NCBI GenBank assembly: GCA_000156295.1
Contig: DS999222.1
Span: 175,235-239,234, forward strand
Origin: a marine gamma proteobacterium HTCC2148
Lineage (GTDB): Bacteria; Pseudomonadota; Gammaproteobacteria; Pseudomonadales; Halieaceae
DNA length: 64,000 nucleotides
Direction of reading: 5' to 3'
Part shown: positions 1-64,000 of the stretch, piece after piece
Layout of the letters: every line of letters starts with the position of its first letter
Position numbering within the stretch: position 1 is the stretch's first letter
Translations under genes and position numbers: made by a program
Notes under the pieces: model-generated
Databases searched by the model: none
The model's input: the letters and a program-made list of their open reading frames with translations, nothing else
Told to the model about the DNA's origin: nothing

Positions 1-1256
1 ATATGGTTATTGATACCGGCGGCATCAGCGGTGATGAGGATGGTATAGATTCAGAAATGGCAGACCAATCACTGGTCGCCATTGAAGAAGCTGACGCGGT
101 ACTCTTTTTGGTAGACGCCAGGGAGGGGCTTAATCCTGCAGATCAGGCTTTGGCCAAACACCTCAGACAACGCAATAAGTCATTTCATCTGGTCGTGAAT
201 AAAATCGATGGTCTTGATGCAGATATAGCTAGCAGTGACTTTTACGCTTTGGGTGTTGAGTCCATGTTTGCTATTGCTGCGAGTCATGGGCGGGGTGTGC
301 GCAACATGATCGGTGAGGTCATGGCGAACTTTCCCGAGGAAGAGCGTACAGAGGAGGATGAAGCCTATCCTAACAGCACCCGCGTCGCTGTCGTTGGCAG
401 GCCCAATGTGGGTAAGTCCACGCTGGTCAATCGCCTGCTGGGTGAGGACAGGGTTGTCGTTTTCGACGAGCCTGGTACCACTCGGGACAGTATTTATATC
501 GATTATCAGCGCGATGAGCAGGAATATACGCTGATCGATACCGCAGGCGTGCGGCGCCGCAAAAACGTGAAACAGACGGTGGAAAAATTCTCTATCGTTA
601 AAACTCTCAAGGCGATTGACGACGCCCATGTTGTTATTTTAGTCATGGATGCGCACGAAGGTATCGTCGACCAGGATATGCATCTGCTAGGACACTGTAT
701 CGAGAAGGGGCGCGGCCTGGTATTGGCAGTTAACAAATGGGACGGCATTGAGCCGGATCAACGGGACTGGATTAAGAGTGAACTAGGGCGTCGCCTGGCC
801 TTTGCAGATTTCGCGGACACTCATTTCATTTCTGCACTGCATGGTACAGGCGTAGGGCATCTCTATAAGTCGATTAATGCGGCCTTTGAGTCGGCTACCC
901 GAGAGCTTTCGACTAACGCTCTGACCCGGATACTTGAGGGCGCAGTATTTGATCATGCGCCCCCGATGATAAACGGCCGTCGAATTAAAATGCGTTATGC
1001 TCATGCCGGGGGTCGCAATCCACCGCTGATCGTCATTCACGGCAACCAGACCGGAAAGGTGCCCACCAGCTATGCTCGCTATCTGGAAAAAATCTATCGC
1101 CGGGAGTTGAAGCTCGTTGGTACGCCCGTTCGTATAGAGTTTCGTACCTCGGATAACCCATACGCAGAAAAGCGTAGCAAGCTCACCCAGAGACAGGTTC
1201 AACGAAAACGCCGGCTGACGTCGCACGCCAGCAAGAACAAGAAAACCAAAAAATAG
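1..1256 (+). CDS. der: GTPase Der (ribosome biogenesis), 5' end cut off by the window
   Basis: Double-domain GTPase needed for 50S ribosomal subunit maturation in the cytoplasm. The window opens inside the first G domain, at the DTGG of its G3 motif; roughly 50 to 60 N-terminal residues lie upstream. Counting from the first in-window Met, the first NKID (G4) is at residues 66-69. The second G domain has GRPNVGKST at 132-140, DTAG at 179-182 and NKWD near 242. A KH-like C-terminal domain follows ([23 protein letters not shown]), then a basic Lys/Arg tail typical of gammaproteobacterial Der. The reading frame is open to the left edge, so the first in-window ATG is not the real start. Identification is firm. 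Confidence 0.97.
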
Positions 1257-1279
1257 GTTCGACTTTTCGGTGGCGGCAT

Positions 1280-1663
1280 ATGAGCGATGACCCCAGACCT
1301 GACCTAAACTGCCGAGAGAATGTAGAGCTGTTTGTTGACTGCTTTTATCAGCGCTTGCTTGCAGACGAGCAACTTGCACCTATTTTTCTCGACGTTGCCC
1401 GGATAGACCTGCAGGTACATCTCCCACTGATTAAAAGTTACTGGTGTAAATTGTTGCTGGGTGAGAATGCTTATCGAAGGCACACCATGAATATCCATCG
1501 CGAACTTCATGCCAGGCGCAGTCTGGGTTCTGCGGACTTTGAGCGCTGGTTGAACTTGTTTTGTGACACCTTGGATCGTTCCTTTACCGGGCCTTATTCT
1601 CAAAAAGCCAGGCGTATAGCGGGTGCTATAGCAGCTAACATGCAGCAAGGTCTGTCTATTTAA
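1280..1663 (+). CDS. group III truncated haemoglobin
   Basis: A 127-residue protein of the size and pattern of group III (P-type) truncated globins, haem proteins found in the cytoplasm. Visible marks are the N-terminal FVDCFYQRLLADEQLAPIF block (B and C helices) and the later HRELHARRSLGSADFERWLNLF-type region, which carries the candidate proximal haem His and the F..WL.LF pattern seen in this group. It starts 24 bases after der and may be cotranscribed with it. The physiological ligand (O2, NO or peroxide chemistry) cannot be read from sequence. The family call is good; the function is inferred. Confidence 0.85.
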   Translation: MSDDPRPDLNCRENVELFVDCFYQRLLADEQLAPIFLDVARIDLQVHLPLIKSYWCKLLLGENAYRRHTMNIHRELHARRSLGSADFERWLNLFCDTLDRSFTGPYSQKARRIAGAIAANMQQGLSI

Positions 1664-1732
1664 ATATCTAACCTATTGATATAGTTGAATAAATAAAATA
1701 TTTGCTGTTTTCTTGTTGTGCAATCAAATTAT

Positions 1733-1756
1733 GGTGTTATAGTTACGTATAACACC
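1733..1756. promoter_or_regulatory. GGTG-N16-CACC palindrome, putative YtrA/GntR operator
   Basis: A palindrome with 9-bp arms (GGTGTTATA / TATAACACC) and a 6-nt centre; its outer bases read exactly GGTG-N16-CACC. It overlaps a plausible sigma70 promoter (TTGTGC at 1716-1721, TATAGT at 1738-1743, 16-bp spacing) and sits 20 bases before the first gene of the operon that encodes a YtrA-type GntR regulator. I recall a GGTG-N16-CACC operator reported for a YtrA-type regulator in Xanthomonas. Autoregulation here is an inference. Confidence 0.6.
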
Positions 1757-1776
1757 GTATCAGTGAGATTGTGAAA

Positions 1777-1974
1777 ATGAGCCTCAAGCTAAGAAAACAA
1801 GTTTTAAACCGCAGGGACCATCGCATTATCGTGCACCTTGGTTTGCTATTGATTTGTGCAATGCTCAGCTTGGTGGGCGTGGGTGCACTGGCCTTTTTGT
1901 GCTTCCTGCCCGCCGCTGGCCTGGTTGAAGCTTTGTCAATAATCTCACCCACTCCAGCCACGCAACGCATATAG
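1777..1974 (+). CDS. small membrane protein, first gene of the YtrA-type operon
   Basis: About 65 residues with a basic N-terminus (SLKLRKQVLNRRDHRI) and one long hydrophobic stretch near residues 20-50, so probably a single-pass or hairpin inner-membrane protein. No family recognised. The ATG at 1777 is preferred over the in-frame GTG at 1771. The ORF sits directly downstream of the palindromic operator candidate and 11 bases before the next small membrane gene, so it is likely the leader gene of the operon running to the ABC permease. Function unknown. Confidence 0.55.
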   Translation: MSLKLRKQVLNRRDHRIIVHLGLLLICAMLSLVGVGALAFLCFLPAAGLVEALSIISPTPATQRI

Positions 1975-1985
1975 AGGTCCAGATT

Positions 1986-2288
1986 ATGTTTCGTGTATTC
2001 ATACTGTTGTCACTGATTGTTATAGTCAGCACAGTGGTGAAGGCTGAGGTCGATCCAGGTCAGGTCAGCAGCATGGCCCTGGCACAGATTCAGCACTGTC
2101 TGGACTTGCGCGTCACTGGTGTGGCCTCGATGCCTGTAGCAAGTAATGAAATCGGCTTGTCCTTTCGTGGACTGGGTGCCACGCTGGGAATTGGCTTGAT
2201 GACACTTCTTTTCTTTGTGCCCGCCGCATTGTTTTCCGAGTTCTTGATGCGCCGCGGTGAACAAAGCGACCAGACAGAGACGGCCTAA
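1986..2288 (+). CDS. small exported/membrane protein of the YtrA-type operon
   Basis: A 100-residue protein with an N-terminal signal-like segment (MFRVFILLSLIVIVSTVVKA, probable cleavage after VKA) and a second hydrophobic helix near residues 60-87. This suggests an exported N-terminal stretch anchored by a C-terminal helix with a charged tail (RRGEQSDQTETA). No family recognised. It lies 11 bases after the previous gene and 15 before the next, consistent with cotranscription. Preceded by a GAGG-like ribosome site. Function unknown; its place suggests a role with the ABC transporter or the envelope. Confidence 0.6.
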   Translation: MFRVFILLSLIVIVSTVVKAEVDPGQVSSMALAQIQHCLDLRVTGVASMPVASNEIGLSFRGLGATLGIGLMTLLFFVPAALFSEFLMRRGEQSDQTETA

Positions 2289-2303
2289 ATAGAGGGAGCA
2301 ACT

Positions 2304-3110
2304 ATGAAAGCGTTAGCAATATCAGTAATGGCCCTGGCAAGTTTTAATGTGCAGGCGGAAACGCTGAGAGTCACGGATCTTGAGGTTGAAAACGTTTCAG
2401 TTCAGGGCAGTGTAGAGGTGCAGATTGAACAGGGGGAGACAACTGAACTCCTGATTCGGGGTGACCAGGACAAGCTGGATATGCAACCGTTTTATACTCG
2501 GGGCGAAACGCTGGTGCTTGGACATTCCGAGCAGCACAAAGGCACGAGTTTCTCTTCGGTCAAATACATGCTTACTTTGCCCGACGTTAATGAGATTTGG
2601 CTCAGTGGCAGCGGCGATATCTTTGTGAAACCCTTTGAAACCGACGAGCTCCTGCTAGCCGTTGATGGCTCGGGAGATATCAAATTGTTTTCTGTCGTTG
2701 CCAGAGAAGTTAAAGCCCGAGTGCGAGGCTCGGGTGATATCAAGCTGGCGGAAGTAGAATCACCCAAAGTTGAGCTACTGGTTGCGGGTTCTGGTGATGT
2801 GGCTGTTGGCAAGCTGACCGCAGAGGCGATTGAAGCGACTATTAGCGGGTCTGGAGACATCAGGGTAAAAAAGGCGTCAACCAAAGTGTCTTCTATTGAA
2901 ATTAATATAGCGGGCGGTGGCGAAGTTGATCTCAGCGCCGTGGCTGTCAGCGCTGCAGAAATTAATATCATTGGCTCGGGAGATGCTCGGGTAGGCGAGG
3001 TGAATGACCTGGAGGTCAACATTATCGGCAGCGGTGATATTTACTACGCTGGAGACCCAGACATTGATAGTAATGTACTGGGATCTGGCGACTTGAATCG
3101 AGAGCGGTAA
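2304..3110 (+). CDS. secreted GSGD-repeat protein (DUF2807 / head GIN-domain type)
   Basis: A 268-residue protein with a signal peptide (MKALAISVMALASFNVQA). After a leader domain it carries about nine copies of a GSGD(I/V) motif spaced roughly 18-25 residues apart: SGSGDIFV, GSGDIKLF, GSGDIKLA, GSGDVAVG, SGSGDIRV, GGGEVDLS, GSGDARVG, GSGDIYYA, GSGDLN. This is the hallmark of the DUF2807 (putative auto-transporter adhesin, head GIN) family, predicted to form a beta-helix outside the cytoplasm. It lies in an operon with a GntR/YtrA regulator and an ABC exporter, so an envelope-stress or cell-surface role is more likely than classical adhesion. Family call confident; function inferred. Confidence 0.85.
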   Translation: MKALAISVMALASFNVQAETLRVTDLEVENVSVQGSVEVQIEQGETTELLIRGDQDKLDMQPFYTRGETLVLGHSEQHKGTSFSSVKYMLTLPDVNEIWLSGSGDIFVKPFETDELLLAVDGSGDIKLFSVVAREVKARVRGSGDIKLAEVESPKVELLVAGSGDVAVGKLTAEAIEATISGSGDIRVKKASTKVSSIEINIAGGGEVDLSAVAVSAAEINIIGSGDARVGEVNDLEVNIIGSGDIYYAGDPDIDSNVLGSGDLNRER

Positions 3111-3125
3111 TCAGGAGACCAACCT

Positions 3126-3497
3126 GTGACTGTTGAATGGAACGATAAACAGCCGATTTACCGCCAACTGCGAGACTTGGTGGCTGAGCGGATTATGGAC
3201 GGCAGCTTTCCCGAGGGCGAAGCCATTCCCTCGGTGCGTCAAGTCTCTGCAGACTATAAGATCAATCACCTGACAGTTGGTAAAGCCTACCAGGAACTGG
3301 TTGACGAAGGCTTGCTGGAGAAGCGCCGTGGTCTGGGCATGTTTGTGACATTAGGAGCATGTTGTGCGCTTACGAGTAATGAAAAACAGCAGTTTATCGA
3401 CGAAGAAGTGAGCGCATTCCTCGAAAGAGCGAAAGTGCTGGGAATGGATACTCAGGAGGTAGTGGGATTGCTACTGGAAACAGGGGGAAGACGCTAA
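3126..3497 (+). CDS. GntR-family regulator, YtrA subfamily
   Basis: A 123-residue protein with an N-terminal winged helix-turn-helix (about residues 9-75: PIYRQLRDLVAERIMDG, EAIPSVRQVSADYKINHLTV, YQELVDEGLLEKRRGLGMFV). Only a short helical C-terminal part of about 45 residues follows, the architecture of the YtrA subfamily, which lacks a large effector domain. Such regulators usually repress their own operon with a neighbouring ABC transporter. The GTG start at 3126 follows an AGGAG site. The stop overlaps the next gene by one base, indicating translational coupling to the ATPase. The proposed operator is at 1733-1756. Confidence 0.9.
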   Translation: MTVEWNDKQPIYRQLRDLVAERIMDGSFPEGEAIPSVRQVSADYKINHLTVGKAYQELVDEGLLEKRRGLGMFVTLGACCALTSNEKQQFIDEEVSAFLERAKVLGMDTQEVVGLLLETGGRR

Positions 3498-4351
3498 TGG
3501 ACCATATTGTCGAAGCTAAGGGATTAACGCGAAAATTCGGCGACCTTAATGCTGTTGATCATGTTGATTTTACTATTCCTCCCGGTGCTGTGTTGGGGTT
3601 GATCGGTCCCAATGGTGCGGGCAAAACCACTTTGCTCCGGGCACTGTTGGGCCTCACGGAGTATCGGGGAGAACTGAATGTTCTGGGGAATAGCCCCAGA
3701 ACCCAGCGTTCTCGCTTGATGGAGGAAGTGTGCTTTATCGCCGATACCGCGGTGCTTCCGCGGTGGATGCGCGTAGAGCAATTGCTCGATTATGCCAGCG
3801 GTATTCACCCCCGCTTTGATCGCAGTATCGCCCTAAGTTATCTCAAGGATACCGACGTGCGTCTTAACGGACGCATCAAAAATTTGTCCAAGGGTATGAT
3901 GGTTCAGGTTCACCTAGCCCTGGTAATGGCTATCGACGCTCGCCTGTTGATTCTGGATGAGCCGACCCTGGGCTTGGATATTCTGTTTCGTAAGCGCTTT
4001 TTTGAGCAGTTGATATCGGACTATTTCGATCAGGAGCGCACCATCATTATTTCGACTCATCAGGTGGATGAGGTCCAACATATTCTCACTGATGTGATGT
4101 TTCTTAATCGCGGCAAAAAGATCTTGCAGCGCTCCATGCTGGAAATTGAAGAGCAATTTGTGCAGCTTAATGCCGTCGGCGATTCCGCTGCCAAGGCACA
4201 GGGTATTCCACATTTAGGCTCACAGAGCATTTTAGGTGGCAAAGCCGTTATTTATGAGGGCATTGAACGGGAGTCCCTGGCACCATTGGGTGAACTTCGA
4301 ACGCCATCGGTGGCTGACCTGTTTGTGGCAATGATGGGAGGAGACAAGTAA
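3497..4351 (+). CDS. ABC transporter ATP-binding protein (YtrB-like)
   Basis: A 284-residue ATPase subunit of an ABC exporter. Walker A GPNGAGKTT at residues 37-45, signature LSKGM at 130-134, Walker B LLILDEP at 150-156 with the D-loop GLD after it, and a switch His in IIISTHQVDE. The C-terminal third is a family-specific extension. It overlaps the regulator by one base and the permease by one base, so the three genes form a tight unit. By analogy with other YtrA-controlled transporters it probably responds to envelope-active compounds; the substrate cannot be told from sequence. Confidence 0.92.
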   Translation: MDHIVEAKGLTRKFGDLNAVDHVDFTIPPGAVLGLIGPNGAGKTTLLRALLGLTEYRGELNVLGNSPRTQRSRLMEEVCFIADTAVLPRWMRVEQLLDYASGIHPRFDRSIALSYLKDTDVRLNGRIKNLSKGMMVQVHLALVMAIDARLLILDEPTLGLDILFRKRFFEQLISDYFDQERTIIISTHQVDEVQHILTDVMFLNRGKKILQRSMLEIEEQFVQLNAVGDSAAKAQGIPHLGSQSILGGKAVIYEGIERESLAPLGELRTPSVADLFVAMMGGDK

Positions 4352-5415
4352 TGGCATCTACCGCTTCGCTCCGTCGATTTACCCTTCTGCAAAAAGAGAT
4401 ACAGGAGTACAAACTGTCGTTTGTGTGGACGCCTGTTATTGTCGCAGTGGTCCTCACCTTGCTGATGTTCGCCAGCGTGTTGGTGGCGGGCAGAATTTCC
4501 GCGATGGGAGACACTATTCTCGAGGTCATTATGGCAGAGAAAACCAATGTCTCTCCGACCATTACTATTAACATTGATGATACCGAGATTACATCGGGAG
4601 ATTCCCCTGCCGCAGAACCGGTTTACGAGGTTGAAGTCGCCTCGGCCGATGATGCGCCCTCAGAGGAAGACTGGAACTTCTCACGAAGCTGGCGCTTCGA
4701 ACCAGAAAAACGGGACAAGCCCGATTACGAATCATCAGAAGTTGGCAGCCTGAACCCGGTGTTGAATGTAATCAATGGATTTTTCCTGCTTCTGGGAATA
4801 TGGGTCACAACCAGTTATCTACTGGGTTCTCTTTACAATGACCGCAAGGATCGCAGTATTCTTTTTTGGAAGTCGATGCCGGTGTCTGAGTGGGAGGAGG
4901 TGCTTACCCGGTTTATAGTGGCGCTGGTTGTTGTTCCCGCCTTGTACATTGGTGTCTCGATGCTATTGCAATTGTCTTTCGTGTTGCTGGCGATGCTGAT
5001 GGTGTGGCGTATGGATATGGACCCCTTTGTCACCGTGTTGGCTAATATTCGTTTTGGTGATCTTTTACTGGATCAGGTCGGAGGCTGGCTGATGACAGCT
5101 CTCTGGGTGGCGCCAGTGTACGGCTGGTTTCTGTTGGCCTCTGCATGGGCCAAACGAGCACCCTTTATTGTGGCCGTTGCGCCCGTTATTGGCATTATGC
5201 TGCTGGAAGGTTTTTTGCTGGGAACCGATTATGTCTATGCCGCTGTGATTAGTCATATTCCTCACTATGTTGGTGGCGAGAGTGTGGTGGGCTTTTACAT
5301 CAATGGCGTGTTTTGGCAGGAAGTGGATCTTTTCAGTATGTTTTGTGGCTTGGTTTTCGCGGCGATAACCCTGATAGGATCCATCTATTTGCGACGCTAT
5401 CGATTTGACATCTGA
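4351..5415 (+). CDS. ABC transporter permease
   Basis: A 354-residue inner-membrane protein and partner of the preceding ATPase. One membrane segment near residues 28-48 is followed by a large, acidic, Ser/Glu-rich loop (about 55-130) likely outside the cytoplasm. Further hydrophobic segments follow at about 140-162, 188-215, 245-265, 272-290 and 320-345, with a basic C-terminus (YLRRYRFDI). This matches ABC-2-type permeases of YtrA-linked exporters. It overlaps the ATPase stop by one base. The following transporter gene begins inside or just after its stop codon. Confidence 0.85.
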   Translation: MASTASLRRFTLLQKEIQEYKLSFVWTPVIVAVVLTLLMFASVLVAGRISAMGDTILEVIMAEKTNVSPTITINIDDTEITSGDSPAAEPVYEVEVASADDAPSEEDWNFSRSWRFEPEKRDKPDYESSEVGSLNPVLNVINGFFLLLGIWVTTSYLLGSLYNDRKDRSILFWKSMPVSEWEEVLTRFIVALVVVPALYIGVSMLLQLSFVLLAMLMVWRMDMDPFVTVLANIRFGDLLLDQVGGWLMTALWVAPVYGWFLLASAWAKRAPFIVAVAPVIGIMLLEGFLLGTDYVYAAVISHIPHYVGGESVVGFYINGVFWQEVDLFSMFCGLVFAAITLIGSIYLRRYRFDI

Positions 5416-6652
5416 CGACAGCCTGACAGTGAGAGCAAAGCGCCCTGGTCCGTTCGGTCCAGGGCTTCTTGTTACTGCTGCTTTTATTGGTCCTGGTACG
5501 GTGACGACTGCCAGCATCGCCGGTGCGGGCTTCGGCTATGCATTGCTCTGGACGCTGCTGTTTTCGGTAGTTGCCACCGCGGTCTTACAAGAAATGTCCG
5601 CTCGCCTTGGCCTGGTCACGCGCCGGGGCTTATCTCAGGCGATTCGCGAGACTTTTGCCGGACGCTGGTATGGCCCTCTGGCAGTTTTTCTGGTGGTGGC
5701 CGCGGTCGGCTTTGGGAATGCGGCTTACGAGGCGGGCAATATTACCGGTGCGGCTCTGGGGCTGCAGGGTATAAGTGGTATTCCCAGTTGGATCTGGGCA
5801 CTGGCGGTTGGCTTATCCTCGGGAGCCTTGTTGCTAAGCGGCCGTTACAGTTTGATTGAACATGTGCTGGTCGCCCTGGTGCTGCTGATGAGCACGGTGT
5901 TTCTGTTAACGTTTTTGATGGTGCGCCCCCCGTTAGAAACGCTGGTCGCTGGAATGTTGCAACCCAGTTTGCCCGAGGGGTCTCTGTTAACTGCAATTGC
6001 GCTTATTGGCACCACCGTGGTGCCTTATAACCTGTTTTTACATTCCAGTGCGGTGCAGGAAAAATGGCGGGAAGACTTGCCGATTGCAGATTCACTAAGG
6101 GCGGCGCGAGTCGATACCGGCTTGTCTATTGGTCTTGGCGGCTTGATTACTTTGGCGATTATGAGCACTGCTGCTGCCGCCTTTTTTGGTTCTGGTGCCC
6201 AGGTGTCTGCTGCCAATATTGCCCAGCAACTGGAGCCTTTGCTGGGCTCAGCGGCGCGCTACTTTTTTGCTGCTGGGCTATTTGCAGCCGGCCTTAGCAG
6301 TGCCGTAGCAGCACCATTGGCAGCGGCTTACGCCGTATGCGGGGCTTTGGGCTGGGAACGCGAGCTGTCTTCCTTGCGCTTTCGTATGGTGTGGTTGCTG
6401 GTGCTGGCCAGTGGTACTTTTTTTGCTGTGATTGGAACCAGTCCCCTGGCGGCGATACTTTTTGCCCAGGCTGCCAATGGTTTATTGCTGCCTGTTTGTG
6501 CCGTATTTCTGCTGCTGGTAATGAATCGCTCACAACAGTTGGGCGACTACCGTAATGGTATCGCCAGTAACGTGCTGGGAGCTTTTGTGGTGCTGGTGAC
6601 CCTCGGGCTGGGCGGACTCAAACTGTTAAAGGTTTTCGGGTTGGTTGGTTAG
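5405..6652 (+). CDS. Nramp-family transporter with altered metal-site motifs
   Basis: About 415 residues with 10-11 hydrophobic helices and overall Nramp/SLC11 pattern: PGLLVTAAFIGPGTV, FGYALLW, QEMSARLG, YEAGNITGAALG. The two motifs that bind transition metals are changed. The helix-1 DPGN is GPGT (residues 29-32) and the helix-6 MPH-N is VPYN (206-209). Canonical Mn/Fe transport is therefore doubtful; Mg, another cation or a different solute is possible. The start may be TTG 5405, overlapping the permease stop, or GTG 5429. It may be translated with the ABC operon. Family is sure; substrate unknown. Confidence 0.85.
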   Translation: MTSDDSLTVRAKRPGPFGPGLLVTAAFIGPGTVTTASIAGAGFGYALLWTLLFSVVATAVLQEMSARLGLVTRRGLSQAIRETFAGRWYGPLAVFLVVAAVGFGNAAYEAGNITGAALGLQGISGIPSWIWALAVGLSSGALLLSGRYSLIEHVLVALVLLMSTVFLLTFLMVRPPLETLVAGMLQPSLPEGSLLTAIALIGTTVVPYNLFLHSSAVQEKWREDLPIADSLRAARVDTGLSIGLGGLITLAIMSTAAAAFFGSGAQVSAANIAQQLEPLLGSAARYFFAAGLFAAGLSSAVAAPLAAAYAVCGALGWERELSSLRFRMVWLLVLASGTFFAVIGTSPLAAILFAQAANGLLLPVCAVFLLLVMNRSQQLGDYRNGIASNVLGAFVVLVTLGLGGLKLLKVFGLVG

Positions 6653-6685
6653 CGCCTTGGGCTCCCGAAGCGCTGCGTTAAAACG

Positions 6686-7474
6686 CTACAGTACTTTATG
6701 TAGCGCTGTTAACAGGGTGTTAGGCTCTTCCACCATAATGGTGTGGCCGGCGCCCGGTAACATGACGACTTCAACTTCGGGCAGGGCCTCTTGTAAGGGA
6801 CGGGTACCTCGGCTGGGGGTCAGTCGATCTTCCACGCCCAGTATCATCAGCGCCGGACATTGCACTTCTTCAGCTCGGTCCAGTCCGGTGGTGTAATCGT
6901 TGCAGGCGTTCATGTCGTTGAATAACACACCCGGTGCCGCTCGTTCATAGAGGCGCAGGGTATTACCGATCATCCATATTCCCGAATTGCGGTTGCCGCC
7001 GTACTGGTGCCGTTTGCTGTAACCCCACTGGGTCAGCATGTCGAAAGCGGCGTGGTCGTTGTTGCGCGCGGCATCGAGTATGGCGTCGGAGACTGGCATC
7101 GGCGCAGTTGTTCCCACTAGCGCAATGGCCCTGATACGTTGCGGGTAACGCGCCGCGCACTCCAGTGACACCAGACTGCCCAGGCTGTGGCCAGCGAGCG
7201 CCGCTCGATCTATTTTCAGCGCATCGAGTAAATCTATTATCCACTCCGCCATAGCCTCAATGCTGGGGCGCAGTGCACCCGTTGAGCGACCATGGCCGGG
7301 CAGGTCGACGGCAACGACATTGCGTCCATGGCGGGCAAAATGTCGGGACGCCAGCGTCCACACGGTATGATCCATACCCGAGCCGTGGATGAACACCACG
7401 GTCTCCTTGTTTGGATCTATCTCCCGGTTGTTGGTGTAGCAATAGGTGCTATCGCTATTTACATCTGTCCTCAT
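6686..7474 (-). CDS. alpha/beta-hydrolase
   Basis: A 262-residue soluble hydrolase. The oxyanion-hole motif HGSG is at residues 30-33, the nucleophile elbow GHSLGS puts Ser at 97, the acid is likely Asp in GVEDRLTP, and the catalytic His is in GAGHTIMVEEP near the C-terminus. DLPGHGRS is typical of the esterase/haloperoxidase-like group. It is the last of three minus-strand genes and overlaps the metY-like gene by 4 bases, so it is probably cotranslated. Substrate unknown; the context suggests hydrolysis of an ester or thioester linked to sulfur amino-acid or semialdehyde metabolism. Confidence 0.85.
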   Translation of the reverse strand: MRTDVNSDSTYCYTNNREIDPNKETVVFIHGSGMDHTVWTLASRHFARHGRNVVAVDLPGHGRSTGALRPSIEAMAEWIIDLLDALKIDRAALAGHSLGSLVSLECAARYPQRIRAIALVGTTAPMPVSDAILDAARNNDHAAFDMLTQWGYSKRHQYGGNRNSGIWMIGNTLRLYERAAPGVLFNDMNACNDYTTGLDRAEEVQCPALMILGVEDRLTPSRGTRPLQEALPEVEVVMLPGAGHTIMVEEPNTLLTALHKVL

Positions 7475-8790
7475 CGCTGACCCTCCTGTCGTTCCATGGC
7501 CTTGCCCGCTGCACGCAGCCCCTGTTTCAGGTCGCCGATCAGGTCATCGCAATCTTCCAGGCCAATGGAAAGGCGTATTGTGCCCTCGCTAATACCACCG
7601 GCAGCCAGTGCTGCAGCGTCCATACGATGGTGAGTCGTGCTCGCCGGGTGGATAACCAGCGACTTGGCATCGCCTACATTGGCCAGGTGAGAGAACAGGT
7701 CCAGAGCGTCGACAAAGGCAATGCCTGCACCGCGACCACCCTTGAGGTCAAAGCTGAATACGGCGCCACAACCTCGCGGAAGTAGCTCGCTGGCCAGGCT
7801 CTGGTCAGGATGGCCGTCCATTTCCGGATACGACACCTTAGCGACAATGTCCTGGCTGTGGAGGAATTCAACGATGCTACGAGTGTTCTGTACGTGACGC
7901 TGCATGCGCATCCCCAGAGTTTCTATGCCCTGCAGGATATGAAACGCTGAGGTAGGACTCATGCAGGCGCCGAAATCCCGCAGGCCCTCTTTACGTGCTC
8001 GGGTAATAAATGCCGCAGGTCCAAACTCTTCTGTAAATACCATTTGGTGAAAACCGTCATAGGGTTCGCTAAGCGTTGGAAACTTACCCGAGGCCTCCCA
8101 GTCAAAGCAGCCGCTGTCTACCAGCAGTCCGCCTATCACCACACCGTGGCCACTGAGAAACTTGGTGGCTGAGTGCTGGATCAGGTCGGCACCCAGCTCG
8201 AAGGGTTTTATCAGGTATGGGGTGGTAAACGTGGAGTCCACCATTAACGGCAGGCCTGCATCGTGGGCTACCGCTGCCACTTCAGGGATATTTAGCACAT
8301 CCAGTCCGGGGTTTCCCAGGGTCTCGGCAAACACCAGCCGAGTATTGTCTTGTATTGCAGCTGCAAAAGACTGGGGATCCCTGGGATCAACGAAGGTCGT
8401 TTCAATGCCGAAGCGGGGCAGGGTGTAGGCCAACAAGTTGTGGGTGCCACCGTAAACCGCAGCAGAGGCCACGATATGGGAGCCGGCACCCATCAGGGTG
8501 ACGATTGCCAGATGCAGGGCGGCCTGGCCGCTGGCAGTAGCAATGGCTCCAACGCCGCCTTCCAGAGCGGCAATGCGTTCCTCAAGAACAGCATTGGTGG
8601 GGTTGCTCAGGCGCGAATAAACGTGGCCAGCGCGTTCAATATTGAAGAGCGAAGCCGCATAGTCCGAATCGGGAAAGGTGAACGAAGCGGTCTGGTAGAT
8701 GGGCGTAGCGCGCGCACCTGTCGTCGGGTCAGGTTGGGCGCCAGCATGCAGCGCCATGGTGTCCAGTCCAGGGTATTTAGGTCCAGCCAT
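7471..8790 (-). CDS. O-acetylhomoserine sulfhydrylase-type PLP enzyme (MetY-like)
   Basis: A 439-residue Cys/Met-metabolism PLP enzyme. The pattern LHAGAQPDPTTGARATPIYQT at the N-terminus is typical of O-acetylhomoserine aminocarboxypropyltransferases. The PLP Lys is K210 in SATKFLSGHG, and YSRLSNPT and GGVGAIATASGQAA are further family marks. It would make homocysteine or methionine directly from an acylated homoserine with sulfide or methanethiol, in the cytoplasm. Order in the operon: semialdehyde dehydrogenase, this gene (25 bases later), hydrolase (4-base overlap). A lyase role on a related substrate is the main alternative. Confidence 0.88.
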   Translation of the reverse strand: MAGPKYPGLDTMALHAGAQPDPTTGARATPIYQTASFTFPDSDYAASLFNIERAGHVYSRLSNPTNAVLEERIAALEGGVGAIATASGQAALHLAIVTLMGAGSHIVASAAVYGGTHNLLAYTLPRFGIETTFVDPRDPQSFAAAIQDNTRLVFAETLGNPGLDVLNIPEVAAVAHDAGLPLMVDSTFTTPYLIKPFELGADLIQHSATKFLSGHGVVIGGLLVDSGCFDWEASGKFPTLSEPYDGFHQMVFTEEFGPAAFITRARKEGLRDFGACMSPTSAFHILQGIETLGMRMQRHVQNTRSIVEFLHSQDIVAKVSYPEMDGHPDQSLASELLPRGCGAVFSFDLKGGRGAGIAFVDALDLFSHLANVGDAKSLVIHPASTTHHRMDAAALAAGGISEGTIRLSIGLEDCDDLIGDLKQGLRAAGKAMERQEGQR

Positions 8791-8815
8791 TTTTCTCTCC
8801 TATGCGGTGTGCGGT

Positions 8816-10237
8816 TTAAACGCTAAAGCCGCCCAGTTTGGTTTCCAGGTATTCCTCGATACCCTCGCGGGCACCCTCGCGTCCCAGCCCGCTTTCCTTC
8901 ATGCCGCCAAAAGGTGCGGCGGCGCTGGTTGGGTTGATGTCATTAATGCCGATAATGCCGAAGTGTAACGCTTCAAAACTGCGCACGGCACGAGACAGAT
9001 TTTGAGTGTAAACGTAGGCGGCCAGCCCATAGCTGGTATCGTTGGCCATGGCGATAACGTCGTCTTCATCGTCAAAAGGCACCACTGCAGCTACCGGTCC
9101 GAAAGTTTCCTCGCGGTAAATCAGCATATCTGGAGTAATAGCACTGATCATCGTTGGTGCGTAAAAGTGTCCTTTATCAAGACCTTCGCCCCGCAGGCGC
9201 TGCCCACCTGTATGCAATGTGGCACCCTTGGCCAGCGCGTCCTGCACCTGTTTATCCACTTTTTCTACGGCGGCTTCATTTACCAGCGGACCGATGCTAT
9301 TGGCAGGGTCCAGCCCGCTGCCCGCACGCATTTTCTCGATGCGGGCCTGCAGGGTTTCAAGGAACGGATTGAGGATCTTGCGCTGCACGAAAATGCGGTT
9401 CGGGCTAATGCAGGCCTGGCCCGTGTTCAGGAATTTCACTAGAGATAAGCCCTTAGCAGCGTGCACCGGGTCTGCGTCATCGTAGACTATGAAGGGCGCA
9501 TGACCCCCCAGTTCCATGGACACTCTTTTGAGCTGTGCAGCAGCATCGGTTGCCAGTTTTTTGCCGACCGCCGTAGAGCCGGTGAAGGTGAGTTTTCTAA
9601 CGCTGGGGTTGGTACAGAATTCCTCGCCGATAGGGCGGGGATCCGAAGCGGTGACAAGGTTGACCACGCCCGCAGGTAAGCCCACCTCGTGGAGAATTTC
9701 GTAGACGGCTATAGCACACAGTGGTGTGGCTTCAGCGGGTTTTAGCACGACTGTACAGCCTGCCGCCAACGCCGGTGCCAATTTACGAGTAAGCATCGAA
9801 ATCGGGTAGTTCCACGGTGTCACTGCAGCGACAACACCCACCGGTTGTTTTTGCACTAAAAAGCGCTGGTCGCTGCGGGCAGATGGAATGGTCTCGCCGT
9901 AGATGCGTTTTGCTTCCTCTGCAAACCAGAGCAAAAAATCGGCCGCATATTTCACTTCGTTCAGCGACGCCTTCAGTGGCTTGCCCTGTTCTTTTGTCAT
10001 TAATTCTGCGAGTGCGGGGCGGCGCTCCATCATGAGTTGGTGGGCCGCATACAGTTTCGCCGAGCGCTCATAGGCGCTGCTGGCAGCCCACGAAGGCAAG
10101 GCAGCGGTCGCAGCCGCAATGGCCGCCACCGCATCTTCTCGTTCACCGTTCGGGACTTCGCCTATGACCTCGCCGTTGGCAGGATTGTAGACAGGAAATT
10201 TTGCTTCCCTGTTTTGCCACTCACCGTTGATATACAC
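8816..10237 (-). CDS. NAD(P)-dependent succinate-semialdehyde-type dehydrogenase
   Basis: A 473-residue aldehyde dehydrogenase. Catalytic Glu242 in MELGGHAP and Cys276 in NTGQACISPNR; TPWNYP and TFTGSTAVGKK mark the coenzyme site. The sequence type is GabD-like (succinate or glutarate semialdehyde), though ALDH substrate calls from sequence are weak. First gene of the minus-strand trio, divergent from the BCCT transporter across a 142-base gap that should hold both promoters. A second, clearly different GabD-like gene lies at 50808-52271. Confidence 0.85.
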   Translation of the reverse strand: MYINGEWQNREAKFPVYNPANGEVIGEVPNGEREDAVAAIAAATAALPSWAASSAYERSAKLYAAHQLMMERRPALAELMTKEQGKPLKASLNEVKYAADFLLWFAEEAKRIYGETIPSARSDQRFLVQKQPVGVVAAVTPWNYPISMLTRKLAPALAAGCTVVLKPAEATPLCAIAVYEILHEVGLPAGVVNLVTASDPRPIGEEFCTNPSVRKLTFTGSTAVGKKLATDAAAQLKRVSMELGGHAPFIVYDDADPVHAAKGLSLVKFLNTGQACISPNRIFVQRKILNPFLETLQARIEKMRAGSGLDPANSIGPLVNEAAVEKVDKQVQDALAKGATLHTGGQRLRGEGLDKGHFYAPTMISAITPDMLIYREETFGPVAAVVPFDDEDDVIAMANDTSYGLAAYVYTQNLSRAVRSFEALHFGIIGINDINPTSAAAPFGGMKESGLGREGAREGIEEYLETKLGGFSV

Positions 10238-10379
10238 GCCGTGCTCCTGTGCAAAAACACTATAAATCCCGAATAAAATTCAAGCGCACTGAAGAAAAAC
10301 TAAAGGCTATGCATTGCTTGCAGTGCGCGCGCAAGGATAGCATGATTGTTCGCCTGAACTGCAGGCTTGGAGTAGTTTC

Positions 10380-11888
10380 TTGGACGCCAATCTCGATAAG
10401 ACTAATTTTACGGCGACGCTGTTTGTTATTTTTCTGGTTTCGGTGCCTCTGGTCCTGAACCCCGAGGGAGGCGCTGCGCTGGTGCAGCAAAGCTATGCTT
10501 TTATAGCCACCAACTTCGGCTGGCTTTACGCTCTTGCAGGCATTGGCGCCATACTGGTTTTAGCTTGGTTGGCCTTTGGTCGCTATGGCAAGGTTAGACT
10601 CGGCGCGGCGGATGAAACGCCGGAATACAGCACTTATAGTTGGATCGCCATGTTGTTCTGCGCAGGAGTCGGTGCAGGATTGATGTACTGGTCTGCGATT
10701 GAGTGGGCGTACTACTACGATGGCCCTCCATTCGGTGCTGAACCTCATTCAGTGGAAGCCGCCAAGTGGGCCTCGTCTTATGGTATTTTTCATTGGGGCT
10801 TCACCGCCTGGGCATTTTATTGTCTTCCCACGCTGGCAATTGCTTATCCGTTTTATGCGCAAAAAGTACCGGTGCTGAAATACAGCGTCGGCTGTCACTA
10901 TTGGTTGGAGGGTAAAGAGGAGAGTTTGCCGGCTAGGGCAATGGACTTCCTTTTCATGATTGCCATGATCGGCGGCGCGGGCTCTTCGCTGGGTTTTTCA
11001 ACGCCCCTTATTGCCGCTTTGATTTCTCGACTTACCGGCATTGAGACTGGGTTTGGTCTGGAGGTTGGCGTCGTCCTGCTGTGCGTTATCATTTTTGCTA
11101 CCAGCGTGTATTTGGGGCTTGAGCGAGGCATTAAACGCCTCAGCGATATCAATATGTTTGTGGCACTGGTGCTGTTGGCGTTTGTTTTTGTTGCGGGTCC
11201 CAGCCTGTTTATTGTCAAAACATCGCTTAACAGTATCGGCACAGTGATCCAGAACTACGTGGCGATGAGTTTCTGGACGGATCCCTTCACCGAGTCCCGA
11301 TTTTTTGAGGACTGGACCGTGTTTTACTGGGCCTGGTGGATAGCCTATGGTCCTTTTGTCGGTATGTTTGTTACCCGCATCTCGCGCGGCCGCACGATTA
11401 GACAAGTCATTGGCGGCATGTTGCTCTATGGAACTCTGGGTGGTGCTTTGTTTTACATGGTACTGGGGAATTTTTCTCTGGGCCTGCAAATGAGCGGAGA
11501 GTTGGATGTGTTAGCTGTCATGGCACAGAGCGATGGTAATCAGGCTATTGTCGCCAGCTTCGATCAGTTGCCGCTGGCGGGCCTCGCCATAGGGTTGTTT
11601 TGTTTTGTGAGTATCATCTTTGCCGCCACGACCTACGATTCTGCATCCTACATCCTCGCTTCCAGCGCCAGCCATCGCTTACATCCCAGTGAAGATCCAC
11701 CTCGATGGCATCGCAGCTTTTGGGCCGTGGCCCTGGCAATATTGCCGCTCACGCTGATGTATATTGGCGGCATCAAAGTGGCCCAGACTTCGGTGCTGGT
11801 GGCATCTCTGCCTATTCTATTGACCGGGGTATTGTCGACGATCGCACTGATTAAGTCTCTGCAGCGCGATCATAGTGCACAGGAATAG
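10380..11888 (+). CDS. BCCT-family transporter (betaine/choline/carnitine type)
   Basis: A 502-residue protein with about 12 membrane helices. The family marks are GAGLMYWSAIEWAYY in helix 3-4 and the highly conserved WWIAYGPFVGMFVTRISRGR block. It imports a quaternary ammonium or sulfonium compound (betaine, choline, carnitine or DMSP) with Na+ or H+. The start is taken as TTG 10380, preceded by GGAG eight bases upstream; no ATG is found near. The predicted C-terminal tail is short, which argues against osmosensing of the BetP kind. Convergent with the LysR gene (11 bases between stops). A DmdA-like gene at 42.6 kb could use DMSP if that is the substrate. Confidence 0.9.
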   Translation: MDANLDKTNFTATLFVIFLVSVPLVLNPEGGAALVQQSYAFIATNFGWLYALAGIGAILVLAWLAFGRYGKVRLGAADETPEYSTYSWIAMLFCAGVGAGLMYWSAIEWAYYYDGPPFGAEPHSVEAAKWASSYGIFHWGFTAWAFYCLPTLAIAYPFYAQKVPVLKYSVGCHYWLEGKEESLPARAMDFLFMIAMIGGAGSSLGFSTPLIAALISRLTGIETGFGLEVGVVLLCVIIFATSVYLGLERGIKRLSDINMFVALVLLAFVFVAGPSLFIVKTSLNSIGTVIQNYVAMSFWTDPFTESRFFEDWTVFYWAWWIAYGPFVGMFVTRISRGRTIRQVIGGMLLYGTLGGALFYMVLGNFSLGLQMSGELDVLAVMAQSDGNQAIVASFDQLPLAGLAIGLFCFVSIIFAATTYDSASYILASSASHRLHPSEDPPRWHRSFWAVALAILPLTLMYIGGIKVAQTSVLVASLPILLTGVLSTIALIKSLQRDHSAQE

Positions 11889-11899
11889 CGTTCACGGGT

Positions 11900-12838
11900 C
11901 TAGTTCGCGTCGTGATCGAGTTGCAATTGCTGGTCCAATGCTACTTGTTTGAGTAGCCATGCTCTAAAAACTTCTATTTTGGCTTGTTCCCGTTGTTCCT
12001 TGCGACAGGCCAGGTACCAGCTGCGCGGATTTAGTACTCTCAGCCCCGGGAACATTTCGACTAATGCTCCGTTGGCGAGGTCTCGAGAAATATAGGGCTG
12101 CTGCGCCAAAGCGATGCCCATGCCCTGGGAGGCGCTGCTTAATGCCAGGTCATAACTTTCCAGTTGCAAGCCTTGTGTCATATCAACGGCAGTAATGCCC
12201 TGCGTTTCCAGCCAGGTTGGCCAGTCGTTGGCGGAAGGGTAAACCTGTAGCAAATCTCGTGGCGGGATATCCTGTGGCTTGCTCAGCGTATCGTGATTCT
12301 TTTTCAGGTAGCTGGTGCTGCAAACTGGAAACATCTGCACATCGAACAAATGGTCGTAGTGCAGCCCGGGGTTGTCCGCAACGCCAATCATTATTGCCGC
12401 ATCAACATCGTCGTGCTCAAAGTCCGCATCCATTTGCGCAGTGGTCAAGCGAACCTGCATGTCTTCGTGCTCCGCTTGAAAGCTGGGTAGCCGCGGCAGA
12501 AGCCACCGAATGGTGAAGGTGGAATAGACCTGCAAAGTTAATACCGTCACTGGCGAACTGCTGAGTATGCGCTCAGTTCCCTCGGCGATACTGTCCAGGG
12601 CATTTCTAAGAATAGGGTAGTAAAGAAGTCCCTTGCGCGTGAGTTCTATACCCCTGGTGCGACGGGTGAAAAGAACCAGCCCTAAATGTTCTTCCAGCGC
12701 TTTGATCTGGTGACTGACCGCGGACTGGGACACGCTCAGTTCGCTGGCCGCGTCCTTAAAACTGAGATGTCTCGCCGCTGCCTCAAAAGCACGTAGGGCG
12801 TTTAAGGAGGGGAGGCGACGCCGTTTGTTTTGGGGCAT
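11900..12838 (-). CDS. LysR-family regulator (GcvA-like)
   Basis: A 312-residue LTTR. The N-terminal winged HTH (residues 9-68: LPSLNALRAFEAAARHLSFKDAASEL, SQSAVSHQIKALEEHLG) is of the GcvA type, followed by a periplasmic-binding-like effector domain. It is convergent with the BCCT gene and may regulate it or the divergent dehydrogenase set; neither is proven. The 361 bases upstream carry no gene but contain an inverted pair CTATGTGT(T/C)GA near 12899 and 12950 that could be its operator. Confidence 0.9.
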   Translation of the reverse strand: MPQNKRRRLPSLNALRAFEAAARHLSFKDAASELSVSQSAVSHQIKALEEHLGLVLFTRRTRGIELTRKGLLYYPILRNALDSIAEGTERILSSSPVTVLTLQVYSTFTIRWLLPRLPSFQAEHEDMQVRLTTAQMDADFEHDDVDAAIMIGVADNPGLHYDHLFDVQMFPVCSTSYLKKNHDTLSKPQDIPPRDLLQVYPSANDWPTWLETQGITAVDMTQGLQLESYDLALSSASQGMGIALAQQPYISRDLANGALVEMFPGLRVLNPRSWYLACRKEQREQAKIEVFRAWLLKQVALDQQLQLDHDAN

Positions 12839-13199
12839 GCAGTCACCCTTTATTAGTCTTATAGATGTAAGGGTTTATACCGCGCAGGGATAATTGTGTC
12901 TATGTGTTGATCAGCCTAGATTCGCTCTGGTGGCAAATAGCCGCATCAATGTCGACACATAGCTCCAGTCTGAAGAGGGCAGATTAGCAATCATTTTAGC
13001 CTATATGCACTATTGCAGTGACTCACAGGTTGTCTCGATAGTAAAAACAGACAGAACAGGCAGTGATGTCAGGAAGGGCCGTGTGCCGCGTGTATATATC
13101 GATGACCAGATTTTGATGATTCAGCGAGTTAATTTCGCATTACTGCGACGACAATAGTAAACACTTAAAAATAGGCAGGGCCTTTGAATCTGGTTTATC
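12839..13199. other. intergenic region without a gene
   Basis: 361 bases between the divergent LysR and double-GNAT genes. Only short frames are present. It holds an inverted pair of the sequence CTATGTGT(T/C)GA about 45 bases apart near 12899-12962, and looks more AT-rich than the left side of the window. Promoters for both flanking genes should lie here. I see no clear terminator, RNA gene or mobile element. Confidence 0.5.
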
Positions 13200-14258
13200 A
13201 TGAAGCACCGATGGCCATTGTTTTTAAGCATGCATGAGTTTCGCATAACGCCAGTATCAGCCCCTCTAGCCAAAGCGCAGCGAGATAAAATTACTGCATT
13301 TTGGGAGAGTGAAAATGCGCAGGTAACGAACCCAGAAAAACGCCTCGAGGAAGTAGCGTATTGCGCTCACACAGAGGATGGCAAGTTAATCGCGCTTTGC
13401 TCTTATCATCTTGGACGCGGAATATATAACGAACTCCCTCTTTATTTTATGCGAGTTTTCGTTGCAAAAGATTATCGACAGACGTTATTGGCGTTTAATT
13501 TACTGGCGCACTTGGCCGAGTCTCTTGCAGATGAGGCGAAAGGAAATTTAATCGCGAAAGGTGTCGGCGTTGCTGCAATTCTCGAGACAGATATCGTAAA
13601 GAACCGAGGCACGATAGAGTGCTGTCGGACGTTTCAGTTTCCCATTAACAAGCGCCCTCTCACTTTTGTACTAACAGGATATACTTCTACGGGGAGTCCC
13701 GAATATTGTCATTTTTTTGAACGCGTTGTGAATAGCAGTAAACCGCACAACAGTGGGGAAAAGGATTCGTCAGACTCTTTGAATCACTCAGCATTTCAAA
13801 GGGTTAGTATGGGCCAAAACCCTTCTCTCGACGCTAGTATTGCATCTTTTTTGGCAAAAGAAAGACAGCTCGAGCTGGAATCTGTACAAGCATATCTTCA
13901 ACAAAAAATCATTTATGTACGCTACCAAGATGAGGTAATCGTTACCCTTGGCCTTCTTGCACCGAAGCTGTTGCCTGAGATTAACGCTATATTTTTCGGC
14001 TTAAATCTTGTGGCCGCGTCTCAAGAAGGCCACAAGATCAATTCAGGCGCCTCCAGTTTTATTGAAGATATTTTCTCCGATATGAATGTGCGACACAGCG
14101 GTAAACTCGGAGAAGCCGTGGGTATTTATAATCTTCATTCTGGGAAAACGAGCTTGCCACTCATAAACTCTCGTACTAGATTTCACTTTCAGGGGCTAGA
14201 CAACGAGGGTCGAGAGTTGAGACTCCGATATTTCGATGGCGCAAAGTTAGTCGTTTAG
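13200..14258 (+). CDS. double GNAT-like protein, paralogue 1
   Basis: 352 residues, no named family recognised. Two similar halves can be seen, each with a W/F...V...R..E pattern followed by a beta-rich GNAT-like stretch: first half ITAFWESENAQV...RLEEVAYCAH...YFMRVFVAKDYRQ, second half from about residue 210. The acetyl-CoA motif (R/Q-x-x-G-x-A) is not preserved in either half. The C-terminus LRLRYFDGAK matches VKYFDGAK at the end of the next protein, which is a paralogue of the same length. The start may be ATG 13200 or ATG 13230; neither has a strong ribosome site. Looks AT-richer than the core genes. Confidence 0.7.
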   Translation: MKHRWPLFLSMHEFRITPVSAPLAKAQRDKITAFWESENAQVTNPEKRLEEVAYCAHTEDGKLIALCSYHLGRGIYNELPLYFMRVFVAKDYRQTLLAFNLLAHLAESLADEAKGNLIAKGVGVAAILETDIVKNRGTIECCRTFQFPINKRPLTFVLTGYTSTGSPEYCHFFERVVNSSKPHNSGEKDSSDSLNHSAFQRVSMGQNPSLDASIASFLAKERQLELESVQAYLQQKIIYVRYQDEVIVTLGLLAPKLLPEINAIFFGLNLVAASQEGHKINSGASSFIEDIFSDMNVRHSGKLGEAVGIYNLHSGKTSLPLINSRTRFHFQGLDNEGRELRLRYFDGAKLVV

Positions 14259-14332
14259 TGGCTTAAAATATCGTCCAAAATCGCGCCGTTCACAATAATA
14301 ACCGTAGCGGCTGAAAAAGAGGAAACATTAAT

Positions 14333-15397
14333 ATGGGACAGCCCACCGTAATAATTCTGGATGAACAACGACCAATAAGCACGTTGCAAGCTGAGCACGT
14401 CAATGAGTTATGGCGTGCTGAAGAGGCCGTGATTGACGATGTCGCTCAGCGACTCTCTGAGGTAAGGGCCTTGGCCTACGCTGAAGATGTTTTAATTGCA
14501 GTTGGGTCACTCCATTTGATGAACCACAATGCCACCGGTAAACCTGTTTATGCCTGCGCAGCCATAGTTTCATCTGAGTTCCGCAGTCAGGGACTGGCGA
14601 CTGATATATACCAAAGTATTATTGAATCTGCCGAGGAGCAGTTCGATGCAGGCACCGACACAAGCGCAATAGGCATATTCATAGAGTGGCAAGCGGCCGT
14701 GGTGCGCACTTGGGAGGAAACCATATGCTCTTTTTCTTTCGAGCATTCAAAGCAACAGCGGCCCATGCAGTTAAATCTCACCGGCATCACTGAGGATGGT
14801 TTGCCTCAGTATGTTTACTATTTTAAAAACGCTTCACTATTTACGAAGGGCCCGGTATTTGAAGACGAGCGCAACTTGGAAAGCGGCCAATCAGCCACGA
14901 GCGACTTCAGCTTTTGCTGGCAAAGTCTAACTCACCAGGAACAAGAAGCAGTCACAGACTTATGGCTGTCTCATGGCGTGATAAAAGATAGGGAGTCATG
15001 TCAACGACGGTTGCCAGACGTAGCTGGGCTTGCACGGATTGGCGAAAAAATTGTTGGAATCGCTTCAGTTTTCAAGGCGCCCTACGAGCCGGCTAATGCA
15101 ATGTTCATGGGATACAGAAGCTTCGTTAGTCCAGATGCTCGCGGCGGTTTCACTGCAACAAGATTACTGAAACACACTTATTCTGAATTCAATAGAATTT
15201 ACGGCGAAAGTAACACTATCGATAACATGCATGGAATGGCTTACGTTCTACAAAACGACAAACTAAACAGGTCTGTACACAAGCCAATGGGTCCCGATGT
15301 AGGGAGTTTTCTGATCGGGTATATCAACGATATGCAAATGAGAGTGAAGTATTTCGACGGCGCAAAGGCTCGCCTCCACAGAGACACATCAAACTAG
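14333..15397 (+). CDS. double GNAT-like protein, paralogue 2
   Basis: 354 residues, a tandem paralogue of the preceding gene, 74 bases downstream and preceded by a GAGGA ribosome site. The N-terminal half has a good acetyltransferase motif A (FRSQGLATDIYQ, matching R/Q-x-x-G-x-A), so at least this half may bind acyl-CoA. The C-terminal half repeats the scaffold (VTDLWLSHGVIKDRESCQRRL, FVSPDARGGFTATRLL) with a weaker motif. Ends in MRVKYFDGAKARL. No signal peptide. Converges on the TIGR03032/TPR gene. Function unknown; an N- or O-acyltransferase acting on a surface component is a guess. Confidence 0.75.
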   Translation: MGQPTVIILDEQRPISTLQAEHVNELWRAEEAVIDDVAQRLSEVRALAYAEDVLIAVGSLHLMNHNATGKPVYACAAIVSSEFRSQGLATDIYQSIIESAEEQFDAGTDTSAIGIFIEWQAAVVRTWEETICSFSFEHSKQQRPMQLNLTGITEDGLPQYVYYFKNASLFTKGPVFEDERNLESGQSATSDFSFCWQSLTHQEQEAVTDLWLSHGVIKDRESCQRRLPDVAGLARIGEKIVGIASVFKAPYEPANAMFMGYRSFVSPDARGGFTATRLLKHTYSEFNRIYGESNTIDNMHGMAYVLQNDKLNRSVHKPMGPDVGSFLIGYINDMQMRVKYFDGAKARLHRDTSN

Positions 15398-15417
15398 CCT
15401 TGTGGAAAGAAAAAATC

Positions 15418-16911
15418 TCATTGCGGTTGCTCACTGGCGTATTTCAGCGCTTTATTTAACGCTTCTTCAGCGGCCACAAATTGGGGTCTTATCTTTAGTG
15501 CCTGCCTGAAATAAGCTATGCATTGTTGGGTCTGCGATTCTTGTGCGGCGATATTCCCCAATTGATACAGTGCTTCGAAGTGGCCTGCCTCCCGCCGAAC
15601 GACGTCGTTCAATGTATTCCTCGCTTCAGCCAACGACCCATCTCTGAGTAATGCCAAGCCAAGGTTATAACGTGCAGGGAGGTAGTTTTCATCAACGGCC
15701 AACGCATCGCGATAACTCGCCATAGCGGTCTTTAAATCACCGCTGTTGAAGTGCTCGTTCCCGGCTTCAAAGTACTTCTCAACCGGCTTCCAACTTTGAT
15801 CTACGGTTGCTACATTTGCCAGACATTCATCTGGCACCACGAAAGTGCCAAGCATCAGATTCTCGTCTTCACTGCCAATATCCGGAAAGGCGTGGGGAAG
15901 CACAGAAACAGCGAAAATTTCTCGAACTCCACCCGTAAATTTAAGAAATGCAACCACTGTCTTGGTTCTGATATCTAAAACCCAAACACCGCTTTCACGT
16001 ACCGGCGTATTCCGCGTTATTTCAAGGTCTGAAAACACTGCGGTTTCGCGTACCTGCGATGTGCCGACAAATGCATAATGATCAAAGAAATCCAGGCCTC
16101 TTGTAAAGCCTGGCAAGTTCAGTCTCAAGATCTCCTCACCGGTATCAGGGTTGCAAGCGACAACATCGCCCTTACCGGACTCCAGATACCATAGGTTGTC
16201 TGCGTACCATCGAGGAGAGTGCGGCATAGAGAGCCCATCTCGAATGATCTTGTTTTCCAGAATATCGATCACTACGCCGCCGCTTGTTTTGTTGTTCCGC
16301 CAGCCACCGGGTTCATCTGAAGTACCCAGCGCAGAAACATATCGGACTTTGTGATCTCTCACGGCTAAGCCATTTAAATGGCAACGATCCCTGGGGTCGT
16401 AGGCAGAGATAAAATCAGGCTTCCATATGGGCTCGAAACTGTATTTGGAATTGAGGCGACAGAGGCATGAAAACCGAGTATTTACAAAGATGACCTCGTC
16501 CTCAATGATCGCCATCTCATGAATATCAATGTCGCCGGTGTTATAGACCGCGCGCGGCATATAGGCAGCGGTATGCTTGCCTTCGGGCTCAATTTTTTGC
16601 GCTGCAGAAGGTACGTTACGAAGATCGAAGATCTGGCCCTGGGTGCCTAGAATGAGCCTGTCAGCACTCGCAGTCACTCCCATTGGTTTTTTGAAAGCCC
16701 GAAAATGCGTGTTTGTGACGCCATCGTCAACGCGAGCAATGATTACCTTGCCCGCTTGATATGTGCTGATGCAAAGGGAGATGCTTTGGTTCGAGAGGAT
16801 TTCGCTTAAGCTGCTGGTGTGGACGCTCTCGAGTGAATTTTCGCCCGCCTTAGCGGGCGATCCGGTGGCGTCTTGTCCGTGGGCACCGTTACTGCTACCG
16901 GTCTCGATCAC
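15418..16911 (-). CDS. TIGR03032-like protein with C-terminal TPR repeats
   Basis: About 497 residues. Residues 30-360 resemble the TIGR03032 family (LSLCISTYQAGKVI-type opening, DIHEMAI, VNTRFSCL, CHLNGLA, PHSPRWY, LPGFTRGLDF), a probable beta-propeller of unknown function. The C-terminus has three TPR units (YFEAGNEHFNSGDLKTAMASY, LPARYNLGLALL, FEALYQLGNIA). The frame extends up to TTG 16938 but GTG 16911 is the likelier start; either way it overlaps the 3' end of the giant beta-helix gene, implying coupled translation. No clear signal peptide. Function unknown; a surface-polysaccharide or surface-protein role is inferred from the neighbours. Confidence 0.75.
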   Translation of the reverse strand: MIETGSSNGAHGQDATGSPAKAGENSLESVHTSSLSEILSNQSISLCISTYQAGKVIIARVDDGVTNTHFRAFKKPMGVTASADRLILGTQGQIFDLRNVPSAAQKIEPEGKHTAAYMPRAVYNTGDIDIHEMAIIEDEVIFVNTRFSCLCRLNSKYSFEPIWKPDFISAYDPRDRCHLNGLAVRDHKVRYVSALGTSDEPGGWRNNKTSGGVVIDILENKIIRDGLSMPHSPRWYADNLWYLESGKGDVVACNPDTGEEILRLNLPGFTRGLDFFDHYAFVGTSQVRETAVFSDLEITRNTPVRESGVWVLDIRTKTVVAFLKFTGGVREIFAVSVLPHAFPDIGSEDENLMLGTFVVPDECLANVATVDQSWKPVEKYFEAGNEHFNSGDLKTAMASYRDALAVDENYLPARYNLGLALLRDGSLAEARNTLNDVVRREAGHFEALYQLGNIAAQESQTQQCIAYFRQALKIRPQFVAAEEALNKALKYASEQPQ

Positions 16912-19900
16912 GACGCCTACGCAAACCAAACATACCAAGCAGACTAACCATTCCAGACATCAAAACCGTCACTAACCAGGGCATTACCGGTACCGGTGTT
17001 GGCACTGATGGTACAAATCGAGCTATGTACGCCGGGTCAGATATATTGGCGTCTTCACCATTACAATCTTCCGGGCCATTTTCGTTAAGCTCGAACAAGA
17101 ACTGAACGCGACTATCACCGAAAGCATCGGGTGAATCGTCGAGCACAAGAAGCGCCGGCTCCTCTCCATCTTCCAAGAGGTTGCATTGTTGCTTAATAAG
17201 GGCGAGCCCACTGAAGGATGCGGGTGTAATCAGCTCTAAATTCACCTTGCCAGGGTCGCCTGACCCAGGGACAACCGTAAAGCTAACGCCAGTGAGAGTT
17301 ACATATGCTCCGCCCTCTACCTGAATAGGTTCGGCCATGGCGGGAAGTGTAGAGATGCCAGTGAGGGAATAGCTGTTGGAACCAGCAGGGTTGCCTTCGT
17401 CATCAACCACCGCCAAGGTGTATTGACTGGTGTCGGAACTAAAGCTCGCCACACTGTTCTGGTCAACGTCAGGGATACCGTCGCTATTGCCATCGTTCGG
17501 TGCAATGATATACGCGTTCAGGGGCGAGCTATATTGCTGTCTTCTGAGAAAGATCTCCGGGTCTGTAGCGGGAGCCGCAAGCTCCGCGTCATCTACAAGC
17601 CCATCACCATCGCGCTCAGCTGACCATTCGTAAGCACCTATATCACTGCAGGGATCGCGTGGGTAGCCGCGTTGATCAGGAAAATCAGTCACTTCTGTTG
17701 CGCACACCAAGTTGGTCTCGGTGGGTATTTCTGGATCTATAGCGCCACTGCCCTCTAGCAGAGCTATAGTTTTCACAGCGGCGAAAAAGCCATATTTAGG
17801 ATCGTCATCGTCAAGGAGCGCGGACCCATTGAACTGCAAAGGCCCCAGGTTTTCAGGATCAGCCAGCTCGCTCGGCAGGAATCCGCTATCAGACGGCACG
17901 CCACCGTGGAAAACAGCGGACCCATTGCCAACAATTTCACCGTAGCCGACGTAGAGGTCATCAACGCCCTGCGCTTCATTGCCCGAGATCAGCGTGTTTA
18001 TGATGTTCAGGTATTTAGCATCGAGGAAGACTTGCCCCCCATTTGCGACACCATTGACACTGGATGTATTGCCGACTACCGTCGTATCAAGCACGCCCAG
18101 CGCTGACTGGCCCTCATCATCCTCAGACGGCTCACGAGCCTCTAAAAACAATCCCGCACCAGTCGGGACATCGCCTTCCGCTGTAGCTATAAACAACTGA
18201 TTACTCGCAATAGTTGACGCCACCACCGTGGTTACCGTGGTTACCGAGGTTTCTCCTTCTGCGTATTTGGGGGCAATGTTGTCGGCGAAAATGCCGCCGC
18301 CTGCAGCTTCGGATGAGTATTCAGCCCCAACTGAAATATCGATCATATTGCCTGACACAGTCGAGCCTATGACCCGAAGGTTGGACTCAGCGTATTCGCT
18401 GCCCTTGGAGCTAGGCTGTGTGCTTAGACCAATTCCGCCACCTAACGCTAAAGAGTCAGTAGCCCCACTAATAGTGATTGAATTATCAGAAATATTGCTC
18501 CCTTCAGAGTAGAGGGATGCGCTACCCTCCCCGTATTTTATGCGTTGCCCGACGCCTCCACCGACCGCCTGAATCAAGCCGCCAGCGCTTTTGTTCGCCG
18601 AAATCTCATTTCCGGTGATGGAGGCCCCGATTACCCCGGCTCCAGCGTACTTCCCAGCAGCCCAGATGCCGCCTCCAGTGAGGAACTGCTCACCGCCGGA
18701 GGTGTTCGTTAGTTCCACTGAGTTGTTGGTAACGCCACCAGGGTCTGTCAGCACTGCAACAGGAATGGCGAAACCATATTGTTCGCTCGTGACGTCCACA
18801 GGATCGACAGCCAACTCAAATTCGGGTTTCTTACCGATAATCACGGCAAAGCCCGTGCTCACTCCGCCGCCACCAACGCCGGCGTCGGTTATGGACGACA
18901 CTGAAACTGTATTACCGCTAGTGCCAGATGCATAGCCGTAATATCTTCCATATTTAAGGCCTGCGATCCGACTAGGAGCGTCAGCATCAAATATTAAATT
19001 GCCTACTGCCAGACCACCACCAGCTGCGTGTGTATAAGCCTCCGAGTAGTCGTTGGTTCCGCCGCTAACAACAACGGTATTTCCTGATACGGTGGACGCG
19101 AGAGACAGCAACAGTGACTCACTGTAATTGGTGCCGACAACGGCAACTCCACCGCCTACCGCAATCTGTGCATTGTTTCCACCTTCGGCATAATCTGACA
19201 TGGAGAGCTCAACGGTATTTCCACTGACCTCGCTCGAACTCAACGAGCTAAAAACACCAGATTCTGAATAGCCTTCTCCTCCTCCTAAAGAATCGAGCCA
19301 TCCTGCCGATAAATTTCTTAGCACGTCGCTTTCAGAGGCAGCCAGACCGCCGCCCATGGCCAGTGCCCGCCTAGCCCCGCTTCCAGTAAGCGATACCGTG
19401 TTATCTCGAACCTCAACATATTTAGATTCGGTGAATGTGCTTGTGTCATCCATGGCCGAATCTATGCCCGCAAAAACTCCACCCCCGGCACTGACAACAT
19501 ACTTAGGCGCGAGAAGTTCACTGTTGTTGGTAAAGGTTACGGTGGCCGCGTTATCTGCTATCACCGCCTGCCAGAGGGACAGTCCTCCGGAGCCCTCCCC
19601 ATATTTGCTGCCAGCCGAAATCGAGTTATCGCGAGCAACACCATCCCCAAAACTGGCTATGCCACCACCCAGGGCAGCAACACCGGCATCTTCACTGGGG
19701 CCATATTCGAGTTCGCTGATATCCAGATCAACAAGCGCGCTGTTCCCCGTAATCTTACTTGCTATGATGTTCATCCCGGCGGGGTGATTGCCGGCTAAAG
19801 CCGCAGCGGACTCATTGAATCCCGCTGACACCGCTGTAAAAATTGCTTCTGCGCCCGTTCCTGTAAGGCAATCGTCAGGTGGTGTATTGCCCGGGAATTC

Positions 19901-20560
19901 AAAGTCTGCAGCGAAAGAGGGTTTAACCAGGGTTGAGCCATTAACGGCAGCACCGCCACCCACGGCAGAGGCACTCTCAAAAACGCTAAAGCCATCAACG
20001 TCAAAGACGTGAGTAACCGTGTTATCAATTAGCTCAGAGCCTTGGAGACAGAGTTCCCCCGCTACATAAATGCCGCCCCCGGCGCCCACGGCTGAGTTTT
20101 CACTGATTACGCTCTTATCAAGCACAAGGATGTGGTTATTGGCATTAATTGCCCCGCCAGACCCATTGCTGGCGGCGCCTGACAATTCTAGGCCGCTGAT
20201 GATGATAGGGTGGGACTCGTCAGGGTCTGAACTTGAGTTGTCGAAGGAGAAGAGCCCGAAGCCTTCGGAAGCAGCATTGATGACCACCTGGGGCCGGCCA
20301 TCAGCCGCCACCGGAGCTTGAATAATGACGGGCTTGTTTGCAACGGTAATGGTTCCGCTGAGTGAGATCTCCGGGCAATTGGCAACATCAATAACAACGG
20401 TTTCCCCAAGCACAGAGTCCACGTCGTTCAACGCTTGTTGCAAATTAACTGCGCAATCGCTTGCGCCGGTGCCAGTGACCCCAACAGCCAGCGACTCAGC
20501 CGCGAGAGATAAGGAGACGTTAGCAACTGCTAGCGATAGGAGTCGTTTTTTTATAATCAT
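16895..20560 (-). CDS. giant secreted beta-helix protein with VPxxxW-type C-terminal sorting signal
   Basis: 1221 residues: signal peptide (MIIKKRLLSLAVANVSLSLA), an N-terminal right-handed beta-helix cap, then many rungs with GGG(I/V/L)xA and VSGNTVxVS elements. These belong to the polymorphic outer-membrane/pectate-lyase-like repeat class. Next come a choice-of-anchor-like segment (DQRGYPRDPCSDIGAYEW), a DGDG calcium-like linker and a C-terminal tripartite tail: VPTPVPVMPW, a hydrophobic helix, then LRRRRDRDR. That tail is the PEP-CTERM/IPTL-CTERM type recognised by exosortase-like or related systems; none is in the window. About 20 loops carry a (K/D/E/N)Y(A/G/S)E-type motif. Likely an outer-surface adhesin or matrix protein. 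A CRP-like site lies upstream. Confidence 0.88.
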   Translation of the reverse strand: MIIKKRLLSLAVANVSLSLAAESLAVGVTGTGASDCAVNLQQALNDVDSVLGETVVIDVANCPEISLSGTITVANKPVIIQAPVAADGRPQVVINAASEGFGLFSFDNSSSDPDESHPIIISGLELSGAASNGSGGAINANNHILVLDKSVISENSAVGAGGGIYVAGELCLQGSELIDNTVTHVFDVDGFSVFESASAVGGGAAVNGSTLVKPSFAADFEFPGNTPPDDCLTGTGAEAIFTAVSAGFNESAAALAGNHPAGMNIIASKITGNSALVDLDISELEYGPSEDAGVAALGGGIASFGDGVARDNSISAGSKYGEGSGGLSLWQAVIADNAATVTFTNNSELLAPKYVVSAGGGVFAGIDSAMDDTSTFTESKYVEVRDNTVSLTGSGARRALAMGGGLAASESDVLRNLSAGWLDSLGGGEGYSESGVFSSLSSSEVSGNTVELSMSDYAEGGNNAQIAVGGGVAVVGTNYSESLLLSLASTVSGNTVVVSGGTNDYSEAYTHAAGGGLAVGNLIFDADAPSRIAGLKYGRYYGYASGTSGNTVSVSSITDAGVGGGGVSTGFAVIIGKKPEFELAVDPVDVTSEQYGFAIPVAVLTDPGGVTNNSVELTNTSGGEQFLTGGGIWAAGKYAGAGVIGASITGNEISANKSAGGLIQAVGGGVGQRIKYGEGSASLYSEGSNISDNSITISGATDSLALGGGIGLSTQPSSKGSEYAESNLRVIGSTVSGNMIDISVGAEYSSEAAGGGIFADNIAPKYAEGETSVTTVTTVVASTIASNQLFIATAEGDVPTGAGLFLEAREPSEDDEGQSALGVLDTTVVGNTSSVNGVANGGQVFLDAKYLNIINTLISGNEAQGVDDLYVGYGEIVGNGSAVFHGGVPSDSGFLPSELADPENLGPLQFNGSALLDDDDPKYGFFAAVKTIALLEGSGAIDPEIPTETNLVCATEVTDFPDQRGYPRDPCSDIGAYEWSAERDGDGLVDDAELAAPATDPEIFLRRQQYSSPLNAYIIAPNDGNSDGIPDVDQNSVASFSSDTSQYTLAVVDDEGNPAGSNSYSLTGISTLPAMAEPIQVEGGAYVTLTGVSFTVVPGSGDPGKVNLELITPASFSGLALIKQQCNLLEDGEEPALLVLDDSPDAFGDSRVQFLFELNENGPEDCNGEDANISDPAYIARFVPSVPTPVPVMPWLVTVLMSGMVSLLGMFGLRRRRDRDR

Positions 20561-20695
20561 GACCAGTCCCAGATGTTAAATTTCCCAACCGTGGTTAGCC
20601 GCGACTTACTCCGTTAAGCCTTAATACGCCAAAATACCTTAAATTCAAGATAGTTACCATGGCATTTCCTGCTGTTGCCGCTTCCCTATGAGGTC

Positions 20696-20717
20696 AAGTG
20701 TGATGTGCATCACACTT
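20696..20717. promoter_or_regulatory. CRP/Vfr-type operator
   Basis: A 22-bp palindrome with TGTGA-N6-TCACA core and matching flanks (AAG...CTT); only the two central bases break full symmetry. This agrees with the CRP consensus and is close to the best possible match. It lies between the divergent beta-helix gene (ATG at 20560) and the gene at 20829, about 112-136 bases from each start, so it could activate either or both. Confidence 0.75.
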
Positions 20718-20828
20718 TGCGTCAACGCAATGGGAGATTGCATCGCAGTGGAGACCGCCACTGTGGTAACGTTAAAGGAGCAAAAAAGCAGCCTGCACCG
20801 ATGAGTAAAAGGGTGGTATTGTTGAGTT

Positions 20829-21500
20829 ATGAAACCCCTGTCGACAAAATTATTGTTCGTTCTTCCCCTTGCCGTAGTGGCATGTATCGCAGCGTACCAG
20901 TCATTTGGGCCAGTGGGCACAGAATTGGTCCACGAGGTGCTGCCGCAAGAAATGCCAAAGCCGCAGAACTATTCTGTGGTAAAAAACACAGGTTATAAAG
21001 CGGCAGGCCTTGCTGGCGGTAACGGAGGCTCGGAGGCTATTAAGCAGAGCGCAGAAACAGATCATGCAGTGTCGACTTGGGATTCTGTTAGTGTCGACCC
21101 GACAACGATGGCCGAATGGCGAGAAAAGGCAGAAGCCAAGCGAGCGCTAAGAATACAGAGTAGAGAGCAACGAGTTAGAAACCCGGAGCAAATGGCAGAG
21201 AGAGCAAGCCGTTCCCTCGCTCGTCGTCTAAGGCTCACAGACGATCAACGCAATCAGGTATCTCAGATCTACCAGCAATATGCTAAGCAACTTTCTGCAC
21301 TGGAAAACTTTGACGGCACATCATCAGAGCTTGCCCAGGCGCGCAGTCGTATTGAAGGCGAGCGAATACAGGAGTTGATGCCGATCTGGAGCGCAAGCCC
21401 TGCGCTGCAAACCGCAAGAGCGCAATTTATGGAGGCAGGACGCCTCGCAGGCGCTACGCTCATTACCCCAGCTCAGGAACGCAAACTAGAGTCGCAATGA
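20829..21500 (+). CDS. exported helical protein, Spy/LTxxQ-like
   Basis: 223 residues with an N-terminal signal or anchor (KLLFVLPLAVVACIAAYQSF), a low-complexity linker, then a charged helical region from about residue 95. RRLRLTDDQRNQVSQIYQQYAKQL recalls the LTxxQ motif of periplasmic Spy/CpxP-like proteins, with a second ITPAQERKLE near the C-terminus. Likely periplasmic. The link to Spy is pattern-based only. It is divergent from the giant beta-helix gene and shares the CRP-like site with it, so it could belong to the same surface programme. Confidence 0.65.
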   Translation: MKPLSTKLLFVLPLAVVACIAAYQSFGPVGTELVHEVLPQEMPKPQNYSVVKNTGYKAAGLAGGNGGSEAIKQSAETDHAVSTWDSVSVDPTTMAEWREKAEAKRALRIQSREQRVRNPEQMAERASRSLARRLRLTDDQRNQVSQIYQQYAKQLSALENFDGTSSELAQARSRIEGERIQELMPIWSASPALQTARAQFMEAGRLAGATLITPAQERKLESQ

Positions 21501-21930
21501 TGGTGTTTTTGATCACGCGATAGGCCGTCTTTGGCCCGGGACTGCCTTCATCGGGAATTTGGAGGCCTGCTGTTTGTACGCCTTTAAATTTACCGACCTA
21601 CCACCAAGTGATAGCGTTATCACGCCAGTGAACTTACTCATCTTGGCGTTGCTAGTACGCTGAGCATGCCCTGAATGACGGTCCCCTTTTGAACAGCTTA
21701 AACATCGACGCGCGGGCGCCCAGAAATCGCTGAGCCCACCTCACTGATGTGAAGCCCCTCAGCTCCTCGGTACTTTATCTCGCTAGCCGCATGCGCTATC
21801 TCGCTAGCCGCATGCGCTTGCTTAATACGATTTCGTCTAATACGGGGCATTGGGCTAGAATAATCGAAGTGTCCGCGTTTAGACTCAAAGCTGGCGGGTA
21901 GCGTAAAGCAGGTAGCCTAGAGCAAAAGAG
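21501..21930. other. intergenic region with a 21-bp tandem repeat
   Basis: 430 bases without a credible gene. A perfect 21-bp direct tandem repeat occupies 21776-21796 and 21797-21817; its core CGCTAGCCGCATGCGC contains GCATGC. A hairpin GTGATA-gcgt-TATCAC is at 21608-21623. The promoter of the SDR at 21931 should be at the right end. No RNA gene recognised. Confidence 0.55.
21776..21817. repeat. perfect tandem duplication of 21 bp
   Basis: Two adjacent identical 21-base units, each beginning TATCTCGCTAGC and ending CATGCGC, with no spacer. The unit contains the palindromes GCTAGC and GCATGC. It may be a recent slippage product or a doubled protein-binding site. It lies about 115 bases before the SDR start. 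Confidence 0.85.
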
Positions 21931-22737
21931 ATGAATCTTATGAGCCAGTTATTAGAGGGCAGGGTGGCGTTGGTAACGGGTGCTGGTGCTGGCATTGGTC
22001 GCGCGATAGCTCGCGCATTCGTTTGCGCTGGCGCTAGCGTTGTGGTTGCTGAATATAATGAGGAAACCGGGGCACAGGTAGCGACAGAACTTGCAGAACT
22101 CGGAGGCGAGGGGCTGTTCATCCGCACTGACATCATGGATGTCGCAAGCGTTACTGCGGCCGTTGAGGAGACCATCTCTCGTTGGGGTACCATCGATATT
22201 CTGGTAAATAACGCTTATCCAACCATGACTCATCGCCCAGCGGGCATTGAAGCTATTGACCAGCAACGGTTGCGTGACAGCATGACCGCAGGATTTTTTG
22301 CTGCGACTGCCGCAATGCAGGCGGCTTTCCCCTCCATGAAGAGTCGCAGTTATGGTCGGGTCATTAATATTTGTTCTTTAAACGGTGTAAATGCCCACAA
22401 ATTCACTGCCGACTACAATGCGGCCAAAGAGGCTCTAAGGGCCTATACCCGAACAGCCGCAGTGGAGTGGGCTCCGCACGGCATTACTGCAAACATAATT
22501 TGCCCCGGGGCAGCCACGACACCTTTTAAGGCACTGGCAGAGTTTATGCCTGGTATGGCCGATGAGATTAAAAAAACGAATCCCATGGGATATATGGGAG
22601 ACGCGGAGCGGGATATTGCGCCGGTTGCAGTATTTTTGGCCTCAGATATGTCTGTCTACATGACGGGCAATACACTTTTTGTAGATGGTGGCGGTCATAT
22701 AAACGGCGTACCGTGGGCACCTGAAATAGACGTTTAG
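21931..22737 (+). CDS. SDR-family oxidoreductase
   Basis: 268-residue classical short-chain dehydrogenase. The cofactor motif TGAGAGIG is near residue 17, the NNA motif reads VNNAY, the catalytic Ser is in ICSLNG and YNAAK carries Tyr and Lys. The C-terminal FVDGGGH is typical of this family. NAD(P)-dependent oxidation or reduction of an alcohol/ketone; substrate unknown. ATG 21931 or ATG 21940 may start it. Separated by 101 bases from another SDR on the same strand. It has no local pathway partner apart from the neighbouring SDRs. Confidence 0.88.
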   Translation: MNLMSQLLEGRVALVTGAGAGIGRAIARAFVCAGASVVVAEYNEETGAQVATELAELGGEGLFIRTDIMDVASVTAAVEETISRWGTIDILVNNAYPTMTHRPAGIEAIDQQRLRDSMTAGFFAATAAMQAAFPSMKSRSYGRVINICSLNGVNAHKFTADYNAAKEALRAYTRTAAVEWAPHGITANIICPGAATTPFKALAEFMPGMADEIKKTNPMGYMGDAERDIAPVAVFLASDMSVYMTGNTLFVDGGGHINGVPWAPEIDV

Positions 22738-22838
22738 GCGCTTTAAAACGACTGCTCAAAACCTGTCAACAGCCAGTCTATACTGTCCTAAAGAAGATCA
22801 TAGGCACAACTCCCGAAATACAAAAATGCGAGAACCCA

Positions 22839-23669
22839 ATGAGTACATCGAACTTCAAGGATAAAACCGTCATTATCACTGGCGCCTCGGCAGGCGTGGG
22901 TGCCGCTTGCGCAGAATTGTTTGCCAACCTGGGGGCCAGACTGGTGCTGTCTGCCAGGGGCGAGGAAGCACTGAACGTTTTTGCCGATACGCTGCGCGAT
23001 AAAACCAGTGTGCTCGCTATCCCCATGGACGTCGCAGACGAGGCCGGATGCCAGGCACTGATTGAGCAAGCTGCAACCGAATACGGTGCTATTCATGTGC
23101 TGGTGAATAACGCGGGTGCCCACCATCGCGGTGCTGTAGAAACACAAACACCTGCAAATATGGCCCAGATGGTGGACGTTAATTTACGGGCACCGATCTA
23201 CCTCACAGCGCTCGCTCTCCCGCACATTCGAAACGCGGGCGGTGGTGCAGTGGTCATGGTGGGTTCTCTAGCGGGTCGCACGCCAATGCAGGGCGCAGCG
23301 ACTTATGCATCTACAAAAGCGGGTCTGAAAGCCTTTACGCACTCACTTGCAGACGAGCTCATGGACAGCGGTATAAATATTGGCGTGGTATCCCCCGGCC
23401 CAATCGACACCGCATTCATCATGGACAGTATCGACGAAGTAGAAGATATCGTTTACTCGCAGCCGATGAGTACCGCGGGAGAAGTGGCCGAGGCAGTAAT
23501 GGCGGTGGCCAACGGTGAAAGCGTAGAAATTTGCTTGCCTACCATGAGCGGTCGCTTAACCAATCTGAGCTACCTCTTTCCATGGCTGCGTAGAAAGTTG
23601 CGTCCGTCGCTTTACAAAAAGGGCGCTAAAAATAAGGAAAAATACCGCGACCGGCCGACCGTTTCCTGA
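22839..23669 (+). CDS. SDR-family oxidoreductase (membrane-tail type)
   Basis: 276-residue short-chain dehydrogenase. TGASAGVG near residue 13, VNNAGA, the catalytic Ser in VGSLAGR and YASTKAG. The C-terminus is basic with a short hydrophobic patch (LSYLFPWLRRKLRPSLYKKGAKNKEKYRDRP), as in SDRs that act on lipophilic substrates near membranes. NAD(P)-dependent; substrate unknown. It follows the SDR at 21931 on the same strand and may be cotranscribed with it. Confidence 0.87.
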   Translation: MSTSNFKDKTVIITGASAGVGAACAELFANLGARLVLSARGEEALNVFADTLRDKTSVLAIPMDVADEAGCQALIEQAATEYGAIHVLVNNAGAHHRGAVETQTPANMAQMVDVNLRAPIYLTALALPHIRNAGGGAVVMVGSLAGRTPMQGAATYASTKAGLKAFTHSLADELMDSGINIGVVSPGPIDTAFIMDSIDEVEDIVYSQPMSTAGEVAEAVMAVANGESVEICLPTMSGRLTNLSYLFPWLRRKLRPSLYKKGAKNKEKYRDRPTVS

Positions 23670-23796
23670 GCAGCAGGCTCGCCGATCGACGTTTCCGAGC
23701 GAATCTTTTTTCAGAACCGCATTAGGCTATGGAAGCTGATCCTGCCCTCTTACCCGAATTAACCCACGCGGCTTTGAATTACTTCGGTACGAGATG

Positions 23797-24090
23797 CTAC
23801 GAATTGTCTTTTCGTAGCTTCAGCAACCAAGAGCTATTGTTTTTTTCGGCGTCGTAGAATATTGCGACAGTGAAGAAAAACATCAGAATTAAAACAATAT
23901 GTGCTGCCACACTGAGCCCGAAGTAAGTGATGCTTCCCAGATAAACGGCGAAGGCACCGCTCCACATAAAGGCAAGAATAGTCATGATAAACATTCTGCT
24001 GGTGGGGTCAGGGATGTGCCTCAATGGGTTTTTACTGGAATCGAAAATGTATTGATAGGCGTCGTAAATCCATAGGCCAACTTTTTTCAT
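23797..24090 (-). CDS. small inner-membrane protein
   Basis: 97 residues with two hydrophobic helices (about 33-55 and 59-80) and a charged C-terminus (EKNNSSWLLKLRKDNS). The N-terminus has an amphipathic stretch with aromatic residues (LWIYDAYQYIFDSSKNPL). No family recognised. An AGGTGA ribosome site precedes the ATG at 24090. It is a lone minus-strand gene between SDR genes. Function unknown. Confidence 0.6.
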   Translation of the reverse strand: MKKVGLWIYDAYQYIFDSSKNPLRHIPDPTSRMFIMTILAFMWSGAFAVYLGSITYFGLSVAAHIVLILMFFFTVAIFYDAEKNNSSWLLKLRKDNS

Positions 24091-24365
24091 GTCATCACCT
24101 TTTGTTTTATAAATATATTAAAAGATACGGATCAGCTATGTGCTTGGATTCAAAAGCAGCCTACATTTGTCTATTTTTAGACAAGAGCTTCATGGCTGCG
24201 ATGCGGGGATCCCGGAAACCTAGCCCTTCAGGGGCCAACCTGGCTTAAAACGTCGGCTTTCGCCCATGAATGCACATCGTCTAGTTATCTTTATTGAGGC
24301 CTTTTTCGACTCAATCCTGATATCGGTATATCCTTGTCATAGGTCTAACAATAAAGAAATAAACC

Positions 24366-25118
24366 ATGAACCAAGAGAGTAAAGTCGCGCTTGTCACCGG
24401 TGCTGCCTCAGGATTAGGCGAAGCCATTGCACAGCGATTGGCAGCCGATGGCATGGCCGTGGTAGTGGCCGATATCGATATGGCCAATGCCGGGCGAGTT
24501 GCTAAGGCGCTCACTGCGAGTTCGATCTCACTGAAACTGGATGTCACTCAAGAACAAGACTGGGTCGAAGCTATAGCGGCCATTGAGCAACAATTTGGGC
24601 GCTTGGATGTACTGGTCAACAATGCGGGCATCACCACCATGGGAACGGTTGAGGACTTGACGCTGGAGGCTTTTAAACACGAATTCAGCATTGATGTCGA
24701 CGGTACGTTTCTGGGCTGTAAATACGGCATTGGGTTAATGAAAAAAAATGGTGGGGCTATTATTAATATGTCCTCGGCGGCGGGCATCAAAGCCAGTTCC
24801 TTGCTTTGCGCTTACAACGCGGCCAAAGGTGCGGTGACAATGCTGACCAAATCCGTAGCGCTACATTGTGCGGAACAAAAGAATGGCATTCGTTGCAACT
24901 CGGTTCATCCCGGCGCAATTCATACCGCCATCATTGATAAGACTCTGGCGCAGTCAGATGACCCTGACGCATTAATGGAAACCTTTGTGGCTTCGCATCC
25001 GGTCGGTCATTTAGGGAAGCCAAGTGACATTGCGTCGATTGTTTCTTACTTGGCCTCCAATGAATCAAGCTTTGCTACTGGCGCGCAATTTGTCGTTGAT
25101 GGGGGGATGACCTTGTAG
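24366..25118 (+). CDS. SDR-family oxidoreductase
   Basis: 250-residue classical SDR. TGAASGLG at about 12-19, VNNAG, the catalytic Ser in NMSSAAG, YNAAKGA, and the C-terminal FVVDGGMTL. The LDVTQEQDW and HSVHPGAIHT-type regions resemble the 3-alpha/20-beta-hydroxysteroid or cyclohexanol dehydrogenase group, but the substrate cannot be fixed. A degenerate match (12 of 18) to the operator found upstream of the Rieske and P450 genes lies at 24308-24325; this may be chance. Confidence 0.88.
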   Translation: MNQESKVALVTGAASGLGEAIAQRLAADGMAVVVADIDMANAGRVAKALTASSISLKLDVTQEQDWVEAIAAIEQQFGRLDVLVNNAGITTMGTVEDLTLEAFKHEFSIDVDGTFLGCKYGIGLMKKNGGAIINMSSAAGIKASSLLCAYNAAKGAVTMLTKSVALHCAEQKNGIRCNSVHPGAIHTAIIDKTLAQSDDPDALMETFVASHPVGHLGKPSDIASIVSYLASNESSFATGAQFVVDGGMTL

Positions 25119-26015
25119 GTTAATGAATTTTTAGCGAGTTCCAGCAGCAGTTTTTTTTGGCGTTATCGAGCGTCTCTTGTTGGCACAAAGCGGCTCCCAA
25201 AAAGCCGAGGCCGGCTGATTCCTTATGACCATCTTGAGGTTATAGCGGACATTTAGTCCACCTGGGTCAACTCAACTCCTAATACGTTCGCGTTCGCCCA
25301 ATAGCGGGCATGGGTGTGCGGCGTCAGCCATCGCAACACCGGGTGGCCTGATCTACTGCAAGACACATCTGCTACTTTTAGAAATAGGATCAAACGGCTC
25401 CTTAAGGTTTGACGACGTACAGACGATCGATCGAGGGCTTTACCGCATTTGAGGCCATCTGAAGTGCCTTGCCACGTTTGGCTGGTGTGATCAGTCCGCG
25501 CCGTCGGTGATTAGGAGCCAGGACGCTGTAGTAGCGGCTTTGCAGATTATGTAATTTCTTGTTTTTAGTGGATTTTATTATTTCTGTGGTCCAATTTGAC
25601 CCAGTAAACCTCTAGTGATCTAATGCTGAGCAATAAAAAAGTGTAGCTGAGATGCGTCGTGGGAGGTTAATTGTGAGAGTCCACAAGCTTAACCAGTTCG
25701 ATGCCTAGCAGATCAAGCACGCCGAGCCTGCATAGTGTCTGATGGTGGTTGCATGATTATTGAGAAAAAGCCAGCACACCTTGATATGCCTGTTGAGAGT
25801 ATGGTTTTGGGGCGGGAATTTAGCGAATAAATATGTTACCAAAGCTACTCATTACCGCCCTTTTATCTCGCTCTCAAGACGCTTTTGGCTTTCTTGCTTG
25901 TTCTGTGCAGCTTCGATGGTCATTTTTCTAGATCCATTAGTGGCTTCGTGTTGACTGAGATTAGTTCAATGAGGAATTGATTGAATATCCTTTAGTAGAA
26001 AACTGTATTTGTTAA
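25119..26015. other. long intergenic region, no gene recognised
   Basis: About 900 bases. The longest frame (64 codons, 25760-25954) has no family look, no ribosome site and poor composition, so I do not call it. Near 25246-25254 GCGGACATT and near 25293-25300 TTCGCCCA occur, parts of a degenerate element also seen at 34245-34323 and 24257. The stretch looks like decayed DNA between core metabolic genes and the fimbrial locus. Confidence 0.55.
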
Positions 26016-26054
26016 TGGAAGGAACAAACCATAAAAACTAAATTCAACCAACGA

Positions 26055-26564
26055 ATGCTTAAACTCTCGATCTTATCGGTCATAGTGCTTGGCTCAGCTA
26101 CTCTTAGCGTCTATACCGGCGCAGGCTCAAGTACTTCAACTATGAACGTTAGCGTGTCGGTTGAACATTCTTGCTCCATAGAGTCCAGCCCAATGGCATT
26201 CGGGGCCTATAACGGTGTCATGGCAAATGCGTCGATCGCCCTCGAAGCCAAATCCACGGTAGTGTCGACCTGCACCTCAGGCGCAGGAGCACTGGTCACT
26301 GTAAACGCTGGTGCCTCCGCGGGATCGGGTTCGGCTGGTGCGCCATTGCGTCGAATGACCGCTGGAGAGGGGCACTATCTGGTCTATCAAGTTTATTCAG
26401 ATGTTGCGCGCGGCTCTATATGGGGAAATACCGCTCCCACAGGTGTGGCGCTTACCGGAACTGGTGGCCCTCAAACTTTGACCGCTTATGGTAGCGTTCC
26501 GGCTGCGCAACCAGCGGCTTCAGGGGTTTACAGTGACCAACTCGGCGTCACAATTACTTACTGA
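26055..26564 (+). CDS. SCPU-domain (spore coat U / Csu-type) pilin, start region altered
   Basis: 169 residues, secreted. Hydrophobic leader (LKLSILSVIVLGSATL), then a spore-coat-U fold as in Csu pilins: Cys in VEHSCSI, AFGAYNG, CTSGAG, a strong YQVYSD..GSIWGNT segment and the terminal strand YSDQLGVTITY. The 5' region aligns with the pilin at 29405 (KFNQ then K-L, V-S repeated), but the aligned start codon at 26031 is ATA, after a GGAAGG ribosome site. The first usable ATG is 26055, which shortens the leader. Expression may therefore be weak. It lies about 3 kb from the rest of the fimbrial cluster, separated by a regulator and a transporter. Confidence 0.82.
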   Translation: MLKLSILSVIVLGSATLSVYTGAGSSTSTMNVSVSVEHSCSIESSPMAFGAYNGVMANASIALEAKSTVVSTCTSGAGALVTVNAGASAGSGSAGAPLRRMTAGEGHYLVYQVYSDVARGSIWGNTAPTGVALTGTGGPQTLTAYGSVPAAQPAASGVYSDQLGVTITY

Positions 26565-26702
26565 TGCTTATACGAGCGCTGACACAGCCTCTTTCCAATG
26601 CGTAGATACCCCCTTGAGCATGACTAGGCCGCTTACCACTACAGATTTGACTCATCGAAAAAAGTGTTAGTTTGATCGACCACTACGTGGTAACCTAGCG
26701 CG

Positions 26703-27365
26703 ATGAAAACATCAGGAAGAGCGCTAGGGAATGCAACTCGTCAGGCCAATAAAAAATTGCGTCGGGAGGGCATATTTAATATAGCAAAGCGCCTAATAGC
26801 TACAAAGGGTTTAGACGATTTCACTATAAGCGAGCTCGCCCACGAGGCTGGCGTTACCACGCCAACGATTCACAACCTATTCGGGAAAAAAAGCGACATC
26901 ATTAGGGAACTTGTTGCGCAATTAATTGAAGAAATGCAGGGTATTTTGCTCAATCCGCCTATTGATCCTATTGAAAATACAAGGTTCCACGTTGAAAGCG
27001 TGGCTGCCACATTCGAGCAAGATGTCAATTTTTATCGTGCCGCACTTATGTCGGCAGAGCACTTAAGATTGTTTGACCCTAGAATTCCGGATGGACTTGC
27101 CCAACAAGCAATGCAACTGGCAGCACCGAAGAAAGAGTGGTACGGGAGTGGGTTGCTTTTGGGAAATATTGAACCCAGCGTAATTATGAAAAGAGTTCAC
27201 AATAGCAACCGGCTCGGGAGAATTGATTGGGTTAGTGGCTATATTGATTTAAACCAATTCCGAAGTCAGGTTATCGAGAGCATACTTCTGGTCTACGCGT
27301 CTGATGCGAGCCCCGAGCTTAACGTTAGGCTGGTTGAAGAAATTAATAAACTTAGCAGGCTGTAG
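26703..27365 (+). CDS. TetR-family regulator
   Basis: 220 residues with an N-terminal TetR helix-turn-helix (FTISELAHEAGVTTPTIHNLFGKKSDIIREL, about residues 38-70) and a helical ligand domain. It lies 139 bases after the SCPU gene and converges with the sugar transporter at 27640. An imperfect palindrome around CCACTACGTGG lies just upstream of the ATG and could be an autoregulatory site. It may govern the adjacent transporter or the fimbriae. The effector is unknown. Confidence 0.87.
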   Translation: MKTSGRALGNATRQANKKLRREGIFNIAKRLIATKGLDDFTISELAHEAGVTTPTIHNLFGKKSDIIRELVAQLIEEMQGILLNPPIDPIENTRFHVESVAATFEQDVNFYRAALMSAEHLRLFDPRIPDGLAQQAMQLAAPKKEWYGSGLLLGNIEPSVIMKRVHNSNRLGRIDWVSGYIDLNQFRSQVIESILLVYASDASPELNVRLVEEINKLSRL

Positions 27366-27639
27366 TTTATTGCACTATCAAGTTAGTTGTTGGCTGTTAG
27401 TTTGTGATAAGGCGATGCAGGCCAAGTGAAAAACTCACTGGCATCGCCAAATTAAGTCGCCTTAATGTAGAACAATTGGCGATGCATGCTTGAAAGCACT
27501 GCCAATTTCCACGGAACATGATGCTTACATTGCCCTTATTGCAAATCTATTCCAGTCATTCCCGCACTGTGGCGCTCAGACGCTGCCGGTGTCTAAGTGA
27601 CATCTTTGCTGATTGAACTCGATAAACTCAGATTCGCAC

Positions 27640-29103
27640 CTAGGTCGATCTTGTAATGCTGACGGGGACACTGTCGCTGCTTTTGGCTGCCTTTTCTCGC
27701 TGTGATAGGGTCTTCCGCACTTTCAGCTGATTGGCGTGACTCATGTCCACTTTGAATGACATCCAAATCGGTAGCAGCATGATAATCGCTAGTCCCGGGC
27801 CCATAAGCAGGCCGAGCCCCCACACTACCGTGTTGGACACGTCACCTGGTTGTGCTCCAGCCTGCAGGCCTATCAGGTCCAGAAATGGGCCGACTATAAT
27901 GTAACCAAAAGCCCCCATGAATTTGGAGGAAAAGAAAGCTACAGCAAAAACGACGCCCTCCTGGCGCTTGCCAGTGGCCAAGACCTGCTCATCCACGATA
28001 TCGGCTAGCAGCGAGTGAACGGTGATCACACGCAGAATAGTCATGGTCATATGTATTGCCCAATTGACGCAGATTAAGGCGAATACCACCGTGCTGTTAT
28101 CCGGCAGTAGGTCAAACAATTTTAATGGCGTAAGCCAAATTAAGTTAATGCTGGTCAGGGCACAGGTCAGGCGCAGTATCTGTTGTTTTTCGAACAGCCG
28201 ATTCAGTGATCTGGAAAACACTGCCGATATCAGTACCGCGAGAAGAATAGGACCGGCAAACAGCAAGGAAGTCTGGGTCGCATCCAGTTGCCAAAAATAG
28301 GTATACGTCACCATGAGCAATGTAGCGGTAATGCAGCTGGCACCGCCGACGGCCAAATCCACAATTACGATGTAAAAAAAATTTTTGTTGCGAAATATGA
28401 TGAATATATCATGCAGCATTTTGCTACTGGTCTGTGTCGTGCGGCTGGCAAGTTTTGGGATGTATTGCCAGGTGCCCGCAATGCAGATGAAGCTAAACAG
28501 TATGACAAGCAAACCGTTAACCCAGCCAAAAAAGTGATAATTGTCGATAACGAAGCGTCCATCTACACCATTTTCTTCGTTGAATAAAAAAACCAGGGCG
28601 GTTGCCGCGGTAAGAGAGCCGGTAAACCAAGCGATATTGGTGCGCATACCAACTAGCTGTGTGCGTTCGTAATAGTCGGGGGTGATCTCTGCACCCAGAG
28701 CTAAATAGGGCACCATAAAAAAAGTCAGAGCTGTGCGGACTAGCAGTATGCTGATTAGCAGCCAGGTAAACAATTGACCTTGGTCACTCGATATGTGCTC
28801 GGGTGGCCCGTACAGCATGATAAAACCCGCGGCGATTGGAATAACAGCGGCAATCATTAAAGGGTGGCGGCGACCAATACGCGAGCGCAACCGGTCTGAC
28901 CAGGCGCCAATCAGGGGGTCGCTAATACCGTCCCAGATAATTGAAATCGCGATAGCAAGACCGGTCAGCGTCCCCGATAGACCCAGTACCTGCTTGTAGT
29001 AAAACAGGATAAATACACCAAGTGCCGCCTCTTTGAGAGCGTGACTGATAATGCCCGTGCTGTAGAGAAGGCTGTTACGTAAGCTAATACGTTTAGATGT
29101 CAT
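27640..29103 (-). CDS. GPH-family MFS transporter (glycoside-pentoside-hexuronide:cation symporter type)
   Basis: About 487 residues from ATG 29103; the open frame continues upstream to 29265 but the extra AT-rich, low-quality N-terminus is unlikely to be translated. Twelve hydrophobic helices, with the GPH marks DGISDPLIGAWSDR and R.G.RRHP after helix 2. It imports a sugar, glycoside or related solute with H+ or Na+. It stands between the TetR gene and the pilin operon and is divergent from the latter across an AT-rich 301-base gap. Not a normal member of a fimbrial cluster. Confidence 0.87.
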   Translation of the reverse strand: MTSKRISLRNSLLYSTGIISHALKEAALGVFILFYYKQVLGLSGTLTGLAIAISIIWDGISDPLIGAWSDRLRSRIGRRHPLMIAAVIPIAAGFIMLYGPPEHISSDQGQLFTWLLISILLVRTALTFFMVPYLALGAEITPDYYERTQLVGMRTNIAWFTGSLTAATALVFLFNEENGVDGRFVIDNYHFFGWVNGLLVILFSFICIAGTWQYIPKLASRTTQTSSKMLHDIFIIFRNKNFFYIVIVDLAVGGASCITATLLMVTYTYFWQLDATQTSLLFAGPILLAVLISAVFSRSLNRLFEKQQILRLTCALTSINLIWLTPLKLFDLLPDNSTVVFALICVNWAIHMTMTILRVITVHSLLADIVDEQVLATGKRQEGVVFAVAFFSSKFMGAFGYIIVGPFLDLIGLQAGAQPGDVSNTVVWGLGLLMGPGLAIIMLLPIWMSFKVDMSHANQLKVRKTLSQREKAAKSSDSVPVSITRST

Positions 29104-29404
29104 AGTTGAAGACGGCCCAACTACCGGGGGGCAGAGGCTAGCCTTTGTTGTGTGACTTTCCAAATTAGAGCCTCCGTGCCGACTATACAGTATTAAAATT
29201 TTATTGATAGTCAAAATTATTGATAAGTTAAAGTTAATAGATAGTAAAATTTGATTAGCTAACAAATTTATTGGATAACAAAAACTGTTGACTTGGCGAA
29301 AACGTGTAGTTAGGATTGCGCATGTAATCAGCCCAAAGCGGTTCGATGAACAAGTACCTCAAAATCCATTGCAGGGAACTGTATGTTCAAAAAAAGGAAA
29401 AAGT
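29104..29404. promoter_or_regulatory. AT-rich divergent promoter region
   Basis: 301 bases between the transporter and the pilin operon. The segment 29195-29275 is strongly AT-rich and holds three loosely similar units at about 14-base spacing (TGATAGTCAAAAT, TGATAAGTTAAAGT, AGATAGTAAAAT). This pattern could bind a silencer or local regulator. An AGGAAAA ribosome site precedes ATG 29405. Confidence 0.45.
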
Positions 29405-29929
29405 ATGAAAGTGAAATTCAACCAAAGCAAAATTAAACTCGCGGTCGTATCGGCAGTTGTCGCCGGTTCCATGGGACTTAGTGCAGCTGGCTACGCTGCC
29501 ACGGCTTCGGACAACATGGCTGTAAGCACAACGGTTACGATGTCTTGTACTATTTCAGCTGGAGAGTTGCAGTTCCCCGGCTATGATCCGACTTCAGAGT
29601 CTGCTGTTGATGCTACTGCCACGCTAACAACTACCTGCACTGCTGGTGGAGCGGGAGTCATAACACTGGCACAAGGCGCTAATACAGGGCCGGGTTCGAC
29701 CGATGCCGCTCCAATCCGTCAGATGATTGGTGCCGGTGGCAATCTGGCTTACGATTTGTACAGTGACAGCGACCGCACAACGGTATGGGGAAATACCACT
29801 GGCACAGGTTCTTCGTTTACCGCATCTGGCAGCTCAGACACTGCGACAGTGTATGGCCGAATCCCTGCTCTTCAAGCAGTTGGCGCAGGCGCTTTCGCTG
29901 ACAGCGTTGCTGTGACCCTCACTTACTGA
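29405..29929 (+). CDS. SCPU-domain major pilin (CsuA/B-like)
   Basis: 174 residues from ATG 29405 (ribosome site AGGAAAAAG). Signal peptide KIKLAVVSAVVAGSMGLSAAGYA, mature protein from about residue 30 with Cys in TMSCTIS, FPGYD, CTAGGAG, the AYDLYSDSDRTTVWGNT strand and terminal FADSVAVTLTY donor-like strand. This is the Csu/spore-coat-U pilin fold of archaic chaperone-usher fimbriae. The stop overlaps the chaperone start by one base (TGATG), and a strong terminator sits a few codons further on, which would favour pilin over downstream products. Confidence 0.88.
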   Translation: MKVKFNQSKIKLAVVSAVVAGSMGLSAAGYAATASDNMAVSTTVTMSCTISAGELQFPGYDPTSESAVDATATLTTTCTAGGAGVITLAQGANTGPGSTDAAPIRQMIGAGGNLAYDLYSDSDRTTVWGNTTGTGSSFTASGSSDTATVYGRIPALQAVGAGAFADSVAVTLTY

Positions 29930-30669
29930 TGCTGGCACGAGTGTTAAAACAGGCCGCTCGCGGCCTGTTTTTTTTTATAGTCGGAACCAGTTTGGCAAGC
30001 GCCGCTTCTTTTGGGGTGAGCCCCGTCCGTGTGACGCTGTCCGAGAGCCAAAAGATGGGGGCACTCACGGTGCGCAACGACGGTACTGAACCGGCGTCGC
30101 TGCAAGTGGAGGTGCTGAGCTGGTCACAAGCGGAGGGCAAGGATGTCTTGACATCCACCCGCGAGCTACTGGCCAACCCGCCCATTTTTACCGTGCCAGC
30201 GGGTGGCTCGCAGTTGGTCCGAGTTGGGCTGCGGCGTGCGTCTGATGAGCAGCGCGAACTCACCTATCGTATTGTCCTCCAGGAATTGGCGCCGCCTCCC
30301 AATCCCGATTTTATGGGTACACGGATGTTGATGCGCATCAGCCTGCCAGTTTTTGTTCAACCCGAGGTCGACGCTAAACCCCTGCTCTTGTGGCAGGCGA
30401 CTCGCGCCCCGCAAGGTGGTCTCAAGATCAGCCTCACCAACAACGGTAATGCGCATATCCAAATCGCCAACTTCAAGTTGTCGCTGCCCGGTAGTGTGCA
30501 ACCTTGGGTAACAAAACAATCCTCTGAATATGTGCTGCCCGGCCAGAGTCGCGACTGGAACCTACCAGATCACTCGGAACACCCAGCCCCGCCACTAGGG
30601 GCCACCCTAGAGATTTTTGCTCAGACGGATGCCGGTGATTTTGAGGCTGAAGTCATGATTGCACCTTGA
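29929..30669 (+). CDS. periplasmic fimbrial chaperone (CsuC/PapD-like)
   Basis: 246 residues. Signal peptide (LFFFIVGTSLASA), then two Ig-like domains. Family features are FGVSPVRVTL, GALTVRNDGTEPASLQVEV, the G1-strand region IFTVPAGGSQLVRVGLRR with its basic zipper, and TYRIVLQEL. It would hold pilins in the periplasm and pass them to the usher. Coupled to the pilin by TGATG. Codons 6-16 (encoding KQAARGLFFFI) form a perfect intrinsic terminator. The usher that should receive its cargo is broken. Confidence 0.88.
   Translation: MLARVLKQAARGLFFFIVGTSLASAASFGVSPVRVTLSESQKMGALTVRNDGTEPASLQVEVLSWSQAEGKDVLTSTRELLANPPIFTVPAGGSQLVRVGLRRASDEQRELTYRIVLQELAPPPNPDFMGTRMLMRISLPVFVQPEVDAKPLLLWQATRAPQGGLKISLTNNGNAHIQIANFKLSLPGSVQPWVTKQSSEYVLPGQSRDWNLPDHSEHPAPPLGATLEIFAQTDAGDFEAEVMIAP
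29946..29976 (+). terminator. intrinsic terminator inside the chaperone signal-peptide codons
   Basis: Stem AAAACAGGCCG (29946-29956), loop CTCG, complement CGGCCTGTTTT (29961-29971), then an unbroken T run to 29976. All 11 base pairs are perfect and GC-rich at the top. It lies 17 bases into the chaperone reading frame, so it should cut most transcripts after the pilin gene. Confidence 0.85.
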
Positions 30670-30670
30670 T

Positions 30671-33019
30671 GTGCACCAGGCAGGGACTGTTGCTCATAAG
30701 ATTAATGCCTGCAAGTGGCTGAATGCAGGCCTGCTTGTGGTAAGTTTGCTCGCACTAACACCATCAGTGCCATTGGCGGAAGACACAGCGCTTGCCGTAG
30801 ACGAAGTGTTTCTGGCGGTGGTGATCAACCAGCAACAACAGGGGGTCGTCTTTTTACTGCGCAGTGACGATCGTCTGTTCGCGGGGGCCCAAGATCTGCG
30901 ACGCTGGCGCTTGCACTTACCTGATACTCCCCCCCTTAACCATGATGGCGAAGATTTTTACGCACTTGATGCGTTGGCAGGGCTGTCGTATGAGTTCGAT
31001 GAATCCAGTCAAGCGCTAACGGTTGAAGCCTCCCCCAGCTTATTTGATGCTACGCGGCTAAAGGGGACGGTGACCTATTTCACTGCACCCACGCCGGCTT
31101 CTCCTGGCGGCTTTTTAAATTACGATGTGTCTGCCTATCATGGGCAAGGACGAACAACGACTAGCGGGCTGCTGGAGCTGGGCGGTTTTGCCGGCTGGGG
31201 TGCGGCCCAAGCCCGAATGTTGGCGCGGGATCTGCACGGAAAAGCCAGCGCCATCCGGCTGGATACCACCTGGACGCGCGATCAGCCGTTAGAAGTCGCA
31301 AGCCTACGAGTTGGCGACGCGATCAGCGGCACGAGCAGTTGGGGAGGCGCAGTGCGCTTCGGTGGCGTGCAGTGGGCGACTAATTTTGCTACCCAGCCTG
31401 GCTTAGTTGCTTTCCCGCAGCCCGGGGTGTTTGGCGAGGCGGTGCTGCCCTCCACAGTGGACCTTTATGTCGATAATGCCTTGCGCATGAGCCGCGAAGT
31501 GCCCAGTGGGCCGTTCAGCATCGAGGATCTTCCTGTTATGACTGGCCAAGGGCATGCGCAAATCGTGGTTCGCGACATCTTGGGGCGCGAACAGGTCATC
31601 ACCCAGCCTTACTATGTCACCCCTCGCCTGCTGAAGCAGGGCCTGCAAGATTATTCTTACGAGTTAGGTTTTGTGCGCAGGAATTTTGGCACCGACAGTA
31701 ATAATTATGGCCGCCCCCTGGCGGTCGGTACGCACCGCATAGGAATCAGCGAGCAGTTCACCGGCGAGTTCCACGGTGAGTTGCTCAGCCACCAGCAGAC
31801 CTTGGGGCTGAGCGGCGTGATGCTGTGGCCGGTCGCCGGGTGTATTGTCCAGCTCCCTCGCCGCGAGTCACAGTGAAAAAGGAGTGGGCGGATTGCTGGA
31901 GCTTGGGTTTCAGCGTCAGGGTCGTTACTTTAGTTTCCGCGCCAACACACAGCTCGCCAGCCAGCGCTCCGCGAAGTTGGGGCTGCAGCCCGAAGAGCTT
32001 GCGCCCAGGCAGATAAGCCAGTGTTTGTCATCTGGCGACTACCGATCATGGCTCCTTCGCAGCAAGCTACGCGCAGCAGGCCTCCGTGACCGCAAGGGGA
32101 ATACAATATGAACGCGAGTTACACTAGAAACTAGGGCGGCTCGGCAACTGGAGCGTTTTCGTGACTCGCTTCTGAGCGGGGATGCAACACAGTCTTCAAC
32201 TTAAGCTTCTCTATGCCATTGGGCGATCGGACCAACGCCAGCATTAACACGTCGGCGAAACAAGGTCGCGAGCAGGCACGTTTACAGGTGAGTCGGAGTC
32301 TGCCAGCAGGTAGCGGATTGGGTTACCGTCTAGTGACGGAAGCGGGCGATTCAGATCGCCGTGCGGCGGAGGTCAGTGCGCAGAATCAGGTCGGCACTTA
32401 TATCTTGGCGGCAGATCAGCTTCAGGGTCAGACGGCTTTTCGCGGCAGCGCAACCGGAGGCCTGGCTTTTCTTGGAGGTAGCGCCTTCTTGAGTCGGCGT
32501 ATTACCGACAGCTTCGCCGTGGTGCAGGTGCCCGACTATTCTGGCGTAGGCATCTACGCAGACAACCAACTGGTCGCGCGCACTGATGCCGACGGCAATG
32601 CGTTGTTGCCAAGGATACGCCCCTACCAAAAGAACCTGGTGCGCATTGAACAAGCTGATTTACCGCTCGATGCACAGATCGATGCGATTCAGCTCGACGC
32701 AGTGCCGTATTTCCGCAGTGGTCTGCTGCTGAGTTTTCCGGTTAAGCGCTCGCGGGGAGCGCTGCTCACCGTCATTCTCGAAAACGGCGAACCTTTGCCT
32801 GTAGGTGCACAAGTGCAAATTGTCGGGGGTAATACCAAAGACAATGAGGTATTCCCCACCGGGTTACGGGGCGAGGTTTATCTAACCGGGCTGGCGACGA
32901 ACAACCGACTGAGAGTTACTTGGTTGGATCAGAATTGCGAGTTCATGTTGCCTTACCCCGAATCGACCGAGCCGCTGCCGCACCTGGGCACTTATATTTG
33001 CACTGGATTAGAGCTATGA
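30671..33019 (+). pseudogene. fimbrial outer-membrane usher (CsuD-like), disrupted
   Basis: Reads as a Csu-type usher of about 780 residues if repaired. The N-terminal part (GTG 30671 to about 31845) is intact: leader, N-terminal domain (VDEVFLAVVINQQ), middle domain and barrel start (GPFSIEDLPVMTGQGHAQIVVRD). The frame then shifts near 31845, again near 32040, meets TAG at 32125-32127, and shifts near 32170 and near 32200. The last part (ATG 32213 to 33019: MPLGDRTNAS, LPAGSGLGYRL, VPDYSGVGIYADNQLV, plug and C-terminal domain) is intact again. All damage falls within about 360 bases that encode barrel strands. Export of these fimbriae should fail unless another usher substitutes. Confidence 0.88.
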
Positions 33020-33543
33020 GGATATGTATCAGCCTGAAGTCCAGCACTTGCCGCACCTGTCAGTCAGGCCACTCTGCAGCAGCAAGTACTCTTGCGGACA
33101 CGCGCAAGCGCAGTGTACTGATGTCCTTGCTAATCCCATTAGCGTTTGTGCTGAAAGCTCAGCCGGGGCATGCATGTATCCTTAACGTTACTGGAGTGAA
33201 CTTCGGAAATTATGATGTGTTCAGCAACACTGCGCTGGATAGCACCGGCAACATTGACGTGAACTGCCCTAGTGCTATCGGGTACTCCATTGCCCTCAGT
33301 GAGGGCGGCGGCAGCCATACGCAGCGTGTTATGAACAGCGGTGCCCACAGACTCAACTACAACCTTTATATTGCTGCTAATCGCGGCGTCGTGTGGGGCG
33401 ACACCACCAGCGGCACCGCTAGAGTGAGTGGTACCGGCATTGGCGTGAGCGTAAATCACGCTGTTTATGGGCGCATCCCTGCCCGCCAAAACGTACGCGC
33501 GGGCAGCTACAGCGACATCATCAATGTAGTGCTCACTTTTTGA
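33016..33543 (+). CDS. SCPU-domain minor/tip pilin (Csu-type)
   Basis: 175 residues from ATG 33016, which overlaps the usher stop (ATGA). A Cys-rich, basic N-terminal extension (RICISLKSSTCRTCQSGHS) precedes a second hydrophobic segment (VLMSLLIPLAFVLKAQPGHA) likely to be the true signal peptide. The mature part has the SCPU pattern: CILNVTGVNFGNYDVF, NVDVNCPS-like strand, NYNLYIAANRGVVWGDT and terminal YSDIINVVLTF. Position after the usher is that of the tip adhesin gene, but the two-domain length of CsuE is lacking. A start nearer the second hydrophobic block is possible. Confidence 0.8.
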   Translation: MRICISLKSSTCRTCQSGHSAAASTLADTRKRSVLMSLLIPLAFVLKAQPGHACILNVTGVNFGNYDVFSNTALDSTGNIDVNCPSAIGYSIALSEGGGSHTQRVMNSGAHRLNYNLYIAANRGVVWGDTTSGTARVSGTGIGVSVNHAVYGRIPARQNVRAGSYSDIINVVLTF

Positions 33544-33801
33544 CAGCATCTCCAGTGGAAAGTGTGCGTGTGGGAGGTGGGCAAGGGCAGTTGTTTGAGA
33601 CCAGGTGCTTAATTACTCACCTAAGTTGTCAGTACCTTCGGTTTTGGAAAAGGCTTGGACAATTCGCTCGACCATAATTTTCTTGGAACCTCGGGCGAAC
33701 CTCTTGAGTGTGCCCATCCCGTAGCCCCTCCCACTTTGTGTAAACTTCAATGCGACTTTCGTCGCATAGCTGAGTAATTCTATGGCTACTCTGGCAGTGT
33801 T

Positions 33802-33835
33802 GAGGTCAGCGGTTCGATCCCGTATATCTACAACA
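33802..33835 (+). other. tRNA-Ala-like 3' fragment (possible attachment-site remnant)
   Basis: Bases 33802-33822 equal, as far as I recall, the variable-loop and T-arm stretch of gammaproteobacterial tRNA-Ala (GAGGTCAGCGG then TTCGATCCCG). They are followed by an acceptor-like TATCTAC and a degraded ACA end. No matching 5' half is found upstream. A terminator hairpin follows at once, as it would behind a real tRNA. Such 3' fragments are typical of integrase target sites. Confidence 0.55.
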
Positions 33836-33843
33836 ACAAAATT

Positions 33844-33873
33844 AAAGGGTTACGTTGAACCGTAGCCCTTTTC
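33844..33873 (+). terminator. hairpin behind the tRNA fragment
   Basis: Stem AAAGGGTTACG (33844-33854) pairs with CGTAGCCCTTT (33861-33871) with one G-T wobble, loop TTGAAC, then a short T run. It fits an intrinsic terminator originally belonging to the tRNA. Confidence 0.6.
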
Positions 33874-34244
33874 GTATGCCTGGGTGGCTTGTGGCAACCT
33901 CTGGGCAACCGTGGCATGAGACCAAAAAAACCACTGAAGTAGATCTGCACGCGTACGTATGCATAGTGTTGGCTTTTGCCTAATTGTGGAAGCGACTAGG
34001 ATGAATTAACTCTGTAACAGGGATTACGACAAAGGATAGTGGCTACCAAGTTTTGTCGTCAGTTTATCCTTGATAGGGGTGGACCATCCTTGGCCCTCTC
34101 ATCCTTGAGATACCTCCTTGGGGAAAAGTAATTCTCGCTTTATATGCATTCTTAGGAGATGGCCCCCGGCGCCAATTTGATGACTCTGTGCGCCACTATT
34201 CAGAAATTGGAAATGAAAAACGAGATGACCGATAGGAGGTGAAA

Positions 34245-34323
34245 GCGGACATTGAGCCAGGTCCTAGAGCCGTTGGTTAATATTTAACCAATAACATCCG
34301 CTTTCGCCCACTTGAATGTCCGC
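34245..34323. repeat. nested inverted repeat (dispersed intergenic element)
   Basis: Outer arms GCGGACATT (34245-34253) and AATGTCCGC (34315-34323) enclose a second palindrome TTGGTTAA-tat-TTAACCAA (34273-34291) and the word CTTTCGCCCA (34301-34310). Related pieces occur at 24257-24266 and 25246-25300, so this is the best copy of a degenerate dispersed element. Confidence 0.55.
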
Positions 34324-34388
34324 GGTATCGAAGACCCACTGACTTAGTGAGTGTCACTGTATCCAGAGAAGTAACCCGCTTCCAAACG

Positions 34389-36065
34389 TTAACTTGCCCT
34401 TATCCGCAATTGTAGTGTCGCGATGCCGAACAGTAAGAGTGCCACTAGCCAAAGCTGCCAGTCTCGCATCGAGGGAACAGCTATGGAAACGGTCGGGCTA
34501 GCAGGGTTGGCGAAACAGCCTTCGACCCCTAAGAGATCAAACGTTGCAATTGTGCACTGAGTCATCACTGGATAGTAGATCCCCATTACTTGCTTAGCCA
34601 GGTCGGGGTTTCCATATTGGGAGATGTTCGTTACCGACTGCTGAAATGAGGTGCTAGGTAGCATGTTCCTAATAGCAACCACCTCTTTAGCTGCTGGAGA
34701 GCTTGGCGACGTGGGTAGCCAGGCTAATGTCGATCCGTACGCTAAAGTCGATACGGGACGATCTTCAATCGAAGAAAGGACCAAGGTGGCTAGATCTCCT
34801 ACGATTGGTGCTTGGTAGTCTGCTACACAGCCCGATGCGCCCCCAGCTCCAATGACTGGGAATGGAAACTGGTACAGGTAGTTACAGAACGACCAGTATC
34901 GCAGGTCGGTTCCATTTTCAGGCCATGGCGCGGGACCATCGCCATAAGCACGTGAGCTTGATGGCATGCGAGCCTGAACTACACTGATATACCCCGGCGC
35001 AGGCTGATAAAGAGCAGCAACATACCCTGCGATCCCATTTGGAAACGGCGTGGTCAATCCTCCCGCTGCAGCAAAACTCAACAGCTCGGGACAGGAGCCA
35101 TCTTGTTCACAGGGGCCTCCTTGATTAGCAACCAACTGATTGCTAATCAACTGGCCAATGACTCCATTTGAGCCAAACTGACCACCATCGCTTTGCGCGG
35201 AATCACATGGGACTAGCTCACGAACTTCATTGGTGTTGGTGAGCGTTAGCGTCACAGTAGGCAGCCTGACATATTCAGTGTCGTTTGGGTCTCCCTCCTT
35301 TGGCAGGTAAACTCTCAGCATCAAGTAGCCCATGTTATTGGGAAGCCCCGGTACTAAGGAGACTGGCAACGGAGTAGGTGAGAGCGGCAAGACATTAGGC
35401 TGATCAACCGCAACATTGTTATTGACACGGACCGTGAAACTACCTGAACCAACGCCGTCAATTGTCTGCCACGGATTAGCGCCACCGGGATCTGCGCCAA
35501 TTTGATAATCGGCCAAGGTACTCTCCACACCATTCACTGCAAAACTAAGAGAGTCGCTGCCATAGACATCGATACCGAAATAACGGCTATTGGGGAAGTC
35601 TCCTTTAATAGTAATTTCAAGATCCGACTGTGCAAAAAACGGCATCGTCCAGTAGCTTGCATTAGCATCAGGATAAAAAATGTTAGCTTTATCGGGGGTC
35701 GTCTGAATTGGCCAGGCGCAGAGCAAATCATCATTACCTATATTCTCGCTCGCCAATGTCACAGTGCTCGTGATGACTCCGACTGAAAGATACGAAAGTG
35801 CCACCAGAGCGCCGCGAACTGACCGATGGAGTAGCGCTGCCCTTAAAGGCGATCGTCGACTGTGGACGATTCGTGCCGCTGCCACCCACAATCCCGACAG
35901 CAGACACAACAGGCCTTTGCTTCGACGCATAAACCCGCGGTGGAGAAAAATGTCGCCGCGATTCGTATCAGGCTGGCAATCGGGGGATGCAGCACACTGC
36001 TGATTAAGCGATGAATCGCTATTCGCTGAGGAATTTAGCGCCAGGAAATGTTGCCGAGAACGCAT
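34389..36065 (-). CDS. exported protein with VPSMRDW-type C-terminal sorting signal
   Basis: Up to 558 residues; ATG 35930 (MRRSKGLLCLLSG) is a plausible later start. After a long basic leader with a hydrophobic segment (ALVALSYLSVGVITSTVTLAS) the exported part begins at ENIGNDDLLCAWP. The block PDANASYWTMPF, then GDFPNSRYFGIDVYGSDSL and ADYQIGADPGGANPWQ, recalls a family of exported proteins with a FPhARYMSFN-type core (DUF1214-like) of unknown function. The tail VPSMRDWQLWLVALLLFGIA then LQLRIRAS is an IPTL-CTERM-like sorting signal. It stands alone in sparse DNA. Function unknown. Confidence 0.75.
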   Translation of the reverse strand: MRSRQHFLALNSSANSDSSLNQQCAASPDCQPDTNRGDIFLHRGFMRRSKGLLCLLSGLWVAAARIVHSRRSPLRAALLHRSVRGALVALSYLSVGVITSTVTLASENIGNDDLLCAWPIQTTPDKANIFYPDANASYWTMPFFAQSDLEITIKGDFPNSRYFGIDVYGSDSLSFAVNGVESTLADYQIGADPGGANPWQTIDGVGSGSFTVRVNNNVAVDQPNVLPLSPTPLPVSLVPGLPNNMGYLMLRVYLPKEGDPNDTEYVRLPTVTLTLTNTNEVRELVPCDSAQSDGGQFGSNGVIGQLISNQLVANQGGPCEQDGSCPELLSFAAAGGLTTPFPNGIAGYVAALYQPAPGYISVVQARMPSSSRAYGDGPAPWPENGTDLRYWSFCNYLYQFPFPVIGAGGASGCVADYQAPIVGDLATLVLSSIEDRPVSTLAYGSTLAWLPTSPSSPAAKEVVAIRNMLPSTSFQQSVTNISQYGNPDLAKQVMGIYYPVMTQCTIATFDLLGVEGCFANPASPTVSIAVPSMRDWQLWLVALLLFGIATLQLRIRAS

Positions 36066-36407
36066 CGAGTCACCTACAACATGTAACAGAGGATAAGCCC
36101 CTTTTCTTTACATTCACTATACAGCACCGATTATGTGAGACAAGCAGATGGTGGGCTCTTTAATGTGAGGCAAGGTACAGAGAAGCATTGCTTAGAGCCA
36201 GCAAACGTTCAAAAGCTAAGCGTAGGCTGAGACAGTCTGTTGAGGTTCAGCACGAGCGCATTGAAGTGTCGGGCCTAGTAGGACTCGAACGGCAGCGGCC
36301 GTCCGTCTTCGACCTGCTTATTAAGTGCTCGATGCGCATCAATAGCATCTCTCGACATTCCGTGTAACAGTAACGCCCGTTCGAAACATTAAAGTTGCCG
36401 CGAAGAA
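36066..36407. other. intergenic region, no gene recognised
   Basis: 342 bases upstream of the divergent sorting-signal gene. It should contain that gene's promoter. Apart from a poor tRNA T-loop-like match on the minus strand near 36280, I see nothing here. The small membrane frame at 36408 begins at its right edge. Confidence 0.4.
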
Positions 36408-36560
36408 GTGGAAATCCTTTATAAAATACTGCTCGTTATTGCTGTCCTCTGGGCTGGATTGATTCTGGCTGAGAGCTGGGAAGTTTTGGATGGGGGTGGT
36501 GTACTTGTTGCACTGCTGCCTCTTGTCCTGGTTGTTGGCGTAAAAAAGGGAATGAGCTAA
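36408..36560 (+). CDS. possible 50-residue membrane peptide
   Basis: GTG at 36408 opens a 50-codon frame to TAA 36560. The product begins VEILYKILLVIAVLWAGL and ends LLPLVLVVGVKKGMS: two hydrophobic helices joined by a short polar turn (AESWEVLDGGG). GAAGAA precedes the start. The regular membrane pattern is unlikely by chance, but no relative is recognised. Could be a real small membrane protein. Confidence 0.42.
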   Translation: MEILYKILLVIAVLWAGLILAESWEVLDGGGVLVALLPLVLVVGVKKGMS

Positions 36561-37002
36561 CGCGAAATAGTCGCATAGTGTTTTCTACAGAGCCGCAGTT
36601 TGCTCCCTATTTGTTAGCCGGTGTGTTTTGCTTTTTTATATCGCCTATCGGAATACACAATCGAGTGAAGAATCGGCTTTACAATATAAAAATCATCAAC
36701 TATCGTAATGAAGATTTTGGAAGTAGCGAGGTGTTCCCCTCGTCATTTTCGCAATCAAGGATGATGTGAAATGAACGCAATCGCACTGGCTTTTTTTATA
36801 GGGTCACCTTTCCGAGCGCTGTTGGCCTTAAATGCTGCTCACAATTGTAATTCCATTCTGCCTCGGGGCGCATCTCAGCAATCACTCGCATCAAACGTTC
36901 ATCGTCCCACTCAAAAAGCTGAGGTTATTAGCTTCGCGGGTTCATCGCTCCACGGCAAAAAAGTCAGAGCGTGTTCGGCATTTTACAAAAAGGATTTTCT
37001 AA
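36561..37002. other. low-quality region before the lipoprotein gene
   Basis: 442 bases. Two frames (36578-36769 and 36771-37070) have ATG starts but no recognisable product, biased composition and, for the second, overlap with the lipoprotein signal peptide. I do not call them genes. An AAAAGGA ribosome site for the lipoprotein is at about 36988-36995. Confidence 0.4.
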
Positions 37003-38040
37003 ATGCGTCACATAAATTGTTTCATACTATCAAGCTTGATTATAGTCACGTTGGGTGGCTGCAGGCTTAACTTAGTTGCCGACACAGGCGGTACTATAAG
37101 CTCAAGTTCTGGGAGTTATGACTGCGGAGGTGGCAATACCTGTGAGAATGAGATTGAACAAAGCACTTCTGAGACTTTCACCGCTATCGCGAAACCCGGC
37201 TATCGATTTGTTGGTTGGACGGGTTTCTGTATTGAAGGGCTAGACACAGCAGGATCAGATTGCAGTGTGTCTGTGCCCGAAGAGTTGGTTGATGAGGATC
37301 TGACCGCTGTGTTTCGCGCCGACTTCAATCGTTTAGCGATAGGTTCGTGGACTAATGGTGTTGGGGCTGATCAAAGCCTGCTTGGCTGGGAAAATTTAAC
37401 TTTTTTTGAAGACGGCACCGTATATCTTAGCAAGACGGCGTTTGAGTCAGAATGCGACTTTGCGACAAACCCTGGCGGAGGATCTGCAAGGTTCCAGAGC
37501 ACTATCGATTATGATGTCGCGCCTGATTCTTTTGCGGGTAACTGGGTTTACGAGGGACTTGAGAACTCAATTGGCGAATGCTCAGGTGTGTTCACAGAAG
37601 GGACGACTTATTTCGATGGGATAGAGGCCAGTGAGGATGAGCTGACTCTCTACGTTCGCGAACGCTTTGGGGGCGGCGTCGCCACGTTCAGCCGTGTCGC
37701 GAGTGGCATTGACGAGGCCATTCAGGGAACCTGGATTATCGGTGCCCCGTCTGACTATAGAAACTTCGTGCAGATCACCTTTCAAGGTGGGTTTTATTCC
37801 GTGAGCCAGTACTGTGACAATGGGCCAGACGTTGGTGGTGGCCTGCAGCTAGGTACGTATGTGTGGGACCCAGTTTCTGGTGCTATTTCCGTGACTGTGG
37901 TTCAGGACACGCTGGATGGTTGCGGTCTTTACGATATGGCCGCTGATAAGCCCAATGTGCTTGCTATTAAGCCTGCGGGCGGATCAAGTCTGCGCTTAAT
38001 GACTGATGATGGCGCAATAGTCGCAAAAGCCCACCGCTAG
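37003..38040 (+). CDS. lipoprotein with InlB-type repeat
   Basis: 345 residues. The lipoprotein signal ends at lipobox LGGC (Cys20). Next comes one bacterial InlB B-repeat-like module: GGTISSSSGSYDCGGG, ENEIEQSTSETFTAIAKPGYRFVGWTG...C...VPEELVDEDLTAVFRADF, typical of GYxFxGWxG surface proteins. The rest (from about residue 108) resembles lipocalin-like or META-like beta-rich domains (IGSWTNGVGADQSLLGWENLTFFEDGTVYLS; a second similar unit from GTWIIGAPSDY). Several Cys pairs suggest an extracytoplasmic location. Probably outer-membrane attached. Function unknown. Confidence 0.78.
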   Translation: MRHINCFILSSLIIVTLGGCRLNLVADTGGTISSSSGSYDCGGGNTCENEIEQSTSETFTAIAKPGYRFVGWTGFCIEGLDTAGSDCSVSVPEELVDEDLTAVFRADFNRLAIGSWTNGVGADQSLLGWENLTFFEDGTVYLSKTAFESECDFATNPGGGSARFQSTIDYDVAPDSFAGNWVYEGLENSIGECSGVFTEGTTYFDGIEASEDELTLYVRERFGGGVATFSRVASGIDEAIQGTWIIGAPSDYRNFVQITFQGGFYSVSQYCDNGPDVGGGLQLGTYVWDPVSGAISVTVVQDTLDGCGLYDMAADKPNVLAIKPAGGSSLRLMTDDGAIVAKAHR

Positions 38041-38102
38041 ATATTTGGGCTATGCGTCAATCAGTTTTTTTGCTGACATGCCAGCAAGCTCAATTTCCCA
38101 GA

Positions 38103-38125
38103 GGCCGCTAAAAAGCGGCCCTTTA
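38103..38125 (+). terminator. intrinsic terminator after the lipoprotein gene
   Basis: Perfect stem GGCCGCT (38103-38109), loop AAAA, AGCGGCC (38114-38120), followed by CTTTA. Short T tract, so efficiency may be moderate. Confidence 0.6.
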
Positions 38126-38339
38126 CTACCTTTTAGTAGGCAACAGCTCCTGGCACATAAAAATTAAGTGGGCTTAAGAGTTTGTGGCTGCAGGTTCGCC
38201 GCAAACGGAAATAACCTCGACGCTCAGTTGCTGTTCGAAGATTGCCGATTTTCTCGCTGGGATTGCAAAAATCATTTGTTCCGCGTCGCCGCTGGTGCCA
38301 CCATGCGTCTGAATACACTCCTTGGCCAGAGCATCGGAC

Positions 38340-39140
38340 ATGACAACACCAATTATCCAAATAGAGCCCGGGCAAGTGGTACTGGTAACCGCCGGTGCCA
38401 GCGGTATAGGGCGTTGCATTGCTGAGACCTTTCTCTATCACGGGTGCAACGTGCATGTGTGTGATATCAATGAGGAGGCACTGGGCGACTTTCTCGCCAC
38501 TAACGGGTCCGCGGTCGGTACTGTTGCAGACGTTTCAGAAACAGGCCAGGTGGACGCGCTCTTTCAAGAGATCGCTAGCCGATGGGGCCGACTCGATATT
38601 CTTATAAACAATGCCGGCGTTGCCGGTCCTACTGCTCCGGTGGAAGCCATTGAAGACGATGATTGGGACCGCACTATCGCTATCGATCTCAATGGCCAGT
38701 TCTATATTACCCGGCGGGCAGTCCCGATGTTGAAGCAGTCAGGTGGTGGTTCTATCGTAAATATCGCATCTAACGCCGCGATGTTTGGGTGTCCTTTACG
38801 GTCCCCCTATACGGCTGCCAAGTGGGCCATGATAGGCCTTACCAAAACCTGGGCGATGGAATTAGGCCCCGATAACATCCGCGTCAATGCCCTGTGCCCT
38901 GGTAGCGTGAAGGGGGAACGCATAGATCGCGTTATTGAGCGAGATGCGTCGGAGCGTAATATGTCGATCTCCGCTATTCGCGAGGCCTATGAGCGGCAAA
39001 GTTCAATGCGCATGTTTGTTGAACCGCAGGATGTTGCCAACATGGCGCTTTTCCTCAGTTCAAGCCTGGGGTCTGCTATTTCAGGTCAAGCGATCGGTAT
39101 CGACGGTCACACCGAAGGACTGGCCAACTGGCTAGGCTGA
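38340..39140 (+). CDS. SDR-family oxidoreductase
   Basis: 266 residues from ATG 38340; the frame also opens at TTG 38322 but the ATG fits better. TAGASGIG cofactor motif, NNAGVAGPT, catalytic Ser in IASNAAM, YTAAKWAM and a C-terminal GIDGHTEGLANWLG. IDLNGQFYITRRAVP and LCPGSVKGERIDRVIERDA are typical of sugar or hydroxy-acid dehydrogenating SDRs. Followed after 18 bases by a quinone-reductase-like gene on the same strand, so probably a two-gene operon. Confidence 0.87.
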   Translation: MTTPIIQIEPGQVVLVTAGASGIGRCIAETFLYHGCNVHVCDINEEALGDFLATNGSAVGTVADVSETGQVDALFQEIASRWGRLDILINNAGVAGPTAPVEAIEDDDWDRTIAIDLNGQFYITRRAVPMLKQSGGGSIVNIASNAAMFGCPLRSPYTAAKWAMIGLTKTWAMELGPDNIRVNALCPGSVKGERIDRVIERDASERNMSISAIREAYERQSSMRMFVEPQDVANMALFLSSSLGSAISGQAIGIDGHTEGLANWLG

Positions 39141-39158
39141 ACAGGTTTAGGATTGAGT

Positions 39159-40145
39159 ATGAATGCATTCTGGTTTGAAGCTTTTGGTGATGCAGCAGGT
39201 TCGCTGATTTCAGGAGCGCAGCCCAAACCCAAGGCCGAACAGGGACAAGTACTGGTAAAAATTTCGACCACTGGCATAAACCCTTCTGATGTTAAAAAGC
39301 GCGCAGGTGCTTTTTCGAACCTGCTCGACGCTGGTCTGGTTATTCCTCACAGTGACGGTGCTGGGGTGATCGAGTCTGTCGGCGAGGGCGTCGAGGAATC
39401 CCGGGTTGGTGAACGTGTCTTTGTCTATCAAGCACAGTATGGCCGACGTTTCGGTACAGCGGCGGAGTATGTGGCGGTAGACAGCATAAGAGCGCCAAGG
39501 CTGCCCGATACCGCCTCTTTTGAAGTGGGAGCCTGCATTGGTATTCCCATGATGACGGCGCATCGTTGCGTGTTCGCCGATGGCGGCGTTCGAGGTAAAA
39601 ACATTCTCGTCACCGGGGGTGCGGGGAGGGTGGGTTATTACGCTATTCAGCTTGCCAAATGGGGTGGCGCCAACGTAGTTGCAACGGCCAGCAATCCTGC
39701 AGACAAAGCCACTTGTCTTAAAGTGGGGGCAGACTTTGTGGTTAATCATCGGGAAAGCGGGTGGGGAGATGCGGTGCTGACCCTTATTGAAGATGAGAAG
39801 ATTAATCGTGTGGTGGATGTTGAATTTGGGGCTAATTTACCCGAGTTGCTCAACTGCCTTGCGACAGGGGCGACCATAGCGACCTACTCATCGACTCAGG
39901 TCCGTGAACCCAAGCTTCCTTTCCTGCAAATGATGTTTATGGATCTCACGATTCGGATGGTCATTGTTTATGCCATGCCTGAAGAGGCTAAAGCCCAAGC
40001 CATAGATGATATCTGTCATTTATTGGACAGCAGTACATTGCAACACAGGGTGGCCCACTGCCTGCCTTTTGAGGAAATGGTGAGGTCACATGAGTTGATA
40101 GAGCAGGGCGGGTTTAGTGGTTGTGTGGTGGTGTCCGTACCCTAG
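39159..40145 (+). CDS. zinc-independent MDR (quinone oxidoreductase-like) enzyme
   Basis: 328 residues. Medium-chain dehydrogenase/reductase fold: catalytic domain with INPSDVKKRAG and HSDGAGVIESVGEGV, cofactor site VTGGAGRVGYYAIQLAKWGG (Rossmann GGAGxVG), C-terminal substrate region. The zinc ligands of alcohol dehydrogenases are absent, so it is the NADPH:quinone-reductase/zeta-crystallin type. ATG 39159 is chosen over TTG 39153. Likely cotranscribed with the SDR 18 bases upstream. It ends 4 bases into the 3' end of the convergent hydrolase-fusion gene. Confidence 0.86.
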   Translation: MNAFWFEAFGDAAGSLISGAQPKPKAEQGQVLVKISTTGINPSDVKKRAGAFSNLLDAGLVIPHSDGAGVIESVGEGVEESRVGERVFVYQAQYGRRFGTAAEYVAVDSIRAPRLPDTASFEVGACIGIPMMTAHRCVFADGGVRGKNILVTGGAGRVGYYAIQLAKWGGANVVATASNPADKATCLKVGADFVVNHRESGWGDAVLTLIEDEKINRVVDVEFGANLPELLNCLATGATIATYSSTQVREPKLPFLQMMFMDLTIRMVIVYAMPEEAKAQAIDDICHLLDSSTLQHRVAHCLPFEEMVRSHELIEQGGFSGCVVVSVP

Positions 40146-42220
40146 GGCAAACGCTGATAGCGCTGGAAAAATTGCCAGAATAAATCCATGCCCCATCGCT
40201 GGTCGCTAGCCTCTGGCTGCGGGCACAGAGGTTGCCCGGGTAGTGATTCTTGCTGGGCAGCTGTGACACAACTGGCGGATATTTGCGTGATGCGCTGACC
40301 GCGCCATTCGTGACCAGCTTCAGGGTCCATGCAACTAGCCACTTCCTGGCCGCTGTTGGGACAGTTTGTATAAGCAGAACAAATTAATCCGTTGGCTTCG
40401 CTAATTGCGGTGCGCCAGGTCTCGATCTCGTTACCGCAGTTCATCGCGCCGGCCCAGTCTTGCGTGTTCTTCGCAGCAGACGTGTAAATCCAACCGTCGC
40501 TTGTCGCCGTTCCATCGTGGCCGACACCATCGTCTTTTTCTCCGTAGAGATGAAGCATAGGCAAGCCTGACGCCGGGCCACAGGTGTGCCCCGGTGGCAT
40601 TTGATAGATGCTCACACCAATCGCAGCAAATCGTTTGGGGTGATCGCAGCCCAGGCGCATGGCCATGCCCCCCCCATTGCTGTTGCCAACGATGTAATAT
40701 CGGCTGGCATCAGTATTGAACTCCCGGGTCACTTCATCGAGTACTTGCAGTAGAAATCCGCTGTCATCGTTGCAGCTGGTCCAGGCACAATGGTTGCAGC
40801 TACCGCAGTCGGGAGGACAGGGGTACTTCAGCCGGTCGTCAGTGCAGTGCGGCCCTGCTTCGGTGGGAGTGAAGTTGCTGGTCTCATCGTTCCAGGTGCT
40901 GATCAGGTAAGGTTCCACCGTTGAGTCATCGCCAATAACTCCCTGGAAATGCGAGCCCTGAGGGTAAACGATAATGTAACCGTTCTTTTTGGCATGTGCG
41001 TTAAGGTCGTAGCTAGTTGCAAACCCCGTCGCGGTAGAGCCAAGACCATGCAGGCCCATGACAACAGGCAGCGGCGTGTCGCCGTGCCCATCAGGCACAT
41101 AAACAAAATATTCTCGACTCACGCCATCAAATTGTAGGCTGCGCCGAAGCAGGTGTCGCTGATTTCCCTGTTTGAGAAACTCGTTCACATGGCTGGCGAC
41201 ATCGCTCTGGTAGCATTCCGGGTTGGGACCGAAGTGGCCACAATCGCCGCTAATGTTAATGACCTCAAATCCCAGTGCTTCTGCCAACTCGAGGTTCGGG
41301 CCAGGAATGACAGTCATGTCAGACTCGAAAACAACGGCTAAAGCGCTGATGTGGTGCAATTGTGATAGTCGCTTTGCAAAATCCTCGCGGTTCCTGCGAA
41401 TATCATGGCTCAGCAAGGCCCTGGTTTGGCTGGCTCTATCAATGAGTCGCTCCTTACTGCGGTGCCGACGCATTGCATCAAAGCGGGATTCGAAAGTCCC
41501 TTCATCCAGCTCGCGGTTGACGTAATCGGGAGTCCAGAACAGCAGCGTATCCATGGCACTTATCACATCAGTTACTCGCGCAATTTCTTGCGGGCTATCA
41601 AGTGGGCTGTCCAGGGCCGTCATCCAGCCTCGCTCCTTCACATAGTCGTAAAAGGTAGGCCACGGACTTGCTTCAATGGGTACGAAGTGAGAGGCAAATT
41701 CGGGGTGCATCATCATCCATTCATATACCTGGTGCCCGCCCATTGAGGCTCCCACTACGGCATGGATGTGCTCCAATCCCAGTTCTTCCAAAAGCAGTCG
41801 ATGTTGCGCATTGACCATGTCCCGTATAGTGAACTCAGGGAAGGGCACCTGTCGGCTATTAGAGGGTGAAGAGGAAACACCGTTGCCAAACGAATCAATA
41901 GCAATGACCTGATAGTGGTGAGTGTCCACGATGCCGCCGGGCCCCAAATAGCCATAGTCGAAAAGGGCCTTTGAATCTCCGTTATGCCAGCTAGGCATCA
42001 AGACTATGTTTGAGGCTTCCTCATTGCGCTTCCCATACACCCGGAAGCTCACCTGGCAGTCGAGAATTTCCTCGCCATTTTCCAATGCACAGCGGCCAAG
42101 CTCGATAGACTGCAGTTCGCCTTCTGCCCGGGTTGAAACCGCTGCGAAGGTGACAACCGCCGTCAAAAAAGACCGCGCGCAATAGCGCCTGACAGTTACC
42201 CAGTTCGCGGCCATGAACAT
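40142..42220 (-). CDS. secreted double alpha/beta-hydrolase: MetX-like domain fused to PHB-depolymerase/LpqC-like esterase
   Basis: 692 residues. Signal peptide in the first 33 residues (SFLTAVVTFAAVSTRA). Domain 1 (about 35-350) resembles homoserine O-acetyltransferase-type hydrolases: GASMGG with Ser159, an acid near Asp301 and CGHFGPN with His329. Domain 2 (about 358-690) resembles the poly(3-hydroxybutyrate) depolymerase/feruloyl esterase family: YVPDG, GLHGLGS, VYPQGS, GNSNGGG with Ser514, EAGHEW His. Several Cys (CPPDCGSCNHCAW) suggest disulfides outside the cytoplasm. Such a fusion is not familiar to me. Probably a periplasmic or secreted esterase. Confidence 0.82.
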   Translation of the reverse strand: MFMAANWVTVRRYCARSFLTAVVTFAAVSTRAEGELQSIELGRCALENGEEILDCQVSFRVYGKRNEEASNIVLMPSWHNGDSKALFDYGYLGPGGIVDTHHYQVIAIDSFGNGVSSSPSNSRQVPFPEFTIRDMVNAQHRLLLEELGLEHIHAVVGASMGGHQVYEWMMMHPEFASHFVPIEASPWPTFYDYVKERGWMTALDSPLDSPQEIARVTDVISAMDTLLFWTPDYVNRELDEGTFESRFDAMRRHRSKERLIDRASQTRALLSHDIRRNREDFAKRLSQLHHISALAVVFESDMTVIPGPNLELAEALGFEVINISGDCGHFGPNPECYQSDVASHVNEFLKQGNQRHLLRRSLQFDGVSREYFVYVPDGHGDTPLPVVMGLHGLGSTATGFATSYDLNAHAKKNGYIIVYPQGSHFQGVIGDDSTVEPYLISTWNDETSNFTPTEAGPHCTDDRLKYPCPPDCGSCNHCAWTSCNDDSGFLLQVLDEVTREFNTDASRYYIVGNSNGGGMAMRLGCDHPKRFAAIGVSIYQMPPGHTCGPASGLPMLHLYGEKDDGVGHDGTATSDGWIYTSAAKNTQDWAGAMNCGNEIETWRTAISEANGLICSAYTNCPNSGQEVASCMDPEAGHEWRGQRITQISASCVTAAQQESLPGQPLCPQPEASDQRWGMDLFWQFFQRYQRLP

Positions 42221-42636
42221 GTCCCTAAATAATCGTAATGAGCAGTGTATTAATACAGGTTATCTTCGCGCTGTCCACGATATATCGGCACCTTTGGGCA
42301 TTGCGAAGTGTTATCTATGGATGAGCTTTTCTGTGGTGTAGCCGAATTATTTTCGCGTGAACGATGATTGATTTTTGTCCAAGATATCGCCACGCGAAAC
42401 TAATAAAACCAGCGTTGAAGTAATGCCCGATTTTCGCTCTCGTCTGGAGAAATTCTACCTCGAGGTATTCCCTGTAAAGAAGGTCTAGGCGCAACTGGAA
42501 CAGTTGCCTCGGTGTGGTTATCTGGGACTGCCGGGCGCAGTGGATTGCATGAGACTGTTTCGCACTTCCTGAGCGTTGGAGTTGGTCAGCGCGGCGGTAA
42601 ATTAATATGTCCAAGTAATGAGCGGAGAATAACGCA
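42221..42636. other. intergenic region, divergent promoters
   Basis: 416 bases between the divergent hydrolase fusion and the DmdA-like gene. The only long frame is the complement of the coding start region and is not credible. I see a GAGCGGAGAATAAC-type ribosome region before ATG 42637, but no clear operator or RNA. Confidence 0.45.
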
Positions 42637-43788
42637 ATGAATGAAAACCAATTTATCAGCGCCTTGACTATCGGCCCCCGGGTGCGCAAATCACCTTTTT
42701 TCGATGCGACTCTCGCCGCCGGCGTAAAGTCTTTTACCGTATATAACCATATGTATTTGCCAACCAGCTACGGTGACCCGTTGCAAGAGTACTGGGCCAT
42801 GGTGGAGGGCGTCACCCTGTGGGACGTTTCATGTGAACGGCAGATTGAAGTGAGTGGGTCGGATGCGATTGAGTTCACCCAGTTGTTAACGCCCAGGGAT
42901 GTTGCAAGCTGTCCAGTGGGACGGTGTCGCTATGTGGTGTTCACTGACCATGATGGCGGCGTAATTAACGATGCCATCATGTTGCGTTTGGAAGAATCTC
43001 GTTTCTGGCTTTCACCGGGAGACGGCGACGTGCTGTTGTGGGCTCAGGGAGTAGCCGCCCGCAGTGGCATGGATGTAAAGCTCACCGAGCCCGACGTGTC
43101 GCCGCTGCAATTGCAGGGACCATTGGCGCCAAAGGTAGCACGTAAGCTTTTCGGGGATGTGGCTGTTGAAATGGGGTACTACCATCTGCATGAGCTTGAA
43201 CTCAATGGCATTCCACTGGTGCTCAGTCGAACAGGTTGGAGTGGCGAGTTGGGCTATGAAATTTATCTTCGCGACGGTAGTCGTGGAACGGAATTGTGGG
43301 ACCTGGTAATGGCGGCGGGCGAAGAGTTTGGTATAAAGCCGGCCTGTCCTTCGGCCATGCGAACTATAGAAGGAGGAATACTGTCTTACGCCTCGGATAT
43401 CACCCGCGAGGACACACCGTTCACTATCGGTATGGAGCGCTTGCTGGACCTCGATAAATCGCAGGACTACATCGGTAAGGCTGCATTGCAGCAGATAGCA
43501 AAAGAAGGCACGCCCCGTCGCCTTGTGGGCATAGAAATCGATGGCGACCCTATCGGCGGCAATGACCGTTTCTGGGACGTTTTTGAGAACCAGGACAAGG
43601 TTGGCCACCTTACCCGCTGTGCCTGGTCGCCAAGGCTGGAGCGGAATATCGGGTTGGTCAACTTGCCCACTGAGTTGGCCGAGCCGGGGACTGCGCTGAA
43701 GGTGCAAACTCTGGACGATCTCCGTGACGGTATTGTGGTGGCCTTACCTTGGTTCAAGTCAATCACCAAGATCCCCGACGATTTATAG
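42637..43788 (+). CDS. GcvT-superfamily aminomethyltransferase, DmdA-like
   Basis: 383 residues. The pattern matches DMSP demethylase DmdA and its near relatives: RKSPFFDATLAAG, VYNHMYLPTSYGDP, EGVTLWDVSCERQ, LLTPRDV, YVVFTDHDGGVINDAI, WLSPGDGDV, DVSPLQLQGP, LSRTGWSGELGYEIYLRDG, RTIEGGILSYASD. DmdA moves a methyl from DMSP to tetrahydrofolate in marine bacteria. Closely related non-DmdA proteins exist, so this call needs a tree. It is alone on the plus strand and ends at a bidirectional terminator. Confidence 0.72.
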   Translation: MNENQFISALTIGPRVRKSPFFDATLAAGVKSFTVYNHMYLPTSYGDPLQEYWAMVEGVTLWDVSCERQIEVSGSDAIEFTQLLTPRDVASCPVGRCRYVVFTDHDGGVINDAIMLRLEESRFWLSPGDGDVLLWAQGVAARSGMDVKLTEPDVSPLQLQGPLAPKVARKLFGDVAVEMGYYHLHELELNGIPLVLSRTGWSGELGYEIYLRDGSRGTELWDLVMAAGEEFGIKPACPSAMRTIEGGILSYASDITREDTPFTIGMERLLDLDKSQDYIGKAALQQIAKEGTPRRLVGIEIDGDPIGGNDRFWDVFENQDKVGHLTRCAWSPRLERNIGLVNLPTELAEPGTALKVQTLDDLRDGIVVALPWFKSITKIPDDL

Positions 43789-43848
43789 TATGGCGTTAGT
43801 AGCACGGCTTCATTAGAGCGGGCTAAGCACCTTTAAGTCCGCCAAAAA

Positions 43849-43873
43849 AAACCCGCCTCTTGGCGGGTTTTTT
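43849..43873. terminator. bidirectional intrinsic terminator
   Basis: Stem AAACCCGCC (43849-43857), loop TCTT, GGCGGGTTT (43862-43870), with a T run on the right and an A run on the left, so it can end both the DmdA-like gene and the convergent reductase gene. Confidence 0.88.
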
Positions 43874-43888
43874 GTCACTTTTTTCAGT

Positions 43889-45874
43889 TTAGAAGTGCAC
43901 GCCCTTCATCAGTGCGGCAAGTGCGACCTGCTCATTCGAGGCCTCAACTTTCTCAACCTTTTTGTCACCGCGCGCGGCAGCAGAGTCATTGAACATGCGA
44001 AATACAACGTTCATTACAACTTCGGTGAACTTGGGTGCGACTGCGGTCATGACCTGCAGATAGACGCCCAGCGGCGAAGCTATGCGCTTGGGCTTCTTGA
44101 TAACCGCCTCAACCACCATGTCGCCGGCCTCATCAGGCGTCAGGACAGGCATTGAATCGTAGACGCTGGTTGCCTCGATCATCGGTGTGCGAACGAGTGG
44201 CATGTTGATGGTCGTGAAGCGCACGTTAAGATCGGAGTACTCTACAGCTGCGGCACGGGTCCAGGCATCCAGCGCTGACTTTGATGCGACATAAGCAGAG
44301 AAACGCGGACTGGGTGTGAGCGCACTAATGGAAGACATATTGATAATGTGGCCGGTACCGCGCTCAGCCATTGAAGGTAGCAGCCCCATGGTGAGGCGGA
44401 TAGCGCCAAAATAATTGATCTGCATGGTGCGCTCGAAATCGTGGAAACGATCGTAGGAAAGCTCCAGTGAACGGCGTATGGAGCGGCCAGCGTTGTTGAG
44501 CAAAATATCGATGAACCCGTGGTTCTCCAATACCTCGGCAACCAGGCGGTCGCAATCAGCAAGGTCCGATACGTCGGCCTGGTAAATGGTGGCAACGCCG
44601 CCAACTGTGGCGATCTCCGCGGCAGTCTCCTCAAGTTTCTCTGCACTGCGAGCGACCAGCAGCACATGTGCTCCGGCTTCTGCAAGGCGCAAGGCAGAGG
44701 TCTTGCCGATACCTGACGAGGCACCTGTGATTAGTACCACTTTGCCTCCAACATTGCCTTCCAGCGAATGGTCCACAAAGAGGTCTGGGTCCAGGTTACG
44801 TTCCCAGTAGTCCCAGATCACTGGCGCGTAGTTTTCCAGTTCGGGGCATTTGATACCGCTGCCCTTGAGCGCGCGCTCGGTATCACGGTTATCGTAGCGA
44901 GTTGGATAGTTCATGAACATGGTTACCGAATCTGGTAGACCCATGTCTGCGAGCAGTGTACTGACAATTCGTTTTACCGGGGGCAAGCCAGAAACCGCCT
45001 CGCGCACGAACTTTGGAATAAAATGGAACATTCTCATGTCAAGACGCATGCTGAAGCGCGGCGTGTGACCGGCATCGGCGAACACATTCAACAGATTTCC
45101 CATGCTGTGATGATCGGGGTTGGTCAGGTGAAAGCAGCGCCCTTCAAGATTCTCCTGGTGAACAATGTGGTCCATCGCGTCCACCACATAGTCGACAGGT
45201 ACTACGTTGAACTTGCCGCCCTCAATGCCGATCAGTGGGAACCAGGGTGGCAGGATTCTGCGGATTTTTTGTAAACTCTTGAAGAAGTAGTAGGCGCCAT
45301 CAATCTTGTCGATTTCGCCTGTTTCGGAGTGTCCTACTACCATTGCGGGGCGATAAACCCTGAATGGTATCTTGGCCTCGTTACGCACCACGCCCTCAGA
45401 GTCATGCTTGGTAGAGAAGTAGGGGTGCTCCAGGTTTTCTGCCTCTTCGAACATGTCTTCGCGGAAGGTGCCGTTATACATACCGCCTGCTGCGATGGAG
45501 CTGACATGTTCAAAGCAACCCGCTGCGAGAGCCTCTGCCAGCTGCACAGCATGGCGAGTGCCGTCAATATTGGTTTTGGTTTGTTCTTCTGCGGAGGCGG
45601 CCAGGTCATAAATGGCAGCGAAGTGGCAGAAATGTTTGATGCTGCCTTTAAGGTCAGCGATGGTGGCTTCATCAAGGCCTAGCAGCGGCTGACGAAGGTC
45701 GCCTTCTACGGGTATGAGGCGATCAGAGCCGCTACCGAAGCGCTCTTGCAGGGCTTCAAATTTCTCACGAGATCCAGCCCGGGTTAATACATAAATATCT
45801 CCCTCGCGCTCCTTCAACTTGTCAATGAAGAAACGACCGAGAAAGCCGGTGCCGCCGGTGATGAAGTATGCCAT
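43889..45874 (-). CDS. fatty acyl-CoA/fatty aldehyde reductase, 661-residue Marinobacter type
   Basis: 661 residues, the exact length I recall for the Marinobacter fatty acyl reductase Maqu_2507, and closely similar from memory. N-terminal extended SDR domain (1-360): TGGTGFLG, HFCHFAAIYDL, HVSSIAAGG, YFSTKHDSE, YRPAMVVGHSETGEIDKIDG, ending NYAPVIWDYWERNLDPDLF. C-terminal classical SDR (375-630): TGASSGIG, NNAGRSIRRSLE, MSSISAL, YVASKSALDAW, NMPLVRTPMI. It reduces acyl-CoA to aldehyde and alcohol with NADPH and supplies wax-ester synthesis. No wax synthase is in the window. It is downstream of an AraC-type gene on the same strand. Confidence 0.88.
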   Translation of the reverse strand: MAYFITGGTGFLGRFFIDKLKEREGDIYVLTRAGSREKFEALQERFGSGSDRLIPVEGDLRQPLLGLDEATIADLKGSIKHFCHFAAIYDLAASAEEQTKTNIDGTRHAVQLAEALAAGCFEHVSSIAAGGMYNGTFREDMFEEAENLEHPYFSTKHDSEGVVRNEAKIPFRVYRPAMVVGHSETGEIDKIDGAYYFFKSLQKIRRILPPWFPLIGIEGGKFNVVPVDYVVDAMDHIVHQENLEGRCFHLTNPDHHSMGNLLNVFADAGHTPRFSMRLDMRMFHFIPKFVREAVSGLPPVKRIVSTLLADMGLPDSVTMFMNYPTRYDNRDTERALKGSGIKCPELENYAPVIWDYWERNLDPDLFVDHSLEGNVGGKVVLITGASSGIGKTSALRLAEAGAHVLLVARSAEKLEETAAEIATVGGVATIYQADVSDLADCDRLVAEVLENHGFIDILLNNAGRSIRRSLELSYDRFHDFERTMQINYFGAIRLTMGLLPSMAERGTGHIINMSSISALTPSPRFSAYVASKSALDAWTRAAAVEYSDLNVRFTTINMPLVRTPMIEATSVYDSMPVLTPDEAGDMVVEAVIKKPKRIASPLGVYLQVMTAVAPKFTEVVMNVVFRMFNDSAAARGDKKVEKVEASNEQVALAALMKGVHF

Positions 45875-45972
45875 TTTAAGGTTCCTGATTTTTGTGGTGG
45901 ATTGCAGAAAGTTTAGTTGATTCTGGTAATCTCACCATTGCGATAATTTGCAAACCGTAGGGGCAGGAATTT

Positions 45973-47049
45973 TCAGTGGGCGCTAATGTGCTTCTTGCGA
46001 TAGTCCTGGGGCGTTAGCCCGGTCCATTTTTTGAAGGCGCGGTGGAAGGTACTGCTATCCGAGAAACCCATCAGCTCCGATAGTTCTGATGTGGTGTATT
46101 GGGCAGAGCTTAAATAGCCAATCGCTGCGTCCCGACGACAATGATCCTTGATCTGCTGGAATGACGTTTGTTCTTCACGCAAACGGCGGTGCAAGGTAGG
46201 TGTCGTCATGTAGAGGCGTTCTGCGACCTCCTGCAGACCAGGCAAAGGACGCTGGAAATCATTGCCAATCAGGTTGCGAATACGTATCGCCAGGCTGTGC
46301 TCTTCTGGACTGATGCGAAACAGCTCGGCCGGGTAGGTCGCGAGCATGGCATGCAGCGACTCCTCGCTCTGGACAATGGGAAAGCTCAGGAATCGGCGGT
46401 GAAAAGCAAATGCGTCGCGCTCACTGCCGAAACGAACTGGGGCGCCAAATACCTCACTGTAATCCTTCCCCGCCTCTGCTCTCTCAGTCATTTCCACGCT
46501 GATCAGATCAATGAAGCTGCCGACGAACCAGCCGCAGACCCGGTGCCACATAGCCATGGACAGGATTCTTCCAGTCATGCCTGGCAACCAGTGCAGGTAC
46601 TCCATACTGAAATTTTCAGGAGAAGAGAGAGTGCGGTCGGTGTCTCTGGCAAATACGAACCGACAATAAACGGTGTCGCCATCTTCTTCTATGAGGAAGG
46701 TTTCGCCCTGTTCTTGCAGTCGCTTGAAGTAAATTGACGCCCTCTGCAGGGCCTGGGCCAGGTCTTTGGCATGAAGCATGGCCTGAAACATCATGCGATA
46801 AGCGCTGAAACTTCGCGTATCGTCAGGGTCGGCGATATTGCCAGGGATGGAATCCTGAATTTTGTGAATCAGGTGGATAAAAAGGCGGCCGTAGTCCTCT
46901 ACTGAGATGCGGGCATCTGCCACCGCTTTTTCTTCCATTAGCACCAATGGAAGTTTGAGTGCCCTGAGTTCCTCTTTGAGCTCCGCGGGTTCCACGGGCG
47001 CCAGGCGCAGCATAGATTGCGCGTAATGAAGAGGAATGGTGTTGGCCAT
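45973..47049 (-). CDS. AraC-family regulator (Arabinose_bd type)
   Basis: 358 residues: N-terminal arabinose-binding-like domain (PF12625 type, about 15-200) and a C-terminal double helix-turn-helix (LQEVAERLYMTTPTLHRRLREE, then ELSELMGFSDSSTFHRAFKKWTGLTPQDYR). This class often controls fatty-acid, alkane or alcohol use in gammaproteobacteria. It precedes the fatty acyl reductase by 98 bases on the same strand and is divergent from an acyl-CoA ligase, both plausible targets. Confidence 0.88.
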   Translation of the reverse strand: MANTIPLHYAQSMLRLAPVEPAELKEELRALKLPLVLMEEKAVADARISVEDYGRLFIHLIHKIQDSIPGNIADPDDTRSFSAYRMMFQAMLHAKDLAQALQRASIYFKRLQEQGETFLIEEDGDTVYCRFVFARDTDRTLSSPENFSMEYLHWLPGMTGRILSMAMWHRVCGWFVGSFIDLISVEMTERAEAGKDYSEVFGAPVRFGSERDAFAFHRRFLSFPIVQSEESLHAMLATYPAELFRISPEEHSLAIRIRNLIGNDFQRPLPGLQEVAERLYMTTPTLHRRLREEQTSFQQIKDHCRRDAAIGYLSSAQYTTSELSELMGFSDSSTFHRAFKKWTGLTPQDYRKKHISAH

Positions 47050-47213
47050 GGACTAAACTCCTGAACTGTCGCCATTCTACTGTTATGGGTATGTTGGGCA
47101 AGTGGAGAAACTGATGCAAAATCCCGTCAGTCGAATTTGCAAAGTCTCGCTGATGCCCGCCCGATGAGCTTAAACTAGACTGCACACTTATCCACCTGAT
47201 ACGGAAAACAGCC

Positions 47214-48893
47214 ATGTCACAGCTCAAACAGGAATTTGATACCGCGATTGCGCAACTTACGGGTGAGGGCGCACCTTACGAGATTGCCGTTGATGAGACC
47301 GGTCTGCGTTATTACAAGTCAGCACCCGCCAATTTGCGTGAGGCGCTAGCTGTTGGCCGCAATCACGGCGATCGCGAGTTTTTGATTTATGAGGGGGAAC
47401 GTCGCACTTTCAACCAGCTGCTAGACGAGGCTGACGCCTTGGGTGCAGCCTTGCAGTCATCGGGAATTGGCCCTGGTGACCGAGTTGCGTTGGCAATGCG
47501 CAACTATCCTGAGTGGATGTCGGGGCTTATTGCGGTTGTCGGCATAGGTGCAGTTGTTGTTCCCGTTAACAGCTGGGGCAAGCCGGCAGACATCGCCTAT
47601 ACAGTAGAAGACGCCGGGGCGAAACTGGTGATCTGTGATCAGCAGCGTTACGACGGTATCGCACAGTTGATGGATGCAAATGGCATTCGCACTCTGATTG
47701 CCAGGCCCGCGAACCCACAAGACGTTAACGGGCTGCCCGCTCTGGTCTCTGGTTTCCAGGGAAAAGCACCACAACATGTCGATATTGATGCCGATGACGT
47801 CGCCATGATCATGTATACCTCCGGAACCAGCGGTAAGCCCAAGGGAGCGGTATCCACCCACAGGGCTATTTGCCAGGCGGTGTTCAATATGGAGTGTGCA
47901 GCGATTGCCGCGGCAATGACCAACGGTGAATTGATCACGGCAATGTTGGAACGTAATTTTGAACCGACCTCACTGCTAGCGGTTCCACTTTTTCATGTCA
48001 GTGGCTGCCACGCTCAGTTCCTGGCCAATTTGCGCGGTGGTCGACGGATCGTAATGATGTACAAGTGGGACGTAAGTCAGGCCCTTAAGTACATTGAGAG
48101 TGAGCGCGTTACCGCTGTTGCGGCAGCCCCAGCTATGATCCTCGACTTACTAGAGGCGGAGAACTTCGACGCGACAGACACCAGCAGCCTGTTTTCCATG
48201 GGGGTGGGAGGCGCTGCAACGCCGCCCAAGGTGGGTACTTTGTTGCGAGAAAAAATGCCGCAGAATTTCAGCGGCACTGGTTATGGGATGACCGAAACCA
48301 ATGCCCAGGGAGCCTCCCTGACCGGGAAGGCCTTTCAGGAGAAGCCCGGCACAGCGGGATTTCCACATCCGATTACGGACATTCGCATTGGTGACGAGAC
48401 CGGAGAATCGCTGCCCCAAGGCGACACCGGTGAAATTTGGGTGCGTTGTGTGGCCAACATTCGCGAGTACTGGAATCGGCCCGACTCCAATGCCGAGGAC
48501 TTCCATGAAGGCTGGCTGAAAACAGGTGATATCGGTTACCTCGACGACGACGGTTTTTTGTTCCTTGCCGATCGCGCCAAGGACATGATTATTCGTGGTG
48601 GCGAAAACATCTATCCCATAGAAATCGAGAACGAGTTACTCGACCACGAGGCAGTGAAAGAGGTGGCAGCGGTAGGTTTGCCTCACGAGCGCCTGGGCGA
48701 GGAAGTGGCGGTTGTAGTGCACTTGCATGAGGGAGCAGCGATTACGGAAGAGGGAATTATTAATTTCGCCAAGGAGAGGCTCGCCAGTTATAAAGTACCT
48801 GCCAGGGTTTATATCTCCGAACAAGCGCTGCCGCGTAATGCCACGAACAAGGTACTCAAGCGCGAGATTAAAGAAGCATTGCTGGGAGCCTGA
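47214..48893 (+). CDS. acyl-CoA ligase (class I adenylate-forming)
   Basis: 559 residues. ATP-binding P-loop-like motif MYTSGTSGKPKGAV, GYGMTETNA (A5), KTGDIGYLDDDG (A7), DRAKDMIIRGGENIYP (A8) and the C-terminal lysine in NATNKVLKREI. These define an acyl/aryl-CoA synthetase activating a carboxylic acid to its CoA thioester, most likely a fatty or branched acid. Divergent from the AraC regulator across 164 bases. It sits between the acyl reductase and isocitrate lyase, in line with growth on lipids. Confidence 0.9.
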   Translation: MSQLKQEFDTAIAQLTGEGAPYEIAVDETGLRYYKSAPANLREALAVGRNHGDREFLIYEGERRTFNQLLDEADALGAALQSSGIGPGDRVALAMRNYPEWMSGLIAVVGIGAVVVPVNSWGKPADIAYTVEDAGAKLVICDQQRYDGIAQLMDANGIRTLIARPANPQDVNGLPALVSGFQGKAPQHVDIDADDVAMIMYTSGTSGKPKGAVSTHRAICQAVFNMECAAIAAAMTNGELITAMLERNFEPTSLLAVPLFHVSGCHAQFLANLRGGRRIVMMYKWDVSQALKYIESERVTAVAAAPAMILDLLEAENFDATDTSSLFSMGVGGAATPPKVGTLLREKMPQNFSGTGYGMTETNAQGASLTGKAFQEKPGTAGFPHPITDIRIGDETGESLPQGDTGEIWVRCVANIREYWNRPDSNAEDFHEGWLKTGDIGYLDDDGFLFLADRAKDMIIRGGENIYPIEIENELLDHEAVKEVAAVGLPHERLGEEVAVVVHLHEGAAITEEGIINFAKERLASYKVPARVYISEQALPRNATNKVLKREIKEALLGA

Positions 48894-48990
48894 TCACCTC
48901 TGCGTGTTCATTTTGGGCTGCGCGCCAGCATGCGAGGGCTAGAGTGGTCGCGAGAGGCTGTTATCACTGGCATTAAGGGGCAGTTGGTCC

Positions 48991-49014
48991 ATTCTTGGCG
49001 TGAATACCAAGAAT
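48991..49014. promoter_or_regulatory. palindrome upstream of isocitrate lyase
   Basis: ATTCTTGG-N8-CCAAGAAT, 8-bp perfect arms, 117 bases before the isocitrate lyase start and about 100 bases after the ligase stop. A-T closing bases and wide spacer fit a dimeric repressor or activator site. The protein that might bind it is unknown. Confidence 0.5.
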
Positions 49015-49130
49015 CCCGCCTATTTATTTCAATTATGCCTCTCCCGGGACTAGTATGCCCTTCAACGACTGGCTGACCTTCCGTCTTCCGGCTACCCACA
49101 GTCCTAAACCCGTATCCAGAGGTACCACCT

Positions 49131-50723
49131 ATGTCTATCCAGAACGACATCAATGACATCGCCCAGCTGCGCACTCAGCAAGGCAGCGCCTGGGATGAGA
49201 TCAACCCTGAATCTGCCGCTCGCATGCGCGCCCAGAACCGCTTCAAGACCGGTCTGGATGTCGCCAAGTACACCGCTGGCATCATGCGTGCCGATATGGA
49301 AGCCTACGACGCTGATCCTGCCAAGTACACTCAGTCACTGGGCTGCTGGCACGGTTTCATCGGTCAGCAGAAGCTGATCTCTATCAAGAAGCACTTCAAC
49401 AGCACCGACCGACGTTATCTATACCTTTCTGGTTGGATGATCGCCGCTCTGCGTTCTGATTTTGGTCCGCTGCCTGACCAGTCCATGCACGAGAAAACAA
49501 CTGTGTCTGGTCTGATCGAAGAGCTGTATACCTTCCTGCGCCAGGCTGATGCTCGCGAACTTGGCGGCCTTTTCCGTAAGTTGGATGCCGCCCGTGCTGC
49601 CGGCGACGATGTTGCTGCCAAGGCAACCCAGAATGATATTGACAACCACGTGACTCACGTAGTGCCCATTATTGCCGATATCGATGCGGGCTTTGGTAAC
49701 GCAGAAGCAACGTACCTGCTGGCCAAGCAGATGATTGAAGCGGGTGCTTGCGCCATTCAGCTGGAAAACCAGGTGTCTGACGAGAAGCAATGTGGTCACC
49801 AGGACGGTAAAGTGACCGTTCCTCACGAGGACTTCCTCGCTAAAATCCGCGCCGTTCGTTACGCGTTCCTGGAGCTGGGAATTGAAGACGGCGTGATCGT
49901 TGCCCGTACTGACTCACTCGGTGCTGGCCTGACCAAGCAAATTGCTGTGACTCACGAAGTCGGCGACCTGGGCGACCAGTACAACAGCTTCCTTGATGTT
50001 GAAGAGCTGGAGCCTGCCGACATGAACCATGGTGATGTGATCATCAATCACCACGGCAAGTTGGTTCGTCCCAAGCGTTTACCTTCCAACCTGTATCAAT
50101 TCCGTAAGGGTACCGGTGAAGATCGCTGTGTACTGGATAGCATCACTTCTTTGCAAAATGGCGCTGACCTGCTGTGGATTGAAACCGAAAAGCCGCACAT
50201 CGGCCAGATCGGTGGCATGGTAAACCGCATTCGCGAGGTAATCCCCAATGCGAAGCTGGTTTATAACAACAGTCCTTCATTCAACTGGACGCTGAACTTC
50301 CGACAGCAGGTATTTGATGCCTGGAGCGAAGAGGGCAAAGACGTAGCAGCCTACGATCGCGACCAACTGATGAGCGTTGATTACGACGAAACCGATCTGG
50401 CTGCAGAAGCAGATGAGCGTATTCGCACGTTCCAGGCGGACTCTGCTGCACAAGCAGGTATCTTCCACCACCTGATCACACTGCCTACTTACCACACCGC
50501 GGCCCTGTCTACCGACAACCTGGCCAAGGAGTACTTTGGCGATCAGGGCATGCTCGGCTATGTTAAGGGTGTTCAGCGCAAGGAAATCCGTCAGGGTATT
50601 GCCTGCGTTAAGCACCAGAACATGGCTGGCTCTGACATGGGCGACGACCACAAAGAGTACTTTGCTGGCGACGCAGCCCTCAAGGCCGGTGGTGAAGACA
50701 ACACCATGAACCAGTTTGGCTAA
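49131..50723 (+). CDS. aceA: isocitrate lyase
   Basis: 530 residues, the long Pseudomonas-type form. The active-site loop reads DEKQCGHQDGKV, with the catalytic Cys in KxCGH (K-Q-C-G-H here, as in Pseudomonas). Further marks: PIIADIDAGFGN, ARTDSLGAG and YNNSPSFNW. It splits isocitrate into succinate and glyoxylate for growth on acetate and fatty acids. The stretch has a strong, clean codon pattern unlike the accessory blocks. A terminator follows directly. The 237-base upstream gap carries the palindrome at 48991-49014. Confidence 0.97.
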   Translation: MSIQNDINDIAQLRTQQGSAWDEINPESAARMRAQNRFKTGLDVAKYTAGIMRADMEAYDADPAKYTQSLGCWHGFIGQQKLISIKKHFNSTDRRYLYLSGWMIAALRSDFGPLPDQSMHEKTTVSGLIEELYTFLRQADARELGGLFRKLDAARAAGDDVAAKATQNDIDNHVTHVVPIIADIDAGFGNAEATYLLAKQMIEAGACAIQLENQVSDEKQCGHQDGKVTVPHEDFLAKIRAVRYAFLELGIEDGVIVARTDSLGAGLTKQIAVTHEVGDLGDQYNSFLDVEELEPADMNHGDVIINHHGKLVRPKRLPSNLYQFRKGTGEDRCVLDSITSLQNGADLLWIETEKPHIGQIGGMVNRIREVIPNAKLVYNNSPSFNWTLNFRQQVFDAWSEEGKDVAAYDRDQLMSVDYDETDLAAEADERIRTFQADSAAQAGIFHHLITLPTYHTAALSTDNLAKEYFGDQGMLGYVKGVQRKEIRQGIACVKHQNMAGSDMGDDHKEYFAGDAALKAGGEDNTMNQFG

Positions 50724-50740
50724 GCTTTTTGGTTACAATA

Positions 50741-50770
50741 AAAAGGGCGGGTATTACCCGCCCTTTTTTT
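50741..50770 (+). terminator. intrinsic terminator after isocitrate lyase
   Basis: Stem AAAAGGGCGGGT (50741-50752), loop ATT, ACCCGCCCTTTT (50756-50767), then T to about 50771. It is able to work in both directions. Confidence 0.9.
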
Positions 50771-50807
50771 TATGCCTTTAGTTTGCGATTGCTTTTTAGT
50801 GCAAGCC

Positions 50808-52271
50808 TCAGCTATCCAACCCGCCCATCAGCATGTATTTGATTTCAACGTAGTCGTCGATACCGTACTTGGAACCCTCGCGTCCAGAGCCGGATTCCTT
50901 AACGCCACCGAAGGGCGCCATTTCGTTAGAAATAATACCTTCGTTAATACCCACAATGCCGTAATCGAGCGCTTCTGCGACGCGCCATACGCGGCCAATA
51001 TCGCGTGTGTAGAAGTAAGACGCCAAACCGAATTCAGTGTCGTTGGCCATCGCGATGACTTCTTCTTCTGTGGAAAAACGCACCACGGGTGACACCGGAC
51101 CAAAAATTTCATTGCGGAAAACGGCCATGTCTGAGGTCACTTCGGTCAGCACGGTGGGCTGGTAAAAACAGCCGCCTAACTCATGGGGGCCACCTCCAAC
51201 CACCAGTTTTGCGCCCTGCCCGATAGAGTCCTGAACGAGTTTGTCCACATCGGTGACGGCTTTGGTATTGACCAGGGGGCCGATGATAACGCCATCGTCT
51301 GCGCCGTTGCCTACGGTCAGTTCTTCGGTCGCCTTAACCAACTTGGCGACAAACTCATCGTAAACACCGTCCTGCACAAACATTCGGTTAGAACAAACAC
51401 AGGTTTGTCCGGCGTTACGGTACTTGGAGATCATCGCTCCCGTGATGGCAGAGTCAATGTCGGCATCGTCGAACACGATGAACGGAGCGTTGCCGCCCAG
51501 TTCCATGGATGTCTTCTTCATGGTGTCTGCACAGGCGGAAGTTAGCATCTTGCCCACGGGGGTGGAGCCGGTAAAGGTCAGTTTGCGAACTACGGGGTTG
51601 GCCGTCAGTTCACCGCCAATAGCAGCAGAACTTCCAGCAATGACATTAATAACGCCTGCGGGTACACCGGCGCGCTCAGCCAGTTCAACCATGGCGAAGG
51701 CAGACAGAGGTGTTTCCGTAGCGGGCTTGATCACAATGCTGCACCCTGCGGCCAATGCAGGAGCGGCTTTGCGCGCGATCATGGCATTGGGAAAATTCCA
51801 GGGGGTGATGGCAGCTACCACACCCACAGGCTGTTTAATGCACACGATACGCTTGTCGGAAGAGGGGCCGGGAATAACATCGCCATCGATGCGCTTGGCT
51901 TCTTCGCCAAACCACTCAACGAAAGCAGCTCCGTAGGCGATTTCGCCGCGGGATTCTGCAATAACCTTGCCTTGCTCTGCGGTCATTATCTGAGCCAGGT
52001 CTTCCTGGTTAGCCATCATCAAGTCATACCACTTTCTGATAATGCCAGCACGTGCCTTGGCGGGCTGTTTTTTCCAGGACTGCATTGCTGCATCAGCCGC
52101 AGCGACAGCTCTGGCAGTTTCAGCGGCTCCGAGCTTGGCGACATTGGTAATCAACTCGCCGTTAGCAGGATTGGTGACGGGAAAAGTAGCGCCGTCGTCT
52201 GCATCTATCCATTGGCCATCGACGTACGCCTGACTTTTAAGTAACGAGGGGTCTGACAGGGAAAGTGACAT
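50808..52271 (-). CDS. NAD(P)-dependent succinate-semialdehyde-type dehydrogenase
   Basis: 487 residues from ATG 52271, which follows an AAAAGGAATT ribosome site; the open frame continues to 52424 but that part reads through the divergent SDR's start region and is not credible. ALDH motifs: TPWNFPNAM, TFTGSTPVGK, Glu in MELGGNAP, catalytic Cys in NAGQTCVCSNR, and GVKESGSGREGSKYGIDDY, the GabD-type ending. Probable role: oxidising a semialdehyde at the end of a ring-degradation route. Divergent from the SDR at 52366. Confidence 0.9.
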   Translation of the reverse strand: MSLSLSDPSLLKSQAYVDGQWIDADDGATFPVTNPANGELITNVAKLGAAETARAVAAADAAMQSWKKQPAKARAGIIRKWYDLMMANQEDLAQIMTAEQGKVIAESRGEIAYGAAFVEWFGEEAKRIDGDVIPGPSSDKRIVCIKQPVGVVAAITPWNFPNAMIARKAAPALAAGCSIVIKPATETPLSAFAMVELAERAGVPAGVINVIAGSSAAIGGELTANPVVRKLTFTGSTPVGKMLTSACADTMKKTSMELGGNAPFIVFDDADIDSAITGAMISKYRNAGQTCVCSNRMFVQDGVYDEFVAKLVKATEELTVGNGADDGVIIGPLVNTKAVTDVDKLVQDSIGQGAKLVVGGGPHELGGCFYQPTVLTEVTSDMAVFRNEIFGPVSPVVRFSTEEEVIAMANDTEFGLASYFYTRDIGRVWRVAEALDYGIVGINEGIISNEMAPFGGVKESGSGREGSKYGIDDYVEIKYMLMGGLDS

Positions 52272-52365
52272 TTTTTTAATTCCTTTTGTGTTTCGATGTT
52301 GGTTAAATGAAGCGGAGCTTATCATGCAGGCTCGCCCCTGACCTGAAAAAATATGAGGAGACAGC

Positions 52366-53196
52366 GTGACCAGAGACAGATTTATTGACCATACAGTAGT
52401 GGTGACCGGCGGAGCCAGTGGCATTGGCGAGGCTACTGTGCGCGCTATCGTGGCCGAGGGTGGAAACGTAGTGATTGCAGACCTTCAGGAAGAACTGGGT
52501 GCTGCATTGGCGGCAGAGCTGGGCAATGCTGCGATTTTTCAGCGCACTGATGTCACTCGTGAAGAGGACATTGAGGCGGCGATAGCGGCCGGTTGCACCA
52601 CCTTCGGTTCTATCACCGGCATGGTAAACAACGCCGGTATCGTCGGCGCAGTTGGTTCTATTATGGATACCACGGCGGAGGCTTACGATAAAACGATGGC
52701 CATTCTCTCCCGTGGTGTTTACCTGGGGATTAAGCATGCTGCGCGCGCCATGAAGGAGCACGGTGGCGCAATTGTTTCTCTTGCCAGCACCGCGGGAATT
52801 CTGGGAGGGCAGGGTCCCCATGTTTATTCTATGGCCAAGCACGGTGTGGTCGGGTTGACTAAATCGGCTGCTAGTGAACTTTCCAGCTATGGAATTAGAG
52901 TCAACGCGGTTGCGCCCGGAGGTACGGTGACGCCGATGACCAATGCGCTGGTTGAAGGCGGCGCCGAAGCCATGACGCAAGCTATTGCCGCTGGGTCGCC
53001 ACTGGGTATTGCCTGCATGCCTGAAGATATCGCCGCTGCCATCCTCTATCTGTTGAGCAACGAGGCACGCTATGTCACTGGTCATACCTTGACCGTCGAT
53101 GCAGGTCTGACAACCGCCGGCAATACGCCGCCGTCCTTTTTCGCTGAGGAAGCCAAGATTCTTAAGCATGCGGGTCAGAGGGAGTTGGACGCTTAG
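52366..53196 (+). CDS. SDR-family oxidoreductase
   Basis: 276 residues from GTG 52366 with GAGGAG eight bases upstream. TGGASGIG, NNAGIVGAV, catalytic Ser in LASTAG, YSMAKHG and C-terminal TVDAGLTTAGN. The type is near the hydroxysteroid or cis-diol dehydrogenase SDRs (GIRVNAVAPGGTVTPM). In a catabolic island with Rieske oxygenases it is a candidate for dehydrogenating a hydroxylated intermediate. Converges on the NTF2-like genes with a 3-base gap. Confidence 0.88.
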   Translation: MTRDRFIDHTVVVTGGASGIGEATVRAIVAEGGNVVIADLQEELGAALAAELGNAAIFQRTDVTREEDIEAAIAAGCTTFGSITGMVNNAGIVGAVGSIMDTTAEAYDKTMAILSRGVYLGIKHAARAMKEHGGAIVSLASTAGILGGQGPHVYSMAKHGVVGLTKSAASELSSYGIRVNAVAPGGTVTPMTNALVEGGAEAMTQAIAAGSPLGIACMPEDIAAAILYLLSNEARYVTGHTLTVDAGLTTAGNTPPSFFAEEAKILKHAGQRELDA

Positions 53197-53199
53197 GGC

Positions 53200-53712
53200 T
53201 CAGGGCCTGCGCCGATTGTCACGAAGATAAACCGCATCGTCACTGCGGGCGCCACGCAGTCCATCGGGGGCTAGTTCAAAGTAAAGGTCGTTGGTGGGGC
53301 TGGTGCGGCTCCAGTCCACCAGTTCGCTGCGATAGGCAAATTTCCAGATGCCCTCGCGCTTTTCGTAGCGATCCAGGTAACGACCGGAGATGATCAGGTC
53401 TTCATGACCGTCATCGGTAGGTACCTTGTGATAGGCCTGAAAATAGATCTCACCGAAGGCCTCATCGCCTTCTACATCAATCAGGGAATTGCCGATCAGG
53501 TGCTGGTTTGCCGCGTGTCCCTGCAGGGCAGACATCGCAAACTCAATAAACGCCGCGGGATCACTGTTGTGAATTCCGAATTCGCACCAACCATCCTCCC
53601 AGAACTGATCCAGCATTAGAGGTGCGTCCAATCTGTCCAGGCCGCGCATATACCGGCAGCACAGTTCGTAGATGTCTTGTTTTGCCAGGTAGGTTTCTAA
53701 ACGTTGGTCCAT
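53200..53712 (-). CDS. NTF2/SnoaL-like protein
   Basis: 170 residues of the SnoaL_4 type: RYMRGLDRLD, WCEFGIHN, HLIGNSLIDVEGD, SGRYLDRYEKREGIWKF and DWSRT. Such cone-shaped folds include dehydratases, isomerases and dioxygenase beta subunits. It overlaps its upstream paralogue by one base. In this island it could be a small subunit of one of the Rieske oxygenases or a separate isomerase/dehydratase. The catalytic pair cannot be assigned from sequence. Confidence 0.8.
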   Translation of the reverse strand: MDQRLETYLAKQDIYELCCRYMRGLDRLDAPLMLDQFWEDGWCEFGIHNSDPAAFIEFAMSALQGHAANQHLIGNSLIDVEGDEAFGEIYFQAYHKVPTDDGHEDLIISGRYLDRYEKREGIWKFAYRSELVDWSRTSPTNDLYFELAPDGLRGARSDDAVYLRDNRRRP

Positions 53713-54245
53713 TATGCATGTCCTCCCGCATTCAGGAATTCGTGAAGGGGGTCTTGATCGCCGTGGCTGCCCTTGGCCAGTTGTAAAAATGCGTCGCTAT
53801 CGCGTTCATCCTCAACTTCCCGGGTGCGGCTCCAATCCATGACGACCTGACGATGCAGCATTCGCCACTGTCCTTGGCGTTTTTCCAGTAAGTCCAGGTA
53901 GCGACCGGCGAAGCACATCTCCTGGCCACCGCCGGGTAGCAGATGATCGGCATTGACGTAGCTCTCGCAGCGGGCACTCGAACCCTCCAGCGATACCAGT
54001 GTATTGCCAAGAGAATGCCGGGTGAGTTCGTAGGCACCACCCAGGGCCTCTACCACCAGCTTCGCGAAGGCTTGGGCGGGTCCCTTGTAACTTCCGTAGT
54101 CTACTTCCGCCTCTGGCCAATAGCAGTGCTGTAGCAGGGTGCTATCCAGGCGGTCCAGGCCGCGGGAATGCAACTGCAGCACTTCGATAATCGCCAGCTT
54201 GTCGGCCACATCTTCAGTTTCAAGTGGTATACCCATGTCCATCAT
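53712..54245 (-). CDS. NTF2/SnoaL-like protein, paralogue
   Basis: About 177 residues from ATG 54245 (MMDMG); the frame extends to 54302 but the extra part runs over the operator. It shares SRGLDRLD, HSLGNTLVSLEG, GRYLDLLEKRQGQW and VMDWSRT with its neighbour, so the pair arose by duplication. Divergent from the Rieske oxygenase at 54380, with an operator between them. It may be the small partner of that oxygenase or an independent enzyme. Confidence 0.8.
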   Translation of the reverse strand: MMDMGIPLETEDVADKLAIIEVLQLHSRGLDRLDSTLLQHCYWPEAEVDYGSYKGPAQAFAKLVVEALGGAYELTRHSLGNTLVSLEGSSARCESYVNADHLLPGGGQEMCFAGRYLDLLEKRQGQWRMLHRQVVMDWSRTREVEDERDSDAFLQLAKGSHGDQDPLHEFLNAGGHA

Positions 54246-54310
54246 TACTTTGTCCTTGGAATGTGGTTGTGTGACTTGCAATAAAGACCTAAGAAAGCAC
54301 ATACTAAAAA

Positions 54311-54328
54311 ACAGTCAATCCTGATTGT
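54311..54328. promoter_or_regulatory. operator ACAGTCA-ATCC-TGATTGT in the NTF2/Rieske divergent promoter
   Basis: An 18-bp near-palindrome (one R/Y mismatch between arms) located between the divergent NTF2-like pair and the first Rieske gene. The same half-sites, in opposite orientation, recur at 60740-60757 before the P450. The form fits a TetR- or MarR-family dimer. Confidence 0.75.
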
Positions 54329-54379
54329 ATTATTGGATGTGCATCTGCGTCCAGTCACTAAATGGGGGATCGAGGTAAA

Positions 54380-55762
54380 ATGACAGAGAAAACTGCAGCA
54401 CCTGGCTCTGCGCGCGCACCGGGACATACGGTGGCTTCTACCCTGGCTGACGATACCAGGCAGGTGCCCCCGCCGTTGATGGAGCAGAGTTTCGAATTTC
54501 TTGGGGACGAAGATATTCCCTGCAGTCGCTATACCTCCCGGGCCTTCGCCGATCTTGAAACCGAGCGCCTTTGGGGGCGCAGTTGGCAGTGGGCCTGTCG
54601 CGAGGAGCACCTGCAGGATGTGGGTGATAACTATGTCTATAACATTGGTCCCTATTCGATCATTGTGATTCGCAGTGAAGAGGACAACATTCAGGCGTTT
54701 ATCAATAGTTGTTCCCATCGGGGAACAAAGCTCCTGGGTGGCGAAGGGGCGGGATACTCGCCACAATTAACCTGCCCTTTTCACGGCTGGACCTGGAATA
54801 TAAAAGGGGAATTGGAATCGCTGCCGGCCAAGTGGGATTTCCCGCATGCCAGCGCCGAGACACACGGCCTGCATCCGGTCAAAACCGAGCTATGGGGAGG
54901 GTTTGTTTTTTTCAACCTGGATCCCAACGCAAAGCCTCTGGCCGATTACATGGATGTGATGCCTGAGCACTTTTCGCACTTTCCTCTCGAGCAAAGGCGT
55001 ATTCGGGTGCATGTTCAAAAGATCCTGCCAGCCAACTGGAAAGCGTCGCAGGAAGCGTTCATGGAGGCATACCATAACTTCGAAACCCACAACGCCCCCA
55101 ATGGTGCCAACACGCAATACGATGTCTTTGGTAAGTACGTCAGTCGCTTTATTCACAATATAGGCAATTACAGTCCCGAATCATTGAGTGATTACCCGGG
55201 CGATAAATGGCGTGACCCTCCATTGACGGAAAACGAGCTACTGCAGATGCTCTCTATATTTGGCCTGGACCATGATGAAGTGCCAGCGGGCGAGACTGCT
55301 CGTAGCATTGCGGCCGAAGACTTGCGTCGTCGTATTGGTAAGGGACTGGGAGTCGATTTATCTGCGGTGAGTGATTGCATGATGCTCGATTCCATCGAAT
55401 ATCACCTGTTCCCTAATATGTTTTTCTTTCCCGGTATTACTGTGCCCATGGTTTATCGATTCCGCCCTAATGGCGATGACGTCGATAGCTGTATCTTTGA
55501 CCTGATGATATTAGAACCTTTGCCGGAAGGGGCTGAGCATCCAGAGCCACCGGAGCCGGAAAAGTTGAGCGTGGAACAGTCCTACACCGAATCGGAAGCA
55601 CTGAGCTGGCTGGCGCCGGTCTACGATGAGGACACCGGCAATCTCGACCTGCAACAGCAGGGCTTTAAGACCAGTCGAAAGCCAGGTATTACCCTGGGCA
55701 ATTATCAGGAGTCACGTATTCGACGAGTTCACATGACACTGGATGAATTTTTACAGGAGTAA
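54380..55762 (+). CDS. Rieske non-haem iron oxygenase, alpha subunit
   Basis: 460 residues from ATG 54380 (GAGG nine bases upstream; the frame also has ATG 54362). Rieske centre C-S-H-R...C-P-F-H in CSHRGTKLLGGEG...LTCPFHGWTW. The catalytic iron site is near EAFMEAYHNFETHN (His-x4-His, with acid downstream). C-terminal ring-hydroxylating domain to EFLQE. It inserts oxygen into an aromatic or alicyclic ring, using electrons from a ferredoxin. The ferredoxin gene is directly downstream. Substrate unknown; steroid or terpenoid compounds are possible. Confidence 0.88.
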   Translation: MTEKTAAPGSARAPGHTVASTLADDTRQVPPPLMEQSFEFLGDEDIPCSRYTSRAFADLETERLWGRSWQWACREEHLQDVGDNYVYNIGPYSIIVIRSEEDNIQAFINSCSHRGTKLLGGEGAGYSPQLTCPFHGWTWNIKGELESLPAKWDFPHASAETHGLHPVKTELWGGFVFFNLDPNAKPLADYMDVMPEHFSHFPLEQRRIRVHVQKILPANWKASQEAFMEAYHNFETHNAPNGANTQYDVFGKYVSRFIHNIGNYSPESLSDYPGDKWRDPPLTENELLQMLSIFGLDHDEVPAGETARSIAAEDLRRRIGKGLGVDLSAVSDCMMLDSIEYHLFPNMFFFPGITVPMVYRFRPNGDDVDSCIFDLMILEPLPEGAEHPEPPEPEKLSVEQSYTESEALSWLAPVYDEDTGNLDLQQQGFKTSRKPGITLGNYQESRIRRVHMTLDEFLQE

Positions 55763-55766
55763 GCGG

Positions 55767-56081
55767 GTGAATGAATTTTTGCAGGTAGCGAGCCTATCTG
55801 ATCTGCCTCAGGGTCAGACCCTGTGCGTTGAAATTGATGGACGCGAAGTGCTGCTCTGCCATACTGCTGAGGGAGTCTATGCGGTGGACAATCTTTGCAG
55901 TCATGCGGATGCTCGCCTGTGCGATGGCAAGCTCAAGGGGCAAAAAATTCTCTGTCCGTTACACGGTGCTGCGTTTGATGTTCGTGACGGTAGTGCACTT
56001 ACGCGTCCGGCCATCACTCCGATCGCCAGTCACAGCGTGACAGTCGATGATGATGCTATTCTGGTAGCATTGACCGACTGA
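55767..56081 (+). CDS. Rieske-type ferredoxin
   Basis: 104 residues from GTG 55767, five bases after the oxygenase stop, with AGGAG upstream; the ATG at 55743 lies inside the oxygenase gene. Rieske motif CSHADARLCDG...KILCPLHGAAFDV (Cys-x-His...Cys-x2-His). It should shuttle electrons to the oxygenases on either side. No reductase gene is in the window. A 15-bp imperfect duplicate, ATGAATTTTT(A/G)CAGG, spans the junction at 55743 and 55771. Confidence 0.9.
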   Translation: MNEFLQVASLSDLPQGQTLCVEIDGREVLLCHTAEGVYAVDNLCSHADARLCDGKLKGQKILCPLHGAAFDVRDGSALTRPAITPIASHSVTVDDDAILVALTD

Positions 56082-56105
56082 TTTTAGCTATTTAAAAACT
56101 ACTCT

Positions 56106-57446
56106 ATGCCACAAATAACACAGGAAGAAGATTTCCCCGGCGGCCTTAAGGCGCGCACCGCGGAGCGGGCTGTGCTGGACAAAACGCGCTATACCAACCC
56201 CGCGGTGCGGGAGCGAGAGTGGGAAAAAATCTGGAGTCGTTGCTGGCTGTTTGCGGGTCTGGTCTCTGATATTCCCGGCGCAGGTGACTATTTCCTATAT
56301 GAACTGGGACCCGAGTCGGTGGTGGTGCTGCGCGATGAAGACGGCAATGTCGGTGCCTTCTACAATGTGTGCCAGCACCGTGGAAACCGCATATTCAGTG
56401 GCAGTCCCGGCTGGGTAAAACAGGTAGCTTGTCCGTATCATGGTTGGCGCTATCATTTGGACGGCTCACTGGCGGAGGTGCCAGACGCAGACAGGTTCTG
56501 CCCTGCGATAACAGCGCAGGAACGCTCCCTGAAAACGGTACGAGTAGAAGTTTGGGCTGGCCTGGTGTGGCTTAACTTCGACCCCGGGGCTGAGCCTCTT
56601 GCTGACTACCTTGGGCCAATAGTATCCAGGCTCGAACCCTATCGGTTCGAAAATATGCTCTTGGCGAAGCACCAGACTGTAGCCTTGGACGCTAACTGGA
56701 AGACGGTGCGCGACAACTTTCTCGAGCAATACCATGTTGATTTTATTCACCCGCAACACGCTGGATTTGTGGACTGCTGCAATTCCATCAACACCTTGTG
56801 GCCTATGGGGCACTCTGCCACAGTCGTTGAGGGCTTTGTCACTAACTCTCGCTATCGTGTGCCGGAGGAGGTGCCTGAACCGCTGCGTCCTTTTCTCGAG
56901 TCACTGGGGCTTGATCCCGCGGCGTTTTCGGGGCGCGTGCCCGAGATTCGCGCCGCAGTGCAGCAGCGAAAAAGAGAAGTGGGCGACTTGCTGGGACACG
57001 ATTATTCGCCGCTGAGCGACGCGCAGCTTTCGGATGTCTGGCAGTACGACATATTTCCGAATACGTTTATGACTATCAATCCTGAGGAACTGTGGATTTT
57101 CGGTCCCCGGCCTCACCCCACCGATCACGAAAAGTGTTTCCTGGATAAATTCACCCTACAGATTCCGGCTGAGACAGGCTGTGACGAAGCGAAGGGTCTT
57201 TCACTGCACCCGGCTTTGTGTGTTTCGCGCGACGCAGAAAGGCCAGAGCATGAATCATTCACTCGCGATGACGTGCTGGCGGGCAAGCACTCGCTGACTA
57301 TAACGATTGATCAGGATATTGAGTATCTGCCTGATATGCAGGCGGGAATGCGCTCCAGGGGCTTTGACAGGGCTGTTCTCAATGCCGACGAAGTTCGCGT
57401 TCAACATTTTCATGATTGGGTCGATGCCTGGTGCGCCGACGACTGA
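56106..57446 (+). CDS. Rieske non-haem iron oxygenase, alpha subunit (second)
   Basis: 446 residues. Rieske centre CQHRGNRIFSGSPG...ACPYHGWRY; iron-site region DNFLEQYHVDFIHPQH; Asn in DANWK. It is distinct from the first alpha subunit in length and motif spacing. Lies 24 bases after the ferredoxin, so probably one operon of oxygenase-ferredoxin-oxygenase. Converges with the third Rieske gene without a gap (stop at 57446, stop at 57447). Confidence 0.88.
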   Translation: MPQITQEEDFPGGLKARTAERAVLDKTRYTNPAVREREWEKIWSRCWLFAGLVSDIPGAGDYFLYELGPESVVVLRDEDGNVGAFYNVCQHRGNRIFSGSPGWVKQVACPYHGWRYHLDGSLAEVPDADRFCPAITAQERSLKTVRVEVWAGLVWLNFDPGAEPLADYLGPIVSRLEPYRFENMLLAKHQTVALDANWKTVRDNFLEQYHVDFIHPQHAGFVDCCNSINTLWPMGHSATVVEGFVTNSRYRVPEEVPEPLRPFLESLGLDPAAFSGRVPEIRAAVQQRKREVGDLLGHDYSPLSDAQLSDVWQYDIFPNTFMTINPEELWIFGPRPHPTDHEKCFLDKFTLQIPAETGCDEAKGLSLHPALCVSRDAERPEHESFTRDDVLAGKHSLTITIDQDIEYLPDMQAGMRSRGFDRAVLNADEVRVQHFHDWVDAWCADD

Positions 57447-58607
57447 TCAGGCGGGCTTGACTCCCAGTATTTCGTGCAACTGTCTATGCATGTTTTGCAC
57501 ACCCGGCTCGTTACGCCCCACCAGCACTTCGCGCTTGATACCGCTACTGAGTCCACGATTAATCTTGTCGACCAGCGCATAGTCCTCTGTAACAGCAACA
57601 TCCCTGATCATTTTAAAGTATGCCTCGTATTCCTCGCGCTGTTCGTCATTGGCTGGTGGTTCGGGCAGGAACATGCTGTGATAAATCACTGAACGATCGG
57701 GACTAATAGGATATACGCGCCAGGTCTGAAAGTGATCTTCCACCACAAAAATCACAGTGTTAGGAAAAATGTAATTGACGTGAGAAGTGTATTTGCGTGG
57801 ATTCCATTGGTCCTCGGGAATGCCGTTGAGTTCTGTAATTTCAAGACTGGCAGAGCCCATTGCGTGATTGCGACCAAATTGGTGATAAGTGCCAAGGTTG
57901 TTATAAGCCATCTGGGCAATGGAATCGCTGTGCAGACTTTCAAAGTGGTAAAACTCATGGAAAGTATCCATGTTAAGTTTCCAACTGAAATCTGTATGGA
58001 CCTGTTCGGCGCCGAGGTAGTAATGATCACTGAGTCCGAAACCTGACAAGTGTGTATCTAGTCCTGCCAGTACGTCATCAATATCAAACGTGAGATCAGG
58101 ATTGGGCATCACAAAAATAAAGCCGTTTTTTTCCTCCACCTGCAGCGGCCGCAACCCCAGTTGCTCTCGGTCGATATCGGTAAAGCCCTCTTTGCCGAAG
58201 GGAACGCCGATCAGCTTTCCATCGAGGTCGTAACTCCATCCGTGGTAGGGGCAGGAGAACATCCGCTCCATTTTGGCTTTGCCATGTTGACATTCGTTCA
58301 GCGGTGCACCCCGATGAGAACAGATATTGACGAAGGCGTTTAGCGTTCCCTCGACCGTTCGTACGATAAGGATAGGAATGCCAGTATCGTCGAAGGCGAA
58401 GTAGTCACCCGCTTCGGGAAGAAGGCAGCTGGGACCGACAAACTGGGGATAGTTGCGAAATAGCTCGGTTTTTTCTCGAGCGAAGAGGTCTGGGTCAGTG
58501 TACTCGCCTACATCGATTTTCATTACGCTGTTGGCGAGCGCAGTGGTGTTGTTGGCCACCAGATTCAAGAGAGTCTTTACTTCTGCAATTTGCTGGTCTC
58601 TCTGCAT
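57447..58607 (-). CDS. Rieske non-haem iron oxygenase, alpha subunit (third)
   Basis: 386 residues. Rieske centre CSHRGAPLNECQHG...FSCPYHGWSY; iron-site region MDTFHEFYHFESLHSD (His-x4-His). Shorter than the two others, as in Rieske enzymes that act on alicyclic or steroid nuclei. It lies 27 bases downstream of the acyl-CoA dehydrogenase, on the minus strand with SDR and ACAD, forming a second operon of the island. It starts with a coiled polar N-terminus (QQIAEVKTLLNLVANNTTAL). Confidence 0.88.
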   Translation of the reverse strand: MQRDQQIAEVKTLLNLVANNTTALANSVMKIDVGEYTDPDLFAREKTELFRNYPQFVGPSCLLPEAGDYFAFDDTGIPILIVRTVEGTLNAFVNICSHRGAPLNECQHGKAKMERMFSCPYHGWSYDLDGKLIGVPFGKEGFTDIDREQLGLRPLQVEEKNGFIFVMPNPDLTFDIDDVLAGLDTHLSGFGLSDHYYLGAEQVHTDFSWKLNMDTFHEFYHFESLHSDSIAQMAYNNLGTYHQFGRNHAMGSASLEITELNGIPEDQWNPRKYTSHVNYIFPNTVIFVVEDHFQTWRVYPISPDRSVIYHSMFLPEPPANDEQREEYEAYFKMIRDVAVTEDYALVDKINRGLSSGIKREVLVGRNEPGVQNMHRQLHEILGVKPA

Positions 58608-58634
58608 GAATCCGACTCCTTGTTGAGGGCTGTG

Positions 58635-59822
58635 CTACAGGCCGAGCACCATCTTGGCGATGATGTTGCGTTGTACCTCCTGAGAGCCGCCAAAAATCGA
58701 GGCGGCACGATTGTTGAGATAACGCGGTAATACTGCAGACACCGGATCGGGGCGGTAGGGACTGCCTCCCTCTACCGGATCCATATCCAGTGCACGATAG
58801 CCCAGGATATCTAGAGAAAGCTGGTTTATTTCTTGCTCCAGACGTGTGGTGTTGAGCTTGAGAATAGATGACTCCGGGCCGGGTGTGCCGCCCCCACTCA
58901 CGGAAGAAAGAATTCGCATCTCGGTAATTTCAAGCGCTTTGTGGTCGATTTCCAGGCGTGCGACCTTGCGCTGGAAGTCTCCACGTGGATCGAAGTTTTC
59001 GACACTTTCGCAGGTGTCGCGGTAAAGCCGTTGCAAGCGTGCTAACTCGTGCGAGATCAGCGGGCCGGAGAAACCGCCTCCGCGCTCAAATTCAAGCAGA
59101 TACTTGGCATAGGTCCAGCCTTTATTCTCTTCGCCAATGCGATTTGCCTGAGGCACTCTTACGTTTTCAAAGAACACCTGGTTGACTTCGTGATCACCCG
59201 CCATGGTAATGATAGGTTCTACGCTGACGCCCGGGCTATCCATGTCAATGAGCAGGAAGCTGATGCCTTGCTGTGGCCTGCCACTGTTGTCTGTTCGCAC
59301 CAGGCAGAAAATGTGATCTGCCATATGGGCGTGGGTGGTCCAGATCTTGGATCCGTTGACGATGTAATCGTCACCGTCAGCATCAGCCCTGAGCTTCAAG
59401 CTCGCAAGGTCAGACCCTGAGCCTGGTTCGCTATAACCCTGACACCAGTACTGCTCTCCGGACAGAATTTTTGGCAGGTACTCGGCTTTTTGTTCTTCAT
59501 TACCAAAGGCCATAAGCACCGGGGCGAGCATTAGCAAGCCCAGCGGAATCAGCATCGGTGCGCCAGCGAGATAGCATTCTCGGCTGAAAATGTACTTCTG
59601 GGTAGGGGACCACTCCGTGCCGCCATGCTCGCGGGGCCAACTGGGTACCGCCCAGCCTTTAGCGACCAGAATTGATTGCCATTTCAGTGCCAGTTCTTTT
59701 TCAACGAACACACTGGCATTTTGAGAGGTTGTCTCAACAATATCTGCGCTAAGATTCTCCGCGAGGAACTGCTGTACTTCCTGCTGAAACTGCAGGTCAT
59801 CTTCTGAAAATTTTAGATCCAT
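58635..59822 (-). CDS. acyl-CoA dehydrogenase
   Basis: 395 residues. ACAD fold with FAD-binding CQGYSEPGSGSDLASL and WTTHAHMADH; the catalytic-base region is not the ordinary fatty-acid ACAD glutamate, so I do not name the residue. This YSEPGSGSD-type subclass is common in steroid side-chain and terpenoid degradation. It oxidises an acyl-CoA to the 2-enoyl form with an electron-transfer flavoprotein. Middle gene of the minus-strand trio (SDR, ACAD, Rieske), gaps of 23 and 27 bases. Confidence 0.87.
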   Translation of the reverse strand: MDLKFSEDDLQFQQEVQQFLAENLSADIVETTSQNASVFVEKELALKWQSILVAKGWAVPSWPREHGGTEWSPTQKYIFSRECYLAGAPMLIPLGLLMLAPVLMAFGNEEQKAEYLPKILSGEQYWCQGYSEPGSGSDLASLKLRADADGDDYIVNGSKIWTTHAHMADHIFCLVRTDNSGRPQQGISFLLIDMDSPGVSVEPIITMAGDHEVNQVFFENVRVPQANRIGEENKGWTYAKYLLEFERGGGFSGPLISHELARLQRLYRDTCESVENFDPRGDFQRKVARLEIDHKALEITEMRILSSVSGGGTPGPESSILKLNTTRLEQEINQLSLDILGYRALDMDPVEGGSPYRPDPVSAVLPRYLNNRAASIFGGSQEVQRNIIAKMVLGL

Positions 59823-59845
59823 GGTGAATTAGCCTGACGCACTCC

Positions 59846-60607
59846 TTACAATTGAACGCGCTTGGTGAAGCCGCCGTCAGCGACCAGGTTTACGCCGGTG
59901 ATTAGGCTCGCTGCCGGGCTGGCAATAAAGGCTACTGTGTTAGCAATTTCCTCGGCGCTGCCGAACCGGCCCGATGGTATGTCAGCCAGTGTGGCGTCGT
60001 ACAAGTCGGTCATGTTTTCTTTGATGAATTCCCAAGCGCCGCCTTCGATGAAGATGGGGCCGGGGGATACGCAGTTGACTCGGATGCCCGCAGGCGCAAG
60101 GGCCTGGCTAAGCTGTTTGGCATGAATCACCAATGCACCTTTGATGGCGTTATAGGGCTGGGGACCCATGAAGGTTTCTACACCTGCGGTTGAAGATATG
60201 ACGACAATAGAGGCCGCGGATGACTTTTCCAGAAAGGGCATTGCTGCTTCTACGCCCCGCGTAGTTCCCAGCAGGTCTATGTTGAAGTTCGCTTCCCAGC
60301 CTTCCTCACTCATGTTACCGCCCCCGGCGCTGACGTTGGGCACGAATATATCGATTCCGCCCAGTTCTTCACCAACACTGGCAATCCATGCCTGGTAGCT
60401 CGCTTTGTCGGCTACATCGACGACGGCACCAGTGACTTTCACGCCCTTGGCACTCAATTCAGCCACAGCGCTATCGACTTCCTCTTGGTTGCGAGAGCAG
60501 ATAGCGAGATTGGTTCCTTCGTCGGCCAGTAGATTGGCAATAGCGCGGCCAATACCGCGAGTTGAACCTGTAATAACAGCATTTTTGCCGGCGAGTCCGA
60601 GATCCAT
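59846..60607 (-). CDS. SDR-family oxidoreductase with altered NNAG motif
   Basis: 253 residues. TGSTRGIG cofactor motif; the usual NNAG is PNVSAG (IFVPNVSAGGG); catalytic Ser in ISSTAG and YNAIKGA; C-terminal LVADGGFTKRVQL. The Asn of NNAG is part of the active-site tetrad in classical SDRs, so the change may alter activity. First gene of the minus-strand operon, divergent from the P450 with the shared operator between. Preceded by an AGGAG ribosome site. Confidence 0.86.
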   Translation of the reverse strand: MDLGLAGKNAVITGSTRGIGRAIANLLADEGTNLAICSRNQEEVDSAVAELSAKGVKVTGAVVDVADKASYQAWIASVGEELGGIDIFVPNVSAGGGNMSEEGWEANFNIDLLGTTRGVEAAMPFLEKSSAASIVVISSTAGVETFMGPQPYNAIKGALVIHAKQLSQALAPAGIRVNCVSPGPIFIEGGAWEFIKENMTDLYDATLADIPSGRFGSAEEIANTVAFIASPAASLITGVNLVADGGFTKRVQL

Positions 60608-60739
60608 AATTTTCTCCTAGGAATAGGGCTTGAGTTAAGCAAATCAGGCTACAGCTTGCCTTCGAAGAGGGCAGTGCAAGCGCCAGTTTGGTTGTTGGAT
60701 TAATGTCTGTTGGCAAAGTAGCAAAGCTCTATGAAAAAA

Positions 60740-60757
60740 ACAATCAGATTTGACTGT
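60740..60757. promoter_or_regulatory. operator ACAATCA-GATT-TGACTGT in the SDR/P450 divergent promoter
   Basis: Same half-sites as the operator at 54311-54328 read on the other strand. It lies between the divergent SDR and P450 genes, about 50 bases before ATG 60807. It overlaps the TTG that could open a longer P450 frame, another reason to prefer the ATG. Confidence 0.75.
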
Positions 60758-60806
60758 TTATTTTCTCTCCGATAATGTGAGTCGTATTCTACCGTCTTCA
60801 AATGCC

Positions 60807-62102
60807 ATGAAATCAATGCCGCCCCAAAGCTGGGGCAAGGAGAATATAGTGGCCAATTGCCCTGCAGATTTCGACTTTTTTACGCCCGAAGTCATCGAGT
60901 CCCCGTTTGAGTTTTATGAGGCGATACGTCGCGAAGCCCCAGTGTATCAGTTGCCTGATACCAATATATACATGCTCTCTCGCTGGGACGATATTCGTCA
61001 GGTTAATCGAAATACAAAGACGTTCTCTAACGATTTTCAGGACTTGCTGAAAGGACCGGAACCTTCAGCCGAAGCGGCGGCAATTTATGAGAGTGGTTAC
61101 GAACAGCCGCCAACGCTCCTGACCCTGGATCCACCCCAGCACAAGGTTTATCGGTCGCTGATTAACAAGGTGTTTTCCGCCAAACGGGTCGAGGGTATGC
61201 GCGACTACATGGAGCAAGTCGTCGATGAATTGATTGATGGATTTATCGAAAAAGGCGAATGCGAGTTCGTTCGTGACTTTGCTACGCCCCTGCCAGTGTA
61301 TGTGATTGCTGATCAATTGGGTGTCCCGCGTAAGGACCTTCGCCAGATCAAGCTCTGGTCGGACGCCTTTGCCTCGCGTTTGGGCGGTATGATGACGGCC
61401 GAAGAAGAGATCGACAACGCCAGGTTGATCGTCGAGTACCAGCACTACATGGTCAATATTATTGATGACCGGCGCGCCAATCCCAGAGACGATATGATTT
61501 CAGATCTTGCCAACAATATGATCAAACCCCCGGAAGGGGAGCGCTTGATGAGGAATGAGGAACTGCTTAGCATGATCGAGCAGTTGTTGGTGGCGGGCAA
61601 CGAAACCACCACGTCGGCGACAACCGGAGGCTTGCTTTCGCTGATCCAGCTATCTGATCAACTGCAGGTGCTGTTAGATGATCCGAGTATGATTGCGAAC
61701 GCAGTAGAAGAAATACTACGCTTTGAATCACCTTCAGCGGGTTTGTGGCGGGTTGTTACCGAGGATGTTGAATTGCAGGGCGTGGCGATACCCAAGGGCG
61801 CTTTGTTGATGCTGCGTTATGCTGCCGCTAATCGTGATGAAAAGGTTTTTGATGACCCAGAGCGTCTGGACGTGTGTCGGCGTAACGCCGACGACCATAT
61901 CGCATTTGGCTATGGCACCCATTTCTGTCCCGGTGCCTTTCTTGGCCGCAAGGAGATGCAGGTTGCTTTTGAGCGCATTCTGGCGAGGCTAACCAATATT
62001 CGTCTTGTGGAAGGCAAGAACGACCTGACGCATTGGCCCAACACAGTACTGCGTGGTCTCAAGGAATTACATATTACGTTCGACAAGCGCGATGTAGCCT
62101 AG
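60807..62102 (+). CDS. cytochrome P450
   Basis: 431 residues from ATG 60807. I-helix VAGNETTTS, K-helix ExxR in EEILRFE, haem-binding FGYGTHFCPGAFLGR with the proximal Cys. Soluble bacterial class I P450 needing a ferredoxin and reductase, neither of the usual [3Fe-4S] type being adjacent. It may hydroxylate an unactivated carbon of a hydrophobic substrate, giving entry to the pathway. Divergent from the SDR-ACAD-Rieske operon and sharing its operator. Confidence 0.9.
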   Translation: MKSMPPQSWGKENIVANCPADFDFFTPEVIESPFEFYEAIRREAPVYQLPDTNIYMLSRWDDIRQVNRNTKTFSNDFQDLLKGPEPSAEAAAIYESGYEQPPTLLTLDPPQHKVYRSLINKVFSAKRVEGMRDYMEQVVDELIDGFIEKGECEFVRDFATPLPVYVIADQLGVPRKDLRQIKLWSDAFASRLGGMMTAEEEIDNARLIVEYQHYMVNIIDDRRANPRDDMISDLANNMIKPPEGERLMRNEELLSMIEQLLVAGNETTTSATTGGLLSLIQLSDQLQVLLDDPSMIANAVEEILRFESPSAGLWRVVTEDVELQGVAIPKGALLMLRYAAANRDEKVFDDPERLDVCRRNADDHIAFGYGTHFCPGAFLGRKEMQVAFERILARLTNIRLVEGKNDLTHWPNTVLRGLKELHITFDKRDVA

Positions 62103-62166
62103 CGCTTAACCGGCATCTATGTGAGCCCCGACGCGCGCGACTCAGACCTTTAACAGGAGCGGAGCA

Positions 62167-63003
62167 GTGTCTTTTATCGATTATCAATCCAGTACAGACG
62201 TACTGGTAATGACCAAGGGCCATCCCTTTGACCGCGACGCTTTTTTCGCCGCGTTCGATAGTTTTTCTGACCTGTCCTATTGTTCAGTGGAATACCCTGC
62301 CTCGCAGGCTTTTTTTTCACCGGAACTGGCTGCCGACTTCCGCACCTTTGTTTTTTACGATATGCCCGGGATGGATTTTCAAAGTCCCGATCCGGCAGAT
62401 GGACTCGCGCCCAGGCTGATTGAGCCACCGGCGAAGTTCAAACAGGATTTTCTTGATCTGGTAGAGAAAGGACACGGATTTGTATTTCTCCACCATGCAC
62501 TGGCCGCCTGGCCTGCCTGGCCTGAGTACGCTGAATTGGTAGGTGGACAGTTTCTTTACAAACCGGGGCTGGTGCGCGGCAGTCCCTGCCCTGCTTCTGG
62601 TTATCGACACGAGGTGTCACATACGCTGACGGTAGAGACCGACCACCCAGTCACTCGCGGTTTGCCGAAACAGTTTTCGTTAACGGACGAGGTTTATTTA
62701 GCGCATGCGTTCGACGACGATGTGATTGCATTGCTCAGTAGCGACTATGAATACCATCAGGATAACTTTTATTCTGCGCAGGAAGCGGTGCAAGGCAGGC
62801 TCTACAGTCGACAAGGTTGGCAGCACAGTGAGGGCACTCACCTGGGTGCCTGGGTACGTCGCCAGGGCAACAGTCCGATCGTTTACCTGCAGTGCGGTGA
62901 CGGGCCGGAGACTTATGCCGATCCAAACTTTCGCCGCTTACTGGCCAACGCCATTGCCTGGGTAAGTAGTGAAGAAGCGAGAGAGTGGGCCCGCTCAGAC
63001 TGA
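62167..63003 (+). CDS. ThuA-like protein
   Basis: 278 residues. Resembles ThuA-type class I glutamine-amidotransferase-like folds: LVMTKGHPFDRDAF, FVFYDMPG, GHGFVFLHHAL, HTLTVETDHPVTRGLP, LTDEVYLAH and the C-terminal RRLLANAIAWV. Such proteins are often linked with sugar or glycoside metabolism. GTG 62167 follows AGGAGCGG. 64 bases after the P450, probably in the same transcript. The catalytic role is unknown. Confidence 0.82.
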   Translation: MSFIDYQSSTDVLVMTKGHPFDRDAFFAAFDSFSDLSYCSVEYPASQAFFSPELAADFRTFVFYDMPGMDFQSPDPADGLAPRLIEPPAKFKQDFLDLVEKGHGFVFLHHALAAWPAWPEYAELVGGQFLYKPGLVRGSPCPASGYRHEVSHTLTVETDHPVTRGLPKQFSLTDEVYLAHAFDDDVIALLSSDYEYHQDNFYSAQEAVQGRLYSRQGWQHSEGTHLGAWVRRQGNSPIVYLQCGDGPETYADPNFRRLLANAIAWVSSEEAREWARSD

Positions 63004-63059
63004 TGATTTTTATGCCCTGCCAATAAGTCCAGTCACCCGTATGAGGTGCTCACCCGGTG

Positions 63060-63932
63060 TTAATCGTCAGCGCCGAAGTAATCAACGCCTACCACTTCTT
63101 TCCAGCGTTGGGCGAAGTCTTGCCCCTGAAGCCGGTTCATTTCAATCCATTCATCGTCTGATACGCTTTGGCGGCCGGCTACATCCTCGACGGCATCCTG
63201 ACCCACCAAATACCGAAACTGAGGCTTATCCGATTCGATTGCGTGACTAACAGCATCTGCAACGTCCTGGGTGGAGGCTGGGTTTTTCATGGTAAAGGTT
63301 GCCCAGGTGGCAAGTCGCGTGAGGCTGTTGCCATAGTGGGTGTCTTCCGGAGGTGGCGTGCCTTTCTCCCACGCCGGTGTCGGTACAGAACCGGGTTCGA
63401 TCAGGGCTACCCGTACATTAAACTCTGCCATCTCCATGGCCAGGGCCTCACTCAACCCCTCCAGCGCCCACTTTGCTGCAGAGTAATGACCGTGGCAGCC
63501 AAACACCATGCGGCCCGCCAGGGAACTCATATTAACGATACGGCCCCCACGTTGCTTGCGCATGATAGGGGTGATCGCCAGGAGCATCCTGGAGATGCCA
63601 AAGTAGTTAGTCTCAAACACGCCCCGCACTTCCTCTAACGGGGTTTCTTCAACCGCACGTCCACCGCCAACACCGGCGTTATTGACCAGCACATCAATAC
63701 GGCCTTCCTCATCCATGATCTGCTGCACGGCGCTGTCTACTGAGGCCTGGTCCGTTACGTCCAGTTGGATCAATGCTACCGAACCGCCCTCTGTTGCGAT
63801 TCTTTCCTTTAGCTCACGGGCTGTATCCGGGCTGCGCACGCCGGCAAAGACCTTGTGTCCCTTGCTGGCAAGGTGCAGGGAAGTGGTTTGGCCTATACCG
63901 GTGCTGGCACCGGTGACGAGAACGACGGACAT
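63060..63932 (-). CDS. SDR-family oxidoreductase
   Basis: 290 residues. TGASTGIG, NNAGVGGG, catalytic Ser in MSSLAG, YSAAKWALEG, LIEPGSVPT. The C-terminal extension (VGQDAVEDVAGRQSVSDDEWIEMNRLQ) is common in 17-beta-hydroxysteroid-dehydrogenase-like or retinol-type SDRs. An AGGAG ribosome site lies before ATG 63932. Converges on the ThuA-like gene. The 68 bases to the right edge hold no gene I can see. Confidence 0.88.
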   Translation of the reverse strand: MSVVLVTGASTGIGQTTSLHLASKGHKVFAGVRSPDTARELKERIATEGGSVALIQLDVTDQASVDSAVQQIMDEEGRIDVLVNNAGVGGGRAVEETPLEEVRGVFETNYFGISRMLLAITPIMRKQRGGRIVNMSSLAGRMVFGCHGHYSAAKWALEGLSEALAMEMAEFNVRVALIEPGSVPTPAWEKGTPPPEDTHYGNSLTRLATWATFTMKNPASTQDVADAVSHAIESDKPQFRYLVGQDAVEDVAGRQSVSDDEWIEMNRLQGQDFAQRWKEVVGVDYFGADD

Positions 63933-64000
63933 AATTACTCCTTATTCATTAGCGATTAGTGGCAATTTTGATGGGTGCGGCGAGGTGACGATTTTTGAAA

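Follow-up and report, generated by a model that had tools for sequence, protein, structure and literature searches.

A candidate TetR-family repressor and a putative shared palindromic operator in a catabolic supercluster of the marine gamma proteobacterium HTCC2148

CymR is a TetR-type repressor, and KstR, the mycobacterial TetR repressor of a lipid and cholesterol regulon, serves as a second point of comparison. CymR controls the p-cymene and p-cumate operons of aromatic catabolism, and its operator P2-CuO has the sequence AACAAACAGACAATCTGGTCTGTTTGTA (PMC1654148). EdcR is a TetR repressor of estradiol degradation in Caenibius tardaugens that is encoded within its own catabolic cluster (PMC8700777). 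The locus described here belongs to the 4.33 Mb genome of the marine gamma proteobacterium HTCC2148 (G000), where a stretch of 64,000 nucleotides (C31:175235-239234, hereafter the window) carries two operator-like sites (Table 1). Judging from the DNA, it is very probable that both serve as operators for a repressor of the TetR family whose gene (C31:254911-255588) belongs to the same catabolic supercluster; a compound of the pathway would release this repressor from them.

The preliminary description of the window had singled out two palindromes with 7-bp arms and a 4-bp spacer and proposed that they define a catabolic regulon. Both are exact, ACAGTCAATCCTGATTGT at 54311-54328 and ACAATCAGATTTGACTGT at 60740-60757, and match ACARTCA-N4-TGAYTGT perfectly; as claimed, the pair is shared by divergent catabolic promoters, the first between SnoaL/NTF2-like (minus strand) and Rieske (plus strand) genes, the second between an SDR-ACAD-Rieske operon (minus) and a P450 gene (plus). 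A genome scan with this pattern, suggested at the time as the way to define the regulon, does return the two window sites as its sole exact matches but does not by itself outline a regulon. With up to two mismatches the whole genome holds 49 places versus 42 for the reversed pattern, and with up to three the window holds 9 matches versus 7.27 +/- 2.56 in shuffles, so that only the two exact sites stand out there. The rarity of the pattern is partly post hoc because it was taken from these very sites, and the weight of the regulon case is carried by the additional sites rather than by that rarity. As a definition of the regulon, the 7-bp arms with N4 were rejected, exact matches recovering 2 of at least 10 sites; the assignment of arms and spacer is not supported, as what the sites share is AAWCAG-N6-CTGWTT.

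Table 1. Sites, promoter elements and genes. Positions are those of the window unless a contig is named.
Feature	Position	Strand	Basis and remarks
Operator 1, AAACAG-TCAATC-CTGATT	54309..54326	.	Exact match; first palindrome 54311-54328
Operator 2, AATCAG-ATTTGA-CTGTTT	60742..60759	.	Exact match; first palindrome 60740-60757
-35 box TTGACT of P450 promoter	60750..60755	+	Inside operator 2; read from sequence; present in aligned relatives
Probable -10 box TAATGT	60773..60778	+	17-bp spacer from TTGACT; predicted
Probable -35 box TTGACT, SnoaL operon promoter	54313..54318	-	Inside operator 1; predicted
SnoaL_4/NTF2-like protein	53200..53712	-	Pfam PF13577
SnoaL_4/NTF2-like protein, first gene left of operator 1	53712..54302	-	Pfam PF13577
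Rieske oxygenase alpha subunit, right of operator 1	54362..55762	+	Pfam
Rieske-type ferredoxin	55743..56081	+	Pfam
Rieske oxygenase alpha subunit	56106..57446	+	Pfam
Rieske oxygenase	57447..58607	-	Pfam; in 16/97 relatives
Acyl-CoA dehydrogenase	58635..59822	-	Pfam
SDR dehydrogenase (SDR1), first gene left of operator 2	59846..60607	-	Pfam
Cytochrome P450, right of operator 2	60807..62102	+	Pfam; ORF listed from TTG 60750
ThuA-family protein downstream of P450	62167..63003	+	Pfam
Candidate regulon site	C31:242751		Neighbours TonB receptor and RPE65-type oxygenase
Candidate regulon site	C31:257998		Neighbours molybdopterin oxidoreductase and ADH_N_2 dehydrogenase
Candidate regulon site	C31:124808		Neighbours ThuA and enoyl-CoA hydratase; refined core with 1 mismatch
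Candidate regulon site	C27:114671		Neighbours alcohol dehydrogenase, then P450
Candidate regulon site	C31:253700 (core at 253698)		Between nitroreductase and acyl-CoA dehydrogenase; two mismatches to first pattern

The centre of this refined core lies 2 bp from that of the first palindrome. Ten aligned sites of the genome all fit it with 0 or 1 mismatch, and their alignment has two symmetry centres 2 bp apart, complementary column pairs amounting to 0.60 about the refined centre versus 0.55 about the first. The sites at the TetR gene, between the nitroreductase and acyl-CoA dehydrogenase (ACAD) genes, at RPE65_3 and at SnoaL_d/Rieske7 lack the TGA of the first right arm, yet fit the refined core. 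Many operators appear to carry two overlapping palindromes, their centres offset by 2 bp, perhaps a sign of two binding registers. When spacers of 0-14 were scanned, N6 alone was enriched, with 7, 46, 36 and 29 exact copies in, respectively, the stretches of this genome, the relatives, the near TetR loci and the distant TetR loci, versus 0-3 at any other spacer; these sets overlap, with several genomes entered in two collections, and promoters that are orthologous do not count as independent. Scrambled-arm controls, 198 in all, had means of 0.07-0.6 and maxima of 2, 16, 5 and 19 across the four sets. In the same scan the first arms with N4 gave 2, 23, 1 and 9 copies, and with N0 they occurred 11 times in the distant loci, in every case as the refined site AAACAGTCATGACTGTTT.

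Exact matches to the refined core number 9 in the whole genome, where the reversed control has 1. Seven of the 9, both window sites and five more, fall inside 30 kb (C31:229543-259614), and the remaining two are within ORFs called mechanically, 370 and 535 aa long. The binomial probability of this clustering, 2.8e-14, or 3.4e-10 with the two seed sites left out, is to be read as descriptive because the core was drawn with the sites in view, the one in the TetR promoter of this genome included. Many matches without a catabolic link had been named as the outcome that would speak against a regulon; for the exact refined core this is not what is seen, 7 of the 9 being at promoters of the cluster. 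Allowing one mismatch gives 80 places versus 17 for the reversed control, and of these we count as regulon sites, besides the exact ones, just the three in the ten-site alignment.

Matches with one and two mismatches to the first pattern led to further divergent promoters with the same flanking letters, and the strand-specific form ACAAWCA-N3-TTGACTG has six exact places in the genome, namely the two window sites, C31:242751, C31:257998, C31:124808 and C27:114671. The five exact refined cores beyond the window pair belong to TonB/RPE65, nitroreductase/ACAD, molybdopterin/ADH_N_2, another RPE65 gene and the TetR gene, and three one-mismatch sites complete the set of ten. The ThuA-E1 genes of this genome lie ~105 kb from operator 1, yet have a one-mismatch copy (C31:124808). 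These about ten predicted binding sites are likely to form one real regulon, on a scale larger than first proposed; the claim of a shared operator is supported at the level of sequence. A weaker operator-like site (matrix score 18.0) was also seen at L006:9057-9078, before a gene labelled PNPOx2 by eye, and a similar-scoring site lies 115 bp from a 79% identical homologue of that gene in G090 (L241:9141); the PNPOx2-labelled gene is a possible further member.

As to the regulator, the preliminary description had stated that no TetR or MarR gene lies within the island and that control comes from outside. Within 43-64 kb there is indeed no TetR gene, and none of the 16 genes covered there by a Pfam scan, on which the statement about MarR rests, is of that family; elsewhere in the window, however, a TetR is encoded at 26703-27365, and an AraC-type gene lies at 45973-47049. 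Control from outside is not borne out because the candidate TetR gene sits in the same extended cluster and has the core in its own promoter. It encodes 226 aa, 15.7 kb to the right of the window end, between acyl-CoA dehydrogenase and molybdopterin oxidoreductase genes, and the exact core AATCAGGCTATCCTGTTT (C31:255604-255621) lies 21 bp before its ATG, downstream of a probable -10 box. A profile search found 32 TetR_N matches in the genome; among the 30 loci examined, an exact core occurs solely at this one, one other (L044) has a single one-mismatch core, and the remainder have no exact core. The protein scores 59.3 bits against PF00440 (the TetR_N helix-turn-helix; cut-off 24), and the AlphaFold2 model of an 85% identical homologue (L143) has a mean pLDDT of 88.9 and ten helices, in keeping with an all-helical TetR fold. 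In the fold search the 50 PDB matches listed, of 951, were mostly named TetR-type regulators (query TM 0.37-0.61), and for the ligand class both sequence and fold searches of the PDB returned generic TetR matches. The family trait of a palindromic operator, often found also at the regulator's own gene, appears to be present here.

Another regulator might bind the operator instead, be it the AraC-type protein, the window TetR, a TetR beside the C27 cluster or an unlinked protein, and the candidate genes do lie in or near catabolic regions. None of the 29 other TetR loci examined carries an exact core, though, L044 having its lone one-mismatch copy, and the exact core closest to the AraC-type gene, among the matches listed, is ~7 kb away. 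The window TetR was rejected as the regulator: it is without an exact core, and just 5 of the 7 genomes, out of 97, in which it occurs (E <= 1e-30) are among the 18 with the motif. Binding by another regulator is thus judged decidedly unlikely. A 79% identical copy of the window TetR occurs in G072, which is from another family of the order, and may point to gene transfer.

The candidate at C31:254911-255588 gains from its relatives, of which the best 80 of 116 were considered. A copy of the core with up to two mismatches lies within 220 bp upstream of 17 of the 28 near homologues (54-85% identity) and 46 of the 52 distant ones (40-46%), against a background of 0.062 per 220 bp; by this measure none was found at 11 of the 28 near homologues, including all six of L165-L170. 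A matrix built from seven catabolic sites of HTCC2148, none of them in the TetR promoter, is independent of the core refinement and was applied to 79 of the 80 loci, one having <200 bp upstream, whereas the count of upstream copies covers all 80. For the 52 distant homologues the mean score is 13.3 versus at most 6.5 in 300 permutations. For 27 near homologues it is 8.4, with a permutation mean of -1.7, and the largest of 300 permutations, 9.9, is above the observed value; the genome's own TetR site scores weakly with this matrix (4.0-6.6). In the recognition-helix segment of 22 homologues SRGAMLHHF and SK are invariant and the intervening P nearly so. The distant loci contain 29 exact operators, 16 of which have as labelled neighbour an SDR1 homologue (53-60% identical), and in several of these distant SDR1-operator clusters there are ThuA, Rieske and E1-type dehydrogenase genes too, the ThuA-E1 genes of HTCC2148 mentioned above being the corresponding ones. 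Among the named organisms with the TetR (>=54% identity) are Seongchinamella unica, Halioglobus, Haliea, Microbulbifer and Candidatus Litorirhabdus. Two operator-like sites (up to two mismatches) stand 19 bp apart before the TetR gene at 19 of the 52 distant loci (L172, L174, L176 and L178-L182 among them), an arrangement that suggests a double operator. L176 and L182 come from metagenome-assembled records titled Klebsiella pneumoniae, with TetR loci like those of Steroidobacteraceae, and the titles are probably wrong.

Conservation in orthologous promoters follows the core. In six promoter classes of 6-12 promoters each, the mean majority frequency is 0.94-0.98 over the 22-bp core and 0.48-0.59 in the flanks, the aligned rows having been chosen for carrying a site (score >=17) and the TetR, ThuA_b/ECH2 and P450b classes left out; in the RPE65_3 class, the rows of which are mixed in register, the core frequency is 0.80. 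Operator 1 is aligned in 6 site-bearing promoters and operator 2 in 12, the window's own included in both. In the SDR1/P450 class 6 of the 12 rows have TAATGT at 17 bp from TTGACT and others have near variants of it, and on the left TAGCAAA, which may be the divergent -10 box in reverse, is present in 9 of 12; from this spacing and the left TAGCAAA it would follow that a single operator serves two promoters. The SnoaL/Rieske1 class conserves, besides the core, a GACTGGACG-like block near the operator (minus strand; window 54348-54356). A generic sigma-70 scan reported no TTGACT promoter at the sites and 4 promoter-like sites versus 5.3 in shuffles. With TTGACT inside six of the ten aligned sites and the probable -10 box of the SDR1/P450 class at a fixed distance, one might see in the sites nothing other than conserved strong promoters (a TTGACT -35 box and A/T tracts) that look palindromic by chance and have no dedicated regulator. 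Yet the left arm is conserved too, enrichment is limited to the 6-bp spacer, and the TetR, nitroreductase/ACAD, RPE65_3 and SnoaL_d/Rieske7 sites (the last with one mismatch) keep their arms without TTGACT, which makes this explanation highly improbable beside an operator for a dedicated repressor.

The promoter elements bear on the annotation of the window genes. The TTG start listed for the P450 gene falls inside operator 2, and an in-frame ATG at 60807 or 60816 is the likelier start; the ThuA-family gene downstream would be co-transcribed with it. The SnoaL gene at 53712..54302 probably has its true start downstream of the ORF start. Elsewhere in the window, 43889-45874 encodes a protein of 661 aa in which a Male-sterility/fatty-acyl-reductase-like domain (PF07993) is combined with an SDR domain (PF00106); it may be a long-chain acyl reductase.

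Of the 97 genomes, 16 combine ACAAWCA-N3-TTGACTG with the TetR, 2 carry just the motif, 2 carry just the TetR and 77 have neither (Fisher p 2.8e-14; motif counts per genome sum both strands). The TetR is thus present in 18 of 97, 17 at >=53% identity and one truncated at a contig end, and the exact motif likewise in 18. Within the family, represented by 61 genomes, the 16 with the TetR hold on average 5.9 exact refined cores and the 45 without it 1.3 (p 1e-7). More than one exact core can nonetheless occur where the TetR is absent: as many as 6 in the family, with counts of 5 or 6 in two of the 45, and as many as 14 in the order. The two TetR-only genomes, G025 and G068, have 1 and 0 exact refined cores, the stretches read there holding one-mismatch copies only, and the motif-only genomes G058 and G063 have, among the matches listed, TetR homologues of just 30-38% identity. 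This co-occurrence is discounted as proof because the Rieske gene of the same cluster co-occurs too (16 of 97 genomes, all with the TetR); it is confounded by inheritance of the cluster as a whole.

Sites, spacing, clustering, recurrence in relatives and the copy in the TetR promoter can be read directly in the DNA. In the mechanism that we propose, a TetR dimer would bind AAWCAG-N6-CTGWTT. At most targets the operator would take in a TTGACT -35 box belonging to one promoter, and perhaps the divergent promoter's -35 box too, so that one bound dimer would shut both directions; at the TetR gene, where it is placed between the probable -10 box and the start codon, it would bring about negative autoregulation. 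A pathway compound, probably hydrophobic, would release the TetR, a step suggested by analogy with TetR biology. TetR-family activators exist, and the activator model FasR is among the weak, below-cut-off matches of the candidate; the candidate might activate its targets, or activate some and repress others. From the -35 box inside 6 of 10 sites we infer repression, relieved by a pathway compound; this position and that of the TetR-gene site, downstream of the probable -10 box, are both repressor positions and favour repression, and the activating modes seem unlikely. In all probability a large pathway is switched on and off by a single repressor, whose gene lies a short way outside the window.

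The pathway gene set of HTCC2148 comprises three RPE65-type cleavage oxygenases, seven Rieske oxygenases, P450s and CoA-linked steps. Like binding, repression and inducer, the substrate class is predicted from sequence. One RPE65-type protein is closest to carotenoid and lignostilbene oxygenases, and the best PDB sequence matches of the P450 (60807..62102) are CYP142/CYP125-type steroid C26-monooxygenases, likenesses that suggest a ring-bearing or isoprenoid substrate; for the single Rieske protein that was compared, carnitine monooxygenase is the nearest match, which is of no help in this respect. The TetR offers a handle on the substrate, as the releasing compound would be the one degraded or something close to it. 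Genomes can be scanned for the refined operator, which links dispersed gene sets (three groups on two contigs) with one regulator and probably with one pathway, an example of how two look-alike sites spotted by eye can open a whole regulon once the register is corrected. We put forward more tentatively that a previously undescribed repressor-operator pair, conserved in Halieaceae, Microbulbifer and, further afield, Steroidobacteraceae and related uncultured proteobacteria, is the mark of a single uncharacterised pathway with overlapping-palindrome operators.

In searches of the open-access literature neither the operator-regulator pair nor the cluster was found, and CymR and EdcR are nearest; a paper on lignin dimers yielded nothing of relevance. 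The P2-CuO half-sites of CymR, AAACAG and CTGTTT, match the arm letters of the core but stand 10 bp apart rather than 6 bp (PMC1654148); at N10, AAWCAG/CTGWTT has 0-2 exact copies per set versus 7-46 at N6, and the CymR spacing is thus absent here. EdcR resembles the candidate in having palindromes at several promoters and a less conserved one at edcR itself, and differs in its unrelated operator TnnCnnTACnAnTnGTAnnGnnA, which overlaps -10 boxes (PMC8700777); by reading, the ten aligned sites are without the TAC/GTA arms of that operator. The candidate scores 26.4 bits against the KstR model (NCBIfam NF033703), below the cut-off of 280, and shares with KstR the predicted design of a single TetR repressor with a large catabolic regulon (PMC1995591). 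By sequence, this TetR and its predicted regulon join the known TetR repressors of catabolism.
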